This document shows, piece by piece, positions 1 through 64,000 of a stretch of 64,000 nucleotides of DNA (position 1 is its first letter; every line of letters starts with the position of its first letter). Below the pieces are notes generated by a model. The model worked only from the letters and a program-made list of their open reading frames with translations, ran no database searches and was not told where the DNA came from. Origin of the DNA: Acidovorax sp. NCPPB 3576 (GTDB taxonomy: Bacteria; Pseudomonadota; Gammaproteobacteria; Burkholderiales; Burkholderiaceae_C); the NCBI RefSeq assembly GCF_028473605.1, contig NZ_CP097267.1:4208501-4272500 (forward strand), read 5' to 3'. The position numbers were made by a program, and so were the translations under genes.

Positions 1-175
1 CGGCGCGTTCGCGCTGGAGCCCGCACGGGCTGCGCGCATCGCTGGCCGCCGGGTCGTTCTGGTGGATGACGTGATGACCACGGGCGCCACGCTGCATGCC
101 GCGGCGCGCGTGCTGCGGGACGCGGGCGCCGCGCACATCACCGCCATCGTGGTGGCACGGACCGACAGCCCCTGA
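1..175 (+). CDS. ComF family phosphoribosyltransferase-like protein, C-terminal fragment
   Basis: Only the last 58 codons are in the window, read from base 2 to the TGA at 173-175. The fragment holds the PRPP-binding signature of type I phosphoribosyltransferases, VLVDDVMTTGAT, followed by a helix and a final strand, and stops soon after, as ComF/GntX proteins do. ComF proteins are linked to DNA uptake in naturally competent bacteria, and their enzymatic substrate is unclear. The assignment to ComF rather than another phosphoribosyltransferase rests on the short C-terminal extent and on co-direction with trmL. The 5' part lies outside the window. Confidence 0.75.
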   Translation, partial: GAFALEPARAARIAGRRVVLVDDVMTTGATLHAAARVLRDAGAAHITAIVVARTDSP

Positions 176-267
176 CCTCCCTGGCCGGGTTGCGGGATGA
201 TGCCGGTTGATACTTTTCTTTACGAGCTTTCCCACTAGGTCCGGCGCAGATGCCGACAATAGACGCC

Positions 268-729
268 ATGTTTCATATCGTTCTTGTCGAACCCGAGATC
301 CCGCCCAACACGGGCAACGTGATCCGGCTGGCCGCCAACACCGCGTGCCGACTGCACCTGATCGAACCCTTGGGTTTTTCCATGGAAGACCGCCTCATGA
401 AGCGCGCGGGCCTCGACTACCACGAGTACGCCGAGGTGCAGCGCCATGCGGGATGGACCGCCTTCCTGCGCGATGCCGAGCCGGACGCCACGCGCATGTT
501 CGCCATGACCACGCATGCCACGCTCACGGTGTACGAAACCAGCTTCCGCGCCGGCGACTGGCTGGTGTTCGGCGCCGAGACGCGCGGGCTGCCGCCCGAA
601 TTGCGCGAATCGTTCCCCCCCGCCCAGCAGCTGCGGCTGCCCATGGTGCCGGGGCAGCGCAGCCTGAACCTGTCGAACGCCGTGGCGGTCACGGTGTACG
701 AGGCCTGGCGGCAAAACAGCTTCCTCTGA
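268..729 (+). CDS. trmL: tRNA (cytidine(34)-2'-O)-methyltransferase TrmL
   Basis: SPOUT-class methyltransferase that 2'-O-methylates the wobble base C34/cmnm5U34 of leucine tRNAs using S-adenosylmethionine. The 153-residue protein matches the family from end to end: N-terminal VEPEIPPNTGN, RAGLDYHE, the knot residues FGAETRGLP, and the C-terminal MVPGQRSLNLSNAVAV with YEAWRQ. I place the start at 268, because TrmL proteins begin directly with a Met-x-x-IVL strand; an ATG at 250 would add six unconserved residues. It lies downstream of the comF-like gene in the same direction and converges with the LysR gene, the two stops being 11 bp apart. Confidence 0.93.
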   Translation: MFHIVLVEPEIPPNTGNVIRLAANTACRLHLIEPLGFSMEDRLMKRAGLDYHEYAEVQRHAGWTAFLRDAEPDATRMFAMTTHATLTVYETSFRAGDWLVFGAETRGLPPELRESFPPAQQLRLPMVPGQRSLNLSNAVAVTVYEAWRQNSFL

Positions 730-740
730 TGTGTTGAGCT

Positions 741-1706
741 TCAGTCCTGCGGCGCGGGCGGGCCCGTGTCCGGCTCCAGGCTGCCAGGGGCCTGCAGCGC
801 CTCTTCCACGGACTTGCGCGTGCGCGCACTCAGAAAATCCAGGAAGGCCCGCGTGCGTGCCGGCATGAACTTGCGGCTCGGAAAGGCCGCGTACAGCGTG
901 AAGCGCCCCGCCGTCCAGGGCGCCAGCACCCGCACCAGTTGCCCGCTACGCAGGTAGGGTGCGGCCAGATCGACCGGCAGCGAGGTCAGCCCCGCGCCAT
1001 CCAGCGCCGCACGCAGCAAGGTCCCGATGTGGTTGGTTACGCAGACCGGCTGCACCTCGATGTCGATGGCCCGGTGGCCCAGCAGGGGATCGAACAGGCG
1101 CATCACCCCCGGTTTGGTGTCGCTGCGCCGGCGCAGCAGGCATTGGTGCCGGGCCAGGTCCTGCGGCACCTGCAGCATGCCGTGGTCCCGCAGGTAGGCG
1201 GGCGAGGCGCACACCACGCTGTCGGACCGCACGATGGGCCGGGTGATCACGTTGGCGCCGAAGACCGCGTCGTCGCTCAGCAGCGTGATGTCGAAATCGC
1301 CGATGGGCGGCTCCAGCGAGGAATCCACATGGATGTCCAGCACCACCCGGGGATGCGCCCGGTGGAAGCCCTCCACCAGCGGCGCGAGGATGTGGACCGC
1401 GAGCACCGGCGGCGCGTGCAGCCGCAGCACGCCGGCGATCTCCGAGGTGTGGGCCTGGGCGGCGGCAAAGGCCTCCTCCACGTCGGCCAGGATGGTGCGC
1501 ACGCGGGCCAGGTAGGCCTCGCCGGCATCGGTGAGCGAGACCCGGCGCGTGGTCCGCTGCAGCAGCCGGGTGCCGATGTGGCTCTCCAGGTCGGCAACCA
1601 GCCGGGTGACCGCCGCAGCCGACAGGTCCATCGCGCGCGCCGCTGCCGCGAACCCGCCTTCGTCCACCACGGACTGGAACACGCGCATCGTCAGCAATCT
1701 ATCCAT
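741..1706 (-). CDS. LysR-family transcriptional regulator
   Basis: The 321-residue product has the canonical LysR layout. An N-terminal winged helix-turn-helix spans about residues 1-60 (MRVFQSVVDEGGFAAAARAM, then TRLVADLESHIGTRLLQRTTRR). A substrate-binding-like effector domain covers about residues 90-300. The TRRVSLTDAGEAYLARV linker region is typical of the CrgA-like subgroup. The C-terminal tail is proline-rich and looks dispensable. The gene diverges from the DUF4148 gene at 1916 across a 209-bp AT-richer gap, so it may regulate itself and that gene, but the inducer and targets cannot be read from sequence. Confidence 0.9.
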   Translation of the reverse strand: MDRLLTMRVFQSVVDEGGFAAAARAMDLSAAAVTRLVADLESHIGTRLLQRTTRRVSLTDAGEAYLARVRTILADVEEAFAAAQAHTSEIAGVLRLHAPPVLAVHILAPLVEGFHRAHPRVVLDIHVDSSLEPPIGDFDITLLSDDAVFGANVITRPIVRSDSVVCASPAYLRDHGMLQVPQDLARHQCLLRRRSDTKPGVMRLFDPLLGHRAIDIEVQPVCVTNHIGTLLRAALDGAGLTSLPVDLAAPYLRSGQLVRVLAPWTAGRFTLYAAFPSRKFMPARTRAFLDFLSARTRKSVEEALQAPGSLEPDTGPPAPQD

Positions 1707-1732
1707 TGCAGGAATGACGGCGTTTCAAGGGC

Positions 1733-1766
1733 CGCGATTATTTCAATTTCGTTAATTATTCATTGC
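1733..1766. promoter_or_regulatory. AT-rich divergent promoter / possible LysR-binding segment
   Basis: A stretch of roughly 30 bp dominated by A and T (gattatttcaatttcgttaa and following bases) sits 25-60 bp upstream of the LysR start in an otherwise GC-rich window. LysR proteins commonly bind AT-rich T-N11-A motifs in divergent regions and repress themselves. This is a placement by composition only; no exact -35/-10 pair is claimed. Confidence 0.3.
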
Positions 1767-1915
1767 CGAGAGTGCTGTTTTTCAAAGGGTTAACCCTGCG
1801 TACAGTTCAACCCATCGATGAGGAAGCCTGAAGGCGGACCCACCGAGGCAGGACAAGACCGGCCCGCAACAAGACCAGCCTTGCCCGGAAACACCAACCA
1901 ATGAAGGACACCATC

Positions 1916-2230
1916 ATGAACAACTACCGCACTCTCGCCACCGCTGCCGCCATCGCCCTGAGCGCCTTCGCCGCCCACGCCGGCGTGGAAGGCGACGGCT
2001 CCGACTATCCCGCCCCTGTCGCCGCCTCCAGCGCGCTGACCCGTGAAGCCGTCGTGGCCGATCTGGTGGCTGCCCGCGAAAACGGCACCCTGCCCCGCGC
2101 TGGCGACTGGTACGACGTGCCCGCGCCTCTGGCTGTATCGGGCAACGCCACGGCCGTCACCCGCAAGGAAGTGCAGGCGCAAACCGTGGCGGCAGCGAAG
2201 TCTCGCAACACGGTCAGCGGCGACCACTGA
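1916..2230 (+). CDS. DUF4148 domain small exported protein
   Basis: A 104-residue protein with a signal peptide (MNNYRTLATAAAIALSAFAAHA, cleavage after AHA), followed by the short DUF4148 pattern: LTREAVVADLVAARENGTLPRAGDWYD, then a second TRKEVQAQTVAA segment. DUF4148 proteins are abundant small periplasmic proteins of Burkholderiales with no established function. I prefer the ATG at 1916 over the in-frame ATG at 1901, because it gives a compact signal peptide. A strong terminator follows 54 bp after the stop, so it is probably a single-gene transcript. Confidence 0.85.
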   Translation: MNNYRTLATAAAIALSAFAAHAGVEGDGSDYPAPVAASSALTREAVVADLVAARENGTLPRAGDWYDVPAPLAVSGNATAVTRKEVQAQTVAAAKSRNTVSGDH

Positions 2231-2283
2231 TCTGATCGCACGGCGGCCTGGCCGGTTGCGACCGGCCCGGCCCCTCCTCCGAA

Positions 2284-2318
2284 AAAAAGGCCCGCAGGCT
2301 CGCCCTGCGGGCCTTTTT
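2284..2318 (+). terminator. Rho-independent terminator, probably bidirectional
   Basis: A perfect 15-bp stem (2284-2298 against 2304-2318) with a 5-nt loop. The arms end in five A on the left and five T on the right, so it works as an intrinsic terminator for the DUF4148 gene and also for the convergent MaoC gene on the minus strand. Confidence 0.9.
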
Positions 2319-2331
2319 CATTGGAGCGCTG

Positions 2332-2796
2332 TCAGGGCGCCGCGCCGTAGTTGCGCGCCAGGGATTCGGCCACGCACGCGGGCTTGTCGGCGCCTTCGCG
2401 CTCGATGGTGACCAGCCAGGTCATCTGGATGCCGTCCGGCGCAGCGGGCTCGCAGGCCTGCAGCGTGAGCCGCGCGCGCAGGCGGCTGCCCACGGGCACG
2501 GGCGAGGTGAAACGCACGCGGTTGAGCCCGTAGTTCACGCCCATCCGCGCGCCGGCGATGGCGAACGCCGATTCGAAGAACCGCGGAATCAGCGACAGCG
2601 TGAGAAACCCGTGGGCGATGGGCGCGCCGAACGGCCCCTGGGCCGCGCGCTCGGGATCGACATGGATCCACTGGTGGTCGCCCGTGGCCTCGGCGAACTG
2701 GTCGATCTGCGCCTGGGTGATGGTGATCCAGTCGGTCACCGCCACCTCGCTGCCCACGCAGGCGGCCACTTCGGAATACGTCTGGAAGGTTTTCAT
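2332..2796 (-). CDS. MaoC-like (R)-specific enoyl-CoA hydratase / dehydratase
   Basis: A single hot-dog fold domain of 154 residues. The hydratase-2 motif is complete: FAEATGDHQWIHVDPERA, with the catalytic Asp at residue 40 and His at 45, followed by PIAHGFLTLSLIP. Such enzymes hydrate trans-2-enoyl-CoA to (R)-3-hydroxyacyl-CoA, feeding polyhydroxyalkanoate synthesis or other acyl-CoA pathways. Its neighbours give no hint of a specific substrate. It lies downstream of the parA-like gene on the same strand with a 65-bp gap, and it shares the terminator at 2284-2318. Confidence 0.85.
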   Translation of the reverse strand: MKTFQTYSEVAACVGSEVAVTDWITITQAQIDQFAEATGDHQWIHVDPERAAQGPFGAPIAHGFLTLSLIPRFFESAFAIAGARMGVNYGLNRVRFTSPVPVGSRLRARLTLQACEPAAPDGIQMTWLVTIEREGADKPACVAESLARNYGAAP

Positions 2797-2861
2797 GCGC
2801 GCACTTTAGGCCGGGGCCGGCCAGGTGCGTTGTCGGGCGCGCGACAGCCGCGCGCGCCGGC

Positions 2862-3479
2862 CTACTGGTCGAGCCAGCCGCAGATGCCTTGCCACTGCTC
2901 CAGGTCGCGCGCCACGCGGCCGGGCGACACGTCGAAGACCGACAGGCCCTGCGCCGCCAGGTGGATGTAGTTCTGCGTGTCGCGCAGCCGGCCCAGCACC
3001 GGCAAGCCCAGGCTTTCGACGAACTCGCCCAGCTTGTCGGCCGCGATGGTGCGGGCATCGACCCGCATGCCGACGATGCCGATCTGCACGTTCGCCGCAT
3101 GGCGGCTTTCGGCCAGCTCGTCCAGGAAGCCGCGGATGGCGAAGATGTCGAACACGCTCGCCTGCAGCGGCACGATCACCTTGTCGGCCAGCTTGAGCAC
3201 CTCCTTGAGCTGCGCGCCGTGCAGGCCCGCGGGCGTGTCCAGCACCGCGTGGGTGGCCTCCTTGGGCGGGCGGCCGATGGCGTCGGGCTGCACGGGCCAG
3301 TCGCCGATGGGCCGCACGGCCGGGGACCGCAGCCCGCGCCACAGCCGGGACGACTGCTGCGGGTCGGCGTCGCCCAGCACCACGGCGTGGCCCTGGCTGG
3401 CGAAATAGCCGGCGATGTTGGTGGCGAGCGTGGATTTGCCCACGCCGCCTTTGGGATTGGCCACTGCGATCACTGGCAT
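2862..3479 (-). CDS. Orphan ParA/MinD-family ATPase
   Basis: A 205-residue P-loop ATPase of the Mrp/MinD class. The deviant Walker A motif KGGVGKST lies at residues 10-17, a DADPQ Walker A' motif follows, and a LDTPAG motif corresponds to Walker B. Short ParA proteins of this size lack the N-terminal DNA-binding domain of plasmid P1-type ParA. No parB-like gene or parS-like repeats are nearby, so this is a chromosomal orphan that could position another cargo (for example chemoreceptor arrays or flagella); which cargo cannot be read here. Confidence 0.88.
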   Translation of the reverse strand: MPVIAVANPKGGVGKSTLATNIAGYFASQGHAVVLGDADPQQSSRLWRGLRSPAVRPIGDWPVQPDAIGRPPKEATHAVLDTPAGLHGAQLKEVLKLADKVIVPLQASVFDIFAIRGFLDELAESRHAANVQIGIVGMRVDARTIAADKLGEFVESLGLPVLGRLRDTQNYIHLAAQGLSVFDVSPGRVARDLEQWQGICGWLDQ

Positions 3480-3558
3480 GCACGCCTCCTCGGTGTCAAA
3501 AGTTGGGTTGGCGGGGGCGATGGTAGCGCCGTCTGGAGCCGGACTGGGGAGTATGAGT

Positions 3559-3617
3559 CAAAAACCCCTCCAGCGCATATTCCACTAGGGCATATTGCTA
3601 TATTTTTAATAGCAACC
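3559..3617 (+). repeat. Dispersed short repeat, copy 1
   Basis: The block reads (A)n-CCCCTCCAGCGC-atattccactagggcat, then ATTGCTATnTTTTTAATAGCAA. It recurs with variation at 22149, 29994, 40634, 53645 and 58169, and as a fragment at 12489. The 3' half (TTGCTAT ... ATAGCAA) is a small inverted repeat. Here it lies between the ParA and LysE genes, ending 5 bp from the LysE stop. Confidence 0.8.
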
Positions 3618-3621
3618 AGAT

Positions 3622-4260
3622 TCAGCCGTGCTGGGCACCGCGCTTGACGAAGAAGAGCCCCGTGCCCACGGCCATCAGCAGGCCGCCGAACACGCGGTTC
3701 TGCGCACGCACCGCGCGGGCGTTGCGCAGAAGGCGGCGCAGCGCACTGGCACCGGCGGCATAGCCGTGCATGACGGCCATGTCCACCGCCACCATGGTGG
3801 CCGCCATGGCGAGCAGCTGCGTCCACAGCGGGCGCGTGTCGGTCATGAACTGGGGCAGCACGGCGACCATGAAGATGATGCCCTTGGGGTTGGTGGCGTT
3901 GGTCAGAAAGCCCGTGAGGCAGCGCTTTTGCCACGGCCCGGCCGGCGCGGCCTCCCCGCCCGGCAGGGATGACGCATCGCCCGAGCGCCATTGGGCGAGA
4001 CCGATGTAGATGAGGTAGCACGCGCCCAGGATCTTGACCGCGCTGAACGCCGTCTCCGAGGCCAGCAGCAGCGAGCCCACGCCCGCCCCGGCGATCACCA
4101 GGATCAGCAGCAGCCCCAGCTGCAGCCCGAGGATGGTGGCGCCCGTCTTTCGCACGCCGTAGGTGAGGCCGTGGCTCATGGACAGCACGGCGCCGGAGCC
4201 CGGCGAGATCGCGATGAGGCAAGCCGCCGCCAAAAATGCCAGCCAGGTGTGCAGGTCCAT
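3622..4260 (-). CDS. LysE/RhtB-family amino-acid exporter
   Basis: An inner-membrane exporter of 212 residues with six predicted hydrophobic segments. The family signature near the N-terminus is present in modified form (ISPGSGAVLSMSHGLTYG, where many members have SPGPN), as is the central TNATNPKGIIFMVAVLPQF motif. Family members export amino acids such as homoserine, threonine, leucine or lysine; the substrate is not predictable. The start at 4260 gives the standard MDLHTWLAF membrane-entry N-terminus; an upstream in-frame ATG at 4389 would add an uncharacteristic charged leader. It diverges from the antiporter gene at 4377. Confidence 0.9.
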   Translation of the reverse strand: MDLHTWLAFLAAACLIAISPGSGAVLSMSHGLTYGVRKTGATILGLQLGLLLILVIAGAGVGSLLLASETAFSAVKILGACYLIYIGLAQWRSGDASSLPGGEAAPAGPWQKRCLTGFLTNATNPKGIIFMVAVLPQFMTDTRPLWTQLLAMAATMVAVDMAVMHGYAAGASALRRLLRNARAVRAQNRVFGGLLMAVGTGLFFVKRGAQHG

Positions 4261-4376
4261 GGGTCCGCCGGAAAAGAAAGGAAAGAAGATGAAAGGATCG
4301 GAAGCCGCCGATCTTACCGATGCAAAATTGCTGTGATCCCTCCGCCACCTCTCCCCCTCCATCCCTTTCTTTCTCC

Positions 4377-6272
4377 ATGGCCCACGCACCCACCTGGCTC
4401 ACCTACGGTTTCCTCTACCTGGGCGCGGCCGTGCTCGCCGTGCCCATCGCGCGGGCGCTGGGGCTGGGGGCGATCATCGGCTACCTGGCCGCCGGCATCG
4501 CCATCGGCCCCTGGGGCCTGGGCCTGGTGAGCAACGTGCAGGACATCCTGCATTTCGCCGAGTTCGGCGTGGTGCTGATGCTGTTCCTCGTCGGTCTGGA
4601 GCTGCAGCCCAGCCGGCTGTGGAGCCTGCGGCGCCCGATCTTCGGGCTGGGCAGCGCGCAGGTGCTGGGGTGCGCGGCGCTGCTGTGGCTGGCGGCGTGG
4701 GCCTGCGGCCTGCCGTGGCGCGTGGGGCTGGTGGGTGCGCTGGGACTGGCGCTGTCGTCCACGGCCATCGCGCTGCAGTCGCTGAACGAGCGCAACCTGA
4801 TGCGCACCGACAGCGGGCAGAAGGCGTTCTCGATCCTGCTGTTCCAGGACGTGGCGGCCATTCCCATCCTGGCGCTGCTGCCGCTGCTGGGCGCGGCCGC
4901 CGCAGCCGACGCGGCGCCCCACGCCACGCCCGACCTGCTGCTGGAGGCGGCCAAGATCGTGGGCGTGGTGGGCGGCATCGTGCTGGGCGGGCGGCTGCTG
5001 TTGCGCCCGGTGCTGCGCTGGATCGCCAAGAGCAGGACGCCGGAGATCTTCACCGCCGCCTCGCTGCTGCTGGTGGTGGGCATCGCCTGGCTGATGGTGC
5101 TGGTGGGCCTGTCGATGGCGCTTGGGGCCTTCCTTGCGGGCGTGCTGCTGGCCGACAGCGAATACCGGCGCGAGCTGGAGGCCGATATCGAGCCCTTCAA
5201 GGGCCTGCTGCTGGGGCTCTTTTTCATGGCCGTGGGCATGTCCATCGACTTCGGCGTGCTGATGCGCTCGCCCGGGTTGATGGCCCTGGTGCTGCTCGGT
5301 TTTCTGGTCATCAAGGGCGTGGTGATCTACGCGCTGGCGCGGGCGACCGGCACGCCGTACCAGGAGCGGCCCGTGATGACGCTGCTGCTGGCGCAGGGCG
5401 GCGAGTTCGCGTTCGTCGTGTTCCAGGCGGCATCGACGGCGGGCGCGCTGCCGGCGGAAACCGCGTCGCTGCTGATCGGCGCCGTGGCGCTGTCGATGCT
5501 GCTGTCGCCGCTGTTGCTGGTGCTGCTGGACCGCGTGCTGCTGCGCCGCTATGCGCGGCTCAAGACCGATGTGCCGGCCGCGGCCGAGATCTCCGAGCCG
5601 CAGGAGGCGCCGGTCATCATCGCGGGCTTCGGGCGCTACGGGCAGATCGTCGCGCGCACCATGCTGCTGCAAGCCGTTCCGACCACCGTGCTGGACCACA
5701 GCGTGGAGATGCTGGAGGTGGCCCACACCTTCGGCTACCGCGTGTTCTACGGCGACGCCACGCGGCTGGAGCTGCTGCGCATCGCAGGGGCCGCGCAGGC
5801 CCGCATCCTGGTCATCGCGGTGGACGACACGGGCCAGTCCGTCAAGATCGCCGCGTTGGCGCGCGCTCACTTTCCGCAACTGAAAATCGTGGCCCGCGCC
5901 CGCAACATGAGCCATTGGAACGCGCTGCGCGATCTGGGCGTGGAGCACGTCGAGCGCGAGCTGTTCGAGTCCAGCCTGAAGACCGCCCGCACGGTGCTGG
6001 AACTCATGGGCCTGCCGGCACAAGAGGCCCAGCGCGTGGCGGACCGGTTCCGCCAACACAACATCGACCTGGCCAACCGCATGTACCCGCACCACAAGAA
6101 CCAGGAGAAGTTCATCGCCGTGGCGCGGCAAGGCCGCCAGCAACTGGTGGAGCAGATGGCCAAGGAGCGGCAGGAAGCCGCATCCGCCGCGGCGGACGCA
6201 GGCACCCCTGCGGACGCCGCAGGCCATGCCCCGCCCGCGCAGCGCACCGGCCTGCCGCCGGGCAGCGCCTGA
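4377..6272 (+). CDS. CPA2-family monovalent cation:proton antiporter with RCK domain (KefB/KefC-like)
   Basis: A 631-residue inner-membrane protein. About twelve transmembrane segments (residues ~5-390) include the FLVGLELQPSRLW and LLLAQGGEFAFVVF signatures of KefB/KefC. A TrkA-N/RCK nucleotide-binding domain starts near residue 410 with GFGRYGQ and has the acidic DDTGQSVKIAALAR segment. The C-terminus ends in an Ala/Pro-rich tail. Kef systems exchange K+ for H+ and in E. coli are gated by glutathione adducts; whether this one is glutathione-gated is not shown, and no KefF/KefG-like partner is adjacent. The ATG at 4377 begins directly before the first membrane segment; an in-frame ATG at 4320 would add 19 residues without family character. 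Confidence 0.9.
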   Translation: MAHAPTWLTYGFLYLGAAVLAVPIARALGLGAIIGYLAAGIAIGPWGLGLVSNVQDILHFAEFGVVLMLFLVGLELQPSRLWSLRRPIFGLGSAQVLGCAALLWLAAWACGLPWRVGLVGALGLALSSTAIALQSLNERNLMRTDSGQKAFSILLFQDVAAIPILALLPLLGAAAAADAAPHATPDLLLEAAKIVGVVGGIVLGGRLLLRPVLRWIAKSRTPEIFTAASLLLVVGIAWLMVLVGLSMALGAFLAGVLLADSEYRRELEADIEPFKGLLLGLFFMAVGMSIDFGVLMRSPGLMALVLLGFLVIKGVVIYALARATGTPYQERPVMTLLLAQGGEFAFVVFQAASTAGALPAETASLLIGAVALSMLLSPLLLVLLDRVLLRRYARLKTDVPAAAEISEPQEAPVIIAGFGRYGQIVARTMLLQAVPTTVLDHSVEMLEVAHTFGYRVFYGDATRLELLRIAGAAQARILVIAVDDTGQSVKIAALARAHFPQLKIVARARNMSHWNALRDLGVEHVERELFESSLKTARTVLELMGLPAQEAQRVADRFRQHNIDLANRMYPHHKNQEKFIAVARQGRQQLVEQMAKERQEAASAAADAGTPADAAGHAPPAQRTGLPPGSA

Positions 6273-6353
6273 CTTTTTTCGACCGGCTCCGCGGCCCGGG
6301 CCGCGGCCGCCGGCCATCCCCCAAGACCCGTTTGCGAAAGGACACCCGACCCC

Positions 6354-9300
6354 ATGCGCCGTTTCGAACTGATCGAAGGAAACTCCAGCAAATTCTGGGA
6401 GATCGAGCCCTCCGGCTCCGACCTCAACATCCGGTGGGGCCGCATCGGCACGGCCGGCCAGAGCCAGACCAAATCGTTCGCCGACGCCGCGAAGGCCTCG
6501 GCGGCGCTGACCAAGCTGGTCACCGAGAAAACGAACAAGGGCTACAGCGAAGTCGGCGTGGCACCGGGCGCCGCCATCGGCGCCTCGCCCGCGCCCGCCA
6601 AGGCGCCCGCGCCCCAGGCCGCTTCCAGGCAGGCGGCCGCGGATGGTGCCGAGCGCTCCGCCGCCAGCGTTTCTGCACCGGCGCCCGCCCCGGCGGAAAG
6701 CCTGGATGCGCAGTGCGATCGTGTCTTCGCAGCCTTCTGCACGCAATTGGCCGAGGGTGCGGTGAAGGTGGAAGACGTGTTCTCGGCCGCGGTGCTCAAG
6801 CGCCAGCACGGCGTGAGCGACCAGGGTGCCTCGATGGCGTTCGAGCGCCTGAAATCCGAAGGCCTGCTGACGGGCTGGGGCACGACCGCGCAGGTCGGCA
6901 AGCGCGCGCCGGCCCTCGCCCAGGCCCTGCTCGCCGAAGCGGCGGCTGGGGCCGCGGCCACGCCGCCGGCCGCAGCGCCCACCGGTGCACCGGCCGGTGA
7001 CGGCGAGCCCGGCGCTGTGCCGCCCTGGCTGGCTCAGGGCGACCCCGTGCGCCTGCCGTCCCAGATGGAGCGCGAGGCCTACGCCTCGCGCCGTTTCCCC
7101 CAGGAAGCGAAAGCCGCTGCACTGCCCCAGGCATGGCAGCGCGTGCGCAGCAGCTGCGATTTCCACATCGACCTGCCCGGCACCGATGCGGCCCTGCGCG
7201 ATCCGCTGCAGCGCACCATCGACCGCCTCGGCCGGGACAAGGCCGAGGCCGATGCAGAGGCCGACACGGCACTGCTCGCGCTGGCCCTGGCCAGTTCGGG
7301 CTACTACGGCGAGAACGAACCGGCCGCCGCCATCGTGGACTACCTCGTGGCGCAGTACGGGCTGCCGGGGGCCGTCGACATCCTGATGGCATCGCAGCGC
7401 CTGGAGACGACCAACGATTACGACTCGACCACCAAGAAGCGCCGTGCGCACCTGTCCGCCACCGTCACCCGCGCGATGAGCAACGGATGGCGCGGGCCGT
7501 TGGGCCAGGGCGAAGAAGCCTTCCGCCGCCATCTCGCGGTCGCGCCACAGGCCGAGTGGGAGGCCTGTGCAGACCGCATCGAGGCCGCCCTGCCCTCCCT
7601 GCATCCGAGCCGGCAGCCGGCGATGGCGCTGCTGCTGCCCGACCGGCCTGCGGTTTCCGACGCGCTGGCGCACCGGCTCGCCGCCGAGAAGGAGGTGCCC
7701 GACACCCTGCACTGGCTGATGCTCACGGCCACCGACCCCGCCGCGATCGCGCTGGCCGCGAAGACGCGGCTGGGCTACTCCGAGGGCTTCTGGGGCAACC
7801 GGCGCATGGTGGCGACGGCCGTGCGCGAACGCGGCACCGGCGCAGTGGTGGTGCTGGAACGCGGGGCCGCCGAGGAGGCCGCCGGCGAAGCGCTGGCCGC
7901 CGTCGGCACGCCCGAGGCGGTGCATGCGCTGGCCAAGGCCGCCAGCAGTTCCAAGGGCGCGCTGGCGCGCCTGTCCCTGGCGGCGGACCGCTGGCCGCTC
8001 GCGGCGATCGCGGCCCTCTCGCGGCTGGTGGCCGCGGACGGAAAGGACGCCGGCCTGCTCACGCCCATGCTCTCGCGCCTGCTGCGTGCGCACGGGCAGA
8101 GCGTGCCGTTGCTGCGCCCCTGGCTGGATGCCGCTGCGCAGGCCGCCGTGGACCGGCAATTGGCCCTCCTCACCGGTCCGTCCGAGGTGGCCGCCCGCGA
8201 AGAATTGCCGGCCGTGCTCGCCGATCCGCCCTGGCTCGCGAAGACCGCGCGCAAGACCGCGGCGGTGCTATCCCTGGAGCCGCTGCCGCTGGCCCCCGTC
8301 GAGGAATGGGCACCCGGCGAACGCGAAGAGGCGCAGCGTCTCAACTCGTGGCAGCTCAGCCGCTTTGCGAAAGCGGCACAGGACGTGCCGGAGATGGTGG
8401 ATCTGCTGGGCTTCGACACGAACAAGAAAAAGCAGCTCGCCCCCCTGGCCGAGGACGCCGCCCGCGCCATCCGGGCGGGAGACGCCGATGCGCTCGTCGC
8501 GGCATGGCGCGCCATGCTGGCCGAGCGCAAGCGCGAGCGCTACTACTGGTATTCGTTCGACTGCGTGGCCGTGGCCACGCTGCCTCCTGCGCTCGCCGTG
8601 CCATTCTGGAATGCCGTGGCGGGCGAGGCCGAGGGCTACGGCGTGGGCCATGCCATCGCCAAGCTGGGCCTGCCCGCGCTGCCGGCGCTCGCCGCCATGG
8701 TGCGCGCGAAGCCGGCCGAGAACCTGGCCTGGGCGATGCACTACGGTGGCGTGGAGATCGCACCCACGGCCGCACGCGCGTTCGCCAAGCTCAAGACCGC
8801 GCGCGACACCGGCCGCGCCTGGCTGCTGAAGTACCCCGAGCACGCGGCCTGTGCGCTCATCGCGCCAGCCCTGGGCAAGGCGGGCGAAGCGCGCGACTGC
8901 GCGGGCGCCGCCCTGCGGCTGCTGCATGCGCAGGGCCACGGGGCACTCCTGATGGAAGTGGCCGGCCGCTACGGTGACGATGCGGTCCTGCAGGCGCTGC
9001 GCACCGTGCTGGACGAAAGCCCGCTGGACCGCTTCCCGACCAAGCGTGCCAGATTGCCCGAGTTCTGGCAGCCGCGCGGCTGGCGCCGCCCGGTGCTGCA
9101 GGATGGCCCGGGCCGCGGCAAGGCGCTGCCCGACGAAGCGCTCGACGCGCTCGGCCAGATGCTGACCTTCCCCACGAGCGAGGAGGTGTATGCCGGCATC
9201 GCGCTGGTGCGCGAGGCCTGCACGCCCGATTCGCTGGCCGACTTCGCATGGGATGCATTCGGCGCCTGGCTCGAAGCGGGCGGCCCTTCGAAGGACGGCT

Positions 9301-10535
9301 GGGCGCTGACCGCGCTGGGCCTGCTGGGCACCGACGACACCGCCCGCCGGCTCACGCCCTTCATCCGCGCCTGGCCCGGCGAGTCGGCCCATGCGCGCGC
9401 CGTCACGGGGCTGGACGTGCTCGCGCAGATCGGCACCGACGTCGCGCTGATGCTGCTCAACGGCATCGCGCAGAAGATCAAGTTCAAGGGCCTGCAGGAC
9501 AAGGCGCGCGAGAAGATCGCCGCCATCGCCGAGGCGCGGGGCCTGAGCCCCGAGGAACTGGAGGACCGCCTCGCGCCCGACCTGGGCCTGGACGCGCAGG
9601 GCACGCTGCGGCTCGACTTCGGTCCGAGGGCGTTCAAGGTGGGCTTCGACGAGACGCTCAAGCCCTATGTGCGCGAGGTCTCGGTGGACGGCAGCGACGG
9701 CGCGCGCCTGCCGGACCTGCCCAAGCCGAAGAAGACCGACGACCCCGCCCTCTCGGCCGAGGCCGTGGAGCGCTTCAAGCTGCTCAAGAAGGACGCGCGC
9801 ACCATCGCCAGCCAGCAGTTGCTGCGCCTGGAGGTGGCCATGTGCGCGCGCCGGCGCTGGACGCCGCAGGTGTTCCGCGCCTTCCTCGCCGGCCACCCGC
9901 TCGTGCGCCACCTCGTGCAGCGCCTGGTTTGGGGCGTGTATGAGGTGCCGGATGGCGGCAGCTACGGCGGCCGGCTCGCGGCCTGCTTTCGCGTGGCGGA
10001 AGACGGCAGCACCACCACGGCCGAGGACGACCCGTTCGATATCCCGGAGGGCGCGCAGGTGCGCATCGGCGTTCCGCATGCGCTGGAACTGTCGCCCGAG
10101 GACGCCGCGGCCTTCGGCCAGATCTTCGCGGACTACGAGCTGCTGCAGCCGTTCCCGCAGATCGGCCGCGACACCTACACGCTGACCGAGGCGGAAAAGG
10201 CGGACATCAAGCTCTCGCGCTGGACGAAGGCCAAGGTGCCCACGGGCCGCGTGCTGGGCCTGGTCAACAAGGGCTGGCGCCGCGGGCAGGCGCAGGACGG
10301 CGGCGGCATCTGGTACTTCACCAAGCCGCTGGGCGCCGCCCACGTGATCGAGCTGCACCTGGACCCCGGCATCATCGTGGGCATGGTGGACGAGTACCCC
10401 GAGCAGGAACTGGGCGAGGTGCAGGTGGGCAAGCCTTCCGCCTGGGGCGAACTGCAGAATGCCGAGCCCATCGGCCGTCTGGACGCCATCTCCGCCAGCG
10501 AGCTGATCCGCGACCTGGAAGGACTTCGCGCCTGA
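6354..10535 (+). CDS. WGR domain - DUF4132 protein (YehI/MolR-like)
   Basis: A 1393-residue cytosolic protein that opens a five-gene set. Residues 1-70 form a WGR domain (WGR at 28-30, then IGTAGQSQTKSF), a module known from PARPs and bacterial proteins that bind nucleic acid or protein partners. A flexible Ala/Pro linker follows (about 75-125), then a long helical repeat-like region. Near the C-terminus is the DUF4132 signature (GRVLGLVNKGWRRG from about residue 1297, then DGGGIWYF). E. coli YehI and MolR share this architecture and their biochemical function is not established. The next gene starts 52 bp downstream on the same strand, and the four genes after that overlap. A role as client or adaptor of the neighbouring MoxR-VWA pair is my inference. 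Confidence 0.88.
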   Translation: MRRFELIEGNSSKFWEIEPSGSDLNIRWGRIGTAGQSQTKSFADAAKASAALTKLVTEKTNKGYSEVGVAPGAAIGASPAPAKAPAPQAASRQAAADGAERSAASVSAPAPAPAESLDAQCDRVFAAFCTQLAEGAVKVEDVFSAAVLKRQHGVSDQGASMAFERLKSEGLLTGWGTTAQVGKRAPALAQALLAEAAAGAAATPPAAAPTGAPAGDGEPGAVPPWLAQGDPVRLPSQMEREAYASRRFPQEAKAAALPQAWQRVRSSCDFHIDLPGTDAALRDPLQRTIDRLGRDKAEADAEADTALLALALASSGYYGENEPAAAIVDYLVAQYGLPGAVDILMASQRLETTNDYDSTTKKRRAHLSATVTRAMSNGWRGPLGQGEEAFRRHLAVAPQAEWEACADRIEAALPSLHPSRQPAMALLLPDRPAVSDALAHRLAAEKEVPDTLHWLMLTATDPAAIALAAKTRLGYSEGFWGNRRMVATAVRERGTGAVVVLERGAAEEAAGEALAAVGTPEAVHALAKAASSSKGALARLSLAADRWPLAAIAALSRLVAADGKDAGLLTPMLSRLLRAHGQSVPLLRPWLDAAAQAAVDRQLALLTGPSEVAAREELPAVLADPPWLAKTARKTAAVLSLEPLPLAPVEEWAPGEREEAQRLNSWQLSRFAKAAQDVPEMVDLLGFDTNKKKQLAPLAEDAARAIRAGDADALVAAWRAMLAERKRERYYWYSFDCVAVATLPPALAVPFWNAVAGEAEGYGVGHAIAKLGLPALPALAAMVRAKPAENLAWAMHYGGVEIAPTAARAFAKLKTARDTGRAWLLKYPEHAACALIAPALGKAGEARDCAGAALRLLHAQGHGALLMEVAGRYGDDAVLQALRTVLDESPLDRFPTKRARLPEFWQPRGWRRPVLQDGPGRGKALPDEALDALGQMLTFPTSEEVYAGIALVREACTPDSLADFAWDAFGAWLEAGGPSKDGWALTALGLLGTDDTARRLTPFIRAWPGESAHARAVTGLDVLAQIGTDVALMLLNGIAQKIKFKGLQDKAREKIAAIAEARGLSPEELEDRLAPDLGLDAQGTLRLDFGPRAFKVGFDETLKPYVREVSVDGSDGARLPDLPKPKKTDDPALSAEAVERFKLLKKDARTIASQQLLRLEVAMCARRRWTPQVFRAFLAGHPLVRHLVQRLVWGVYEVPDGGSYGGRLAACFRVAEDGSTTTAEDDPFDIPEGAQVRIGVPHALELSPEDAAAFGQIFADYELLQPFPQIGRDTYTLTEAEKADIKLSRWTKAKVPTGRVLGLVNKGWRRGQAQDGGGIWYFTKPLGAAHVIELHLDPGIIVGMVDEYPEQELGEVQVGKPSAWGELQNAEPIGRLDAISASELIRDLEGLRA

Positions 10536-10587
10536 CCGGCCATCGCATGGCTGCCCCCCGCCTTTCCCATCCCTGACCGACCGCACC

Positions 10588-11733
10588 ATGGCCATCTCCC
10601 GCAAAACACCACCTCCCGGCGAAGCCGCCACCGCGGGTGTCCCGCTGCAGCGGCCGCCCTCCGAAATCCTCCATGCCGCGGAGCTGGAGCGCCTGCGCGC
10701 ACAGGACGCCGACCCGCGCCCGCCCGGCTGGTCGCTGGGCCTGCGCGCCGCGCGGGCCTTCATCCTGGGCGATGCGGCGCTGGGCATCGCGCCCAAGATC
10801 GTCGCGCCCGTGGCAAGCATCGAGCGCATGCTGGTCACCCTGGCCACCGGTCGCGGGCTGATGCTCGTGGGCGAGCCCGGCACGGCCAAGTCGCTGCTGT
10901 CGGAGCTGCTCGCCGCGGCCGTCTCGGGCGTCTCCACGCTGACCATCCAGGGCGGCGCCTCGACCACCGAGGACCAGATCAAGTACGGCTGGAACTACGC
11001 CCTGCTCATCAACGAAGGCCCCAGCCCGCGCGCTCTGGTGCCCGCACCGCTCTACCAGGGCATGCAGCAGGGCCGCATCGTGCGGTTCGAGGAGATCACG
11101 CGCGCGCCGCTGGAGGTGCAGGACTGCCTGCTCGGCATGCTCTCCGACCGCGTGATGGCGGTGCCCGAGCTGGCGGGCGAACACGCCATGCTCTACGCAC
11201 GCGAGGGCTTCAACATCATCGCCACGGCCAACACGCGGGACCGCGGCGTGAACGAGATGAGCGCCGCGCTCAAGCGCCGCTTCGACTTCGAGACCGTCTT
11301 CCCGATCCTCGACTTCGACCGGGAGCTGTCGCTGGTGCAGGACGCCAGCGCGCGGCTGCTCGCGCAAAGCGGCATCCCGCACGCCGTGCCGGCGCCGGTG
11401 CTGGAGCTGCTTGTGTCCACCTTCCGAGACCTGCGCGGTGCACCGGCCGACGGCCAGCGCGGCGCGCCGCCCGATGCGGCCATGGACCGCCTGAGCGCCG
11501 TGATGTCCACCGCCGAGGCCGTGAACGTGGCCCACGCGGTGGGCGTGCGCGCCTGGTTCCTGGAGCGGCGCGAGGGCTCGCCCGCCGACCTGGTGGACTG
11601 CATCGCCGGCACCATCGTCAAGGACAACGCCGACGACCGCGCCAAGCTGCGCCGCTATTTCGAGCAAAAGGCCGCCAAGCGCACGGGCGGGCACTGGCGC
11701 GCGTACTACGAAGCGCGCCACCGGCTGCCGTGA
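10588..11733 (+). CDS. MoxR-type AAA+ ATPase (YehL-like)
   Basis: A 381-residue AAA+ ATPase of the MoxR class. Walker A is GEPGTAKS at residues 95-102, the Walker B equivalent is VRFEEI, sensor 1 lies in IIATANTRDRG, and an arginine-finger segment is ALKRRFDFE. MoxR ATPases act with VWA-domain partners as chaperone-like remodellers, as in RavA-ViaA. The partner here is the VWA gene at 14207. The stop codon overlaps the GTG start of the DUF5682 gene by 4 nt, so the two are almost certainly translationally coupled. The sequence pairs with yehL of E. coli by order and domain content. Confidence 0.92.
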   Translation: MAISRKTPPPGEAATAGVPLQRPPSEILHAAELERLRAQDADPRPPGWSLGLRAARAFILGDAALGIAPKIVAPVASIERMLVTLATGRGLMLVGEPGTAKSLLSELLAAAVSGVSTLTIQGGASTTEDQIKYGWNYALLINEGPSPRALVPAPLYQGMQQGRIVRFEEITRAPLEVQDCLLGMLSDRVMAVPELAGEHAMLYAREGFNIIATANTRDRGVNEMSAALKRRFDFETVFPILDFDRELSLVQDASARLLAQSGIPHAVPAPVLELLVSTFRDLRGAPADGQRGAPPDAAMDRLSAVMSTAEAVNVAHAVGVRAWFLERREGSPADLVDCIAGTIVKDNADDRAKLRRYFEQKAAKRTGGHWRAYYEARHRLP

Positions 11734-14210
11734 AGGCCGCCACGGCGCCGCACGCCGACCCCGTCATCCTCGGCGTGCGCCACCACAGCCCCGCCTGTGC
11801 GCGGCTGGTGGCGGCGCGCATCCGCGCGCTGCGGCCCGCGTTCGTGCTGATCGAGGGGCCCGCGGATTTCAACGACCGGCTGGACGAGCTCTACCTGCCG
11901 CACCGCCTGCCGGTCGCGATCTACAGCTACCTTGCGCGCGGCGATACGCACCGCGGATCGTGGACGCCCTTCGCCGATCACTCGCCCGAATGGCAGGCGC
12001 TGCAGGCCGGGCGGGAAGCCGGCGCGCAGGTGCGCTTCATCGACCTGCCCGCCTGGCACGACGCATTCGCCCATCTCGAGAACCGCTATGCCGATGCGGC
12101 CGATGCCGAGCACCAGGCGCGGGCCGAGGCCTACGAGCGCGCGCTGGCGGACAAGCTCGCGGTGCAGGGCCGCGACGCGCTCTGGGACCACCTCTTCGAA
12201 GACGCAGGGCCGGAGGATGCGCAGGCCGGACGGGAGGCCAGCGATGGCCTGGCGCTGCGCCTGTCCACGTACTTCGGCCACCTGCGCGGCGAGGGGGAGG
12301 CGGGCTCGCTCGGCAACCAGGCGCGCGAACAGATGATGGCGCGCTGGATCGCCTGGGCCATGGCGCAGGACCGCGGCGCGGTGCTGGTGGTGTGCGGCGG
12401 CTACCACGCCCCCGCGCTCGCGCGGCTCTGGCGCGGGATGCCCACCGGCGAGCCGGAGACGCCGCAGCCCGCGGAAGACCCCGAAGACACTATCAAAAAT
12501 ATAGCAAACCACCCAATTACTACTAAGGCATCGGCACGATTTGGCTCTTACATCGTGCCCTACACCTTCCGGCGGCTCGATGCCTTCGCGGGCTATGCGT
12601 CGGGCATGCCGTCGCCGCAGTACTACCAGTGGCTATGGGAGCACGGGGCCGAGGGCGCGGCCCGCGAGTTGCTGCGCGGCGTGGTGCAGCGCCTGCGCGA
12701 GCGCCAGCTGAGTGCCTCCACCGCCGACCTGATGGCCGTGCATGCGCGCGCGCTGGGGCTGGCGCGGCTGCGGGGGCACCGCCAGCCGCTGCGCTCGGAC
12801 TGGCTCGACGCCCTGGCGGGCGCCTTGGTGAAGGAGGCGCTCGACGCCCCCCTGCCCTGGACCTACCGCGGCCCGCTGCGTGCCGGCACTGCCCCGGTGC
12901 TGGTGCAGGCGATGGACGTGCTGGCCGGCGACACGGCGGGCCGCCTCGCACCGGGCACGCCGCAGCCGCCGCTGGTCGCGGCCGTGCGGGCCGAGTTGGC
13001 CGCGCAGGGCCTGCCGCTGCGTGGCACCGTCACGCTCGACCTGCTGCAGGAAGGCGACCGCGCCCGCAGCCGCGTGCTGCACCGGCTGGCCTTGCTAGAG
13101 CTGCCGGGCGTGGTGCGCACGCGCGGCCCGGCGATGGCGCTGTCGGGCGAACGCGGCGAGGCCTGGAGCCTCAGCGAACCGCTGGAGCAGCAGGCCGCGC
13201 TCATCGAGGCGGGCGCCTGGGGCGCCACGCTGGAAGACGCCGCGCGGGCGCGCCTGGAAGACCGCCTGCGCCAGGCCCGCGGGCGCATCGCGCCGCTGGC
13301 CGAAGGCCTGAACAGCGCGGCCTGGGCCGGCCTTGCGGACCTGAGCGACGGGCTGCTGCGGGACATCGGCGACGCCATCGCGCAGGAGCCGCGTTTCGAG
13401 GCGCTGGCCCCCGCGCTGGGGCTGCTGCACACGCTGCTGCGCCACGGCCAGATGCTCGGCATGGCCGGTGCACCCGTGCTGCGCGTCGCGGTGGAGGCCG
13501 GCTTCGACCGCGCGCTCTGGCTACTCGAAGCCCCCGCCGCGGTGGCCACCGCCGACACCGAAGACCATTTGCGCGGCCACCGCGCGCTGCAGCGCATCGT
13601 CGCCGACACGCTGGCCGACCTGGAAGACGGCGCGTCCCGTCCGCTCGCACTGGAACCCGCGCGCGCCCTCGCGGTCTGGCAGCGCAAGGCGGCCGACCCG
13701 CAGGCCGCACCGGTCAGCCGCGGCGCGGCGCTGGGCGCGGTGCTGGCGCTGTCGGGCCGCCTGGGCGGTGGCGCGCAGGGCAACGATGCCGCCACACCCG
13801 AGGCCAGCGTGGAGGAAGCCATGGACCTGCTCGCCGCCATGACCGCCGCCACGCTGGGCGACGCCCTCGCCGGCCTTTTGGCGCTGGCGCGCGAGGCGCT
13901 CGCCACCGAACCCGCCTTCGCCGCCGGCATGGACCGCCGCATCCGGGCGCTGGACGACGAAGACTTCGTGCAGGCCCTGCCGGCGCTGCGGGCCGCCTTC
14001 GCCTGGCTGCCGCCGCGCGAGCGGGGCCAACTCGCCGGGCAGGTGCTGTCGCTGCACGGCGCGCAGCACCTGCCGCGCCGCACCCTCACGGCCGCGACCC
14101 CGGGCGCCCTGCCCCCCGAAGCACTGGCACGCGCGCGCGCCGGCGAAGCCGCGGCCGCGGCGCGGCTGGCCGCGTGGGGCATCGACGCCGGCACCGGAGC
14201 CCCTTCATGA
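11730..14210 (+). CDS. DUF5682 family protein (YehM-like)
   Basis: An 826-residue protein starting with GTG inside the upstream stop codon (GTGA overlap). The N-terminus has GVRHHSP (residues 15-21) and LIEGPADFN (40-48); this strand-GxxH and strand-E-G-P arrangement resembles the TraB/ChaN/EreA-type fold, a similarity I infer from motifs only. The rest is alanine- and leucine-rich helical sequence. No transmembrane segments are obvious. The gene carries an AT-rich patch at about 12489-12550 that contains the core of the dispersed repeat, read in frame (residues around 255-270). It sits between the MoxR and VWA genes, which suggests an accessory or effector role in that module. Confidence 0.85.
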   Translation: MKAATAPHADPVILGVRHHSPACARLVAARIRALRPAFVLIEGPADFNDRLDELYLPHRLPVAIYSYLARGDTHRGSWTPFADHSPEWQALQAGREAGAQVRFIDLPAWHDAFAHLENRYADAADAEHQARAEAYERALADKLAVQGRDALWDHLFEDAGPEDAQAGREASDGLALRLSTYFGHLRGEGEAGSLGNQAREQMMARWIAWAMAQDRGAVLVVCGGYHAPALARLWRGMPTGEPETPQPAEDPEDTIKNIANHPITTKASARFGSYIVPYTFRRLDAFAGYASGMPSPQYYQWLWEHGAEGAARELLRGVVQRLRERQLSASTADLMAVHARALGLARLRGHRQPLRSDWLDALAGALVKEALDAPLPWTYRGPLRAGTAPVLVQAMDVLAGDTAGRLAPGTPQPPLVAAVRAELAAQGLPLRGTVTLDLLQEGDRARSRVLHRLALLELPGVVRTRGPAMALSGERGEAWSLSEPLEQQAALIEAGAWGATLEDAARARLEDRLRQARGRIAPLAEGLNSAAWAGLADLSDGLLRDIGDAIAQEPRFEALAPALGLLHTLLRHGQMLGMAGAPVLRVAVEAGFDRALWLLEAPAAVATADTEDHLRGHRALQRIVADTLADLEDGASRPLALEPARALAVWQRKAADPQAAPVSRGAALGAVLALSGRLGGGAQGNDAATPEASVEEAMDLLAAMTAATLGDALAGLLALAREALATEPAFAAGMDRRIRALDDEDFVQALPALRAAFAWLPPRERGQLAGQVLSLHGAQHLPRRTLTAATPGALPPEALARARAGEAAAAARLAAWGIDAGTGAPS
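12489..12507 (+). repeat. Fragment of the dispersed repeat inside the DUF5682 coding region
   Basis: The core TATCAAAAATATAGCAA (12491-12507) matches the 3' half of the repeat found intergenically elsewhere in the window. It is followed by about 40 bp of AT-richer DNA. It is translated in frame as part of the DUF5682 protein (TIKNIAN) without introducing a stop. Confidence 0.6.
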
Positions 14211-15334
14211 CACCGCTGACCATCCCTGACCCCCTGCAGCGCTGGCGCCTGTTGCTCGGCGAGCCGGCGGAACCCGCGTGCGGCGCGCTCGGCGATGCCG
14301 CGCAGGCGGCCGATGCGGCCCTCGAATGGCTCTACGGCCGCGACAGCGATCGCGCCGAGCGCGGCGAGCGCAGCGCGGGCCTGGGGCCCTCGGCGCTCAG
14401 CACGCCGGACTGGATCAACACCATCCACACGCTCTTTCCCAAAGAAGTGATCGAGCGGCTGGAACGCGATGCGGTGGAGCGCTACGGCATCGACGAAGTG
14501 GTGACCAACCTGGAGGTGCTGGAGCGCATCGAGCCGTCCGAATCGCTGCTGCGCGCGGTGCTGCACACCAAGCACCTCATGAACCCGCAGGTGCTGGCCG
14601 CCGCCCGCCGGCTCGTCGCCGAGGTGGTGCGACGCATCATGGAAAAGCTTGCCACCGAAGTGCGCCAGGCGTTCAGCGGCAGCCGCGACCGGCGCCGCCT
14701 CTCGCGCATGAAAGTGGCACGCAACTTCGACTTCCGGCGCACCCTGCAGGCCAACCTGCGGCGCTGGGACGCGGCTCGCGGCAAGCTCTACGTGGAGCGG
14801 CCCATTTTCATCAGCCGCACGCGGCGGCATGCCGAGCCGTGGGACATCGTGCTGCTCATCGACCAGAGCGGGTCGATGGTGGACTCTGTCATCCACAGCG
14901 CGGTGATGGCCGCCTGCCTTTGGCAGCTGCCGGGCATGCGCACGCGGCTGGTAGCCTTCGACACACAGGTGGTGGACCTCACGGCCGATGTGTCCGACCC
15001 GGTGGAGCTGCTCATGAAAGTGCAGCTGGGCGGCGGCACCGACATCGCACGGGCCGTGGCCTATGCGCAGTCGCTCGTCGCCAACCCGGCCCGCACCATC
15101 GTCGTGCTGGTGAGCGATTTCTACGAGGGCGGCGACCCCGGAGAACTCGTGCGCCGCGTGAAGGCGCTGACCGGCGCGGGCGCGAAGGTGCTGGGCCTGG
15201 CCGCGCTCGACGCACAGGCCGAGCCCGCCTACGACCGCGAGATGGCCGCGCGCCTCGTGAAGGAAGGCGCGCAGGTCGGCGCCATGACCCCGGGCCAGCT
15301 CGCGGGCTGGCTGGCCGAGAAGGTGCAGGCATGA
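14207..15334 (+). CDS. VWA domain protein (YehP-like)
   Basis: A 375-residue protein with an N-terminal helical region and a von Willebrand factor A domain from about residue 212. The metal-ion-dependent adhesion site is complete: DQSGS at 219-223, the threonine of GGGTD near 277, and the aspartate of VSDFYEGGD near 302. VWA proteins of this class bind MoxR ATPases and recruit substrates. The ATG overlaps the DUF5682 stop as ATGA, and its own stop overlaps the SWIM gene's start in the same way. A much longer in-frame open frame begins upstream at 12629 but runs antiparallel to reason: it would overlap the whole second half of DUF5682 in another frame. Confidence 0.92.
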   Translation: MTPLTIPDPLQRWRLLLGEPAEPACGALGDAAQAADAALEWLYGRDSDRAERGERSAGLGPSALSTPDWINTIHTLFPKEVIERLERDAVERYGIDEVVTNLEVLERIEPSESLLRAVLHTKHLMNPQVLAAARRLVAEVVRRIMEKLATEVRQAFSGSRDRRRLSRMKVARNFDFRRTLQANLRRWDAARGKLYVERPIFISRTRRHAEPWDIVLLIDQSGSMVDSVIHSAVMAACLWQLPGMRTRLVAFDTQVVDLTADVSDPVELLMKVQLGGGTDIARAVAYAQSLVANPARTIVVLVSDFYEGGDPGELVRRVKALTGAGAKVLGLAALDAQAEPAYDREMAARLVKEGAQVGAMTPGQLAGWLAEKVQA

Positions 15335-17478
15335 ACGCGCCGCTGCGGGCCGACCTGCTCGAACTCACCCCGGAGGCGCTGACGGCGCTGGCCAACGCGG
15401 GCTTCGTCAAGCGCGCGCAAAAGGACGTGGCGGCCAATGTGCTGCCGCGGCTGGAGACCGAACCCGACGGCACCGTGCGCGCGGAATTCGACGACGGCGC
15501 GCGCACGCGCCTGCCGCCGGGCCGCACGCTGCGCGATGCCGCATGCACCTGCGCCGCGAGCGGCATGTGCCGCCACCGCGTGATGCTGGTGCTGGCCTAC
15601 CAACAACGGTACGGCACGGCGAGCGCCCCGGCGATCGACACGTCCACGGCCGCAGCGCCGCCCGCGGAATCGGGGGGCGCCTGGAGCCCCGCGCATTTCG
15701 ACGACGCGGCGGTGTCGGCCAGCGTGGCGCCCTCGGTGCTGGAGCAGGCCGCGCGGCTGGCGGCCTCGCGCCCCGTGGTGGCGGTGCAGCCGTGGCAGAG
15801 CAACGCCTCGCCGCCCACGGCCCGGTTGCCGATGTGCACCGTGCGGTTCTTTTCGCGCAGCTCGCTCGTGCATGCGCGCTGCGACTGCCAGCAGGGCAGC
15901 GGCTGCGCGCATGTCGTGGTGGCGCTCTGGGCTTTCCGCGCCGCAGGCGATCTGCCCGCAGGCAGCGAAGAAGCCATGGTGGAAGTGCCGCCGCGCGCGG
16001 CCCCTGCCCAGCACGGCGCCGGCGCCGATGGCGGCAGCGGCGCCGCGGCGGCACCCGCGCACCTGCAGTCCCCCGAGGCGCTGCGCCTGCGCGAGGCGCT
16101 CGATGCGGTGCTGCTGTCGCTGTGGCTCGACGGATCGGCCCAGCCCGCGATGGCCCTGGCCGCGCGCTTCGAGGCCTTGCGGGCGCAGGCGCAGGCCCTG
16201 GGCTGGCGCTGGGTGGACGACGGCATCGCGGAGCTGTGGCTGCTGCTGCAATCGCAGCAGGCCCGCAGCAGCAGGCACGACCCGCTGCGCCTGCTGGCCG
16301 TGGCGGCCGAGCTGTGGGCGCGCCCGCGCGCCGCGGCCCACGCCGAGGCCGCGGCCGCGGACAGGACGGGGGCCGCACGCCCCGCGCTGCATGCCAGCCA
16401 GATCCTGGGCGCGGGCGTGAAGGGCGAAGTCGCGCTGGACCACATCAAGCTCGTCTCGCTGGGCGCCGCGCTCTGGTCCGACGCAGCGGCCGAAGGCGCC
16501 AACGTGCTCTTCGCCGATCCGGACACGCAGACCGTGACGGTGCTGGAACGCCAGTGGCCGCGCGGCGAAGGCGCCAGCGGCCCCGCGCAGGCCCTCGCCG
16601 GACGGCGCGTGGCGGGCTTTCCGCTGCGACAGATCGCGACGGGGCAGGTCATCACCAAGACCGCCACGCGCCGCGCCAACGGCCTCATCGACATCACCGC
16701 CGGGGCGCGCCAGACCGGCGTGATGCCGCTCTCGCCCGCGGCCTGGGACGAGCTGGCCCCGCCCTTGCGCCAAGCCAGTGTGCAAGCGCTGCGCGAGCGC
16801 CTGCGCGCCGCGCTTCCCGATTTCGTGCAGCCGCGCCAGGCCGCCACAGGCGCGGCCAGCGGGGCCTCGGGCGCGCTGCATGTGGTGGCGCTGGAAGGCG
16901 GCATGCAGGTGCAGGACTGCGAGTGGGATGCGGCCGCGCAGGTGCTGCATGCGCGCATCGTGGACGCGCAGCAGGAGGACGCCGGGCCTCTCCTGCACCT
17001 TGCGCTGCCGCACCGTGCGGCCGCGCCGGGCGCCGTGGACGCGCTGGCCCGCGCGCTGGCGGGCGAATGGGGGCCGCTGCGCGCGGTGGCCGGGCCGGTG
17101 GCGCTGCGCGGCGGCGAGGCGGTGATGCAGCCGCTGGCCCTGCTCACCCACCAGCGCGCCGTGGTGCCGCAGATCGAGCCGCCAGCCGCCCAGCCGCTGG
17201 CGCTGCGCACCTGCGCCGATGCGCCCACCCCCTTGCAGGCCCTGCTCGAAGAAACCCTGCAATCGCTGGCCCAGTGGCTGCGCCAGGGCCTGCGCCACCA
17301 GCCAGGCGGGCTGGATGCGCGCGCGCAGTCTCAGGCCCGGCAACTGCGGCAAGGCGGCCTGGACCGCGGCGCCGCGCTGCTCGAAAGCCTGGGCGGCCAC
17401 CTGCGGTCGGCCGACCGCGGACCGCTGCTGGCAGCGCTTTCCACGCTGGCACTGCTGTTGCAGGCCCAAGGCGGCTGA
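15331..17478 (+). CDS. Double SWIM zinc-finger protein (YehQ-like)
   Basis: A 715-residue protein with two SWIM-type zinc-binding motifs of the form CxC-xn-CxH. The first is C72-T-C74 to C80-R-H82. The second is C184-D-C186 to C192-A-H194. SWIM domains bind DNA or proteins in SWI2/SNF2, MuDR and related contexts. The remainder is Ala/Leu/Arg-rich, with no enzymatic motif that I recognise. It is the last gene of the set (ATGA overlap with the VWA gene), and 135 bp later lies the Fur box of the next, separately regulated gene. E. coli YehQ has the same domain at the same place in its cluster. Confidence 0.88.
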   Translation: MNAPLRADLLELTPEALTALANAGFVKRAQKDVAANVLPRLETEPDGTVRAEFDDGARTRLPPGRTLRDAACTCAASGMCRHRVMLVLAYQQRYGTASAPAIDTSTAAAPPAESGGAWSPAHFDDAAVSASVAPSVLEQAARLAASRPVVAVQPWQSNASPPTARLPMCTVRFFSRSSLVHARCDCQQGSGCAHVVVALWAFRAAGDLPAGSEEAMVEVPPRAAPAQHGAGADGGSGAAAAPAHLQSPEALRLREALDAVLLSLWLDGSAQPAMALAARFEALRAQAQALGWRWVDDGIAELWLLLQSQQARSSRHDPLRLLAVAAELWARPRAAAHAEAAAADRTGAARPALHASQILGAGVKGEVALDHIKLVSLGAALWSDAAAEGANVLFADPDTQTVTVLERQWPRGEGASGPAQALAGRRVAGFPLRQIATGQVITKTATRRANGLIDITAGARQTGVMPLSPAAWDELAPPLRQASVQALRERLRAALPDFVQPRQAATGAASGASGALHVVALEGGMQVQDCEWDAAAQVLHARIVDAQQEDAGPLLHLALPHRAAAPGAVDALARALAGEWGPLRAVAGPVALRGGEAVMQPLALLTHQRAVVPQIEPPAAQPLALRTCADAPTPLQALLEETLQSLAQWLRQGLRHQPGGLDARAQSQARQLRQGGLDRGAALLESLGGHLRSADRGPLLAALSTLALLLQAQGG

Positions 17479-17613
17479 GGCGGCCGCAAGACCGCGCGGG
17501 GCGGCCCGCCCCTGCCAGCAGGTGCGGGCGCGTCCGTTGCATGCACGCCGAAGACGGCTGAAAGCCTGCCGAAAGCCGGCGCCTCTTTCCGAATCGACCG
17601 TTTCCGCACCAAT

Positions 17614-17632
17614 TTGAATGATAATTATTCTT
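17614..17632 (+). promoter_or_regulatory. Fur box upstream of the TonB-dependent receptor
   Basis: The 19-bp site matches the Fur consensus at 13 of 19 positions, including an uninterrupted AATGATAAT core followed by TATT. It lies about 100 bp before the receptor's start, in the only AT-rich stretch of the gap 17479-17729. Repression by Fur-Fe2+ under iron-replete conditions is the expected consequence. Confidence 0.75.
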
Positions 17633-17729
17633 AATCAAATGGATCCATCTTTCCATCGCTGAGTCCGGCTGCCTTCCGGCCGGCCGGCGGCCTCTTCCTC
17701 CTCCTCGCCTTTTCCTTTCCTGCATTTCC

Positions 17730-19913
17730 ATGGTCCACACCCGTTCCGACGCGGCGCGCTCGCCTGCCCACGCCACTGCTTTCCTTCGCCCTTTCCTGCG
17801 CCCTTCACTGGCCCGCTCCCCCGCACGCACCCTGTGCCGCTGCGCACTCACGCCGCTGGCGCTGTGCCTGTCGCAGGCCGCCATGGCCCAGGCCAGCGCG
17901 GACGCGACGCCGCAACTGCAGGAAGTGCGCATCAACGCCAGCACGGAAAAGGACGTGGGCTTCGCCCCGGTGGAAGCCCAGACGGCCGGCAAGGCGCCCA
18001 TGCGCCGGCTGGAGACGCCGCAGTCGGTGAGCGTGGTGACGCGCGAGCAGATGGAGTCGCGCCAGATCGCGAACCTGCAGCAGGCGCTGCAGACCGTGGC
18101 CGGCGTGAGCCCGGTCAACTTCGGGCGGCGTGGCTTCGACGACATCAACATCCGGGGCTTTCGCTCCACCGAATCCATCCTCATCGACGGCCTGGTGCAA
18201 AGCCCCGGCATGTGGACGCGCCTGACGCCCTACGGCTACGAGCGCTTCGAGGTGCTCAAGGGCGCGGCCTCGGTGCTGTACGGCCAGGTGCAGCCCGGCG
18301 GCATCGTCAACGCCATCAGCAAGCGGCCCAAGCGCGATGCCTTAAGCGAAGTGGGCGTGGAGGTGGGCAGCTTCGGCCAGCGCACCTTGCAGGCCGACAT
18401 CAACCGCCCGCTGAACGAGTCGGGCAAGGCGGCGTTCCGCATCAACGCCCAGGTGTCGAACAGCGACGACCCGACCGACTTCATCTACCGGCGCGACCGC
18501 TGGATCGCCCCTTCGCTGTCGCTGGACCTGGGCGCGCAGACCGATCTGGTGCTGTTCGCCACCTACAGCCAGAGCGCCTGGATGCGCCAGCAGGGCATCA
18601 CGCCCTACGGCACGGTGCTGCCCAACCGCAACGGCCCCGTGCGCACCACGCTGTACACGGGCGATCCGAGCTTCGGCGGCTACGACATCGAAAGCACTTC
18701 GGTCGGCTACGCGCTGGAGCACCGCTTCTCGCCGCAAATGACGCTGCGCCAGAACGTGCGCTACGAATCGGAGAAGGGCAACGGCAACTTCGTCTCCAAC
18801 CTGGCGCTGCAGTCCAATCAGCGCCTGCAGAACCGGCAGGCCACGCGCCAGTACCTGGATGACGACATGCTGGCCACCGACACCTCGCTGCTGTCGCAGT
18901 TTGCCGCCCTGGGCGTGCAGCACCGCCTGGTGACCGGGCTGGACGCACGCACCAGCCACAGCTGGCAAGGCCAGCGGCGCTGCACCATCGGCGCGCTCGA
19001 CCTGTTCAACCCGGTGTACGGCGCGGCCACCACCTGCCCGGCCGCCTACACCAGCAACGCGCCTGAAAAGCTTAGCGTGATGGGCCTGTACGCGCAGGAC
19101 CAGATCAAGTTCAACCCGCAATGGACGGCCCTGGTCGGCCTGCGCCGCGACTGGTCGGACAACCAGATCGACGACCGCCTGGCCAACCGGCAGACGCGCC
19201 AGAAGGACTCCGCCACCACCCTGTCGGCCGGGCTGGTGTACGAGTTCACGCCCGGCTGGGCCGCCTACGCCAGCTACGGCGAATCGTTCCTGCCCGTGTC
19301 GGGGACCAGTTTCGGCGGCTCGCCCTTCGCGCCGGAGACCGGCAAGCAATGGGAAGCGGGCCTGAAGTACGAGGCGCCCAGCGGCGGGCTCACCGGGGCG
19401 CTGGCGCTCTTCGACCTCAAGCGCCGCAACGTCACCACCGCCGACCCGGCCAACACCGGCTTCAGCGTGCAGACCGGCGAGCAGCGCGCGCGCGGGCTGG
19501 AGCTGGAAGTGGGCGCCGAACTGCTGCGCAGCCTCAAAGTGACGGGCGCCTACACCTACACCGACACGAAGGTCACGCGCGACAACAACGCCGCCATCGT
19601 GGGCCTGCCGCTGAACCTCACGCCGCGCCACACGCTGGCCCTGTGGGCCACCTACAAGCTGCCCCAGATGCCGCAGATCACGCTGGGCGCCGGCGCCCGC
19701 TACGTGAGCGAGCAGGTCGGCTCGTACCCCTTCACCCTGCCCGCCTACACCGTGGCGGACCTGTCGATCGGCTATGCCGGCTCCAACTACCGCATCACCG
19801 CGGGCGTGAAGAACGTGTTCGACAAGGCCTACTACGACGGCGCGATCAACGCCAACGTGGTGTCGCCCGCCCTGCCGCGCAGCTTCAGCGTGGGCTTGAC
19901 GTACTTCTTCTGA
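17730..19913 (+). CDS. TonB-dependent siderophore receptor
   Basis: A 727-residue outer-membrane receptor. An N-terminal signal region of about 55 residues has a hydrophobic core before AMAQA. A plug domain follows (ETPQSVSVVTREQMESRQIANLQQALQTV as family landmarks, then RGF and EVLKGAASVLYGQ). The 22-strand barrel ends in a terminal aromatic, SVGLTYFF, as outer-membrane barrels require. The plug pattern fits the siderophore-receptor subfamily rather than the vitamin B12 or haem type. The Fur box upstream supports an iron-starvation role. No siderophore biosynthesis gene, TonB or ABC transporter is adjacent, so it probably takes up a xenosiderophore; the ligand is unknown. Confidence 0.92.
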   Translation: MVHTRSDAARSPAHATAFLRPFLRPSLARSPARTLCRCALTPLALCLSQAAMAQASADATPQLQEVRINASTEKDVGFAPVEAQTAGKAPMRRLETPQSVSVVTREQMESRQIANLQQALQTVAGVSPVNFGRRGFDDINIRGFRSTESILIDGLVQSPGMWTRLTPYGYERFEVLKGAASVLYGQVQPGGIVNAISKRPKRDALSEVGVEVGSFGQRTLQADINRPLNESGKAAFRINAQVSNSDDPTDFIYRRDRWIAPSLSLDLGAQTDLVLFATYSQSAWMRQQGITPYGTVLPNRNGPVRTTLYTGDPSFGGYDIESTSVGYALEHRFSPQMTLRQNVRYESEKGNGNFVSNLALQSNQRLQNRQATRQYLDDDMLATDTSLLSQFAALGVQHRLVTGLDARTSHSWQGQRRCTIGALDLFNPVYGAATTCPAAYTSNAPEKLSVMGLYAQDQIKFNPQWTALVGLRRDWSDNQIDDRLANRQTRQKDSATTLSAGLVYEFTPGWAAYASYGESFLPVSGTSFGGSPFAPETGKQWEAGLKYEAPSGGLTGALALFDLKRRNVTTADPANTGFSVQTGEQRARGLELEVGAELLRSLKVTGAYTYTDTKVTRDNNAAIVGLPLNLTPRHTLALWATYKLPQMPQITLGAGARYVSEQVGSYPFTLPAYTVADLSIGYAGSNYRITAGVKNVFDKAYYDGAINANVVSPALPRSFSVGLTYFF

Positions 19914-20063
19914 CGACCGGCGGCAGGGCGTGATTGCCCGCCGCCCGCCATCGGAGCGGCCGACGCCCGCAGCCGCACGCCATGCCCAGCCAGCGCGCCG
20001 CGAACCGCCTGTTCACGCAGCAGACATGGGCTGGCATCGGCACGGGCCTGCTGCGCTTCAATT

Positions 20064-20195
20064 ATTCATAGATATCCTATTTTTTCCATTCATTGCCTAT
20101 CTATGTGAGTTTTTGATGTGTCTTTCCCTCATGCCAGAGGAAGCCATAAATTCATAGGTTTCTATTTTTTTGCATTTTCAATAACATCTATGAAT
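20064..20195 (+). promoter_or_regulatory. hipBA operator region: two imperfect ~42-bp direct repeats, each with inverted half-sites
   Basis: This is an AT-rich block. ATTCATAG occurs at 20064-20071 and 20150-20157. The inverted partner ATCTATG occurs at 20099-20105 and 20186-20192. Each pair brackets a CTATTTTTTnCATT core, so 20064-20105 and 20150-20192 are copies of one unit. The outermost elements extend to a perfect 10-bp inverted pair (20064-20073 and 20186-20195). The last half-site overlaps the hipB start codon. HipB proteins repress their own operons by binding such inverted repeats cooperatively. Confidence 0.6.
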
Positions 20196-20832
20196 GCCAA
20201 AACAGAACACCCCGCCTGCGGAGTACCCCCAGGCTGTCCTGCAGCAGATTGAGCAGCTGGCGCAGAACATCGTCATTGCCCGCAAGCGCCGCAAGGAAAC
20301 GCAGGCGCAGTGGGCGCAGCGGCTGGGTGTGTCGCAGCCGACCATGGCCCGCATCGAGCGGGGCGATCCCTCCGTGGCGATGGCGTCGTATGTCATGTGC
20401 CTGTGGCTCATCAATCAGGCGCAGGGGCTGGCCGATCTGATTGCCCCGCAGAACGATCTCGCCTCGCTGGAGCGCGAAGTGGCAAGAACCCGTTCCAAAC
20501 CCCGGTCTCTTGCCAAGAAAGAAGAAGGGAACATGGAAACAGCCGCCCAGGGCCGTGCAAGGCGCGCAGCCCCCTCCTTGAAGGCAGGCGCTGCGCCTGA
20601 CAGTGGGGCTTCAGGTTCACCCACCCAGGTGGCGAACCTGCCTTCCGTATCCGGCCAAGGCGTGGCAAAAGAAGCCCTGCTCGGCGTTTCTGTGCTGGAC
20701 TGGAAGGCAGAGATCGAAAAAGACCTACGGGATTACGCTGAAGAGAAACAACGGCGGGCTGAACGAGTTCTTCCCAGTGCCGCTAAAGGCCTCGCCGCGT
20801 TGATCTCCGGCATCAAGAAAGAGCGGCCATGA
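20194..20832 (+). CDS. hipB: HipB-like XRE-family antitoxin / repressor
   Basis: A 212-residue protein. Residues ~25-85 form an XRE helix-turn-helix (IARKRRKETQAQWAQRLGVS, then QPTMARIERGDPSVAM). The family's usual length is about 70-110 residues, so the roughly 110-residue hydrophilic C-terminal extension is unusual; it may carry the contact surface for HipA or a protease-sensitive tail. No Shine-Dalgarno sequence precedes the start, which lies within an operator half-site, so translation could be leaderless or nearly so. The TGA overlaps the hipA ATG by 4 nt. Confidence 0.8.
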   Translation: MPKQNTPPAEYPQAVLQQIEQLAQNIVIARKRRKETQAQWAQRLGVSQPTMARIERGDPSVAMASYVMCLWLINQAQGLADLIAPQNDLASLEREVARTRSKPRSLAKKEEGNMETAAQGRARRAAPSLKAGAAPDSGASGSPTQVANLPSVSGQGVAKEALLGVSVLDWKAEIEKDLRDYAEEKQRRAERVLPSAAKGLAALISGIKKERP

Positions 20833-22106
20833 CGCTGCAAGGGGTGACGCCCCGCGCTTACGAACCGCAGGACACCCTCTACGTCTGGGCCCTGGTCAAC
20901 CCGGCCGCCCCCGTGCTGACGGGCTCCGTGGCCCTGTCGCAGCTGGTGCCCAACTGCGCCACCTTCACCTATGCCGCGGACTGGTGGGAGTTCGCGCTCA
21001 GCGAAGACCTGCCCCTCATCGCGGGCCAGACTTTCAGCGCGGGGCACAAGGACACCGCCCCCGGCGCCATCGACGACGCGCGGCCCGACCGGTGGGGCGA
21101 GCGCATCATCCGCCACATCGACCGGCCCGCGCGCCTGTCGATCCTGGAGATGCTGCTGTTCGCCGGGGACGACCGATTCGGCGCATTGGGCATCTCCACC
21201 TCCGCCGAGCGCTATGTGCCCCGGCGCATCGGGCCCTATCCGCGATTGAGCGATCTGGCCTCGCTGGCGCAGGCCGTGGAAGACGTGCAGACACAAGCGC
21301 CCATCACGCCGGACATCCAGCGCCTGGTGCAGCCCGGCGTCACGCTGGGCGGCGCACGGCCCAAGGCGCTGCTGCAGACCGACCAAGGCCCCTGCGTGGT
21401 CAAGTTCAGCGAACTGGATGACGCGGTGGACACGCCGCTGATCGAACACGCCACGATGACGCTGGCAGCGCAGGCCGGCATCCACGTGGCCACCACTGGC
21501 GTGCTGCCCCTGCCATCGCGGCACGCGCACGGCAAGCGGCGCCATGCGCTGACCATCGAGCGCTTCGACCGGCTCGACATCGGCGGGCAGACCCTGCGGC
21601 TGCATTGCCTCTCGGCCCGGACGGCGCTGGCGGCAGCGGGCCTTGCGGAAAGCTACGGGGCGCTGGCCACCGTGCTGCGGCGCCAGGCCCACCCCGACCG
21701 TCAGAAAGCCCAGCGTGAAGAGCTGTTCCAGCGCATGGTGTTCAACATCCTCATGGACAACACGGACGACCACGAACGCAACCACTGCCTGCGGCTGGGC
21801 TGGGACGGGTACTACGAGCTGTCGCCCGCGTTCGACGTGGTGCCCACCCTGCAGAACATGGGCTACCAGGCCATGGTGGTCGGCCGGCACGGCGCCGAAT
21901 CCACGTTGGAGAACGCGCTGACGGACCTGAGCGAGTTCGGCATTCCACGCGCCCGGGCCATCGAGCTCATCCAGGCCGTGGCACGCACGGTGGACCGGTG
22001 GCCGCAGCACTTCGCCGGCCATGGCGTGGACGCGAGCGACATGGAACTGCTGCACGCCAGCATCGACCGCGATGCGCTCAAGGTGCAGCGCAAGGCGTTC
22101 TGCTGA
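20829..22106 (+). CDS. hipA: HipA-like serine/threonine kinase toxin
   Basis: A 425-residue HipA-fold kinase. The N-terminal HipA domain covers about residues 15-120. The ATP-binding segment GGARPKALL lies at 174-182. The catalytic motif N311-T-D313-D-H315-E-R-N318 and the magnesium-binding FDVVP (D336) are both intact. In E. coli, HipA phosphorylates glutamyl-tRNA synthetase and causes growth arrest and persistence; other HipA proteins phosphorylate different targets. The tight overlap with hipB and the intact catalytic residues suggest a functional toxin-antitoxin pair. It is followed by a copy of the dispersed repeat. Confidence 0.88.
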   Translation: MTLQGVTPRAYEPQDTLYVWALVNPAAPVLTGSVALSQLVPNCATFTYAADWWEFALSEDLPLIAGQTFSAGHKDTAPGAIDDARPDRWGERIIRHIDRPARLSILEMLLFAGDDRFGALGISTSAERYVPRRIGPYPRLSDLASLAQAVEDVQTQAPITPDIQRLVQPGVTLGGARPKALLQTDQGPCVVKFSELDDAVDTPLIEHATMTLAAQAGIHVATTGVLPLPSRHAHGKRRHALTIERFDRLDIGGQTLRLHCLSARTALAAAGLAESYGALATVLRRQAHPDRQKAQREELFQRMVFNILMDNTDDHERNHCLRLGWDGYYELSPAFDVVPTLQNMGYQAMVVGRHGAESTLENALTDLSEFGIPRARAIELIQAVARTVDRWPQHFAGHGVDASDMELLHASIDRDALKVQRKAFC

Positions 22107-22148
22107 GTTTGCGCCGGCGCCTGCGATTCACGCGACCGGCATCGGCAT

Positions 22149-22206
22149 GAAAAATGCCGCCAGCGCATATTCCACCAGGGCATATAGCTATTAAAAATGT
22201 AGCAAA
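22149..22206 (+). repeat. Dispersed short repeat, copy 2
   Basis: The block runs from GAAAAATGCCGCCAGCGC through ATATTCCACCAGGGCATATAGCTATT to AAAAATGTAGCAA. It is nearly identical to copy 1 over the GCGCATATTCCAC-AGGGCATAT portion. It lies between the convergent hipA and Bug-receptor genes and ends next to the latter's stop codon. Confidence 0.85.
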
Positions 22207-23199
22207 TCAATCCACACTGGCGCCGGACTCCTTCACCACCTTGCCCCACTTGGCGCTTTCGGCCTGGATGAAGGCGGCAAACTGCTCGGGCGTCTCGCTC
22301 ACCGGCTCGGCGCCCTGGTCGGCCAGCTTCTTCTTCACGTCGGCCTGCGACAGCACCTTGACCAGCGCCTTGTTCAATTGCGCCACGATGGGCGCGGGCG
22401 TGCCGGCGGGCGCGAACATGCCGAACCACGACGTGGCCTCGTAGCCCGGCACGCCGGCTTCGGCGATGGTGGGCACGTCGGGCAGCTCGGGCGAGCGCTT
22501 GGCCGTGGTCACGGCGATGGGACGCAGCTTGCCCGAGCGCACGTGCTGGATGGCCGAGGGCATGTTGTCGAACATGATGCCGATCTGGTTGCCCAGCAGG
22601 TCGGTCACGGCCGGGGCGCTGCCCTTGTAGGGCACGTGCTGCATGTCCACCTTGGCCAGGCTCTTGAACAGCTCGCCCGACAGGTGGATGGAGCTGCCGC
22701 TGCCGGACGAGCCGAAGTTCACCTTGCCGGGGTTGGCCTTGGCATAGGCGATCAGCTCCTGCACCGTCTTGTAGGGCTGGTTGGGGTTGGCCACCAGCAG
22801 GTTGGGCACGTTGGCCACGCGCGTGAGTGGCGCGAAGTCCTTCACCGGATCGAATGGCATCTTCTTGTAGAGCGCGGCGTTGATGGCGTGCGTGCCCACC
22901 GTGCCCATGAAGAGCGTGTAGCCGTCGGCCGGCGCACGCGCGGCCATCTGGCCGCCGATGTTGCCGCCCGCGCCGGCGCGGTTGTCCACCACCACCGACT
23001 GGCCCAGCTCCGCGGACAGGCCCTGGCCGATCACGCGCGCCAGGATGTCGGTGGTGCCGCCGGCCGCGAAGGGCACGATGATGGTGATGGGCTTGTTGGG
23101 GAACGCCTGCGCGAAGGCGGCCGGCGCGAAGCCCGTGGCCGCCAGAGCCAAAGCGGCGGCCAGGAGCGTGCGGCGGGAGGTGAATCGGGATGCGGTCAT
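22207..23199 (-). CDS. Bug-family (TctC-like) periplasmic solute-binding protein
   Basis: A 330-residue extracytoplasmic receptor. The signal peptide is about 30 residues (twin arginine in SRRTLLAAALALA, cleavage after AFA), and the mature start is FPNKPITIIVPFAAGGTTDILAR, the hallmark of Bug proteins. Bug receptors normally deliver carboxylates to TctAB transporters or act as sensors; no tctA/tctB genes are present in the window. Burkholderiales genomes carry many orphan copies. The position at the 3' end of the 3-oxoadipate cluster suggests an aromatic or dicarboxylic acid ligand, which is inference. Confidence 0.9.
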   Translation of the reverse strand: MTASRFTSRRTLLAAALALAATGFAPAAFAQAFPNKPITIIVPFAAGGTTDILARVIGQGLSAELGQSVVVDNRAGAGGNIGGQMAARAPADGYTLFMGTVGTHAINAALYKKMPFDPVKDFAPLTRVANVPNLLVANPNQPYKTVQELIAYAKANPGKVNFGSSGSGSSIHLSGELFKSLAKVDMQHVPYKGSAPAVTDLLGNQIGIMFDNMPSAIQHVRSGKLRPIAVTTAKRSPELPDVPTIAEAGVPGYEATSWFGMFAPAGTPAPIVAQLNKALVKVLSQADVKKKLADQGAEPVSETPEQFAAFIQAESAKWGKVVKESGASVD

Positions 23200-23273
23200 G
23201 TTGTTTCCTCGGATCTCTTATGGGATGAAAGCCCGGCAGGTGCGGCGCCTGCCCGGCGGGTGGCGAAAAAGGC

Positions 23274-23558
23274 CTATTCCTGCACGATGGACGACGGGTG
23301 GTTGGCCAGCGGCGTCACCTTGATCTGCATGTAGGGAAAGAGCGGCAGGCCGCTCAGGATGGCGTGCAGCTCATCGTTGCTGGCGACGTCGAAGATGCTC
23401 ACGTTGGCGTATTCCCCGACGACGCGCCACAGGTGGCGCCATTGGCCGCCCTGCTGCAACTGCTGCGAATATTCCTTTTCCTTGCGCTTGATTTCGTCGG
23501 CCACTTCGGGGGCCAGCGTGGACGGGATCTGCACCGTCATTTCAACCATGAACAGCAT
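23274..23558 (-). CDS. catC: Muconolactone delta-isomerase
   Basis: A 94-residue protein of the usual CatC length. It matches the family throughout: the opening MLFMVEMTVQIP, the central GQWRHLWRVVGEYANVSIFDV, and the C-terminal LPLFPYM and HPSSI segments. CatC isomerises (+)-muconolactone to 3-oxoadipate enol-lactone, the substrate of PcaD, whose gene is four genes upstream in the same cluster. It forms decamers of dimeric alpha+beta barrels. A good ribosome-binding site (AAGGAGAA) precedes the ATG. No catA (catechol dioxygenase) or catB (muconate cycloisomerase) is visible nearby. Confidence 0.92.
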   Translation of the reverse strand: MLFMVEMTVQIPSTLAPEVADEIKRKEKEYSQQLQQGGQWRHLWRVVGEYANVSIFDVASNDELHAILSGLPLFPYMQIKVTPLANHPSSIVQE

Positions 23559-23616
23559 GGGGTTCTCCTTGCGAGTACGGGGTCGTAAAAAAGGGGAAGG
23601 CGCTCTAGAGGTGCGC

Positions 23617-24951
23617 TCAGAGGTGCGGCCAGATCAGCATCGTGGCGGCGTAGATGGCGCCCACCAGCAGCATGGAAACCACCGTGTAGCCCATGATGTC
23701 TTTGAGCTTGAGCTTGGACAGCGCCAGCGCCGGCAGGATCCAGAACGGCTGCACCAGATCGTTCCAGCCGTTGCCCAGCATCACCGACATGGCGGTCTGC
23801 GCCTGCGAGGCGCCCAGCGTGGTGGCCGCGTTGATCATGAACGGGCCCTGCAGCACCCAGTGGCCGCCGCCCGAGGGCGCGAAGAAGTTGATGACGAACG
23901 AACTCACCAGGCCCCACAGCGGCAGCGTGTCGGCGGTGGAGACGCTCACGAACACGTGCGCGATGGACTCCACCAGGCCCGAGCCGTGCATGATCGCCAT
24001 GATGCCGGCGTAGAACGGGAACTGCAGGATGATCCCGCCGATGGTCTTCACGCCTTCGTTGACCTTCTCCACATAGGCCATCGGCGTGCCCAGCAGCAGC
24101 ACCCCGAGGAACAGGATGAAGAAGTTGATCATGTTCAGGTCGAGATTGCCGCCCTGGATGAAGTGCATCGCCACGTACGCCATGCCGCACAGGCCGATCA
24201 GCAGGCTCAGCACGCGGCTGTGGTTCAGGCGCCAGGCCAGCGTCTTCTCGTCGCCCATCACACTCTCGGCGCCCGTGGACTTGGCATCGGCCACGGTGGC
24301 CGGGTCCAGTTCCACGACCGGCTCACCCTTCTTGGGGTGCATGGTGGCGTTGAGCAGCGGCAGCGCGATGAGCACGGCCAGGCTGGTCAGCAGGATGGGC
24401 GCGGAGAAGATCGTCTGCGTGAGCGGGATCAGCCCCATGGTGCTTTCGAACGCGTGGCCCTTGGTGGAGATCAGCACGGGGATGGTCGCCGAGAAGCCCA
24501 GGCTGTACATGGTGAAGCCCGTGTACGCCGCCGCGATGATGAGCGGGTAGTGCACGCCCTTGACCTTGAGCGCCAGCTTGCGCGCCATGATTCCCCCGAT
24601 CACCAGGCCGAAGCCCCAGTTCAGGTAGCTGCCCACGCAGCCCACGATGGTGGCGACGATGATGGCCTGGCGCGGCGTTTGCACGTGCGAGGCGATGCGG
24701 TTCAGAAACCGGTCCACGATGGGCGCGGCCGCCAGCACGTAGCCCATCACCAGAATCACCGCCATCTGCGTGGTGAAAGCCAGCAGGCTCCAGAAGCCCT
24801 TGCCCCAGTCCTGCACCACGGCGTTGATGGGGCGGTTTTCCACCCCGAAGGCGAGCGCCATGGTCAGCAGCGTGAGCATGATCGCGAAGACGAACGGATC
24901 GGGCAGGTAGCGCCGCATCAGTTCGGTGAAGAAGGCGGTGATTTTCGACAT
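23617..24951 (-). CDS. AtoE-family short-chain fatty acid / carboxylate transporter
   Basis: A 444-residue inner-membrane protein with about twelve hydrophobic segments. It matches the AtoE family in the N-terminal RRYLPDPFVFAIMLTLLT, the central NWGFGLVIGGIMARKLA, and the C-terminal FFAPSGGGHWVLQGPF and GNGWNDLVQPFWILPALA blocks. E. coli AtoE imports acetoacetate and other short-chain acids. Within this cluster it may import a dicarboxylic or aromatic-derived acid such as 3-oxoadipate or its precursor; that assignment is inferred from context only. It is transcribed with the SDR gene upstream (63-bp gap) and catC downstream. Confidence 0.85.
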   Translation of the reverse strand: MSKITAFFTELMRRYLPDPFVFAIMLTLLTMALAFGVENRPINAVVQDWGKGFWSLLAFTTQMAVILVMGYVLAAAPIVDRFLNRIASHVQTPRQAIIVATIVGCVGSYLNWGFGLVIGGIMARKLALKVKGVHYPLIIAAAYTGFTMYSLGFSATIPVLISTKGHAFESTMGLIPLTQTIFSAPILLTSLAVLIALPLLNATMHPKKGEPVVELDPATVADAKSTGAESVMGDEKTLAWRLNHSRVLSLLIGLCGMAYVAMHFIQGGNLDLNMINFFILFLGVLLLGTPMAYVEKVNEGVKTIGGIILQFPFYAGIMAIMHGSGLVESIAHVFVSVSTADTLPLWGLVSSFVINFFAPSGGGHWVLQGPFMINAATTLGASQAQTAMSVMLGNGWNDLVQPFWILPALALSKLKLKDIMGYTVVSMLLVGAIYAATMLIWPHL

Positions 24952-25013
24952 GGAAGTTGTCTCTTGCGTGTTGTGATGTTTTGGAGTCGGAACGCGGAAA
25001 AAAAGGCCGAGCG

Positions 25014-25739
25014 CTACACGCCCGCCACGCCCACGGTCATGCCGCCGCAGACATAGAGCACCTGGCCGGTGACGAAGCCGCTGCGCGCATCGAGCAGATA
25101 GGACACGGCATGCGCCACGTCGTCGGGCGTGCCCACGCGCTTGACGGGCACCGAGTCGATGATCGCTTTGGTGCGCGGCGCATCGGGCGGGTTGGCGCGG
25201 TCGAACAGCTCGGTCCGGATGGGGCCCGGGCCGATGGCGTTGGCCGTCACGCCGTGGCGGCCCAGCTCCAGCGCCCACACGCGCGTCATGCCGATCAGGC
25301 CGGCCTTGGTGGCCGAATACGCGGTGCGCAGCTCCTTGCCCAACGCAGCGCGCGAGGACATGTTCACGATGCGCCCGAAGCCCGCCGCCTGCATGCCCGG
25401 CAGCAGCGCCTGCATGCACTGCAGCGCGCAGCGCAGGTTCAGCGCCACGGCGAGGTCGAATTGCGCGAGCGTCTGCTCCGCTGCTTCCGCAGGCACCACG
25501 ATGCCCACGTTGTTGACCAGGCGCGTGATCGGCCCGCCCGCCAGCGCCTCCTGCAAGGCCCGCGCGGTGTCGGCGGTATCGGACAGGTCGGCCTGGATGC
25601 CGCCGGGCACATGGGCGATCGCGCGGTCGATGATGACGGGCTCGTAGCCGTCGGCGCGACAGCGCTCGGCCGTCGCCGCGCCGATGCCGGCGCCGCCGCC
25701 GGTGATGAGAACGCGCTCGCGTGCAGGTGCAGTGGTCAT
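25014..25739 (-). CDS. Short-chain dehydrogenase/reductase
   Basis: A 241-residue classical SDR. The cofactor motif TGGGAGIG lies at residues 13-20 and NNVG at about 76-79. The catalytic set is Ser128/129, Tyr141 and Lys145 (AYSATKAG). The GPGPIRTELF segment after the active site is typical of FabG-like enzymes. The substrate in this cluster is unknown: an alcohol or ketone intermediate feeding into 3-oxoadipate is plausible. The ATG at 25739 is chosen because the NAD-binding strand follows at once; an in-frame ATG at 25784 would add 15 residues. Confidence 0.88.
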   Translation of the reverse strand: MTTAPARERVLITGGGAGIGAATAERCRADGYEPVIIDRAIAHVPGGIQADLSDTADTARALQEALAGGPITRLVNNVGIVVPAEAAEQTLAQFDLAVALNLRCALQCMQALLPGMQAAGFGRIVNMSSRAALGKELRTAYSATKAGLIGMTRVWALELGRHGVTANAIGPGPIRTELFDRANPPDAPRTKAIIDSVPVKRVGTPDDVAHAVSYLLDARSGFVTGQVLYVCGGMTVGVAGV

Positions 25740-25780
25740 GGAAGGTCTTTCTTCTTCAGGGAATGCCGGGACGCGCCGGG

Positions 25781-26077
25781 TCACAGGTAGCTCTGGCCAT
25801 CGACGTAGGCCTTGCGCCAGCGCGTGAGCGTCACGCGCTCGAACAGGCCAGCGGCGTGGAACGGGTCGGATTCGATGAAGCGCTGCGCCTCTTCGCGCGA
25901 ATCGAGCGCCACCACGTAGAGACCGCCGCCCAGGTCTTTGCCGTCATCGGCCAGCTTGGCGCCGCAGGCCAGCAGCAAGGCCTTGTGCTGGTCCAGAAAC
26001 ACCAGATGCGCGGCGCGCGTGGCCTGGCGCACATGCTGGTGATCGGGCTTGTCGAAGGTTTCGATGATGAAAGGCAC
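25781..26077 (-). CDS. YciI-family protein (dimeric alpha+beta barrel)
   Basis: A 98-residue protein with the YciI landmarks: an N-terminal FIIETFDKP strand, R-x-x-H-LVFLDQH, GGGLYVVALDSREEAQRFIESDPFHAAGLF, and a C-terminal WRKAY. I assign a GTG start at 26077, because a GGAG ribosome-binding site precedes it and the family begins at this strand. YciI folds like muconolactone isomerase, and one relative (TftG) removes HCl from a chlorinated ring-fission precursor, so a small-molecule isomerase or dehydrochlorinase role in this catabolic cluster is possible but not shown. Confidence 0.85.
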   Translation of the reverse strand: MPFIIETFDKPDHQHVRQATRAAHLVFLDQHKALLLACGAKLADDGKDLGGGLYVVALDSREEAQRFIESDPFHAAGLFERVTLTRWRKAYVDGQSYL

Positions 26078-26145
26078 AGCAGTCTCCGTGTGCACGGCGG
26101 TCCGGCACATTGCAAACGCCGGTCAACCGGCTTCAGGGGATGAAT

Positions 26146-26171
26146 TTCCGCGCAGTGCGCACTGCGCGGAA
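26146..26171. other. Perfect 26-bp palindrome between the YciI and cyclase genes
   Basis: Two 13-bp arms (TTCCGCGCAGTGC and its exact complement) meet without a spacer. It lies 20 bp after the cyclase stop on the minus strand and 69 bp before the YciI GTG. No U-tract follows on either strand, so it is not a canonical terminator. It may stabilise or process the polycistronic message, or bind a dimeric protein. Confidence 0.6.
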
Positions 26172-26190
26172 CGGGGTGACGGTCAGGACT

Positions 26191-27258
26191 TCAGACGGTG
26201 GCGACCGGTGTCACGGGCGAGGCGATGGCCCCGGGCAAATTCAACGGCGGCGCCGTCAGCAGGAATCGCGAGCGGTGGCGCGCGCGCAGCCACGCGGCCA
26301 GCGGCGTCAGGTGCCACAGCTCGCCCAGGTGCACGCCCAGCTTGAACAGGCAATGCTCGTGCAGCGGCAGCGCGGCGCAGCAGGCCGGGCCCGCCTTGGC
26401 GGGAAAGGCTTCCACGGCATAGTTGTCAGCGGCGATGGCGGCGAGCTGGCTGTCGGTGATCCACTGCAGCAGCTTCCCGTCGCGCCCGTCCAGCACGGCG
26501 CAGCTGTCCGCCAGCACGGCCGGATCGGGGTGCCGGCGCATGCCCAGCACCACGTCGGCAAAGCCCGTGTGCAGGCAGACGATGTCGCCCGGCTCCACCG
26601 CCACGCGGTCGGCCTCCAGCACGCGCATCAAGGTGTCGTAGCCGACCACCGTGCGGGCATCGCCCAGGTGCGCGCGCAGATCGATCATCACGCCGCGCCC
26701 CTGCACGCCCGTGCGGGCCATGCCCTCGATGCCCAGCGCATGCGCGGCCGAGGTGCTGGTGGCCGCGCCCGGCGCGGCGGGCACGCCGGCATCGCGCACA
26801 TCGCTCGGCCCCACCACATCGCGGCCGGCGGCGTAGCCGTTGTAGTACAGCGCTTCGGGCAGGCCGTCGCCGTTGGCGTCGAACATCGAGCCTGCATGTG
26901 CCAGGCCGTCCCACTGCGTCGAATACTGCAGGTGCAGGATGGCCAGGTCGTCCGACAGCACATCGGTGCGGCCCGGCTCCAGTTCGGCCAGCAGGCAATT
27001 GAAGTTGACCAGCCCCTTGCGCAACAGCGGCCGCAGCACGGGCGGCTGGCGGTTGGGGTTGAGGGCATTGCCGCCAGGGTAGTCCAGCGGCAGGCTCAGC
27101 GCGAAGGCCAGGCCTTCGTGCACTTCGGCCACGCCCTGGCGCACCTTCTCGGGCGTGAGCAGGTTCAGGCGGCCCAGCTGGTCATGGGGGCCGAAGTCGC
27201 CCCAGGTGGAGCCGGCGGGCCGGTGCTGCCAGCGGGGGTTGGTGGGCTGCGGGTCCAT
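26191..27258 (-). CDS. Cyclase-family protein (kynurenine-formamidase-like metal hydrolase)
   Basis: A 355-residue member of the PF04199 cyclase family. Visible landmarks are WGDFGPHDQLGRLNLLTPE, the QWDGLAHAG segment in which D and H would bind metal, GRGVMIDL, GDIVCLHTGF, and a C-terminal HE motif (LPLHEHCLFKLGVHLGE). Characterised relatives hydrolyse N-formylkynurenine, isatin or cyclic amides/lactones. In this cluster it may open a lactone or amide on the way to 3-oxoadipate; no specific substrate can be claimed. It starts 29 bp after pcaD. Confidence 0.82.
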   Translation of the reverse strand: MDPQPTNPRWQHRPAGSTWGDFGPHDQLGRLNLLTPEKVRQGVAEVHEGLAFALSLPLDYPGGNALNPNRQPPVLRPLLRKGLVNFNCLLAELEPGRTDVLSDDLAILHLQYSTQWDGLAHAGSMFDANGDGLPEALYYNGYAAGRDVVGPSDVRDAGVPAAPGAATSTSAAHALGIEGMARTGVQGRGVMIDLRAHLGDARTVVGYDTLMRVLEADRVAVEPGDIVCLHTGFADVVLGMRRHPDPAVLADSCAVLDGRDGKLLQWITDSQLAAIAADNYAVEAFPAKAGPACCAALPLHEHCLFKLGVHLGELWHLTPLAAWLRARHRSRFLLTAPPLNLPGAIASPVTPVATV

Positions 27259-27287
27259 GCGGTCTCTGTCTCTCTTCGTCCCGCGGC

Positions 27288-28082
27288 TCAGCGCGCCAGG
27301 GACGCGGCCAGTGCGGCGTCGAATTCGGCAGGCGCCTCCAGGTTGGACAGGTGCGAGGCCGGCACTTCGGCCAGCTGCGCACCCGCGATGACGGCCTGCA
27401 TGGCCTGCGCATCGACCACGGAGGTCACCGGGTCGGCATTGCCGGCGATCAGCAAGGTGGGCACGGAAATGGCACGGATGGCGCTGCGCAGGTCGGCCTG
27501 GGCCAGGGCTTCGCAGCAGGCGGCGTAGCCCTCGGGCGCAATGCCGGCGATCCAGCCCTGGGCGCGCTGCACCACGGCGGGCTGCGCGGCCACGAAGGCA
27601 TCGGTGAACCATCGGCCGGGCGACGATGCGGCCAGCTCGGCCATGGCGGCCGCGCCCCTCTCGCGCACCAGCGCGGCGCGCGATGTCCAGCCCTCGGCCG
27701 TGCCGATCTTCGCGGCGCTGTTGGCCACCACCAGATGGTTCAACCGTGTGGGCGCGTTCACGCCCAGCCACAGGCCGGTGAAGCCGCCCATCGAGATGCC
27801 GCAGAAGCTGGCGCGCTCGATGGCCAGCGCGTCGAGCAGCGCCAGCACATCGCCGCCCAGCTGGTCGAACGTGTAGGGGCCGGGCGACACCACGCTCGCG
27901 CCGTGGCCGCGCGTGTCGTAGCGCAGCACGCGGTGCGTCGTGGCGAAGCGCGCGGCTTGCGCGTCCCACATCTCCAGCGTGGTGCCCAGCGAGTTGGACA
28001 GCACCAGCACGGGCGCGCCCTCGGGGCCGTCGATGCGCACGCGGAACGCGCCGGCAGGGGTTTCGATGGTGGAGGTGGACAC
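27288..28082 (-). CDS. pcaD: 3-oxoadipate enol-lactonase
   Basis: A 264-residue alpha/beta hydrolase. The nucleophile elbow GISMGG puts Ser at residue 97. The oxyanion region LSNSLGTTLEMWD, the RYDTRGHGAS motif, the acid in AGNADPVT and the histidine in SHLSN are all where PcaD enzymes have them. It hydrolyses 3-oxoadipate enol-lactone to 3-oxoadipate in the cytosol. I assign a GTG start at 28082, which has an AAGGA ribosome-binding site; a longer in-frame frame reaches upstream but covers unconserved sequence. It lies directly between pcaF and the cyclase gene. Confidence 0.9.
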   Translation of the reverse strand: MSTSTIETPAGAFRVRIDGPEGAPVLVLSNSLGTTLEMWDAQAARFATTHRVLRYDTRGHGASVVSPGPYTFDQLGGDVLALLDALAIERASFCGISMGGFTGLWLGVNAPTRLNHLVVANSAAKIGTAEGWTSRAALVRERGAAAMAELAASSPGRWFTDAFVAAQPAVVQRAQGWIAGIAPEGYAACCEALAQADLRSAIRAISVPTLLIAGNADPVTSVVDAQAMQAVIAGAQLAEVPASHLSNLEAPAEFDAALAASLAR

Positions 28083-28110
28083 TGGCTTTCCTTGGATCTT
28101 GGCCACCGGG

Positions 28111-29313
28111 TCAGACGCGTTCGAGAACCACGGCAATGCCCTGCCCCACGCCGATACACATGGTGGCCAGCGCGTAGCGCCCGCCCGTGGCATGCAGGCG
28201 GTTCACCGCCGTGGTGGCCAGGCGCGCGCCGCTGGCGCCCAGCGGGTGGCCCAGCGCGATGGCGCCGCCCCAGGCGTTCACGCGCGCGTCGTCGTCCTGC
28301 AGGCCCAGTTGGCGCAGCACGGCGATGCCTTGCGCGGCGAAGGCTTCGTTGAGTTCGATCACATCGAGCTGATCGAGCGTGAGGCCCGTCAACTGCAGCA
28401 CCTTGTGCGTAGCCGGCGCGGGGCCGATGCCCATCACGCGCGGGGCCACGCCGGCCGTGGCCATGCCGACCACGCGGGCCTTCGGCGTGAGGCCGTGCCG
28501 GGCGGCGCTCGCCTCATCGGCCAGCAGCAGCGCGCAGGCGCCGTCGTTCACGCCGCTGGCATTGCCGGCCGTCACCGTGCCGCCTTCGCGCACGACGGGC
28601 TTGAGCTTGGCGAGCGCTTCCAGGCTGGTCTCGCGCGGGTGCTCGTCCTGGTCCACGGTGATTGCATCGCCCTTCTTCTGCGGCACCTGCACGGGCGTGA
28701 TCTCGCGCGCCAGATGGCCGGCCTGCTGCGCGGCCACGGCCTTGCGCTGGCTGGCGAGGGCCATGCGGTCCTGCGCCTCGCGCTCGATGCCGTAATCGGC
28801 GGCCACGTTCTCGGCCGTCTCGGGCATGGAATCCACACCGTACTGCGCCTTCATGAGCTTGTTGACGAAGCGCCAGCCGATGGTGGTGTCGTACACCGCA
28901 TTGGCGCGGCTGAAGGCGGTTTCGGCCTTCGGCATCACGAAGGGGGCGCGGCTCATGCTCTCCACGCCGCCGGCGATCATCAGGCCCGCTTCGCCGGACT
29001 TGATGGCACGCGCGGCCGTGCCCACGGCGTCCAGGCCCGAGCCGCACAGGCGGTTGATGGTGGCGCCGGGCACGTCGATCGGCAGGCCGGCCAGCAGCGC
29101 GGACATGCGGGCGACGTTGCGGTTGTCTTCGCCGGCCTGGTTGGCGCAGCCGTAGAGCACATCCGCCACGGCGGCCCAGTCCACGTTCGGGTTGCGCGCC
29201 ATCAGCGCCTTGAGGGGGATGGCACCCAGGTCGTCGGTGCGCACGCTGGACAAGGCACCGCCATAGCGGCCGAAGGGCGTGCGGATGGCGTCGCAGATGA
29301 AGGCTTGCGTCAT
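28111..29313 (-). CDS. pcaF: 3-oxoadipyl-CoA thiolase
   Basis: A 400-residue thiolase, the family's normal length. The nucleophilic Cys90 lies in NRLCGSGLDAVG, the GNASGVNDGACAL block is present, the active-site His lies in GHPLGASGAR, and the second Cys in MCIGVGQG. It cleaves 3-oxoadipyl-CoA to succinyl-CoA and acetyl-CoA, the last step of the pathway. The N-terminal AFICDAIRTPFGRYGGALSSVR is characteristic of PcaF rather than PhaA thiolases. It is flanked by pcaJ (53-bp gap) and pcaD (28-bp gap). Confidence 0.93.
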   Translation of the reverse strand: MTQAFICDAIRTPFGRYGGALSSVRTDDLGAIPLKALMARNPNVDWAAVADVLYGCANQAGEDNRNVARMSALLAGLPIDVPGATINRLCGSGLDAVGTAARAIKSGEAGLMIAGGVESMSRAPFVMPKAETAFSRANAVYDTTIGWRFVNKLMKAQYGVDSMPETAENVAADYGIEREAQDRMALASQRKAVAAQQAGHLAREITPVQVPQKKGDAITVDQDEHPRETSLEALAKLKPVVREGGTVTAGNASGVNDGACALLLADEASAARHGLTPKARVVGMATAGVAPRVMGIGPAPATHKVLQLTGLTLDQLDVIELNEAFAAQGIAVLRQLGLQDDDARVNAWGGAIALGHPLGASGARLATTAVNRLHATGGRYALATMCIGVGQGIAVVLERV

Positions 29314-29366
29314 GGTCTTTGTCTCCAGGGTGTTGTGTGTCGGGAAAGGCGCTGCGGCGGCCGGGG

Positions 29367-30053
29367 TCAGGCCTGCGCCGGCCGGATGGGCAGGCCCACG
29401 AGGCGTTCGAGTTCGGCATGGTCGAGGCCCGGCACGGCATCGATGAGCACCAGGCCCTCGGGCGTGCAGGCCAGCGTGGCCAGGTCGCTGTAGATGCGCT
29501 TGACGCAGCCGATGCCGGTCAGCGGGTAGGTGCACTGCGGCACGACCTTGGACTGGCCCTGCTTGGTGAGCAGGTCCATCATCACCCACGTCTGCTTGGC
29601 GCCGATGGCCAGGTCCATGGCGCCGCCCACGGCGGGAATGGCGCCGGGCTCGCCCGTGCTCCAGTTGGCCAGGTCGCCCGTGGCGCTGACCTGGAAGGCG
29701 CCCAGCACGCAGATGTCCAGGTGGCCGCCGCGCATCATGGCGAAGCTGTCGGCATGGTGGAAGTACGCACCGCCCGCCAGCAGCGTGACGGGCTGCTTGC
29801 CGGCGTTGATGAGGTCGTAGTCCTCGTCGCCCGCGGCCGGAGCCGGGCCCATGCCCAGGATGCCGTTCTCGCTTTGCAGGATGACTTCGCGGCCCGGCGG
29901 GATGTGGTTGGCCACCAGCGTGGGCTGGCCGATGCCCAGGTTGACGTAGGCGCCGTCGTGGATATCCTGCGCCACGCGGGCGGCCACTTCGTCTTTGCTT
30001 CTTTTTTGATAGCTGCTCACGCTAGTTCCTCTTGCGCTGGGGGCCAATTTCAT
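29367..30053 (-). CDS. pcaJ: 3-oxoadipate CoA-transferase subunit B
   Basis: A 228-residue beta subunit with the catalytic glutamate in SENGILGMGP (Glu62), AYVNLGIGQPTLVANHIP, and the terminal acidic-hydrophobic region. Together with PcaI it moves CoA from succinyl-CoA to 3-oxoadipate. The ATG at 30053 overlaps the pcaI stop as ATGA, which argues for coupled translation. However, the first ~20 codons lie within a copy of the dispersed repeat and look non-homologous; a GTG at 30020 with an AGAGGA ribosome-binding site would give a more typical N-terminus (SSYQKRSKDEVAARVAQDI). Confidence 0.9.
   Translation of the reverse strand: MKLAPSARGTSVSSYQKRSKDEVAARVAQDIHDGAYVNLGIGQPTLVANHIPPGREVILQSENGILGMGPAPAAGDEDYDLINAGKQPVTLLAGGAYFHHADSFAMMRGGHLDICVLGAFQVSATGDLANWSTGEPGAIPAVGGAMDLAIGAKQTWVMMDLLTKQGQSKVVPQCTYPLTGIGCVKRIYSDLATLACTPEGLVLIDAVPGLDHAELERLVGLPIRPAQA
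29994..30046 (-). repeat. Dispersed short repeat, copy 3 (minus orientation, within pcaJ)
   Basis: On the minus strand it reads CCCCCAGCGCAAGAGGAAC, tagcgtgag, CAGCTATCAAAAAAGAAGCAAA, the same order of blocks as the other copies. It occupies the 5' end of the pcaJ reading frame and is translated there. Confidence 0.65.
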
Positions 30054-30751
30054 GCCGACTTCTTGAAGCCACCGGCCTCGGTGGCCACGCGGTCGATCCG
30101 CACCACGTGGCTCACGTAGATGCCGGGCGTGACGACAGCCTCGGGGTCGAGCGCGCCCAGCTCCACCACCTCGTGCACCGTGGCCACGGTGCGCCGCGCG
30201 GCAGTGGCCATCACCGGGCCGAAGTTCCGGGCGGACATGCGGTAGGTCAGGTTGCCCCAGCGGTCGCCCCGCTCGGCCTTGATCAGCGCCACATCGCCCT
30301 GGATGGGGTACTCCAGCACGTACTGCCTGCCGCCGATCTCGCGCGTCTCCTTGCCCTTGGCCAGCTCCGTGCCGTAGCCCGTGGGACAGAAGAAGGCGCC
30401 GATGCCGGCCCCGGCCGCCCGCAGGCGCTCGGCCAGGTTGCCCTGGGGCACCAGTTCCAGTTCCAGCTGGCCGGAGCGGTACAGGCCGTCGAACACCTGG
30501 CTGTCCACCTGGCGGGGAAAGCTGCAGATGATCTTGCGCACCCGCCCGGCCTTGAGCAGCGCGGCCAGGCCCGTCTCGGCGTTGCCGGCGTTGTTGTTGA
30601 CCACGGTGAGGTCGCGCGCGCCCTGCTCGATCAGCCCGTCGATCAGTTCGCCGGGAATGCCGGCGGTGCCGAAGCCGCCGATCAGCACGGTGGCGCCATC
30701 CTGAATGCCCGACAGGGCCTGGGCCACGGAATCCGCAATCTTGTTGATCAT
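30050..30751 (-). CDS. pcaI: 3-oxoadipate CoA-transferase subunit A
   Basis: A 233-residue alpha subunit: IQDGATVLIGGFGTAGIPGELIDGL at the CoA-binding N-terminus, NNNAGN, the CSFPRQ strand, PTGYGTELAKGKE, and ALIKAERGDRWGNLTYR. It is the first gene of the catabolic operon, 108 bp from the divergent regulator, and its stop overlaps pcaJ. Expression is expected to follow the operator at 30805-30835. A ribosome-binding site (GGGGAAGGGGAA region on the coding strand's upstream side) is purine-rich but not canonical. Confidence 0.92.
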   Translation of the reverse strand: MINKIADSVAQALSGIQDGATVLIGGFGTAGIPGELIDGLIEQGARDLTVVNNNAGNAETGLAALLKAGRVRKIICSFPRQVDSQVFDGLYRSGQLELELVPQGNLAERLRAAGAGIGAFFCPTGYGTELAKGKETREIGGRQYVLEYPIQGDVALIKAERGDRWGNLTYRMSARNFGPVMATAARRTVATVHEVVELGALDPEAVVTPGIYVSHVVRIDRVATEAGGFKKSA

Positions 30752-30804
30752 GGGGAAGGGGAAGCCTAAAGGTGAGAATTCGGGTCCCGCCGGAGCGGCT
30801 GCGC

Positions 30805-30835
30805 ATTTGTTCGTATGTAGAACAAATGTTCGTAT
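30805..30835. promoter_or_regulatory. Candidate PcaR operator in the pcaI/pcaR divergent region
   Basis: A perfect 8-bp inverted repeat ATTTGTTC-N7-GAACAAAT occupies 30805-30827. The 9-mer TGTTCGTAT recurs in direct orientation at 30808-30816 and 30827-30835, a 19-bp period close to two helical turns. IclR-type regulators of 3-oxoadipate genes bind repeated or palindromic GTTCG-containing sites, so this is the expected binding site for the adjacent regulator. Confidence 0.7.
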
Positions 30836-30859
30836 AATGAATTTTAGGACCAAATGCTT

Positions 30860-31660
30860 ATGAGCGATACCCCCGCGGAGACTGGTGATAACCCTAGGCC
30901 GGGCGACAGCTATGTGCAGTCGTTCGCCCGCGGGCTGGAGGTGATCCGCTCGTTCAGCGCCACCGCGCCGCAGCAGACCTTGAGCGACGTGGCGGCCCGC
31001 ACGGGCCTCACGCGCGCCGGGGCGCGGCGCATCCTGCTCACCCTGCAGACGCTGGGGTACGTGGAGAGCGACGGGCGGCTGTTCCGGCTGACCCCGCGCA
31101 TCCTGGACCTGGGCTTTGCCTACCTCTCGTCCATGCCGATCTGGGATCTGGCCGAGCCGACGATGGAAGCGCTGGTGGACCAGGTGCACGAATCCTGCTC
31201 GGCCGCCGTACTGGATGGCAGCGACATCGTCTATGTGCTGCGCGTGCACACCCACAAGATCATGAGCACCAACCTGGGCGTGGGCTCGCGCCTGCCCGCC
31301 TTCTGGACGTCGATGGGCCGCGTGCTGCTCGCCGGCCAGCCCGATGCCGACGTGGTCGCCCTGCTGCCGAAGGTGCCGCGCCAGCGGCTCACGCCCCACA
31401 CCCTGCTGGACGACGACGCCCTGCTCGCCGCCGTGCGCCAGGCCCGCGCGCAGGGCTGGTGCCTGATCAACCAGGAACTGGAAGAGGGCCTGATCTCGGT
31501 CGCGGCGCCGCTGCGCAACCGGGCGGGGGAGACGGTGGCGGCGCTCAACATCAGCGGGCAGGCCAACCGGACCAGCGCCGAGATGATGCAGACCGAATTG
31601 CTGCCCGCCCTGCTCAAGGCCGCCGAAGCCATTTCGCGCACGCTGGGCACGCGCCGCTGA
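30860..31660 (+). CDS. pcaR: IclR-family regulator of the 3-oxoadipate cluster (PcaR-like)
   Basis: A 266-residue IclR-type regulator. An N-terminal winged helix-turn-helix covers about residues 17-75 (SFARGLEVIRSF, TLSDVAARTGLTRAGARRILLTL). An effector domain follows (STNLGVGSRLPAFWTSMGRVLLAG, GWCLINQELEEGLISVAAPLRN). This effector-domain pattern is that of PcaR/PcaU/PobR proteins, which respond to 3-oxoadipate or protocatechuate. It is transcribed divergently from pcaI. The ATG at 30860 is 10 nt from an AGGA box; an ATG two codons upstream (30854) is the alternative. Confidence 0.85.
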   Translation: MSDTPAETGDNPRPGDSYVQSFARGLEVIRSFSATAPQQTLSDVAARTGLTRAGARRILLTLQTLGYVESDGRLFRLTPRILDLGFAYLSSMPIWDLAEPTMEALVDQVHESCSAAVLDGSDIVYVLRVHTHKIMSTNLGVGSRLPAFWTSMGRVLLAGQPDADVVALLPKVPRQRLTPHTLLDDDALLAAVRQARAQGWCLINQELEEGLISVAAPLRNRAGETVAALNISGQANRTSAEMMQTELLPALLKAAEAISRTLGTRR

Positions 31661-31820
31661 CACGCGGACCGCTGTGGAATTTTTCCCACAGGCGGCCAGC
31701 GAAGCCGCCAAAAAAAAGGCAGCGCCCAGAGGCCCCGGCAATTAGTGGTTACGATTAATGACAAATAGGCAGCTTGCTGTTGCCATCCCTCCAATTGGTC
31801 ATTTCCAGGAAGTTCCTTCC

Positions 31821-33671
31821 ATGAAAAATCTCAAACTGGGCGTGCGCCTGGGCCTCGGCTTCGGCGTGGTGCTCCTGCTCATGGCAATCATCACCGGCAT
31901 GAGCCTGGTTCGCCTGGCAGAGCAGGACGACGGGTCTCAAAACGTCATCAACGACCTGTATCCCAAAGCCGCGGCCAGCCAGCAACTGGCCTACCTCACC
32001 ATGGACACGGCCCGCGCCGTGCGCAACCTCATCATCCTGCCCGATGAACAGGCCATGGCGCCCCACAAGGCGTCGCTGGACAGGAACGGCCCTGCGGGTA
32101 CGGCGATCATCGAAACGCTGGAAAAGCTGGCCGACACCGCGGAAGAGCGCGCCCTCATCCAGGACATCAAGACCCAGCGCGCAGCCTACGTCGCATTCAG
32201 CCAGGAGGTGGCCGCACTCGGCTTGCAAAACCAGAAAGACGAAGCGAGGCAGCTTCTGTTCGGCCCCCGATTTGCCTTGCAGGGCACCTATCTGGCCACG
32301 CTGAAGAAGATGGTGGACCTTCAAGAAAAGAACATGCAGGAAGGTGGCGCAAAAACCCACGCCGCGTACCTCAGTGCCCGCATGATCGTCTGGGCCGTGG
32401 CGCTCATCGCCGCGCTGCTCGGCGCGGTCTGCGCCTTCTTCATCACCCGTTCCGTCACGGCCCCCTTGCAGGACGCCGTGGACGCCGCCGACCGCGTGGC
32501 CGACGGCAACCTGAGCGTGCCGATCATTTCCCAATCAAGGGACGAAACCGGTGCCCTGCTGACCGCCCTGCAGCGCATGCAGACCAACCTGGTTCAGACC
32601 GTGGGCACCGTGCGCGGCAATGCCGAGAGCGTGGCCACCGCCAGCGCGGAGATCGCCCAGGGCAACAACGACCTGAGCCAGCGCACCGAGCAGCAGGCCT
32701 CGGCCCTGGAAGAGACCGCCGCGTCGATGGAAGAACTGGGCAGCACCGTGCGCCAGAACGCCGACAACGCGCGCCAGGCCAACCAGCTCGCGCAGGATGC
32801 AAGCGACGTCGCGGTGAAGGGCGGCGAGGTGGTGAACCAGGTGGTGGACACCATGAAGGGCATCAACGACAGCTCGCGCAAGATCTCGGACATCATCTCC
32901 GTGATCGACAGCATCGCCTTCCAGACCAACATCCTGGCGCTGAACGCCGCCGTCGAAGCCGCCCGCGCGGGCGAGCAAGGCCGGGGCTTCGCCGTGGTGG
33001 CCAGCGAGGTGCGCAGCCTGGCCGGGCGCTCGGCCGATGCGGCCAAGGAAATCAAGAACCTCATCAGCGCCAGCGTGGAGCGCGTGGAGCAAGGCACGGC
33101 CCTGGTGGACCAGGCCGGCGCCACCATGCAGGAGGTGGTGGCCTCCATCCGCCGGGTGACCGCCATCGTGGGCGAGATCAGCGCGGCCAGCCGCGAGCAA
33201 AGCGATGGCGTCGCGCAGGTCGGCGAAGCCGTGGTGCAGATGGACCAGGCCACCCAGCAGAACGCCGCGCTGGTCGAACAAAGCGCTGCCGCCGCCTCGG
33301 GCCTGCGGGTGCAGGCCGACCAGCTGGTTCAGGCCGTGGCCGTGTTCAAGCTGGCCCCCGGCAGCGACGTAGCCGCACCGCGCCCCGCGGTGATGGCATC
33401 GTCCGCCTCCGCCCCCCTGTCCACGCCGGCTCGCCAAACCGCCGCCCTTCCCCCACGGGCTGCCGCAGCGCCCCGGACAGCGGCCAAGCCCGCACCCACC
33501 CGCCTGTCGGCCCCCGCCGGCAAAGCGCCAGCAGACAAAGCCCCCGCGGCGCCCCGGGCACCAGCCCAGAAGCCGCGATCCATCCCTGCGCCTGTCACCG
33601 CCACGGCCTCCGCCACGGCGGCACCGGCAGCGGGCGGCAAGCACAACGCCGATGACTGGGAGACCTTCTGA
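31821..33671 (+). CDS. Methyl-accepting chemotaxis protein
   Basis: A 616-residue inner-membrane chemoreceptor. TM1 is at about residues 8-29, a four-helix-bundle periplasmic sensor at about 30-185, TM2 at about 188-208 and HAMP at about 209-262. The cytoplasmic signalling helices carry the nearly invariant hairpin ([35 protein letters not shown]). An Ala/Pro-rich flexible tail of about 90 residues ends in DDWETF, matching the (N/D)WETF pentapeptide that docks CheR and CheB. The 4HB sensor binds small molecules such as amino acids or organic acids; the ligand is not predictable. I place the start at 31821, right before TM1. Confidence 0.93.
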
Positions 33672-33793
33672 CGGTTTGGGGCGGGCTGCGCCGGCCGTGC
33701 GCGGCGCACCGGCGCTCCGCATGCTGGAAAGCACGCGTTCCGCCCGTGCAACCCCTGCTTAAAACCCGCTTTGCCCGTGCTACGCTGGCTGAC

Positions 33794-34228
33794 ATGTTCA
33801 ATCCGTCCCAAGCCGATGTGCGGCGTTTTTTCTGCGCCGTGTACGCCAAATCCCAGGCCGGCCAGCCCATGGAAGCCATCGAGACCCTCGCGAGCCTGTG
33901 GATCGCGGAGCACCCCGAGTACCACGCCGATCTGGTCGATGTGGATGCGGCCCTGGCCCGCAACTACGACGAGACACCGGACCGAACCAACCCCTTCCTG
34001 CATCTGTCCATGCACCTGTCGATCAGCGAGCAGTGCAGCATCGACCAGCCGCGGGGCATCCGCCAGGCCGTCGAACTGCTGGCCGCGCGCAAGGATTCGC
34101 TGCTCGATGCACACCACGCCGCCATGGAATGCCTGGGGCAGATGCTGTGGGAAAGCCAGCGCTCCGGCCGCCCGCCCGATGGCGATGCCTATGTCGCCTG
34201 CGTGCAGCGGCGCGCTACCCAGGATTGA
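33794..34228 (+). CDS. DUF1841 family protein
   Basis: A 144-residue soluble protein of the betaproteobacterial DUF1841 family (MFNPSQADVRRFFCAVYAK, LASLWIAEHPEYHADL, NPFLHLSMHLSISEQCSIDQPRGIRQ, LGQMLWESQRSGRPPDGDAYV). No function is established. The repeated His-x-x-x-His pattern (HLSMHLSI, DAHHAAMECLGQMLW) would permit metal binding, but that is speculation. I chose the ATG at 33794, where family similarity begins. Confidence 0.85.
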   Translation: MFNPSQADVRRFFCAVYAKSQAGQPMEAIETLASLWIAEHPEYHADLVDVDAALARNYDETPDRTNPFLHLSMHLSISEQCSIDQPRGIRQAVELLAARKDSLLDAHHAAMECLGQMLWESQRSGRPPDGDAYVACVQRRATQD

Positions 34229-34378
34229 GGGCTCCCCGCCCGCTGCACGCCATGTCCGCAAGCTCCACGGCTGACCGCAAGGCACCTGCGCCTGCCAGTA
34301 CGGCATGCGGGGCCGGGCCGCACACCGCCCGGCGCCCGCGGACCCGCGGCGCTTTACCACCCGGCCAAGGGGCCTGAC

Positions 34379-36898
34379 ATGCGCCGGTGGCAGATTTCGC
34401 TGCGCACCGCCATTGCCATTCCGTTCGCCGTGCTGTTCGCGGCCACCGTGGCGCTGCACGCCTTCACCCAGCAGCGGCAGATCGGCCATCTGATCGACCA
34501 GGAAAGCGTGCGGCTGCTGGATGCCGTGACGATCACCGCCCGGGACCGGCTGTCGCGCTTTCTTTCGCGGCCCTTCGAAATCCAGCGCGACATCGCCGAC
34601 GCGATCGGCCGCCACGGCCTCTACCAGCCGGGCGACATGCGGCGCATCCACGAACACCTGCGCGCCGTGTTCGACGCCCTGTACCGCGATGAGCGCCAGA
34701 TCAGCCTGCTGGGTTTCGGCAGCCGCGACGGCGAATACGCCGGCATGCGCCGCGAGGCGGATGGCTTTCGGCTCATCCTGAAGGACCGCTCCACCGAAGG
34801 GCTCATGCACGTGTACCAGAGCGGCACGCCCGACGCAGTGTCGGCCTCGTTCCGCGGCTACGACCCGCGCGTTCGCCCCTGGTACGCCCCCGTGGCGCAG
34901 TCCGGCCGCTCCGGCTGGTCGCCGATCTACACCACCGCCGGGGAGCGTGCCGATGTGACCATTTCCGCCGCCTCCGCCGTGATCGCCGGCGGCCAGATGG
35001 TGGGCGTGATGGAGGCCGACGTGCGCCTGGACACGCTCAACCAGTTCCTGCGCGAGGACCCTTTGCGCGGGCAAGGCCACATCTTCATCCTGGACACCGA
35101 CCAGCGGCTGGTGGCGCAGTCCGAGGGCGGCTCGGTGCTGTCGGAGCAGCCTGCTGCGCGCGGGGGAGAGCGCGAGCGGCTCACCGCCGGACTGAGCGCC
35201 AGCGCGCCGATCCGCGCCGCCGCTGCCGCCCTGCCCCGCACCCGATCCGACGGGGGCATCGATTTCCAGTTCGCGCACAACGGCGAACGCTATTTCGCCC
35301 GCGTCACCCCGTTCACCCAGCAGCCTGGCATCGACTGGCGCATCGTCGTGCTGCTGCCCGAATCCGACCTGCTGGGCGACACGCGCGTGATCAGCCGCCG
35401 GTCCATCTTCGCTGCGGCCGCCATCGCACTGCTCGGGCTGCTGCTGGGGCTGTGGGCGGTGCAGCGCGTGGCGCGCCCCATATTGCTCACAGCCGACGCC
35501 GCCAACCGCCTGTCGCGTGGCGACTGGGAGCCGGGCCTGCTGCCCCACACCAGCGCCCTGCGCGAGACCACCACCCTCATCCAGGCCTTCAACCAGATGG
35601 CCGACCGCCTGCGCCAGTCGTTCCAGCAGATGCGCGAGCAGTTGCTGAGCGACCCGCTCACCCGCCTGCTGACCCGGCGCGGCCTGCTGGAGAAAGCCGA
35701 CTGGAAACCCCAGCGCTGGGCCGTGCTCAGCCTGGTGGGGCTGGATGCCTTTCGCGCCATCAACGACAGCGTGGGCTTCGGCACCGGCGATCGGCTGATG
35801 CAGGCCATCGCCGAACGGATGCGCCAGCACCTGCCTGCCACCGTGCTCATGGCGCGGCTGGGTGGCGACGAATTCGCGCTGCTGCACCTGGACGGCCAGG
35901 CCGTGGCGGAAGACACCATCGGCAAGGCGGTGCTGGGCCTGTTCTCCACACCGTTCTCCGTCGGGGCGGACGAGGTCATGCTCAATGCCTCGGTCGGGGT
36001 CGTCGCCGGTTCCCTGGCAGGCGAGCATCTGGCGGAATGGCTGCGCAACGGCAGCATCGCGCTGGGCGAGGCCAAGCGCCGCGGCCGCAACCAGTGCGTG
36101 GTGTTCGAGCCCGGCATGGTCGAGCAGTCGATGGAGCGCACGCGCCTGGCCATCGAACTGCGCCAGGCGCTGGAGAAAAGCCAGTTCATCGTGCACTACC
36201 AGCCCGTGATCGACCTGGCCAGCGGCCGGGTCACGGGTGCGGAGGCGCTGGTGCGGTGGAGCAGCCCCACGCGCGGGCTGGTGCCGCCCGGCACGTTCAT
36301 CCCCATCGCCGAAGAATCCGACCTCATCCTGGCGCTGGGCGACTGGGTGCTGCGCGCCGCCACCCAGGCCATTGCAGTCCAGCTGCCCCGCCTGCCGGAG
36401 CGCTTCGACCTCCATGTGAACGTGTCGGCGCGGCAGCTCATCCAGTCGGACTTTCCCGCCACGCTGCAGCAGGTACTGCGCGACAGCGGGCTGCCCCCGG
36501 ACCACCTCACGCTGGAGCTGACCGAATCGGTGCTGATCGAAGACGACGGCGTGACGCAGGCACGCCTGGCCGCCATCCGCGCGCTGGGCGTGAAGGTCGC
36601 CATCGACGATTTCGGCACCGGCTATTCCTCGCTGGCCTACCTGAGCCGGCTGCCCTTCGACTGCCTCAAGATCGACCAGCGCTTCGTGCGCAACCTGCTG
36701 CATTCGCCCCAGGACGCGGCCATCGTGACCGCCGTGCTCAACATCGCCCAGGGGTTCGGCGTGGCCGTGGTGGCCGAAGGCGTGGAAACCGAAGGCGAGG
36801 CCCGGCAACTGCGCGCCATGGGCTGCGCCCAGGCGCAGGGCTACTACTTCGGCAGGCCGGCACCGCTGGAAAGCATGGCCCTGTCCCCGCGGGAGTGA
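34379..36898 (+). CDS. Cache-HAMP-GGDEF-EAL cyclic-di-GMP turnover protein
   Basis: An 839-residue membrane sensor. TM1 is at about residues 10-29, a double-Cache-like periplasmic region at about 35-335 (landmarks SFRGYDPRVRPWYAPV, SPIYTTAG), TM2 at about 342-365 and HAMP to about 418. The diguanylate cyclase domain has an intact GGDEF at 495-499. The phosphodiesterase domain has an intact EAL at 622-624, plus NVSARQ, DDFGTGYSSLAYL, KIDQRFV and VAEGVET. No RxxD inhibitory site precedes GGDEF. Both domains look catalytically competent, so the net direction probably depends on the Cache ligand. Confidence 0.92.
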   Translation: MRRWQISLRTAIAIPFAVLFAATVALHAFTQQRQIGHLIDQESVRLLDAVTITARDRLSRFLSRPFEIQRDIADAIGRHGLYQPGDMRRIHEHLRAVFDALYRDERQISLLGFGSRDGEYAGMRREADGFRLILKDRSTEGLMHVYQSGTPDAVSASFRGYDPRVRPWYAPVAQSGRSGWSPIYTTAGERADVTISAASAVIAGGQMVGVMEADVRLDTLNQFLREDPLRGQGHIFILDTDQRLVAQSEGGSVLSEQPAARGGERERLTAGLSASAPIRAAAAALPRTRSDGGIDFQFAHNGERYFARVTPFTQQPGIDWRIVVLLPESDLLGDTRVISRRSIFAAAAIALLGLLLGLWAVQRVARPILLTADAANRLSRGDWEPGLLPHTSALRETTTLIQAFNQMADRLRQSFQQMREQLLSDPLTRLLTRRGLLEKADWKPQRWAVLSLVGLDAFRAINDSVGFGTGDRLMQAIAERMRQHLPATVLMARLGGDEFALLHLDGQAVAEDTIGKAVLGLFSTPFSVGADEVMLNASVGVVAGSLAGEHLAEWLRNGSIALGEAKRRGRNQCVVFEPGMVEQSMERTRLAIELRQALEKSQFIVHYQPVIDLASGRVTGAEALVRWSSPTRGLVPPGTFIPIAEESDLILALGDWVLRAATQAIAVQLPRLPERFDLHVNVSARQLIQSDFPATLQQVLRDSGLPPDHLTLELTESVLIEDDGVTQARLAAIRALGVKVAIDDFGTGYSSLAYLSRLPFDCLKIDQRFVRNLLHSPQDAAIVTAVLNIAQGFGVAVVAEGVETEGEARQLRAMGCAQAQGYYFGRPAPLESMALSPRE

Positions 36899-36935
36899 GG
36901 GCCCCGCACGGCCCAGGACGGGCGTGCAGCGGCGG

Positions 36936-37994
36936 CTATGCGCCCGCGCCGGCGAGTCGCGCCAGGGAAACGAGGCCCGCGCTGGACACCCGCAGTTCGA
37001 CCTGCGCGTTCGCCGCGTTCTCGGAGCCGACCGGCAAGATCATCGTCGCCCCGTCCTGGCCCAGCCGCGCCGACCGCGGGGCATGCGCGGCCAGCAAGGC
37101 CATGGCCTGCTGAAGGGCCGCGTCGACGAGCCGCGCGGCTGACGCGCCGGTCTCGCCCTGGTAACGGGTGCCCTCGACGATGCACCGGACACCCTCGGAC
37201 AAGCTCGAAAAGCCGATGCGCCTGCCCATCATCAGCCAGTTGTTCACGGCCATCCGCACTTCCTCCGCAGACGTTGGCACCACCGCCAGGCTCGGTCCGT
37301 CCAGCGCACCCAAAAGCACAGGCAGCAAGGCCTGCAGCGCCGCTTGCGCCGCCCCGCTGCGCTGCTCCGCGGACGCCTGCGCAAGGCCGGGCAGATGGGC
37401 CGCCAAATGCAGGTAAACGCGGTAGTAGTCGGCAAACTCGCGGGGCGTGCGCGCCTGGCCCACACCGAATGTCGCGGCCTCTGCCTGCAGCGGCTGCAAG
37501 GGCGCGGGCCCGCCAAAGGATCCGCCCGGCAATTCGCACAGCGCCGCCCAGTCCATGAATTCGATGCACTGGAACACCGGGGCCCCCTCCACGCCCAGCG
37601 AGGCCAGGAACGCCCGCGCGTTGCGCAGGTCCGCGGCGGTCAGCAGCCGATGCTCGCGCAAGACGTGCTGGACCTGCGCGCCCACCACAGGGCTGGCATC
37701 GCCGGCTTCGGCGAGCGCCAGGGTGCGAAGGTCGCCCAACCCCAGCGTCATCAGCTTGACGGGGCTGACCGACAGCCCCAGGCCGGGCAACAGCGCCAGG
37801 GGAGACCCGTGCAGGCCTTTCTGCGTGCCCTCCAGCAGGGTGGCCTCATCGGGGAAGTGGTAATGGGTCCCGAGCGAGGCGATCGCCCAGTTCAGCCATT
37901 GCGGCCCGCCGTCCACGAAGGCCAGGGCCAGCCGCCCCAACTCCGACAAGGCAGAGGAATTCTGAATGGGACGACCGGCGACGGAAATGCTCAT
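36936..37994 (-). CDS. Protein of unknown function, 352 residues
   Basis: I do not recognise a family. The protein is soluble, alanine- and leucine-rich, without signal peptide or membrane segments. It has a mixed composition of helices and a C-terminal segment MILPVGSENAANAQVELRV that looks like the end of a folded domain. Cysteines are few, and there is no obvious catalytic triad or nucleotide-binding loop. It converges with the GGDEF-EAL gene (37-bp gap) and is separated from the cytochrome gene by a terminator, so it is probably monocistronic. Codon use and GC are like the neighbours. Confidence 0.7.
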   Translation of the reverse strand: MSISVAGRPIQNSSALSELGRLALAFVDGGPQWLNWAIASLGTHYHFPDEATLLEGTQKGLHGSPLALLPGLGLSVSPVKLMTLGLGDLRTLALAEAGDASPVVGAQVQHVLREHRLLTAADLRNARAFLASLGVEGAPVFQCIEFMDWAALCELPGGSFGGPAPLQPLQAEAATFGVGQARTPREFADYYRVYLHLAAHLPGLAQASAEQRSGAAQAALQALLPVLLGALDGPSLAVVPTSAEEVRMAVNNWLMMGRRIGFSSLSEGVRCIVEGTRYQGETGASAARLVDAALQQAMALLAAHAPRSARLGQDGATMILPVGSENAANAQVELRVSSAGLVSLARLAGAGA

Positions 37995-38126
37995 GCGTTG
38001 GCCTCATGGAGGTGCGTTGATGGGATGGAACGAAAGACAGGGCACCACCAAAATATAACGCCCATCCCGGCCCGTCCGCGCTCGGGCATGCCCGGCCTCG
38101 GGCATGGGATCTCCGCGCTGTTTCAG

Positions 38127-38155
38127 CCAAAAGAAAACCCGCCAGAAGGCGGGTT
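38127..38155 (-). terminator. Rho-independent terminator for the cytochrome c gene
   Basis: An 8-bp GC-rich stem (38136-38143 against 38148-38155) with a 4-nt loop. On the minus strand it is followed by a T-rich tract (TTCTTTT). It lies 41 bp after the cytochrome stop. Confidence 0.8.
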
Positions 38156-38196
38156 CGGGGGGAGTCGCTGCAGGGTGATGCCCCGGTGCGCCACGG

Positions 38197-38862
38197 TCAG
38201 CGAAAACGCGACTGCGGCACCACCTGCAGTTCGCCGTCGAGCGAACCGATGTAGCCCGCCAGCGCCTTCAACTCGGCATTCGTGAACTGCTTGGCAATGC
38301 CCGCCATGACGGCGTTGGAGCGGCCCAGGTGCGCGTTGTTCGGGTCGGCCTTGTAGGACTTGAGCGCCACGAACAGGTAGTCCGCATGCTGGCCTGAAAT
38401 CTTGGGATACGAAGGATCGATGGGCTTGGCGAAGTTCTCGCCGTGGCAGGACACGCACGCGCCCTTTTGCAGCAGCTGCGCCACCTGCACGCTCGGCTCG
38501 CGCGTGGGCTTTGCCGGCAGGTTGGCGCCCTCGCGCACCTGGGCCGCGTAGTACGCGGACACATCGGCGATGTCCTGGTCGGTGAGCGAGTCGGCAATGC
38601 CACGCATGGTCGGGTGCTTGCGCTCGCCCTTCTTGTAGGCGTTCAGGGCCGCAGCGATGTAACGCTCGCCCTGCCCCGAAATCATGGGCACCTTGTGCAC
38701 TTCGGGAAAGCTGGCCTGGTAGCCCGGAATGCCGTGGCAGCCGATGCACATGGCGATCTTGCCCTGGCCCGCCTTGGCATCGCCCTTGGTCTCCTGGGCC
38801 TGCGAAACCGCGGTCACGCAAGCGACAGCCAGGGCGAATATCGTGGTCAACTTCTTGTTCAT
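38197..38862 (-). CDS. Dihaem cytochrome c4-type protein
   Basis: A 221-residue periplasmic dihaem cytochrome. The signal peptide is MNKKLTTIFALAVACVTAVSQAQ. Two haem-binding motifs, CIGCH (39-43) and CVSCH (136-140), lie in two similar halves, each with a PMISGQ/PKISGQ-type segment after the motif, the internal duplication expected of cytochrome c4. Such proteins pass electrons from the bc1 complex to terminal oxidases or act in anaerobic respiration. It diverges from the second MoxR gene across about 100 bp, and no oxidase gene is adjacent. Confidence 0.9.
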   Translation of the reverse strand: MNKKLTTIFALAVACVTAVSQAQETKGDAKAGQGKIAMCIGCHGIPGYQASFPEVHKVPMISGQGERYIAAALNAYKKGERKHPTMRGIADSLTDQDIADVSAYYAAQVREGANLPAKPTREPSVQVAQLLQKGACVSCHGENFAKPIDPSYPKISGQHADYLFVALKSYKADPNNAHLGRSNAVMAGIAKQFTNAELKALAGYIGSLDGELQVVPQSRFR

Positions 38863-38966
38863 TTTGCGCGCACAATCTCGTGGAAGTTTGTCGGTGCTCG
38901 GGCAGAAAACGATTATAGCCAGCGCCTTTCCAGGCCTTTTATCAACGATTACCCTATTTACGGCCC

Positions 38967-39821
38967 ATGAAATTCCAAGGCTCACAGAGTTACGTTGCCA
39001 CCCAGGACCTGATGCTCGCGGTGAATGCGGCCATCACCTTGCAGCGCCCGCTGCTCGTCAAGGGCGAGCCCGGCACCGGCAAGACCATGCTGGCCGAAGA
39101 GGTCTCGCGCGAGCTGGGCTTGCCGCTCCTGCAGTGGCACATCAAGTCCACCACCAAGGCGCAGCAGGGTCTGTATGAATACGACGCCGTGAGCCGCCTG
39201 CGCGACAGCCAGCTGGGCGACGCCGACAGCAGCGAGCGCGTGAAGGACATCCGCAACTACATCGTGCAGGGCGTGCTGTGGCAGGCCTTCACCGCCGACC
39301 AGCCCGTGGCGCTGCTGATCGACGAGATCGACAAGGCCGACATCGAATTCCCGAACGACCTACTGCGCGAGATCGACCGCATGGAGTTCTACTGCTACGA
39401 GACGCGCGAACTGATCCGCGCCAAGCACCGGCCGCTGGTCTTCATCACGTCCAACAACGAAAAGGAATTGCCCGACGCGTTCCTGCGCCGCTGCTTCTTC
39501 CACTACATCAAGTTCCCCGAGGCCGAGACGATGCGCAAGATCGTCGATGTGCACTTTCCCAAGCTCAAGAGCGAACTGCTCGCCGTGGCGATGAAGACGT
39601 TCTACGACGTGCGCGGCCTGCCGGGCCTCAAGAAAAAGCCGTCCACCAGCGAACTCATCGACTGGCTCAAGCTGCTCGTGGCCGAAGACATTCCGCTCGA
39701 AGCCCTGCAAAGCGCCGACCACAAGGTGGCCGTGCCGCCGCTGGTGGGCGCCCTGCTCAAGAACGAACAGGACGTGGGCCTGTTCGAGAAGCTGGTCTTC
39801 ATGAACCAGCGCAACCGATGA
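38967..39821 (+). CDS. MoxR-family AAA+ ATPase (second module)
   Basis: A 284-residue AAA+ ATPase. Walker A GEPGTGKT is at residues 33-40 and Walker B is in ALLIDEIDKAD near 115-125. Sensor 1 is FITSNNEKELPDAFLRRC, with arginine fingers in LRRC. It is shorter than the first MoxR (10588) and belongs to a different subfamily; it matches the APE2220/CoxD-like group that pairs with CoxE-like VWA proteins. The VWA gene lies three genes downstream at 40702 in the same direction. CoxD-type ATPases help mature molybdenum hydroxylases, but no such enzyme is near, so the client is unknown. Confidence 0.9.
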   Translation: MKFQGSQSYVATQDLMLAVNAAITLQRPLLVKGEPGTGKTMLAEEVSRELGLPLLQWHIKSTTKAQQGLYEYDAVSRLRDSQLGDADSSERVKDIRNYIVQGVLWQAFTADQPVALLIDEIDKADIEFPNDLLREIDRMEFYCYETRELIRAKHRPLVFITSNNEKELPDAFLRRCFFHYIKFPEAETMRKIVDVHFPKLKSELLAVAMKTFYDVRGLPGLKKKPSTSELIDWLKLLVAEDIPLEALQSADHKVAVPPLVGALLKNEQDVGLFEKLVFMNQRNR

Positions 39822-39831
39822 AGGGCCCGCG

Positions 39832-40062
39832 ATGAGCAGTGCACGCCGCCTGCTGATGGAAGGCCTGTCCGATGCCGTGGGCTTCGTGGGCGGCGCGCTC
39901 GCGGGCTACTGGATCGGGCGCCTGCTGGGCTTCGACATCTTCACCTCGGGCTACGGCCCGTCCAGCCTGGCGGGCATCGCGCTCGTCGGCCTGGGCGGCG
40001 GCTTCGGCCTGCAGGCGGCACGGCGCTGGCGCGCCAGCCGCGCGCCCCGCGACAAGGAGTGA
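39832..40062 (+). CDS. Small membrane protein, 76 residues
   Basis: A short protein with two hydrophobic glycine-rich segments (AVGFVGGALAGYWIGRLLGF and SLAGIALVGLGGGFGLQAA) separated by a short loop, and a basic C-terminus (ARRWRASRAPRDKE). This is the pattern of small glycine-zipper or AtpI-like inner-membrane proteins; I do not assign a family. It starts 11 bp after the MoxR gene and its stop abuts the acetyltransferase region, so it is cotranscribed with the MoxR-VWA module. Confidence 0.7.
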   Translation: MSSARRLLMEGLSDAVGFVGGALAGYWIGRLLGFDIFTSGYGPSSLAGIALVGLGGGFGLQAARRWRASRAPRDKE

Positions 40063-40070
40063 TTCTTTCC

Positions 40071-40673
40071 ATGGCTTTCGTCGAACCCGTCACCCTGCGC
40101 GATCGCGGCATCCGCCTGGAGCCGCTCGCGCTGTCGCATGAAGAGGGCTTGCGCGCCGCGGCCGCCGATGGTGCGCTGTGGACGCTGCGAATCACCTCCG
40201 TGCCCGAGCCGCAGGACGTGCGCGCCTACATCGAGACCGCCCTGGCCGGCCGCGAGCAAGGCCACCGTTTCGCCTTCGCCGTGGTGCAGGAAGACACCGG
40301 CAAAGTGCTGGGCACCAGCAGCTACCACGACATCGTGCCGGCCGTGAAGCGCGTGGAGATCGGCTTCACCTGGTACGCCAGGAGCGTGCAACGCACGCAC
40401 GTCAACACCACGTGCAAGCTGCTGCTGCTGGGCCATGCCTTCGACACGCTGGGCTGCCACGTGGTGGGCTGGCGCACCGACAACTACAACTTCGCCTCGC
40501 AGCGCGCCATCGAGCGCCTGGGCGCCAAGAAGGACGGTGTGCTGCGCGGCCACGCGCTGCGCCGCGACGGCACCATCCGCGACACGGTGATGTACAGCAT
40601 GCGCTCGGGCGAATGGCCGGAAGCCCGCGCCCAGTTGCTATATCTTTTGCAGCAGCACGCCCTAGTGGAATAA
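40071..40673 (+). CDS. GNAT-family N-acetyltransferase (RimJ/RimL-like)
   Basis: A 200-residue acetyltransferase of the RimJ/RimL type. The N-terminus is VTLRDRGIRLEPLALSHEEGL, GKVLGTSSYHDI and VEIGFTWYAR correspond to strands 4-5, and HVVGWRTDNYNFASQRAIERLGAKKDGVLRGH carries the C-terminal N-xx-S-xxA-IE-x-LG signature. The acceptor could be a protein N-terminus or a small amine. The last residues (LLYLLQQHALVE) and the stop codon lie in a copy of the dispersed repeat, so the C-terminus has been set by repeat insertion. The ATG at 40071 is preferred over an in-frame GTG at 40059. Confidence 0.88.
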   Translation: MAFVEPVTLRDRGIRLEPLALSHEEGLRAAAADGALWTLRITSVPEPQDVRAYIETALAGREQGHRFAFAVVQEDTGKVLGTSSYHDIVPAVKRVEIGFTWYARSVQRTHVNTTCKLLLLGHAFDTLGCHVVGWRTDNYNFASQRAIERLGAKKDGVLRGHALRRDGTIRDTVMYSMRSGEWPEARAQLLYLLQQHALVE

Positions 40674-40692
40674 GCGCCAGAGGGCTAAAAGG
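40634..40692 (-). repeat. Dispersed short repeat, copy 4 (minus orientation)
   Basis: On the minus strand it reads CCTTTTAGCCCTCTGGCGC, ttattccactagggcgtgct, GCTGCAAAAGATATAGCAAC, very close to copy 1. It overlaps the last ~13 codons of the acetyltransferase gene and provides its stop codon. Confidence 0.8.
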
Positions 40693-40701
40693 CTTCAACC
40701 C

Positions 40702-41889
40702 ATGTTGATCGACTTCTTCTACACCCTGCGCGCCGGCCAGTTGCCGGTGTCGGTGAAGGAATACCTCACGCTGCTGGAGGCCCTGCAGGCCGGCGTGGTG
40801 GGCCCGAACTCGGACGATGCCTGGAGCCTGGACGACTTCTACCACCTCGCGCGCACCGTGCTCGTGAAGGACGAGAAGCACTTCGACAAGTTCGACCGGG
40901 CTTTCGGCGCCTATTTCAAGGGCGTGGAGATGGTGGCCGACTTCCGCAAGGACATCCCCGCCGACTGGCTGCGCAAGCTCCTGGAGCGCGAGCTCACGCC
41001 CGAGCAGAAGGCCGCCATCGAGAAGATGGGCTGGGACGAGTTGATGGAGACGCTCAGGAAGCGCCTGGAAGAGCAGAAGGAACGCCACGAGGGCGGCAAC
41101 AAGTGGATCGGCACGGGCGGCACCAGCCCCTTCGGCCACGGCGGCTACAACCCGCAGGGCGTGCGCATCGGCGGCGCCGGCAAGAACAAGAGCGCCGTCA
41201 AGGTGTGGGATCAGCGCGCCTACAAGGACTACGACGACACGCAGGAACTGGGCACGCGCAACATCAAGGTGGCGCTGCGGCGGCTGCGCAAGTTCGCGCG
41301 CGAAGGGCACGAGATGGAGCTGGATCTGCCAGACACCATCCGCAGCACGGCGGCCAACGCGGGATACCTGGACATCAAGATGGTCCCCGAGCGCCACAAC
41401 AACGTGAAGGTGCTGCTGCTGATGGACGTGGGCGGCACAATGGACGAGCACGTGCAGCGCGTGGAAGAACTGTTTTCCGCGGTCAAGACGGAGTTCAAGC
41501 ACCTGGAGTTCTACTACTTCCACAACTGTGTGTACGACTTCATGTGGAAGAACAACCGCCGCCGCTTCGCCGAGAAGTTTCCGACCTGGGACATCATCCG
41601 CAAGTACAACAAGGACTACAAGCTCATCTTCGTGGGCGATGCCACCATGAGCCCCTACGAGATCCTGCAGCCCGGCGGCAGCGTGGAATACGACAATGAA
41701 GAGGCCGGCGCCGAGTGGCTGCAGCGCCTGATCCATGCCTTTCCCCGGTTCGCCTGGATCAACCCCGAGCCCCAGGGCGTGTGGCAGTACCGGCAAAGCA
41801 TCGGCATCATCCAGCAGATCGTGGGCCAGCGCATGTACCCGCTGTCGCTCAAAGGGCTGGAAGAGACCATGCGCCTGCTGTCCAAATAA
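40702..41889 (+). CDS. CoxE-like VWA domain protein with altered MIDAS
   Basis: A 395-residue cytosolic protein. A helical N-terminal half contains a charged linker and a glycine-rich stretch (GTGGTSPFGHGGYNPQG), and a VWA fold follows from about residue 235. The metal site normally reads DxSxS but here is D242-V-G-G-T246, so the two serines are replaced by Gly and Thr; this change is seen in part of the CoxE-like family, as I recall, and may weaken or alter metal binding. It is the last gene of the module starting at 38967 and is followed by a terminator. The expected partner is the MoxR ATPase at 38967. Confidence 0.87.
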   Translation: MLIDFFYTLRAGQLPVSVKEYLTLLEALQAGVVGPNSDDAWSLDDFYHLARTVLVKDEKHFDKFDRAFGAYFKGVEMVADFRKDIPADWLRKLLERELTPEQKAAIEKMGWDELMETLRKRLEEQKERHEGGNKWIGTGGTSPFGHGGYNPQGVRIGGAGKNKSAVKVWDQRAYKDYDDTQELGTRNIKVALRRLRKFAREGHEMELDLPDTIRSTAANAGYLDIKMVPERHNNVKVLLLMDVGGTMDEHVQRVEELFSAVKTEFKHLEFYYFHNCVYDFMWKNNRRRFAEKFPTWDIIRKYNKDYKLIFVGDATMSPYEILQPGGSVEYDNEEAGAEWLQRLIHAFPRFAWINPEPQGVWQYRQSIGIIQQIVGQRMYPLSLKGLEETMRLLSK

Positions 41890-41905
41890 CCGCCCGGTAC
41901 GGCTC

Positions 41906-41943
41906 AGCGCGCGCCGCTGTCTGACAGCGGCGGTGCGCTTTTC
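41906..41943 (+). terminator. Rho-independent terminator after the VWA gene
   Basis: A long GC-rich hairpin (about 15-bp arms, AGCGC-GCGCCGCTGT against ACAGCGGCGGTGCGCT, 3-nt loop) followed by TTTT. It ends the MoxR-VWA transcript, 17 bp after the stop. Confidence 0.85.
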
Positions 41944-42031
41944 AGGCCATAGTGCCCCCAATTGCCGTTGCGCAGCCTGGATGCAACGGCGTGGCAGCGC
42001 TCCCATCAAGCACCATAAAGTCTTTCCTTAC

Positions 42032-43933
42032 GTGTCCCTCCCTGCACCGCATTTTTCGAGACGATTTCCGACGCCGGCCTTGTGGCCGGCGTTGCTGCTT
42101 TCGAGCCTGCTGGCCCTGCAGGGCTGCAGCCTGCTGCCGGGCGCCAAGGAAGGCACGGTGGACAACAACACCATCCAGTCCGACGCCGGGGCCGGCACCG
42201 GGCCCGATGCGTTTTCGCTCGAAGTGCGCGCACCCGACGCCGTGCGCGAATACCTCACGCGGCACATGGAACTGCAGCGCTTTCGGCAGTTGCCCGATCT
42301 GCAGTCGAGCGAGATCACCCGCCTGCTGGGCGCGGCCGAGGCCAATGCCCGCGAACTGCTCGGCACGCTGGGCTATTTCAGCCCCACGCTCACCATCACC
42401 ATGCAGGAGACGCCCGGCGCCGCCGGCGCGCCGCGCACCATCACCGTGGAGGTGGAGCCCGGCCCGCAGACCCGCGTGGCCCGCGCCGACATCGACTTCA
42501 CGGGCGCCGAGGCCGATTCGCCCCAGTTCGCCAACCGCCGCGCGCGCGTGCAGCGCAGCTGGTCGCTCGCGCCCGGCCAGCCCTTCACGCAGGATGCCTG
42601 GGACGGCGCCAAATCCCAGGGCCTGCGCCAATTGCAGGCCACCCGCTACCCCACCGCCAGCATCGCCAAGCGCCGCGCGGAAATCGATGCCGACCGCAAC
42701 GAAGCCCAGTTGGGCGTGACCTACGACCCCGGCCCGCCCTACCGCTTCGGCGCGCTGCGCGTGCAGGGCGGCGAGCGCTACAGCGCCGACGGTGCGCGCC
42801 GCATCGCCCGATTGCCCACGGGCGCCGACTACAGCGAAGCCCAGTTGCTCGATGCGCAGATGCGGCTGGCCAGCAGCGGCTATTACGACGCCGTTTTCCT
42901 CTCGCTGGAAACCGACGGCGCCGACCCGCAGGCCGCGCCCGTGGTGGCCCAGGTGCGCGAGGCGCCACTGCAGAAGGTGGTGTTCGGCGTGGGCCTGTCC
43001 ACCGACAGCGGCCCGCGGCTGAGCGTGGACCACATCCACAACCAGTTGCCCGGCATCGGCTGGCGCGCCGTCAGCAAGGTCTCGGTGGACCGCAAGAACA
43101 AGCTGCTGTCCACCGACTGGACCGACCTGCCCGGCGAGGACGGCTGGCGCTGGTTCACCGGCGCGCAGGTGCAGCGCGAAACCACGGGCGACTACGAGGT
43201 CAACAGCAGCCGCCTGCGCGGTGGCCGCAGCAAGAGCACCGACCACATCGATCGCAGCTATTTCCTGCAGCACGACACCGCCAAGAGCCAGGGCACGGAC
43301 GCGCCGCCCTCCAGCGCGGCCATCAGCGCCAACTACGGCTGGACGGGCCGCTACTTCAACAACTCCACCAATCCCACGCGGGGCTTCGGCCTGGCCGCCG
43401 AACTGGGCGTGGGCACCACGCTGCGGCCCGAGCGCGACCCGTTCGTGCGGGCCTATCTGCGGTGGCAGTCGTTCTACCCCATGGGCCGCGTGGACATGGG
43501 CGAAGGCGTCACCCGCACCAGCCGGCTGGCCCTGCGTGCCGAGGGTGGCGCGGTGCTTGCGCGCCGAGCGGCCGAGATCCCGGTGACCACGCTGTTCCTG
43601 ACCGGGGGCGACACCACGGTGCGCGGCTACGGCTACCGTGAGATCGGAGCGCGCATCACCAGCGGGCAACTGTATGGCGGCCGCTACCTGACCGTGGCCA
43701 GCGCCGAATGGCAGCGGCCCATCGAGTTCCGCGGCAACCGCACCGATTTCGAAACCGCCATGTTCATCGATGCCGGTGCCGTGGCCGACCGCGCGGGCGA
43801 CCTGGACCCGCGCGTGGGCGTGGGCGCCGGACTGCGCTGGCGCAGTCCCGTGGGGCCGCTGCAGGCCGACGTGGCCTATGGCGTCCAAGCCAAGCAACTG
43901 CGGCTGCACCTGCGGCTGGGCTTCAGCTTCTGA
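42032..43933 (+). CDS. tamA: Translocation and assembly module outer-membrane subunit TamA
   Basis: A 633-residue Omp85-family protein. A hydrophobic export signal ends at about residue 31 (LLALQGC, lipobox-like though with Gln at -2). POTRA repeats span about residues 60-300 (ANARELLGTLGYFSP is the classic POTRA pattern). A 16-strand barrel ends in LHLRLGFSF with a terminal Phe, and VRGYGYREIG is the conserved Omp85 loop-6 motif. With TamB it assembles selected outer-membrane proteins and contributes to envelope lipid transport. I assign a GTG start at 42032, just before the signal; an ATG at 41981 is also in frame. TamB follows after 18 bp. Confidence 0.9.
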   Translation: MSLPAPHFSRRFPTPALWPALLLSSLLALQGCSLLPGAKEGTVDNNTIQSDAGAGTGPDAFSLEVRAPDAVREYLTRHMELQRFRQLPDLQSSEITRLLGAAEANARELLGTLGYFSPTLTITMQETPGAAGAPRTITVEVEPGPQTRVARADIDFTGAEADSPQFANRRARVQRSWSLAPGQPFTQDAWDGAKSQGLRQLQATRYPTASIAKRRAEIDADRNEAQLGVTYDPGPPYRFGALRVQGGERYSADGARRIARLPTGADYSEAQLLDAQMRLASSGYYDAVFLSLETDGADPQAAPVVAQVREAPLQKVVFGVGLSTDSGPRLSVDHIHNQLPGIGWRAVSKVSVDRKNKLLSTDWTDLPGEDGWRWFTGAQVQRETTGDYEVNSSRLRGGRSKSTDHIDRSYFLQHDTAKSQGTDAPPSSAAISANYGWTGRYFNNSTNPTRGFGLAAELGVGTTLRPERDPFVRAYLRWQSFYPMGRVDMGEGVTRTSRLALRAEGGAVLARRAAEIPVTTLFLTGGDTTVRGYGYREIGARITSGQLYGGRYLTVASAEWQRPIEFRGNRTDFETAMFIDAGAVADRAGDLDPRVGVGAGLRWRSPVGPLQADVAYGVQAKQLRLHLRLGFSF

Positions 43934-43951
43934 CCGCCTTCTGAAAGACCC

Positions 43952-46900
43952 ATGGCAACGCGCGCTCCCCGCAACCCCTACGCCGCCGCCGCGGCACCCG
44001 TTCCCGCCCCCCGGCGCCGCCGCGGCTGGCGCATCGCCGCCTGGACCCTTGCCGTGCTGCTGGCCCTGGTCGCCCTCGTCGTCGGTGCGGCCTGGTGGTG
44101 GGCCGGCGGGCAGGCTTCGCTGGCCACCACGCTGGACCGCGCGGCACGCTACCTGCCGGCCGACCAGCGGCTCGAAACCCGCGACGTGACCGGATCGCTG
44201 CGCGCCGGCGGCCACATCGGCTGGCTGCGCTGGAGCAGCCCCACGCTGGCGGTGGAGGTCAACGATGCGCGCATTGCCTGGCAGCTGGCGCCCTTGCTGC
44301 AGCGCCAGCTCACCCTGGGCGAAGTGCATGCGACCGAGGTAAAAATCATTCCGCAGGGCCCGCCCCGCACCGAGCCCGACACGCCGCCGCAACCGCTGCA
44401 ATCGCTGGAACTGCCGCTGCGCATCGACCTGCCGTTCCGCGTGGACACCATCACCTGGGCCGCGCCCAGCCCGGTCACCGCGCAGGGGCTGGCAGGCCGC
44501 TACCGCTACGACGGCACCCACCACCGCCTGGCGCTGGACAGCGTGGCCTTCGCCCAGGGCCACTATTCCGGCCAGGCGACCGTGCAGGCCCAGGCGCCGA
44601 TGGCGCTGGAGCTAAAGGCCGACGGCACCGTGCGCACGGCTTCGCCGGGCGGCGGCGATGACATCGAAGCCCGGGCCCATGCCGAGGCCAAAGGCACGCT
44701 GGCCACCGCAGCCGCACGGCTGCAGATCACCGCCCAGTTGCAGGCACAGGCCGCCGCGCCATTGACGGCGGCTCCGCCCGCAGCGGGAGCCTCCCGCCCC
44801 GCCCCATCCGTCAAACCCACCAAGCCAGCATCCCGCCCCGCGCCACCGGCTGAGCCGATGCGCGCCGACGTGCAGGCCGAGATCGCCCCCTGGTCCGCGC
44901 AGCCCGTGCTGCAGGCACGCGCCGATGTCGAATCGCTTGACCTGGCCGCCCTGTGGCCGCAGGCCCCGGTGACTTCGCTGAGCGGGCAACTGCGCGTGGA
45001 CCCGGCCCATGCCGCCCCCGGCGCCACTGGAACACCCGGCACAGGCTGGTCCATCGGCGCCCAGTTGCGCAACGCCTTGCCGGGCCCCTGGGACCAGCGC
45101 CGGCTGCCCCTGGAAAGCATCGATGCCCAGGCCGCCTTCGACGGCACGCAATGGACCGTGCCCGACGCCACCGCGCGCATCGGCAACGGCAGCGTGGCGC
45201 TGCAAGGCCGCTTCACCCCCGCCACGCGCGCCATGGAAGGCCGTGCCGAAATGCGTGGCCTGCGCCCCAGCGCCCTCTACAGCACGCTGGACTCCACCCC
45301 CGTCGCCGGGCAGGCGCAGGCCCGCAGCGAAGGCGGCGAAGGCGAACCGCTGGTGCGCTTTTCCGCCGACCTGCGGGCCACCGGCGCCGCGGCCCCCCGG
45401 CGCGCTGGCGCGCCCGCAGCCCTGCGCGTCGAGCGCCTGGCCACCGAAGGCACCTGGCAAGGCAGCCGGCTGGCGCTCGCCCGCCTGCAGCTCGATGCCC
45501 TGCAGGCGCAGGTGAATGCGCGGCAATTGCAGATCGGCACAGCGGACCTGTCAGTCAAAGGACAGTTGCAGGCCACCGTGCCGGGCGCCACCGCCCAGAT
45601 GGATGGCCAGATCGCGCCGCGCTCCGGCAACGGCCAACTGGAGCTGCGCGTGGCCGATGCGCAGCGCGTGCAGCGCTGGATCGAGTCCTTGCCCGGCCTG
45701 GCCACCGCCCTGCGCGGCACGGCCATGCAGGGCGACGCCCAGCTCACCACCCGCTGGAACGGCGGCTGGCAGACCCTGCAGCGGCAGTTGCAGGCGGCGG
45801 GCCTGCTGGCCCCGGCCGCTGCAGGCACGGCACGCGCCGCTGCCGGCGAGCGGTTCGAATGGCAGGCCCGGCTGAGCGCGCCGCGCTTCGATGTCTCTGT
45901 GCCCGCCAGCGGCTCGGCCGCGCCCATGGCGGTGCGGCTCACCGCCGTGCGTGCCGACGTGGCTGGAGGGTTGGCCCAATCCACCCTGTCGCTGGACGGC
46001 GAGGCGCGCGTGGACCGGCGCCGCATCGATCTGCGGCTGCGCGGCACCGGGGGCATGACCGCGCCGGGGCAATGGAACGCGCAGATCAGCGAGTTGCGGG
46101 CCCAGGCACGCGATGAGCAGTTGCCCGGCCCCTGGACCGTGCAGTTCAACCAGCCTTTGTCCGTCACCCTGCGCCAATCGCCCAGCCTGCAGGTGGAGAC
46201 CTCAGGCGGCCAGGCCACCGTCTCCGGCCCGGCGCCGGGTCAGGTCGCGCTGCATTGGGAGCCCGTGCGCTTTGCCCAAGCCGCCAATGGCGCCATCGCC
46301 TTGCGCACGCAGGGCCGCCTGCAAGGGTTGCCCATGGCATGGACGGAAGCGTTCGGCCCCCAAGGCCAGGAAGCCCTGCAGCGCCTGGGCCTGGCGGGCA
46401 ACCTCGTGTTCGACGGCGACTGGGACGTGGACGCGGGCGACACCCTGCGCGCCAGTGCCAGCGTGCGGCGCGCCAGCGGCGACATCCGCGTGCTGGCCGG
46501 CAGCGCCCCACCCACCACCACGGTCGTGCGCAGCAGCGGCCAGGGCCAGGGCGCCGGCCGCGCGCAGACGAGCGAAGGGCCCGGCACGCCCGCCGGCGTG
46601 CGGCAGGCCGAAGTGCAGCTGCAGGCCGAAGGCAACACCGTGCGTGCCCGCGTGCAATGGGACAGCGAACGCGCCGGCCGCGTGCAGGCCGAGGGCAGCA
46701 CCCGCCTGGCCCGTGCCGATGGCGGCTGGCAATGGCCCACCGATGCCCCGCTGACCGCCACCGTGCGCGCCCAATTGCCGGACGTGGGCGCGTGGTCCGC
46801 CCTGGCACCGCCGGGCTGGCGTGTGAAGGGCACGCTCGACGCCAATGTCGCCCTCGCCGGCAACCGCGCCGCACCCCGCTGGAGCGGCACGCTCGGCGCC

Positions 46901-48142
46901 GACCAGCTGTCGGTGCGCTCGCTCATCGACGGCGTGGACCTGCAGGACGGACGCCTGCGCGCCACGCTGAACGGCGACCGGCTCGACATCACCGAATTCC
47001 GCGTGAACGGCGGCCAGGGCAGCAACGCCCGCATCGCCGGCTTCAGCGGCAACCGCACCGCGGCCCCGCGCGATGGCGGCACGCTCACCGGCAAAGGCAG
47101 CGTGTCGTGGACCACGGGCGGCTCCACCGGCGCCACCGGCTCCGGCATCGCCATGGACTTCGACGCCGAGGCGCGCGCGCTGCAGGTGCTGGTGCGCGCC
47201 GACCGCCAGGTCAGCGTGTCGGGCAATCTGCAGGCGCGGCTGCGCCAGGGCCAGTTCACGTTGCGCGGCAAGCTCACCACCGACCGCGCCACCATCATCC
47301 TGCCCGAGGCCGGCGCGCCCAGCCTGGGCACCGACGTGGTCGTGCGCTCGGCCGCCAAGGACCGCGAGACCGTCAAGCAGGCCGAACGTGCAGGCGAGGC
47401 CGCGGGCCGGGTGGAGGCGGCCAAGCCGCCGGACATCGCCGTCACCCTCAACCTGGGCGACGACTTCGCGCTGCAGGGCCACGGCATCACCACCCGCCTG
47501 GCGGGCGAACTGGAGATCCGCGGCGCCACCGTGGCCGGGGCGCCGCCGCGCGTCACCGGCGAGGTGCGCACCGTGGAAGGCCGCTACCGCGCCTGGGGCC
47601 AGTCGCTCGATGTGGAGACGGGCCTGGCGCGCTTCAACGGCCCGTACGACAACCCCGCGCTGGACATCCTCGCCATCCGGCCGAACATCAGCGTGCGCGC
47701 TGGCGTGCAGGTCACGGGATCGGCCAAGGCGCCGCGCGTGCGGCTCTATTCCGACCCCGACCTGCCCGACGCCGAAAAGCTCTCCTGGGTGGTGCTGGGC
47801 CGCAGCGGCGCCGCTGGCGGCGCCGAGGCCGCGCTGCTGCAGCAGGCGGCATTGGCCCTGCTGGGCGGCAACGGCAACGCCGGCGCAGGCAACTTCGCCA
47901 AGCGCGTGGGGCTCGACGAGATCGGGTTCAAGGGCCCGGGATCGGGCGAGGACGCTTCGGCCGCCGCGCTCACCTTCGGCAAGCGCCTGTCCAAGGACCT
48001 GTACGTGACCTACGAGCGCAGCCTCTCGGGCGCCCTGGGCACGCTGTACATCTTCTACGACCTGACCAAGAGCCTCACGCTGCGTGGCCAGACCGGCGCG
48101 CAAAGCGCGGTGGATTTGATCTACACGGTGCGGTACGACTGA
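43952..48142 (+). CDS. tamB: Translocation and assembly module inner-membrane subunit TamB
   Basis: A 1396-residue AsmA/DUF490-type protein. One N-terminal transmembrane helix (AAWTLAVLLALVALVVGAAWWW, residues ~30-50) anchors it in the inner membrane. A very long beta-rich periplasmic region forms the expected hydrophobic groove that spans the periplasm. The C-terminal TamB domain (KLSWVVLGRSG, LTFGKRLSKDLYVTYERSLSGALG, LIYTVRYD) contacts TamA. The insert at about residues 270-300 (PAAGASRPAPSVKPTKPASR) is a low-complexity Pro/Ala linker. The gene is cotranscribed with tamA. Confidence 0.92.
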   Translation: MATRAPRNPYAAAAAPVPAPRRRRGWRIAAWTLAVLLALVALVVGAAWWWAGGQASLATTLDRAARYLPADQRLETRDVTGSLRAGGHIGWLRWSSPTLAVEVNDARIAWQLAPLLQRQLTLGEVHATEVKIIPQGPPRTEPDTPPQPLQSLELPLRIDLPFRVDTITWAAPSPVTAQGLAGRYRYDGTHHRLALDSVAFAQGHYSGQATVQAQAPMALELKADGTVRTASPGGGDDIEARAHAEAKGTLATAAARLQITAQLQAQAAAPLTAAPPAAGASRPAPSVKPTKPASRPAPPAEPMRADVQAEIAPWSAQPVLQARADVESLDLAALWPQAPVTSLSGQLRVDPAHAAPGATGTPGTGWSIGAQLRNALPGPWDQRRLPLESIDAQAAFDGTQWTVPDATARIGNGSVALQGRFTPATRAMEGRAEMRGLRPSALYSTLDSTPVAGQAQARSEGGEGEPLVRFSADLRATGAAAPRRAGAPAALRVERLATEGTWQGSRLALARLQLDALQAQVNARQLQIGTADLSVKGQLQATVPGATAQMDGQIAPRSGNGQLELRVADAQRVQRWIESLPGLATALRGTAMQGDAQLTTRWNGGWQTLQRQLQAAGLLAPAAAGTARAAAGERFEWQARLSAPRFDVSVPASGSAAPMAVRLTAVRADVAGGLAQSTLSLDGEARVDRRRIDLRLRGTGGMTAPGQWNAQISELRAQARDEQLPGPWTVQFNQPLSVTLRQSPSLQVETSGGQATVSGPAPGQVALHWEPVRFAQAANGAIALRTQGRLQGLPMAWTEAFGPQGQEALQRLGLAGNLVFDGDWDVDAGDTLRASASVRRASGDIRVLAGSAPPTTTVVRSSGQGQGAGRAQTSEGPGTPAGVRQAEVQLQAEGNTVRARVQWDSERAGRVQAEGSTRLARADGGWQWPTDAPLTATVRAQLPDVGAWSALAPPGWRVKGTLDANVALAGNRAAPRWSGTLGADQLSVRSLIDGVDLQDGRLRATLNGDRLDITEFRVNGGQGSNARIAGFSGNRTAAPRDGGTLTGKGSVSWTTGGSTGATGSGIAMDFDAEARALQVLVRADRQVSVSGNLQARLRQGQFTLRGKLTTDRATIILPEAGAPSLGTDVVVRSAAKDRETVKQAERAGEAAGRVEAAKPPDIAVTLNLGDDFALQGHGITTRLAGELEIRGATVAGAPPRVTGEVRTVEGRYRAWGQSLDVETGLARFNGPYDNPALDILAIRPNISVRAGVQVTGSAKAPRVRLYSDPDLPDAEKLSWVVLGRSGAAGGAEAALLQQAALALLGGNGNAGAGNFAKRVGLDEIGFKGPGSGEDASAAALTFGKRLSKDLYVTYERSLSGALGTLYIFYDLTKSLTLRGQTGAQSAVDLIYTVRYD

Positions 48143-48159
48143 CGGGCACCAGGGCCCGT

Positions 48160-48666
48160 TCAGCCCGCCGCGGCGCGGGCGAACTGCGGCGCAGCGTACG
48201 CCCGCCCATCCCCGTGCGGCAGATAGGGATAGAGCAGGCCCCCCGCGGCCTGCAGCAATTCGAACTGTGCGGACGGCAGCCGCTGCTCCACCAGATCGAA
48301 GTGGCACAGCGTGCCGTACAGGCCACCGCGCCGATCGGGCACCGGCACGCCGTGGTAAGCCACCACCACCCCGCGGAACGAACTGGCCAGCAGCCGCTCG
48401 TCATGCATCGAGTTGTCCACCAGCAGCGAGCCATCGCGCAGCACGAACTGGCAAAAGCTGTTGTCCAGCGCCACCACGGCCAGCGCCTCGGGCCGGATCT
48501 GCTGCTGCTTGTCGTAGAGGAAGACGTTGATGAGCTGCGACTCGATCACCTGGAAGATGCCGGTGTACCGATGCGGCACACCACGGTTGAGGGCCTCCAT
48601 GGCGGGAAAGAGTCCCTCCGCCTGGAGCATGGCGTGGAACTGTGGAGGCGTCATCGGTGAAATCAT
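48160..48666 (-). CDS. GAF-like domain protein
   Basis: A 168-residue soluble protein. The central region reads as a GAF fold (AVVALDNSFCQFVLRDGSLLVDNSM, then GVVVAYHGVPVPDRRGGLYGTLCHFD); the Y-x-GVPV ... G-x-LYGTLC block is the family's most conserved part. The N-terminus (HAMLQAEGLFPAMEALNRGVPHRYTGIF) helps form the domain entry. There is no attached output domain, so it may bind a small ligand and act through protein contact, or be a remnant of a larger sensor. It converges with tamB and lies upstream of the tRNA. The start could also be 48654. Confidence 0.7.
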   Translation of the reverse strand: MISPMTPPQFHAMLQAEGLFPAMEALNRGVPHRYTGIFQVIESQLINVFLYDKQQQIRPEALAVVALDNSFCQFVLRDGSLLVDNSMHDERLLASSFRGVVVAYHGVPVPDRRGGLYGTLCHFDLVEQRLPSAQFELLQAAGGLLYPYLPHGDGRAYAAPQFARAAAG

Positions 48667-48829
48667 TGCGGAGGGATTTTAGGGCGGCGCACCGCCCGGG
48701 GCGCGTTGCCGCTGCGGAAATGCGGCACTCACATGGCCTCTGGCCCCGCGCCAGGCGCGATCTTCTTTTGCGGAGGTCTCAGCACAGCGGGGAAAAGCTG
48801 CCACGGCCACGCCTTTACAATCGCCCGTC

Positions 48830-48904
48830 CTCCTCGTAGTTCAATGGATAGAACGAGTGCCTCCTAAGCGCTAGATACAGGTTCGATTCCTGTCGAGGGG
48901 ACCA
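48830..48904 (+). tRNA. tRNA-Arg (anticodon CCU)
   Basis: A 75-nt gene that folds as a complete cloverleaf. The 7-bp acceptor pairs 48830-48836 with 48894-48900 (one G-U pair). The D stem is GTTC/GAAC. The anticodon stem AGTGC/GCGCT encloses the loop CTCCTAA, giving anticodon CCT. The T arm is ACAGG-TTCGATT-CCTGT. CCA is encoded. It reads the rare AGG codon. Arginine tRNA genes of this type are frequent integration sites for mobile islands. Confidence 0.95.
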
Positions 48905-48953
48905 TCGACCGATCCGAGAGAGTCCAAATGCGATAGCTGCTGAGGGACCAGAT

Positions 48954-49421
48954 TTACCCCGCAGGGCCCATTGCGGGCAGAGTCGGTGGGTAAGCGGGGC
49001 AAGTTCGGAACAAGCTCCCGAAGTCGTCGTCTCGGAGGTCCGCAGAGGGCACTAACTGCCGATTGCGCTCAATGCTCCTGGCAGCCGGATGCCATAGCCG
49101 GGCCGCCATGGCTCGCCTTACCTCTGACTGATAACGAACAGGGTCGGGCGCGCAGAAGTGCCGATGGGCATGGCGCTTCCAATTGCACCAATGGCAGCAA
49201 GCCGCAATGTTTGCTGGATGATCCAGGCCACCTCGTTGACGCTCCACCAAATGCTCAGCCGTAGAGCGAAGCGGATCGAGCAGGGCTTCAGGAAGACCGT
49301 ATGCCTGCGCAAATCTTTCGCGGCATTCCGGCTCCCAGATCGGCAACTCACAATAAATGCAGAGGCCCCGTTGGGCAAAGTAGGCACGCTTGCGGAGGGT
49401 GGTAGTAGTGATTTTCAGCAT
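48954..49421 (-). CDS. HNH endonuclease family protein
   Basis: A 155-residue protein with a compact HNH fold: two early cysteines (CIYCELPIW), then TAEHLVERQRGGLDHPANIAACCHWCNWKRH containing the HxxxxRxxGG...N...C..CN..K signature (central His, Asn and second zinc-binding CxxC). This type is widespread as a free-standing nuclease of unknown role, often on islands, phage-like regions or defence loci. It lies on the opposite strand, 50 bp after the tRNA-Arg. Its codons are less GC-biased than in flanking genes. The remaining C-terminal residues are Pro-rich. Confidence 0.82.
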   Translation of the reverse strand: MLKITTTTLRKRAYFAQRGLCIYCELPIWEPECRERFAQAYGLPEALLDPLRSTAEHLVERQRGGLDHPANIAACCHWCNWKRHAHRHFCAPDPVRYQSEVRRAMAARLWHPAARSIERNRQLVPSADLRDDDFGSLFRTCPAYPPTLPAMGPAG

Positions 49422-49748
49422 GGTCGATCAAAAACAGTGGTGCTGTTTCCGTCGCCAATGACTGGTCGGGTCGGACGCCGAGGCTTGTGCCGAATCGGCT
49501 GTGCAGGGAATTGCTCCCATGCGGTCGGTTTTGCGATACCGAACGCTTGCAATTTACGCGTTCACACCACCGCACGTCAAGCCAGAAGTTATCGGCTGCA
49601 TTGGTATGGGGGAATAGAAATCTCTCGCTGAAAACCGTGCCAGTTCGGTTCCGGCTCGGAGCACCATGGGCCGCCCATGGCTCGGTTTATTCCTTGCCGT
49701 GCGATATCCCTCGAACGCCGGAGTCCGAAGACCAGACACGCGATGCAC
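49422..49748. other. 327-bp stretch without a recognisable gene
   Basis: I see no coding sequence that I can support here. The base composition is noticeably less GC-rich than most of the window. A short palindrome, CCATGGGCCGCCCATGG, lies at about 49664-49680. No copy of the tRNA 3' end that would mark an attachment site is visible. Confidence 0.5.
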
Positions 49749-50600
49749 TCAGGCAGGTCGCCGCCGGCGCCATGCCAGAAACCCCAGCATGGCCGTCAGC
49801 ATCGTCAGGCCGATGTGCGACAGCGTGGGGATGGCAGCGGCGCTGGCCGGCACCGCGGCAATCACCGCCGGCCCACCCGGATCGGAGATCGTGCCCACTG
49901 CCGGATCGGCGTCCCCTGGGCCGTTGTCCTCGATCTCGAAGGTCACCGTGTCGCCGCTGATCTGGGCGCCTGGCCATTCGAACCACTCCGACTGCGCCGC
50001 GCCCGTGGTGCGCGGGCCGTACTTCATGAAGCGGCTGCCCGACGCCAGCGCTTGCGGGTACTTCAACGTCACCGCGACCTTCCCCGCGCAGGTGGTGGCC
50101 ACGAAACGGAAGACGCCTTGGGGAAACTGCGCGCCCGCCGGAGCGCTGGAAGGCACCTCGAATGCGGTCTGCGCCGTATCGAAAGTGCAACCGCTGACGC
50201 CTGCCAGCGAGGCGGTGATCTGCCCGGCGCCCGAAGGCGACGCACCGGTGAACGCATCTTCGATGCCTGGCGCGCGCACTACCAGATGCAGGGTCGATTC
50301 CTTCTGGATGTTGTAGTCCGAGAGGGTCCGGCCGTCTTCCAGTTGCTTGCCCGCGAAGGTCAGGCGCTGCTGCTCGGGCGCAATGCCTTCCTGGTCCTGG
50401 ATCTTGGCCTTCACGTTCTCAATCGAGTCGCTGGGCTCCACGTCCAGAGCGATGGTCTTTCCAGAGACGGTCTTCACGAAGATCTGCATGGCCCACGCGC
50501 CCTGCGAAAGGGCGGCGAGCGCAATGAAGAGGGCCCATCGGGCAGCCCATCTCCGAATATCCAGAAAGGGGGGAACAGGCACGGGGAACAGAAAAACCAT
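49749..50600 (-). CDS. Exported ubiquitin-domain protein with IPTL-CTERM sorting tail
   Basis: A 283-residue secreted protein. Residues 1-37 form a signal peptide ending in GAWA. Residues 38-113 align without gaps to eukaryotic ubiquitin, with 63 of 76 identities to the human protein by my hand alignment; the predicted mature protein starts at ubiquitin Met1. Lysines 6, 11, 27, 29, 48 and 63 are kept and K33 is Gln. The hydrophobic patch is altered (L8V, I44T; V70 kept). The tail is RAPGI instead of RLRGG, so no conjugatable diglycine is exposed. Residues ~115-255 resemble the choice-of-anchor U domain ([39 protein letters not shown]). The C-terminus, [25 protein letters not shown], is an IPTL-CTERM anchor. 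An in-frame TGA two codons upstream fixes the 5' limit. No Shine-Dalgarno is evident. Confidence 0.9.
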
Positions 50601-50794
50601 GGATCAACTGGCAGTAGGTCAAAAGACCCCGGATCATGCGTTTCTGACTGCCTTCTTACCAGCGCTCCGGCCCTGGATCTGCGGAAAGTCGCGTTTTAAA
50701 GGGGCTTGCGCCAGTCAGGCCCTCGAACACAGGGCGGCGAGCCAGAATTTCGCCGGAAAGAGAAGGCATGCGGGCAGCGCCTGGGGAACGCGCC

Positions 50795-51055
50795 TCAACG
50801 GTTCAGCATCGCCACGACCGCGACGATGCCGATCACCACCACGGCCACCGCCCGCGCGGCCCAGCCACCCAGGCTGGCGGCGGTCATCCCGGCGATGCCG
50901 GCTTTCACGGTCCCGGCGTGGCGGCCCTCGTGGGTGCCGGATTCAAAGGCAGAGCGCCTGCTGATGGCTGCCGCCTGCGGATGGCCGCAGCCGGGGCAAG
51001 CGGTCGCCTGATCGGAAATCTGCCGGTTGCATTCGGGGCATGGAACGAGTGCCAT
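50795..51055 (-). CDS. Zinc-ribbon membrane protein, 86 residues
   Basis: The N-terminus is a zinc ribbon ([26 protein letters not shown], two CPxC knuckles at residues 6-9 and 20-23). A basic linker and one hydrophobic helix near the C-terminus follow ([19 protein letters not shown]). Such zinc-ribbon/TM proteins are common and uncharacterised. A GGAG ribosome-binding site precedes the ATG at 51055, which I prefer to the upstream in-frame ATG at 51094. It is on the same strand as the ubiquitin-domain gene, which starts 194 bp further on. Confidence 0.8.
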
Positions 51056-51215
51056 GGTTTTCTCCTCCTGGTTCATGGGTTGAACGATGGCCACAACCTA
51101 CCTGCGGCCATCGCACCATAGCCCGGCCCTTGTCCCCGGCTGTTTCGAAATGCGTCGAAGCCGCGCGGCACCGACCGCGTCACGGCGGGCGGTCGCGGCG
51201 AAGAGGGCGAGCCCC

Positions 51216-52730
51216 CTAGCGGGCCGCGCCCAGCTTCTCGAAATCCGCATCCAGCCGCGCCAGCGATGCCGCGATCTGCGCGCGCCGGGCCTTGATCCAG
51301 CCGTCCTGCTCGGCCGCGCGCTGGGAGGCCTGGCGCAGCATGCGATCCATTTCGGCAGGCTGCGGGCCGCCGGCGGTCTGGCGGTTCCTGACGATCGCTA
51401 CGGGGTCGAGCGTGGAACGGAACTCGGCCTCGGACAGGGGTAGCACCTGTGCAAACTCCGTTCCCTTCACCGTCTCGGCGTAGATGCGTTGCGCCTGCGC
51501 ATACGGAAACGCGAGGGGTCGAATGTCCTTGGCCTTCGCGTATTCCACGACCTCCGAGGCGAAATGGTGGCCGACGCGGAAGGGCAGCTTGTATTGGCGC
51601 ATCAGTACGTCGGCCAGCTCCTGCGAGGCGGTCCAGTCGCTGTTGAGTTCCTCCAGCGCCCGCTGGGGATCGATCACCAGGTTGTTGAGGATGCGGGTCC
51701 AGTTGTTCAGCACGCCGGCCGCCGCCTGCACCATCGCGGCGTTGGTGCGGACCTCCTTGGGGTCGCTCATGCCGGGAGGGATGTTGTGCGCCTGCAATGC
51801 GGGGCCCATGCCCAGGTTGAGCGCCGTGGAAGCGTCGCGGCGGGTGCTGTTGAGCAGGCCGGGGTTGCGCTTTTGCGGCATGGCACTGGAGACGTACGTG
51901 TTGCCGCCGCCTTCCTGCAGCAGGATCCAGGGGCGCGGCTGGGCGTATTGGGTCATCACGTCTTCGATGAAGCTGCCGGCATGCAGGGCGATGGCCATGA
52001 CGATGGCGCCGGCCTCCACGGGCTGGTCCACGGCGGAGATCTGCGCGGCGTCGTAGGCGTTGTCCACCGTGGCGGAAAAGCCCAGGTAGTCCGCCATGCG
52101 CTGGCGGTTCAGCGGCCAGCTGGTGCCGTTGAGCACCGTGGTGCCCATGGGCGAGCGGTCCATGCGGGCATAGGCTTCGCGGATGCGCTGGGCGTCGCGC
52201 TCCAGCCCGGCGGCGATGCCCAGCAGATAGTGGCCGTAGCTGTTGGGCTGGGCGGCCACGCCGTTGGTGTAGTTGGGCACCACGGTGGCCCGGTGCTTGC
52301 CGGCGAGTTCGATCAGGGTGGCGGTGGTTTGGTTGAGCGCCTCGGCCAGGTGGAGCATTTCATCGCGCAGGATGGCGGACCGCGCGGTGGCCAGCATGTC
52401 CTGGCTCGATCGGCCTGCGTGCAGCAGCGTGATCTGGGGGCCGGCGGCCTCGATCAGCAGCGGCTCGAAGGTGATGACCAATGAGGGGCGCTTGCCACCC
52501 GGCTTGTCGCCGTTGGCCAGCACCTGGGTGATGCCTTTGTAGATGAGGGGCGACAGCGATGGGTCGAGCAGGCCTTCGTCGGTGTTGATGACGGCAGTGG
52601 CCTTGTTGATCTCGCCGAGCCAGAAGAAATCGTCGTGCTTTTTGGCGGGGGCCTGGGCACCCGCGTGGGGCATGAGGGCCGCCAGGGAAATGGCGGCGGC
52701 AATGGCGAGTCGGGTGGGTTTCATGGGCAT
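51216..52730 (-). CDS. Exported argininosuccinate-lyase-like protein of the fumarase/aspartase superfamily
   Basis: A 504-residue lyase-fold protein with a signal peptide (MPMKPTRLAIAAAISLAALMPHAGAQA), which is unusual because superfamily members are cytosolic. The signature loop SSAMPQKRNPG (from residue 281) and the GRSSQDMLATA segment, corresponding to GRSRNDQ of argininosuccinate lyase, are present. The catalytic TH-LQ-AQP motif reads T155-N156-GVAAQP, so the general histidine is Asn. It may therefore catalyse a different elimination, possibly on a secreted or imported amino-acid adduct. Upstream on the same strand is a tiny membrane protein gene. An alternative start is 52724. Confidence 0.85.
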   Translation of the reverse strand: MPMKPTRLAIAAAISLAALMPHAGAQAPAKKHDDFFWLGEINKATAVINTDEGLLDPSLSPLIYKGITQVLANGDKPGGKRPSLVITFEPLLIEAAGPQITLLHAGRSSQDMLATARSAILRDEMLHLAEALNQTTATLIELAGKHRATVVPNYTNGVAAQPNSYGHYLLGIAAGLERDAQRIREAYARMDRSPMGTTVLNGTSWPLNRQRMADYLGFSATVDNAYDAAQISAVDQPVEAGAIVMAIALHAGSFIEDVMTQYAQPRPWILLQEGGGNTYVSSAMPQKRNPGLLNSTRRDASTALNLGMGPALQAHNIPPGMSDPKEVRTNAAMVQAAAGVLNNWTRILNNLVIDPQRALEELNSDWTASQELADVLMRQYKLPFRVGHHFASEVVEYAKAKDIRPLAFPYAQAQRIYAETVKGTEFAQVLPLSEAEFRSTLDPVAIVRNRQTAGGPQPAEMDRMLRQASQRAAEQDGWIKARRAQIAASLARLDADFEKLGAAR

Positions 52731-52809
52731 GGCATGTTGTCTCTGTAATGGGTTCGTTCCACCGGCGCCGGTGGCCGTGGGGCGATGATGGTCGCGCCTC
52801 AGACCGTGC

Positions 52810-52890
52810 TCAATAGACGCCGTAGCGGTACGCAAAGTAGAGGGCGGCGAGGGTGCCGACGACGGCGAGGACGGTCATTGCTTTGCGCAT
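52810..52890 (-). CDS. Very small membrane protein, 26 residues
   Basis: The frame starts with ATG at 52890 behind a good GGAG ribosome-binding site at suitable spacing. It encodes MRKAMTVLAVVGTLAALYFA followed by YRYGVY, a single transmembrane helix with a basic N-terminus. It is too short for most gene finders. It lies between the lyase and the DUF2127 gene on the same strand, 59 bp after the latter's stop, and has no recognisable family. Confidence 0.5.
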   Translation of the reverse strand: MRKAMTVLAVVGTLAALYFAYRYGVY

Positions 52891-52949
52891 GGAAACTCCA
52901 GGGAAAGGGCCATGGTAGCCGCCCCCAATGCCATCGGCCGGCGCCGGCG

Positions 52950-53432
52950 TCAGCGGCCGTGCAGGCCCTGCGGCGCTCCGCCCGGCCGCGCAGCGCGCCG
53001 CTGCAGCAACGCCCGCACCATCACCCCCACCACCAGCGCGTTGACCACGAAAATGCCCGCATGCAGCGCATTGCTGTGGTGCAGGAAGCCGATGAACTCG
53101 AACGGCAGGTAGATCGCCCCGCTGCCCGCCGCCAGCACCTCGGCCCAGGGGCGTTCCTTGAAAAGGCCGTACGCCTCCACCAGCCGCAACGCGGCATACG
53201 CGGCGGCGCCCAGGGCCAGCAGCACGAGTCGGGAGTCCTGCACGTTGCGGGCCGCGTCCAGAAAAATCTGCGGGTATCTGGCCGCGGGATTGAGGTGCGC
53301 ATGCTCGATGAGCCGCACGGCGATGGCGTAGATGTCGCGGTGCGCCAGCGACAGCAGCCCCGTGGCGGCGGCCAGGACGAGCAGGCCCTTGAAGGCTTCG
53401 AGGAACGCGACGAGACGGACGGCCTGGTTCAT
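52950..53432 (-). CDS. DUF2127 membrane protein
   Basis: A 160-residue inner-membrane protein with four hydrophobic segments: FLEAFKGLLVLAAATGLLSL, DSRLVLLALGAAAYAALRLVEAYGLF, AEVLAAGSGAIYLPFEFIGFL, and HAGIFVVNALVVGVMVRALL. The R-LVEAYGLFKERPWAE motif is diagnostic of DUF2127. The function is unknown. I chose the ATG at 53432 because family similarity starts there; the frame is open for 77 more codons upstream. It diverges from the DUF2946 gene at 53692. Confidence 0.85.
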   Translation of the reverse strand: MNQAVRLVAFLEAFKGLLVLAAATGLLSLAHRDIYAIAVRLIEHAHLNPAARYPQIFLDAARNVQDSRLVLLALGAAAYAALRLVEAYGLFKERPWAEVLAAGSGAIYLPFEFIGFLHHSNALHAGIFVVNALVVGVMVRALLQRRAARPGGAPQGLHGR

Positions 53433-53644
53433 GTGAAAACGCCTCCATGCGGCGGCATGGACGGATGGATGACGAAGGGTGGAACAGTCGAGCGGATGCG
53501 CCGCAAGGGGCATGCACCGGCCGATTGTCGGCCCTGGCAGTGCCCACCCAGGGCGGCCCGCCGCGCGGCCGGGGCCGCGGCCTACAATCCGGCGCCCAGC
53601 CCCACACGATCCAGCGCACCACGCCGCGCACCGGGATCTGGGCC

Positions 53645-53694
53645 AAAAAGGCCTCCAGCGCAATCAACTTCCCGGCATATTGCTATCAAAAATG
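53645..53694 (+). repeat. Dispersed short repeat, copy 5
   Basis: The block reads AAAAGGCCTCCAGCGC, aatcaacttcccggcat, ATTGCTATCAAAAATGAAGC. It occupies the gap between the DUF2127 and DUF2946 genes, and its last bases include the ATG of the latter. Confidence 0.75.
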
Positions 53695-54075
53695 AAGCGA
53701 CCGACTTCCATCGCCCTGCTGCACGCCCTGCGTGCGCTGCGCCGTTGGGTGTTGATGGGCTTCGTGGCGGCGATGGCCGTGGCCACGGCCTCGCCGCTGG
53801 TGCATGCGCGGGCGATGGAGTGGGTCTGCTCCACGTCCGGCATGGTCAAGGTCTATGTGCAGACCGACGACGGGCCCGTGGAGATGGGGCAGACGGCCAT
53901 GGACTGCCCCCTGTGCATTCCCCACGGCGCGCCGCCCCCGGTGGTGGCGGTGCAAACCCTGCCGCAGCCGCTGCCGCTCGGGCATGCGATGCAGGCGATT
54001 GCGGCGGCGCGCATCGCTGCCGCCACGGCCGCGCCCCTTCCCGCGCGCGGCCCCCCGGCCTTTCGGCACGCCTGA
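53692..54075 (+). CDS. DUF2946-like protein
   Basis: A 127-residue exported or membrane-anchored protein: a basic N-terminus, one hydrophobic helix (VLMGFVAAMAVATASPLVHA, which may act as signal peptide), then MEWVCSTSGMVKVYV and the MDCPLCIPHGAPPP motif characteristic of DUF2946. These proteins often precede TonB-dependent receptors or copper-handling genes, and the CPLC-H motif suggests metal binding. The start codon lies within a dispersed repeat copy, and no Shine-Dalgarno sequence precedes it. The receptor gene follows 186 bp later. Confidence 0.7.
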   Translation: MKRPTSIALLHALRALRRWVLMGFVAAMAVATASPLVHARAMEWVCSTSGMVKVYVQTDDGPVEMGQTAMDCPLCIPHGAPPPVVAVQTLPQPLPLGHAMQAIAAARIAAATAAPLPARGPPAFRHA

Positions 54076-54261
54076 GCCTCGCCGGCTCCCTGCGTTCGCC
54101 GTAGCGCAGCCACCCGCCCGTGTGCGGGTGGCTGCTGCCCCGCGCGAACGCGTTCCCCCTCTCCTTTGCTGATCCGCCTGCCGGGCGCACTGCCGTACCG
54201 CCGCCACCGCGCGGCGGGCGGAGCGTGCCGGGTGCGGGCGATCCGCGTGCTGATCGATGCC

Positions 54262-56550
54262 ATGACCACGACTTCCTTTTTTTCCTCAGCCCTGCCCGCG
54301 CTTGCGCCAGCACAACCGCAACCGCCGCGACCGCCGCAGCCGATCCCGGCCCGGCCGCCGCGCAAGGCACGCTCACCGCTGGCCCACGCGGTGCTGGCAG
54401 CACTGGCCGGCTTCGGGTCGGCCACCGCCCCCGCGCAGGAGGCGCCCCTGTCGTCCGTGCCCACGCTGGCGCCGGTGACCGTCTCGGGCACGCCGGCCGA
54501 GCCCCTGGGCCGGCTGAACCTGGACACCCCCGCCGAAACCGGCAGCCGCCTGGGCCTCACGCCGCGCGAGACGCCCGCCTCGGTCACCGTGGTGGACCGC
54601 GCCACCATCGAAGCCCGCGGCGCGCAGGACACGCAGGAGATCCTGCGGGCGATCCCCGGCGTGACCGCGCACAACGCGCCGGGATCGATGGCGGCCAGCT
54701 ACCGGGGCTTCAGCAACAACTCGGTCACGCAGCTGTACAACGGCATCACGGTGCAGTACGGCAGCGCCACGCGCGCGGTGGACAGCTGGATCTACGACCG
54801 CGTGGAGGCCGTCGGCGGCGCGTCGAGCTTCCTGTACGGCGCGGGGGCGGTGGGCGGCTCGCTCAACTACATCACCAAGACGCCCGACCGCAGCGGCGAC
54901 TTCGCGGAAGGCCGGCTGCGCGCGGGCTCGTACGGGCTCAAGGAAGCCTCCGCGGGCCTCAACCGCCGCATCGCGGGGCCGCAGGACGGCGGCGCGGGGC
55001 CGAGCCACTTCGCGCGCATCGACGTGAACCACCGCGATGCCGGCAGCTGGACCACGGGCACGCAGACCCGGTCCACGCAGTTGGCCGCGTCGCTGCTGTC
55101 CGACCTGGGCGGCGGCTTCACGCACCTGCTGGCGTACGAGTACCAGAAGGACGCGGTGGACCGCCCCTACTGGGGCACGCCGGTGCTCAACCCCGCCGTC
55201 GGCGCGCTGCGAATCGATCCGGGGACGCGCTTTGCCAACTACAACAGCAGCGATGGCATGTACGCCCACCGTGTGCAGTGGCTGCGCTCGGTGGCGCAGT
55301 GGCGCGTGTCAGACGCCCTGCAGTGGCGCAACACGCTCTATGCCTACGACGCGCTGCGCGACTACCGCAACGTGGAGACCTACCAGTTCAACGCGGCCAA
55401 CACGCAGGTCTCGCGCGGCAGCGCCTACCTGCAGCGGCACGACCAGCAACTGGTGGGCAACCGCACCGAGGGCACCTGGCACGGCACGCTGGCCGGCCGG
55501 CCGAGCGACTGGGCCTTCGGCCTGGACGTGAGCGTGAACCGGCAGACGCGCTTTCCCAACAGCCTGGCCGGCACGGTGAGCACGGTGGACCCGTACCGCT
55601 TCACGACCGAGCGGTTCTTCGACATTCCCGGCATGGCGCCCGGCTTTCGCGCCGACCGCGACAACCGCGTGCAGACCACCGCGGTGTTCGTGGAGAACCG
55701 CACGGCCCTGATGCCCGGCGTGAACCTGGTGACGGCGCTGCGGCAGGAGCGCATCGCGCTGGACTTGACCAACCGCCGCGCCGTCACCGCCACCAGCCCC
55801 GCCACGTTCGAGCGCAGCTACACGCCCACCACCGGCCGCCTGGGCGTGGTGTGGGACGTGGCCCCCGGCGCCAACGTGTACGCCCAGTACGCCACGGCGA
55901 GCGACCCGCCGTCGGGCTCGCTGTCCACGGCCTCGTTCGCCGATGTGGCCAACAACAGCGCGCTCACCACGGGCCGTCAGCTGGAAGCGGGCGCCAAGTT
56001 CGACTTCTGGGGCGGACGGGGCACGGCCACGGTGGCGGCGTTCCAGATCACGCGGCGCAACATCGCCTCGCAGGACCCGAACAACCCCGCGTTCACCGTG
56101 CTGGTGGGCGAGCAGTCCTCGCGCGGCGCGGAGGTGGCCGTGGGCCTGCGACTGACCGACCGCTGGCAGCTGCAGGCCAACGCGATGCGCACCCGCGCCC
56201 GCTACGAGCAGTTCGTGCAGGGCGGCGTCTCGCTGGCCGGCCGCACGCCCATCAACACGCCCGAGAGCGTGGCCAACCTGTGGCTGGGCTACGCGGTCAC
56301 GCCCGCGCTGCAGGCCACGGCGGGGGCGCGGCGCGTGGGGCGCATTGATGCGGACGCGGCCAACACGCAGTATTGGCCTTCGTACACGCTGCTGGACCTG
56401 GGGCTGTCGTGGAAGCTCTCGCCCACGGCCACGCTCTCGGGCCACCTGCGCAATGCCACCGACCGCATCTACGCGGCCGAAGCGCGCAGCGCGCAGGTGT
56501 ACCTGGGTGCGCCACGCACGGTGGACGTGTCGCTGCAGGTGGCGTTCTGA
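54262..56550 (+). CDS. TonB-dependent receptor (second)
   Basis: A 762-residue outer-membrane receptor. An extended Pro-rich leader and hydrophobic segment end near residue 60 (APAQE). The plug (ETPASVTVVDRATIEARGAQDTQEILRAIPGVT, YRGFSNNSVTQLYNGITVQYG, GASSFLYGAGAVGGSLNYITK) and a complete barrel ending in VDVSLQVAF follow. No Fur box is evident upstream, unlike the receptor at 17730. The DUF2946 gene before it and the PepSY-type gene 20 bp after it define a metal- or siderophore-uptake set; the ligand could be ferric siderophore or copper. The start at 54262 is the ATG closest to the leader; an in-frame start exists at 54166. Confidence 0.9.
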   Translation: MTTTSFFSSALPALAPAQPQPPRPPQPIPARPPRKARSPLAHAVLAALAGFGSATAPAQEAPLSSVPTLAPVTVSGTPAEPLGRLNLDTPAETGSRLGLTPRETPASVTVVDRATIEARGAQDTQEILRAIPGVTAHNAPGSMAASYRGFSNNSVTQLYNGITVQYGSATRAVDSWIYDRVEAVGGASSFLYGAGAVGGSLNYITKTPDRSGDFAEGRLRAGSYGLKEASAGLNRRIAGPQDGGAGPSHFARIDVNHRDAGSWTTGTQTRSTQLAASLLSDLGGGFTHLLAYEYQKDAVDRPYWGTPVLNPAVGALRIDPGTRFANYNSSDGMYAHRVQWLRSVAQWRVSDALQWRNTLYAYDALRDYRNVETYQFNAANTQVSRGSAYLQRHDQQLVGNRTEGTWHGTLAGRPSDWAFGLDVSVNRQTRFPNSLAGTVSTVDPYRFTTERFFDIPGMAPGFRADRDNRVQTTAVFVENRTALMPGVNLVTALRQERIALDLTNRRAVTATSPATFERSYTPTTGRLGVVWDVAPGANVYAQYATASDPPSGSLSTASFADVANNSALTTGRQLEAGAKFDFWGGRGTATVAAFQITRRNIASQDPNNPAFTVLVGEQSSRGAEVAVGLRLTDRWQLQANAMRTRARYEQFVQGGVSLAGRTPINTPESVANLWLGYAVTPALQATAGARRVGRIDADAANTQYWPSYTLLDLGLSWKLSPTATLSGHLRNATDRIYAAEARSAQVYLGAPRTVDVSLQVAF

Positions 56551-56570
56551 CCGCGCACAGGAGACGCACC

Positions 56571-58106
56571 ATGGACTGGACCCCTCCCGCCCGCGCCAAG
56601 CGCTGGCTGTTTCTCACCCACCGCTGGCTGGGGGTGCTGCTGTGCGCCTTCTTCGCGATGTGGTTCGTCTCCGGCATCGTGATGATGTACGTGGGCTACC
56701 CCCAGCTCACCGAGGCCGAGCGCACCGCCCACCTGCCGCCGCTGGGCGGCGGCTCGGGCCTGCGGGAGCCCGCGGCCGCGCTGGCCTCCGCCGGCCTGGC
56801 GCTGGTGCCGCTGGCCGAGCTGCGCCTGGCAGCGGCCAGCAGCGGGCGCGCGGTGTACCTGGTCCGGCCCGAAGGGGCGCCACGCCGCTCGCCCGCCACG
56901 GTGATCGACGCGGCGACGGGCGAGGTGCTGCGCGCGGTGGATGCGCCACGCGCGCTGGCCAGCGCCGCGGCCTGGGCCGGCCCCGGCGTGGCCGCGGACT
57001 ACCAAGGCACGCTGCAGGAAGATGCGTTCACCCATTCGCGCGGGCTGGACATGCACCGGCCGCTGCACCGCGTGCGGCTGCACGATGCGGACGGCACCGT
57101 GCTCTACGTGTCCGGCACCACGGGCGAGGTGGTGCGCGATGCGCCGCGCACCGAGCGCCTGTGGGGCTACGTGGGCACGTGGATCCACTGGCTCTACCCG
57201 CTGCGCGGCAACGCGCTGCAGCCCTATTGGAGCGCCACGGTGAACACGCTCGCCGTGGCCGGCACGCTGGCGGCGCTGGCCGGCACCGTCGTGGGCCTGC
57301 AGCGCTGGCGCTTTCGCGGGCGCTACCGCAGCGGCGCACGCACGCCCTACCCCACGCGCGCGATGCGCTGGCACCATGCGCTGGGACTGGTGTTTTCGGC
57401 GGCGACCATCGCATGGATCTTCAGCGGCTTCATGTCGATGAACCCGTGGAAGCTGTTCGACAGCGGCGCGCCGCCGCTGAATCTGGCGGCGCTGCAGGGC
57501 GGGCCGCTGGCCGTGGGCCCGCCGCAGGACGCTCAACCGCCCGCCGCCTCGCTGGCCGCGCTGCTCGCCCAGGCAGGCGGCGGCACGCGCGAACTGCGCT
57601 GGGTGCGCGCCACGGGCCGCACGCTGGTGCTGGCGCAGCCTGCCCAGGGCGCGCCCGAGGTGCTCGATGCCGCCACGGGCGCGCCCACCGCCATCGATGC
57701 CGCCGCGCTGCGCGAGGCCATCGCCCGCCTGGTGGCGGCGCCCCTGGTGCGCGTGGATACGCTGGCGCACTACGACCTGTACTACTACGCCCGCGCCCCC
57801 CACACCATGACGGGTGCGCCCGCCAAACCCCTGCCGGTGCTGCGCGCGGTGTTCGCCGACGAACACGCCACCTGGGTGCACGTGGACCCGCTCACCGGCG
57901 CGGTGCTGGGCCGCCTGGACGGCCACCGCCGCGCCAGCCGCTGGCTCTTCGCCATGCTGCACAGCTGGGACTGGGTGCCGCTGCTGGAGCGGCGCCCGCT
58001 GTGGGACGCGGTGATGCTGGTGCTGGGCCTGGGGGGCGCGGCGTTGAGCGCCACGGGCATGGTGATCGGCTGGCGGCGGCTGCGGCGCAAGGCGGGCCGG
58101 GCGTGA
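56571..58106 (+). CDS. PepSY-associated transmembrane protein
   Basis: A 511-residue inner-membrane protein of the PepSY_TM type. The N-terminal helix (RWLFLTHRWLGVLLCAFFAMWFVSGIVMMYVGYP) has the family's HRWLG motif. Large periplasmic PepSY-like segments carry HSRGLDMHRPLHRVRL, then further membrane helices (WIHWLYPLRGNALQPYW, MRWHHALGLVFSAATIAWIFSGFMSMNPW), and a C-terminal helix precedes a basic end. Such proteins accompany TonB-dependent receptors and may reduce ferric ligands in the periplasm. The AGGAG ribosome-binding site and 20-bp spacing indicate cotranscription with the receptor. Confidence 0.88.
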   Translation: MDWTPPARAKRWLFLTHRWLGVLLCAFFAMWFVSGIVMMYVGYPQLTEAERTAHLPPLGGGSGLREPAAALASAGLALVPLAELRLAAASSGRAVYLVRPEGAPRRSPATVIDAATGEVLRAVDAPRALASAAAWAGPGVAADYQGTLQEDAFTHSRGLDMHRPLHRVRLHDADGTVLYVSGTTGEVVRDAPRTERLWGYVGTWIHWLYPLRGNALQPYWSATVNTLAVAGTLAALAGTVVGLQRWRFRGRYRSGARTPYPTRAMRWHHALGLVFSAATIAWIFSGFMSMNPWKLFDSGAPPLNLAALQGGPLAVGPPQDAQPPAASLAALLAQAGGGTRELRWVRATGRTLVLAQPAQGAPEVLDAATGAPTAIDAAALREAIARLVAAPLVRVDTLAHYDLYYYARAPHTMTGAPAKPLPVLRAVFADEHATWVHVDPLTGAVLGRLDGHRRASRWLFAMLHSWDWVPLLERRPLWDAVMLVLGLGGAALSATGMVIGWRRLRRKAGRA

Positions 58107-58168
58107 GCGCAGGACCGGCCCGCCCCGGCGCCCGCACGCGCCCAAACGCTCCCGCCGGACGGTTTCCA

Positions 58169-58228
58169 TATAAAAACCGCCTCACGCCCTAGTACTTATT
58201 GCCCATTTAGCTATAAAAACAATAGCAA
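58169..58228 (+). repeat. Dispersed short repeat, copy 6
   Basis: The block reads TATAAAAACCGCCTCACGCCC, tagtacttattgcccatt, TAGCTATAAAAACAATAGCAAAA, with the same 3' TAGCTAT ... ATAGCAA core as the others. It lies between the convergent PepSY and cardiolipin synthase genes. Confidence 0.7.
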
Positions 58229-58270
58229 AACACTGCGGTACTGGAGCATTACGCCGGGCGAACGGCCTTC

Positions 58271-59671
58271 CTACAGCTGAAAGCCCACCGCGCGCACCAC
58301 GCCCTCGCCGATGTCGCGCGGCCAGGACGGGCGCCGGGGCACATAGGGCCGCGCCAGGGCGATCTGGCGCGCGCACCAGTCCGACAGCCACTGCACCTCG
58401 GCCGGGCCGTAGAACGCCGTCATCGCCTCGTAGTTGAGGAACAGGCTGCGCGCGTCGAGGTTGAGCGAGCCGGACAGGGCCAGGTCGTCGTCGATCAGCA
58501 CGGCCTTGGCGTGCACCATGCCCGGTGCCAGCCACACCTCGGCGCCGGCCTGGGCCAGTTCGCGCAGGGCGCGCTCGCGGGCCCAGTCGGCCAGGCGGTG
58601 GTTGGACCGCCAGGGCACCAGCAGGCTCACGCGCACGCCGCGGCGGCAGGCCATGCACCAGGCCTCCAGCAGCGCGTCGTCGGGCACGAAGTACGGCGTC
58701 ACGGCCACGATGCGCTCCTGCGCGTGGTAGGCGCCGGCCAGCAGCAGGGCATGCACGGTGTCGTCGGCGTGGTCCGGTCCGCTGGGCACCCACTGGGCCA
58801 ACGGGCCATCGGGCGGGCCGGGCGGCAGCGGCTGGGGCAGCGCGGCGCGCACCAGGCGGCCGCTGGCGGTGCTCCAGTCGGCCTCGAACTGCGCGGCGGC
58901 CTGCAGGGCGATGGGGCCGTGCACCTCGTAGCTCAGGTCGATCCAGGCCGGGTGGCCGGGCTGGTCCAGGAAGTATTCGCAGGCCAGGTTGCGCCCGCCG
59001 CTCCACAGCCGCTCGCCATCGGCCACCACCAGCTTGCGGTGGTTGCGCAGGTTGGTGCGCCCGCGCATCGGGTTGTGCAGCATGGGCATGAAGCGGCGCA
59101 CCTGCACGCCCTGCGCCTGCAGCGTTTTCACGAGGGCGCCGGGCGTGGCCAGGCTGCCCACCGCATCCAGCAGCAGCCGCACGGCGACGCCGCGCTGCGC
59201 GCATTCGCCCAGGGCCCGCGCGACCTGCCGGCCCACCGGGTCGTCGCCGAAGACGAAGGTGCACACGTCCAGCCGGTGCCCGGCCGAGGCGATGGTGGCC
59301 AGCAGCGCGCGCAGGGCCTGGGTGCCGTCGGCGTGCAGCACGACGCGCGCGTTGCGCACCGCCGGCTCCAGCTCCATGCTGGCCAGCAGCCGCGCGGCCC
59401 AGGGCGGGCCGGCGGGCTGCGCGGCGGCCGCGGCGGTCTCCTGCTGCGCCTTGCGCGGGCGGCGCAGGGGCCGCGCGAACTTGCGGGCGCCGAACAGCAC
59501 GAACAGCGGCACCGCCACGTAGGGAAACGCCACGATGGCCACCACCCAGGCCACGGCGGCGGAGGGGTGGCGCCGCTGGCGCCCGATGCGCGTGCCCATC
59601 ACGTAGATCAGCAGGCCCACCGCCACGAACACCGCGTGGCCCAGGCCCGAGAGCACGGCAAAGCCGGTCAA
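58271..59671 (-). CDS. Cardiolipin synthase (phospholipase D superfamily)
   Basis: A 466-residue inner-membrane enzyme. Two N-terminal helices (residues ~5-25 and 38-60) are followed by two phospholipase D domains, each with an HKD motif: H211-x-K213-x4-D218 (HRKLVVAD) and a second in MVHAKAVLID near residue 390. The layout matches bacterial ClsA, which condenses two phosphatidylglycerols to cardiolipin. The frame begins with TTG overlapping the sensor-kinase stop (TTGA), so it appears translationally coupled to the two-component genes. A 164-bp gap with a repeat copy separates it from the PepSY gene. Confidence 0.9.
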   Translation of the reverse strand: MTGFAVLSGLGHAVFVAVGLLIYVMGTRIGRQRRHPSAAVAWVVAIVAFPYVAVPLFVLFGARKFARPLRRPRKAQQETAAAAAQPAGPPWAARLLASMELEPAVRNARVVLHADGTQALRALLATIASAGHRLDVCTFVFGDDPVGRQVARALGECAQRGVAVRLLLDAVGSLATPGALVKTLQAQGVQVRRFMPMLHNPMRGRTNLRNHRKLVVADGERLWSGGRNLACEYFLDQPGHPAWIDLSYEVHGPIALQAAAQFEADWSTASGRLVRAALPQPLPPGPPDGPLAQWVPSGPDHADDTVHALLLAGAYHAQERIVAVTPYFVPDDALLEAWCMACRRGVRVSLLVPWRSNHRLADWARERALRELAQAGAEVWLAPGMVHAKAVLIDDDLALSGSLNLDARSLFLNYEAMTAFYGPAEVQWLSDWCARQIALARPYVPRRPSWPRDIGEGVVRAVGFQL

Positions 59672-61182
59672 GCGCCGTCCCCGGCCGATGGCGCCTGCGG
59701 GGCCGGCGCTGGCGGCAACGGTGCGATGGCGGTTGCCACAGGCATCTCTGCCGGTGTGCCGAACCGCACCGACACCCGCAGGCCTTTCAAGCGCGGCGAG
59801 CCGTCCAGATCGACCTGCGCCTGGTGCATGCGCGCGATGGACTGCACGATGGCCAGCCCCAGTCCGCTGCCCGACACCTGCGCCCCACCTTCAGCGGCCT
59901 GCGGCGCGCGGTAGAACCGGCCCAGCACGCGCTCGCGGTCGCCCTCGCCGATGCCCGGGCCGCTGTCTTCCACCACCAGCGTGACGGTGCCGGCCCGTGC
60001 GGGCGCTCCGGGCTCCGCACCATCCGCACGGACGTCGGCGTTCGTGCCGGCGATCACCTGCACATCGACCACCCCGCCGTCGGGCGTGTACTTGACCGCG
60101 TTGTCCACCAGGTTGCGCAGCAGGATGCGCAGGGCCTCGGCATGGCCGGCCACCGGCGCCGCATCGGCCCTGGCCAGGCCCAGGTCGATGCCGCGCTGCT
60201 GGGCGGCGGGCGCCGCATCGGCCACGGCCTGCAGCGCCAGATCGGCCAGCACCACGGGCTGCGCGGGCGCACCGGCGGCCACGCTGGATTCCTGCCGCGC
60301 CAGGGCCAGCAACTGCTCGACCAGCCGCGTGGCCCGGTCGATGCCGGCCGACAGCCGGGCCACGGCCACGCCACGGGCCTCGGCATCAGGCGCGCGCAGC
60401 AGCCCCTGCGCCTGCAGCTTGAGCGCGGCCAGGGGCGAGCGCAACTCGTGCGCCGCATCGGCCACGAAGTGCTGCTGCGCCTCGAACGCGCGCTGCACCC
60501 GCGCGAACAGCAGGTTCAGCTCGTCCACCAGCGGCTGCACTTCGGCCGGCAGGGCATCGCCGTTGACGGGCGAGAGGTCGTCCGCCTGGCGCTGCGCCAC
60601 CTCGCGGCGCACGCGCTCCACCGGCGCGAGCGAGCCGCTCACCACCCACCACACGGCCAGCGCCAGCAGGGGCGCCATGAACGCGATGGGCCCCGCGGTG
60701 CGCAGGGCCAGATCGCGCGCCATGGCTTTGCGCACCGCCATGTCCTGCGCCACCTGAATGACCTGCGCGCGCGTCTGCACCGAAAACACGCGGTAGGTGG
60801 TGCCGTGCGCCTTCACCTTGGAAAACCCCAGCACCGCGCGCTGCGGCAGGGCAGCGCCCACGGCGGATTCGAACACGCGCGAGCCTTCGGACGACCACAC
60901 CTGCACGACGAACTCGTAGCTTTCGTCCTCGTGCACCAGCGGCCCGGGCGCATCGGCCGGCACGGCAGGCAGGCCGGGCCGCAGGGCCATCGCCATCTGC
61001 TCCATGTGGTAATCAAAGATCTCGTCGGCCTCGGACAGGGCCGAGCGGTACGACAGCACGATCTGCAGCAGCGCCGTGCACACGATCGCCGCCAGCAGGA
61101 ACCACAGCAGCCGCGCGCGCAGCGAATGCGCCGGCGCCGCCACGCGGGGAGACTGCGGCAGGTCTTGGACCGCGGGCTTCAT
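59668..61182 (-). CDS. Sensor histidine kinase (QseC/PmrB-like)
   Basis: A 504-residue membrane histidine kinase. TM1 is at about residues 24-44, a periplasmic sensor of about 115 residues follows, TM2 is at about 162-183, then HAMP. The dimerisation domain has the phosphorylated His245 in FVADAAHELRSPL. The ATPase domain has an N box (NLVDNAVKYTPDGG), G1 (VEDSGPGIG), and G2 (GSGLGLAIV). The Pro/Ala-rich tail is not conserved. It is coupled to the response regulator by an ATGA overlap and to cls by a TTGA overlap. The signal is unknown; QseC-like kinases sense cations, antimicrobial peptides or autoinducers. Confidence 0.92.
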   Translation of the reverse strand: MKPAVQDLPQSPRVAAPAHSLRARLLWFLLAAIVCTALLQIVLSYRSALSEADEIFDYHMEQMAMALRPGLPAVPADAPGPLVHEDESYEFVVQVWSSEGSRVFESAVGAALPQRAVLGFSKVKAHGTTYRVFSVQTRAQVIQVAQDMAVRKAMARDLALRTAGPIAFMAPLLALAVWWVVSGSLAPVERVRREVAQRQADDLSPVNGDALPAEVQPLVDELNLLFARVQRAFEAQQHFVADAAHELRSPLAALKLQAQGLLRAPDAEARGVAVARLSAGIDRATRLVEQLLALARQESSVAAGAPAQPVVLADLALQAVADAAPAAQQRGIDLGLARADAAPVAGHAEALRILLRNLVDNAVKYTPDGGVVDVQVIAGTNADVRADGAEPGAPARAGTVTLVVEDSGPGIGEGDRERVLGRFYRAPQAAEGGAQVSGSGLGLAIVQSIARMHQAQVDLDGSPRLKGLRVSVRFGTPAEMPVATAIAPLPPAPAPQAPSAGDGA

Positions 61183-61838
61183 GCCTTGGGCACCATGTAG
61201 CCCACGCCGCGCACGTTCAGCACCAGGTCGGCGCCCAGCTTCTTGCGCAGGCCGTGCACATACACCTCCACGGCGTTGCTGCTGATCTCGTCCTTCCAGC
61301 CATAGAGCTTTTCTTCGAGCTGGGTGCGCGACAGCACCATGCCCGGGCGCGCCAGCAGCGGCTCCAGCACGGCCCATTCGCGCGCCGACAGCACCACGGG
61401 CGCGCCGTTCACCGTCACTTCGCGCGTGGCCGGCAAAATCCGCACGCCCTTGTGCTCGTAAGCCGGCTCGGCCCGCCCGGCCGCGCGCCGCGTGAGGGCG
61501 CGGATGCGGGCCAGCAGTTCGTCCAGTTCGTAGGGCTTGAGCACGTAGTCGTCGGCGCCGGCATCCAGCCCCTCCACGCGCTGGGCCAGCGCATCGCGCG
61601 CGGTGGCCACCAGCACCGGGGTGCGGTCCTTGCGCGCGCGCAGGTCGCGCAGCACCGCCAGGCCGTCGCGCCGGGGCAGGCCCAGGTCCAGCAGCACGAG
61701 GTCGTAGGTCTGCGTGCGCAGGGCGGTGTCGGCCATCTCGCCGTCGCGCACCCAGTCCACCGCGTAGTGCTCGGCGCGCAGCAGATCGTGCACGGCTTCC
61801 CCGATCATGGTGTCGTCTTCCACGAGCAGCAGGCGCAT
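61179..61838 (-). CDS. OmpR-family response regulator (QseB/TctD-like)
   Basis: A 219-residue regulator. The receiver domain has the acidic pocket (EDD at 7-9), the phosphorylated Asp51 and the conserved Lys in VLKPYELDELLARI. A winged-helix DNA-binding domain lies at about residues 125-217 (EVTVNGAPVVLSAREWAVLEPLL, ELYGWKDEISSNAVEVYVHGLRKKLG). It is the first gene of an overlapping operon with the kinase and cardiolipin synthase, which suggests envelope-stress or lipid control. Its targets are not apparent apart from possible autoregulation. Confidence 0.93.
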   Translation of the reverse strand: MRLLLVEDDTMIGEAVHDLLRAEHYAVDWVRDGEMADTALRTQTYDLVLLDLGLPRRDGLAVLRDLRARKDRTPVLVATARDALAQRVEGLDAGADDYVLKPYELDELLARIRALTRRAAGRAEPAYEHKGVRILPATREVTVNGAPVVLSAREWAVLEPLLARPGMVLSRTQLEEKLYGWKDEISSNAVEVYVHGLRKKLGADLVLNVRGVGYMVPKA

Positions 61839-62013
61839 GGGACGGCCCTCCTCTTCTTTTCAGGTCTCAAACGCCACCGCGCCGGCGGCGGCTGCGGCAA
61901 TCGCAGCGGCGGCGGCGCGGTGGCGTCGGGGTTGCGGACAGGCAGGCGGCGGCGTCATCATCCATGGCCGCCAAGCATAGCGGCCCAGCCCAATGCCGCC
62001 GCGTAGGACGCGG

Positions 62014-63543
62014 TCAGCCCAGCGGCACCGGCACGAAGATCTTGTCGCCGTCGCGCTGGATCAGCAGGGCCACCGATTTGCCCGCCTTGGCCATCGCCTC
62101 GCGCACCTGCTCCACGCCCCGGGCCGGCGTGCCGTTGATCGCCAGCAGCACGTCGCCGGGCTGCACGCCGGCCAGGGCGGCGGGGCCACGGGCATCCTCC
62201 ACCAGCAGGCCGCCGTCCACGCCGGCATCGCGGCGTTCCTGCGGCTGCAAAGGCCGCAGCGCCAGGCCCAGGCGGCCCTTGCCGGCGGACTTTTCCGAAC
62301 TGGCGATCTTGGTGGCCTTCTCGCTCGCATCGCCCAGCGTGGCGGTGAACTCCTCGGGCTTGCCATGGCGCCACACCTCCAGGCGCGCCTGCGTGCCGGG
62401 CGCCGCCTGGCCCACGATGGCCGGCAGATCGCCCGAAGCCACGATGCGCTGACCGTTCACGCTGCGGATCACGTCGCCCGATTTCAGGCCCGCCTTGTCG
62501 GCCGGGCCGCCCTCTTCCACGCCGGCCACCAGCGCCCCTTCGGGCTTGTCGAGCTGGAACGAATCGGCAAAGGCCTGGTTCACCTCCTGCACCGACACGC
62601 CCAGGCGCGCATGGCTGGCCTTGCCCGTCGCCACGATCTGGTCCTTGACCTTGGCCGCCACCTCGATCGGGATGGAGAACGACACGCCCTGGTAGCCGCC
62701 CGAGCGGCTGTAGATCTGCGAATTGATGCCCACCACCTCGCCGCGCGCATTGAACAGCGGGCCGCCCGAGTTGCCGGGGTTCACCGCCACGTCGGTCTGG
62801 ATGAAGGGCACGTAGCTGTCGTCCGGCAGCGAGCGCCCCTTGGCGCTCACCACGCCGGCCGTCACGCTGTTTTCGAAGCCGAAGGGCGAACCGATGGCCA
62901 GCACCCACTCGCCCACCGCGAGGTTGCGCGTGCTGCCCAGCTGCACCACGGGCAGGTCCTTCGCGTCGATCTTGAGCACCGCGATGTCGGTCTTGGGGTC
63001 GGAGCCCAGCACCTTGGCCCGGAACTCGCGCCGGTCGGTCAGCTTTACCGTGACCATGTTGGCGCCCTTCACCACGTGGGCGTTGGTGAGGATCACGCCA
63101 TCGGCGCTCACGATGAAGCCCGAGCCCTCGCCCCGCGTGGGCACCTCGCGCTGGCGGCCGGGGGCCTGCAGGCCGGGCGGCACCATGCCGAACCGGCGGA
63201 AGAATTCGAACATCGGATCGTTCGGGTCGATGCCCTGCGCGCCGCTGCGCGGGTGCGCCGCGGTCTCGTCATCGTCGTCGTCCGAATCGGTCATGGACGT
63301 CTTGGTGGTGCCGCTCACGCTGATGTTCACCACCGCCGGGCCGTTGCGCGCGGTGATCTGCGCGAAGTCCGGCGCCGTCACGCCGCCCGTGTAGGGCATG
63401 GCCGCTGGCTGCATCGCAGCGGGCGGCATGGCGGCGCGGCTGGAATGCATGTTGGTCACCAGGCCCGCGCCGGTGGCGCCGATGGCACCGGCGGTCAGCA
63501 GGGCCAGGGTCAGGCGGCGGGGGGTCGAGAGAACGGAGTTCAT
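62014..63543 (-). CDS. Do-family periplasmic serine protease (DegP/MucD-like)
   Basis: A 509-residue HtrA protease. The signal region includes a hydrophobic helix at residues 10-30. An acidic linker (DSDDDDDE, 87-94) is followed by a trypsin-like domain with catalytic His156, Asp186 and Ser259 (NPGNSGGP), then two PDZ domains. DegP-type proteins degrade or chaperone misfolded periplasmic proteins. It follows the response-regulator operon by 175 bp on the same strand and may belong to the same envelope-stress regulon. Its start is preceded by an AAGGACTGCC-type ribosome-binding site. Confidence 0.93.
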   Translation of the reverse strand: MNSVLSTPRRLTLALLTAGAIGATGAGLVTNMHSSRAAMPPAAMQPAAMPYTGGVTAPDFAQITARNGPAVVNISVSGTTKTSMTDSDDDDDETAAHPRSGAQGIDPNDPMFEFFRRFGMVPPGLQAPGRQREVPTRGEGSGFIVSADGVILTNAHVVKGANMVTVKLTDRREFRAKVLGSDPKTDIAVLKIDAKDLPVVQLGSTRNLAVGEWVLAIGSPFGFENSVTAGVVSAKGRSLPDDSYVPFIQTDVAVNPGNSGGPLFNARGEVVGINSQIYSRSGGYQGVSFSIPIEVAAKVKDQIVATGKASHARLGVSVQEVNQAFADSFQLDKPEGALVAGVEEGGPADKAGLKSGDVIRSVNGQRIVASGDLPAIVGQAAPGTQARLEVWRHGKPEEFTATLGDASEKATKIASSEKSAGKGRLGLALRPLQPQERRDAGVDGGLLVEDARGPAALAGVQPGDVLLAINGTPARGVEQVREAMAKAGKSVALLIQRDGDKIFVPVPLG

Positions 63544-63599
63544 GGCAGTCCTTTCGTTGGGTCGTTGCATGGGGGCAGTTTGGGCAACGAGACTTAGGT

Positions 63600-64000
63600 G
63601 TGGCTTAGCAGGCTGAAGAAATACCCCCGCTCAGCCAGCCCGGCAACCCAACCCCGGTAAGCTCACCAGTCCCTCCCATCTCCATTGCCTGACCCCATGC
63701 GCGGCGCCGACACCTTCACCGAGAGCCTGTTTTCCGTTCGCAAGCTCGACGACTTTGTCCCAGCCTCGCATCCCCTGCGTCCCATCCGCAAGATGGTCAA
63801 CGCAGCCTTGGCCAAGATGGATGCCCTGTTCTCGCGCATGTACGAAGCAGACATCAAAGGCGGGCGCCCCAGCATCGCCCCCGAGAAGCTGCTGCGCGCC
63901 ATGCTGCTGCAAGTGCTGTACAGCGTGCGCTCGGAGCGCCAGTTGATGGAGCAGGTGCAGTACAACCTCTTGTTTCGCTGGTTCATAGGCCTGTCCATGG
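63600..64000 (+). mobile_element. Insertion sequence of the IS5 group, left part
   Basis: The transposase gene implies an element whose left terminus lies upstream of 63697. I place it near 63600-63625, around TTAGCAGGCTGAAGAAATAC, because this is the junction after the degP promoter region and resembles a terminal sequence, but I could not verify an inverted repeat because the right end is outside the window. Confidence 0.5.
63697..64000 (+). CDS. IS5-family transposase, N-terminal part (cut by window end)
   Basis: The first 101 codons of a transposase with the DUF772/IS5 N-terminal pattern: FTESLFSVRKLDDFVPASHPLRPIR, then MYEADIKGGRPSIAPEKLLRAMLLQVLYSVRSERQLMEQVQYNLLFRWFIGLSM. The catalytic DDE residues lie downstream of the window. 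The frame is intact to the last base. Nothing indicates whether the copy is active. Confidence 0.88.
   Translation, partial: MRGADTFTESLFSVRKLDDFVPASHPLRPIRKMVNAALAKMDALFSRMYEADIKGGRPSIAPEKLLRAMLLQVLYSVRSERQLMEQVQYNLLFRWFIGLSM

Follow-up and report, generated by a model that had tools for sequence, protein, structure and literature searches.

Ubiquitin is taught as a eukaryotic protein. Among bacteria, the closest described system is the ubiquitin of Bacteroides fragilis (BfUbb, gene ubb), which in the parts of the papers covered here is exported with a signal peptide that ends, and is cut, exactly at Met1, has lost the terminal glycines and is encoded in a region varying between strains (PMC3352274, PMC5705921). 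BfUbb is a free protein of 76 residues, 63% identical to human ubiquitin, and is reported in the covered part of the 2017 paper to be antibacterial, inhibiting other strains; the same text counts B. fragilis as one of few bacteria with ubiquitin (PMC5705921), and a 2025 review, as far as its covered text goes, states that "bacteria encode ubiquitin homologs" and no more (PMC12288473). The plant-parasitic nematode Globodera rostochiensis is described in the same partial source as secreting a ubiquitin that consists of a signal peptide, ubiquitin and a C-terminal extension of 12 residues, which is cut off in the plant (PMC5705921). The IPTL-CTERM motif is reported, in the part of the paper covered, on the S-layer protein of Methylomirabilis lanthanidiphila (PMC8671808). 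The literature that we searched (titles and the starts of abstracts, with few subscription papers covered) held no description of an anchored exported ubiquitin or of a phylum-wide spread, which is weak evidence of absence.

Here we describe a gene for a predicted exported and anchored ubiquitin in the window, i.e. the whole stretch of 64,000 nucleotides that was analysed. The protein resembles BfUbb in that its predicted signal peptide ends exactly at Met1 (from the sequence and a simple rule) and in that the terminal glycines are lost; it differs in that the ubiquitin domain is 83% identical to human ubiquitin and is joined to a choice-of-anchor U stalk and an IPTL-CTERM tail; toxicity is a reported property of BfUbb. 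Over residues 1-72 the window protein matches eukaryotic ubiquitin and polyubiquitin in sequence and in predicted secondary structure, but it lacks the di-glycine, is present as a single copy without ribosomal fusion and carries a signal peptide. The arrangement is also like that of the Globodera protein, which, however, is eukaryotic and unanchored. From surface proteins of the IPTL-CTERM/XrtH (exosortase H) type, with which it shares the signal peptide, the choice-of-anchor U domain, the IPTL-CTERM motif and an XrtH gene in the genome, it is set apart by its head, since the three other anchor-U-like proteins read here carry Kelch, NHL or fn3 heads. Taken together, our preferred explanation, to which we assign a probability of roughly 0.5, is an anchored, non-conjugating ubiquitin head on a mobile accessory surface protein that most likely binds or antagonises neighbouring cells. 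The features of the locus are as follows.

48830..48904, + strand: tRNA-Arg(CCT), edge of the variable site that holds the window gene
49749..50600, - strand: exported ubiquitin surface protein, whole gene, 283 aa (ORF, profiles, orthologues; the start codon is not certain)
50490..50600, - strand: signal peptide, residues 1-37, predicted cleavage A-W-A before Met38, which is ubiquitin Met1 (sequence, simple rule, model helix 11-32)
50262..50489, - strand: ubiquitin domain, residues 38-113 (63/76 identities to human ubiquitin)
49863..50141, - strand: choice-of-anchor U domain, residues 154-246 (NF041766, 82.8 bits)
49758..49832, - strand: IPTL-CTERM sorting signal, residues 257-281, hydrophobic helix and Arg-rich end (TIGR04174, 31.6 bits; model helix 262-280; XrtH in genome)
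50795..51094, - strand: small zinc-ribbon-like protein with profile matches below cut-off, far edge of the variable site; a flank, outside the system

Anatomy and predicted sorting of the window protein

The preliminary description had placed the ORF at these coordinates on the minus strand and had counted about 63 identities over 76 gap-free residues, and both agree with our data. The alignment of residues 38-113 with human ubiquitin is gap-free (63/76 identities, 83%), the differences being L8V, T9S, T14A, E16D, T22S, K33Q, P37A, D39E, I44T, L71V, L73A, R74P and G76I. Membership in the ubiquitin family (PF00240) is clear at 98.3 bits (Pfam cut-off 25.4). Lys48 and Lys63 are retained, and Ile44, around which the surface patch bound by most ubiquitin-binding proteins is centred, is replaced. 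Residues 72-76 read R-A-P-G-I, i.e. the Gly75-Gly76 end of a protein modifier is missing; with the Leu73-Arg74-Gly75-Gly76 tail lost there would be no entry into the E1-E2-E3 cascade, and the domain is therefore predicted not to be a conjugation substrate. Hence, "near-authentic" ubiquitin, as it was called earlier, is apt for the sequence but not for the conjugation tail. Modelling of the fold, then proposed as a check, gave strands and helix in ubiquitin order (AlphaFold2, 10 sequences in the alignment, mean pLDDT 79), with block pLDDT values of 85-94 across residues 41-110; the model further has hydrophobic helices at both ends, over residues 11-32 and 262-280, and a middle part rich in beta structure.

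The signal peptide, the anchor-U domain and the IPTL-CTERM tail of the preliminary description were likewise borne out. Signal peptides were called throughout by a simple rule (a hydrophobic stretch with small residues at -1 and -3), and here the call coincides with the model helix 11-32. Both anchor elements score above their cut-offs, i.e. choice-of-anchor U at 82.8 bits (NCBIfam, 32) and IPTL-CTERM at 28.3 bits (Pfam, 20.8) and 31.6 bits (NCBIfam IPTL_CTERM, 20.5), the latter being the motif of XrtH substrates. The predicted mature protein is not free ubiquitin, as it has 170 more residues including the anchor. Overall, we consider this anatomy and sorting highly probable. Neither a sigma-70-like promoter, sought in 49600-51100, nor a clearly visible ribosome-binding site was found for the gene.

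XrtH is encoded elsewhere in the window genome (252.6 bits, cut-off 86); in 14 control genomes its profile gave one match, in Methanosarcina acetivorans, below the cut-off. From the tail and the presence of the enzyme we infer that the window protein would be cleaved and surface-exposed via XrtH. The genome, which supports the Comamonadaceae host named earlier, consists of one 5.41 Mb contig with 100% completeness and has a single PF00240 match, and the same 14 control genomes gave no match to PF00240. It holds eight IPTL-CTERM loci, one with an internal stop, and the anchor part without ubiquitin is matched at four further places, of which three lie in long ORFs and the fourth is interrupted by two stops. 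The heads of the three long ORFs comprise Kelch repeats with fn3, fn3 with a tachylectin match below cut-off, and NHL repeats with fn3; the Pfam IPTL-CTERM profile passes in the first two but not in the NHL ORF. Since anchor-U-like parts thus stand behind other heads in the same genome, ubiquitin appears to replace a recognition-type head on a common chassis. The earlier suggestion that ubiquitin serves as a display module fits better with these Kelch, NHL and fn3 proteins than the suggestion of host interference does (see below).

Predicted exported ubiquitins across bacteria

When the contigs of 84,980 species genomes were scanned, 388 stretches came up, and up to 327 of these encode a relative; as anchor motifs were among the baits, not all 327 need hold ubiquitin. 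The best 80 of the 327 were kept, a ranking by similarity to the query that may favour exported forms relative to the 247 others. In the light of up to 327 stretches, the statement that ubiquitin is essentially absent from bacteria can no longer be upheld, yet ubiquitin is rare per species. Counting the own genome, it was detected in 11/399 genomes of the family, in 4/399 of the order above the cut-off (7/399 at E 0.001) and in 2/398 of the phylum, the second of these two being a weak, distant match. All 80 kept loci have a ubiquitin domain, and in 77 of these best 80 of 327 the signal peptide, by the simple rule, ends directly before Met1; this does not hold for L017, which has a short start, for L030, from a Euryarchaeota MAG, whose ubiquitin lacks a signal peptide, or for L059. 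The junction is also seen in 74/76 loci found without the signal-side bait and in 20/23 whose search alignment omitted the signal peptide, so the bait is not the cause of the pattern.

L059, a contig of a Nitrospinota MAG with a four-repeat polyubiquitin, is likely eukaryotic contamination and was excluded. The remaining 79 prokaryotic loci (best 80 of 327 minus L059) are distributed over 12 named phyla plus one unplaced, and 56 of them are MAGs. The 23 non-MAG records span six phyla and include Saccharibacillus, Cohnella, Ruminococcus albus, Rhodoferax lacus, Haliea and Chromatocurvus; Methylotenera, a Prochlorococcus record and some goat or sheep gut samples are other sources in the kept set. 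Among the window protein and its 79 relatives (80 proteins scanned) the anchors vary: 22 have an autotransporter barrel, 8 (Pfam) or 9 (NCBIfam) IPTL-CTERM, 7 SLH, 5 an outer-membrane barrel and 4 a T9SS tail, where classes can overlap and the remaining proteins matched none of them. Dyella acidiphila (L043) and G170 (L107) have a signal peptide and ubiquitin alone, ending near residue 73-74, and as judged from their sequences these ubiquitins of Proteobacteria would be secreted in free form, as the B. fragilis protein is.

Profile-based samples of the family and the order, which are not shaped by baits, yielded 13 non-own genomes above the PF00240 cut-off (10 and 3, respectively). By eye, seven of these have the signal junction, five lack a signal peptide and one (L111) is distant; thus, even within this family, not every bacterial ubiquitin is of the exported kind. 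The five signal-less ORFs (L102, L103, L106, L109 and L110; Comamonadaceae, at about base 1494 on the coding strand) have a hydrophobic tail resembling IPTL-CTERM, matched by the Pfam profile in one of the five and there below cut-off. Their ubiquitin is possibly held at the inner membrane face.

Over residues 1-72 the 79 loci (best 80 of 327 minus L059) have a median of 65 identities to human ubiquitin (lowest 47). Pairwise comparison over the same residues (3081 pairs, uncorrected) gave median pS and pN of 0.89 and 0.11, i.e. synonymous sites are saturated. GC at the third position of the ubiquitin codons varies with that of the contig (Pearson 0.90, Spearman 0.89, n=76), and as codon use follows each host these are resident genes. 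Mean identity is 0.96 in the core, 0.90 in the patch and 0.80 on the opposite face, using position lists that represent these regions, and 0.28 at tail positions 73-76; the high conservation of residues 58-65 is in part due to the bait DYNIQKES (present in 77/79). Gly75-Gly76 is retained in 4/78 relatives and Gly76 in 5/78 (from the best 80 of 327).

Given these numbers, eukaryotic contamination or chance resemblance had to be weighed. Contamination does occur in the collection, as L059 (1/80 loci) is plain polyubiquitin, and 57/80 records are MAGs. On the other hand, the window genome is a single contig, ubiquitin-bearing orthologues are present in nine other species genomes of the genus, the GC of the third position is host-like (r 0.90, n=76), the sequence is conserved, and a bacterial signal peptide and anchor lie within the same ORF; we accordingly rejected an artefact, including an assembly artefact absent from related isolates, as extremely improbable. 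With respect to origin, a tree was computed from 72 columns with 93 prokaryotic rows and 40 of 169 eukaryotic ones, leaving out L059, the distant L111 and six duplicates (L001, L084, L085, L089, L104 and L105). It needs 17 changes between bacterial and eukaryotic labels, of which the starred branches force only one, the bootstrap not being settled; a single bacterial clade was not rejected (p-AU 0.204), and there may have been one transfer from eukaryotes or many. Both residues of the D16/S22 signature are present in 28/79 bacterial sequences versus 13/216 distinct eukaryotic repeats, and because it also occurs in eukaryotes the signature is no proof of origin.

In 10 of the 79 loci (best 80 of 327 minus L059; L007, L010, L011, L013, L014, L020, L025, L027, L046 and L061) the ORF adjoining the exported ubiquitin belongs to one family of approximately 330 residues. 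This family gave no Pfam match and no PDB match by sequence, and by profile a single PDB match at E 0.17; one relative is named "SET domain-containing protein" in UniRef. The model of the neighbour (pTM 0.85) had 19 PDB matches at E<=0.001, all of them chains of SETD3, Rubisco LSMT, SETD6 or the plastid RNA-polymerase complex (E 1.7e-5 to 8e-4, TM 0.34-0.46 by query, rmsd 10-14), and in the model the SETD3/LSMT-like fold class is clear with a loose overlay. All seven ubiquitin lysines are kept at nine of these ten loci and six at the tenth; as lysines are well kept in other loci too, this is no proof of a link to the SET-like protein. Searches run without a positive control found the family in 0/369 genomes of the class, and one member used as query had no match in the window genome. 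Next to the window gene we recognised neither a partner nor an immunity gene, and PADLOC gave 0 matches for four proteins.

The gene has changed location within Paracidovorax

Ubiquitin-bearing orthologues are present in 10/17 Paracidovorax species genomes (own included), and 14/17 match the query somewhere. They occupy three sites: the window gene and that of G011 lie on the tRNA-Arg side, that of G015 near tRNA-Lys and the seven others by a uvrA-like ORF (by eye). Homology between the three sites is restricted to about the gene itself, and the gene has changed its location within the genus. At the uvrA-like site the window genome has no ubiquitin gene and 300 bases between the conserved flanks; in G010, which has no ubiquitin gene, the corresponding distance is 76 bases.

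The variable site of the window extends from tRNA-Arg(CCT) to the zinc-ribbon-like gene (48905-50794), and in P. valerianellae (L131) the tRNA-Arg site holds a different insert of ~4.8 kb with an integrase-like ORF (by eye). Adjoining the ubiquitin gene is a low-GC HNH-like ORF (48954-49421) with weak HNH and IscB matches below cut-offs, and a blastn comparison of this stretch with the syntenic locus of G011 gave no match that reached 120 bases. Beyond the far edge, 51216-52835 encodes a lyase of the argininosuccinate lyase superfamily with, by eye, a signal-peptide-like N-terminus, below the cut-offs of all 13 NCBIfam models matched. A tRNA remnant suspected by eye near 49640 had no ARAGORN or Rfam tRNA match and was discarded, and no convincing direct repeat of the tRNA end was found at the window site.

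Among the 79 loci, tRNA genes occur less than 1 kb from the ubiquitin ORF in 8 cases, against an expectation of 1.2 based on the remainder of these loci (Poisson 3e-5, a value that is overstated because the question was asked post hoc and because two of the eight, L005 and L006, are close kin). Carriage by phages was not detected (0 matches in 50,697 phage records), while 13/72,556 plasmid records match the query. The sole strong one is on a plasmid of Ruminococcus albus 7 (NC_014824.1, 388138-388431; 72% over residues 35-126), annotated as "ubiquitin family protein", which means that annotation pipelines already recognise genes of this kind. In two Pseudoalteromonas records the ubiquitin part is matched weakly (44% and 56%), and in the ten remaining the match covers residues 94 or later. 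A mobile accessory gene adjoining a tRNA-Arg hotspot is our best reading of the window gene.

Within the genus, Gly75-Gly76 is present in 0/10 orthologues and Ile44 in 8/10, and there are changes to V8 (3/10), T48 (1/10) and F68 (1/10); in the P. konjaci copy only 47 of 72 residues are identical. Over the 10 orthologues, pN/pS averages 0.25 in ubiquitin, 0.40 in the stalk and 0.54-0.60 in the two ends. The ubiquitin sequence has long been kept, although conservation is stricter in the wide set than within this genus.

Possible roles of a surface-held ubiquitin

We infer export, cleavage at Met1 and a surface position from the sequence. The protein would be exported by Sec and cut by signal peptidase, leaving ubiquitin Met1 as the new N-terminus, and XrtH, the enzyme being encoded in the genome, would then handle the IPTL-CTERM tail. 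Ubiquitin would form the outer head on a choice-of-anchor U stalk of a type shared with other heads in this genome; without the terminal Leu73-Arg74-Gly75-Gly76 this head would be non-conjugating, and the gene would be carried as a mobile accessory beside the tRNA-Arg hotspot. Finally, the ubiquitin surface may bind an envelope protein of neighbouring cells, as reported for the B. fragilis ubiquitin, but tethered to the producer. Because the B. fragilis protein is free and the window protein anchored, contact or shedding would be needed. The preliminary description cited B. fragilis as the precedent for a secreted ubiquitin, which is supported by the covered part of PMC5705921; the antibacterial action reported there was absent from its interpretation. 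By this analogy we put a tethered binder of envelope proteins first among the possible roles, an inert cap second and interference with eukaryotes third. A role of the head in recognition or antagonism is thus suggested tentatively, at somewhat less than even odds, and the target would be a guess by analogy.

The ubiquitin might instead be an inert cap, i.e. a stable, protease-resistant N-terminal fold that protects the stalk or helps it fold, its binding surface being irrelevant. This would agree with I44T in the window copy and with the changes at positions 8, 48 or 68 in some genus copies, and ubiquitin is the outermost N-terminal part in 77/80 loci (best 80 of 327). Purifying selection is only modestly stronger on ubiquitin than on the stalk, and together with the divergent P. 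konjaci copy these pN/pS values (0.25 and 0.40) also fit a loose structural role. However, a median of 65/72 identities to human ubiquitin over 79 loci, despite saturated synonymous sites, goes beyond what fold stability should need, and the patch is more conserved than the opposite face (0.90 vs 0.80, on the position lists used above). We regard such a cap as unlikely, although it is the stronger competitor of the tethered binder.

Paracidovorax species are plant-associated and protists graze in the goat or sheep gut, where some carriers were sampled; together with the conserved sequence this would suit a surface ubiquitin whose partners are the ubiquitin-handling proteins of a host, be it plant, protist or animal, as had been suggested earlier for host or protist enzymes. 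That suggestion is weakened by our data: the di-glycine is gone, as in 74/78 relatives, and Ile44 is lost in the window copy. Moreover, we saw nothing that would point to delivery into host cells, and the carriers include Methylotenera and a Prochlorococcus record. Interference with eukaryotes is, in our view, quite improbable.

Returning to the anchored, non-conjugating head, these 72 residues are found again in almost unchanged form, in most cases directly after a bacterial signal peptide, in 79 loci (best 80 of 327 minus L059), and exported ubiquitin seems to be a little-known surface module and not an isolated oddity. The varied anchors and the mostly lost tail separate the ubiquitin fold and surface from ubiquitination; this supplies natural non-conjugating ubiquitin variants, with the SET methyltransferase as a possible partner, and raises the testable question of what ubiquitin binds outside a cell. 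In the broadest form, which we hold to be a little short of an even chance, exported ubiquitin would be a widespread bacterial surface module in which Met1 is regenerated, the anchors are lineage-specific and the surface rather than the tail is selected; in one subset an adjoining SETD3/LSMT-like methyltransferase may methylate the conserved lysines, or another residue, before export, and the window gene would represent the XrtH-anchored branch at a tRNA hotspot.
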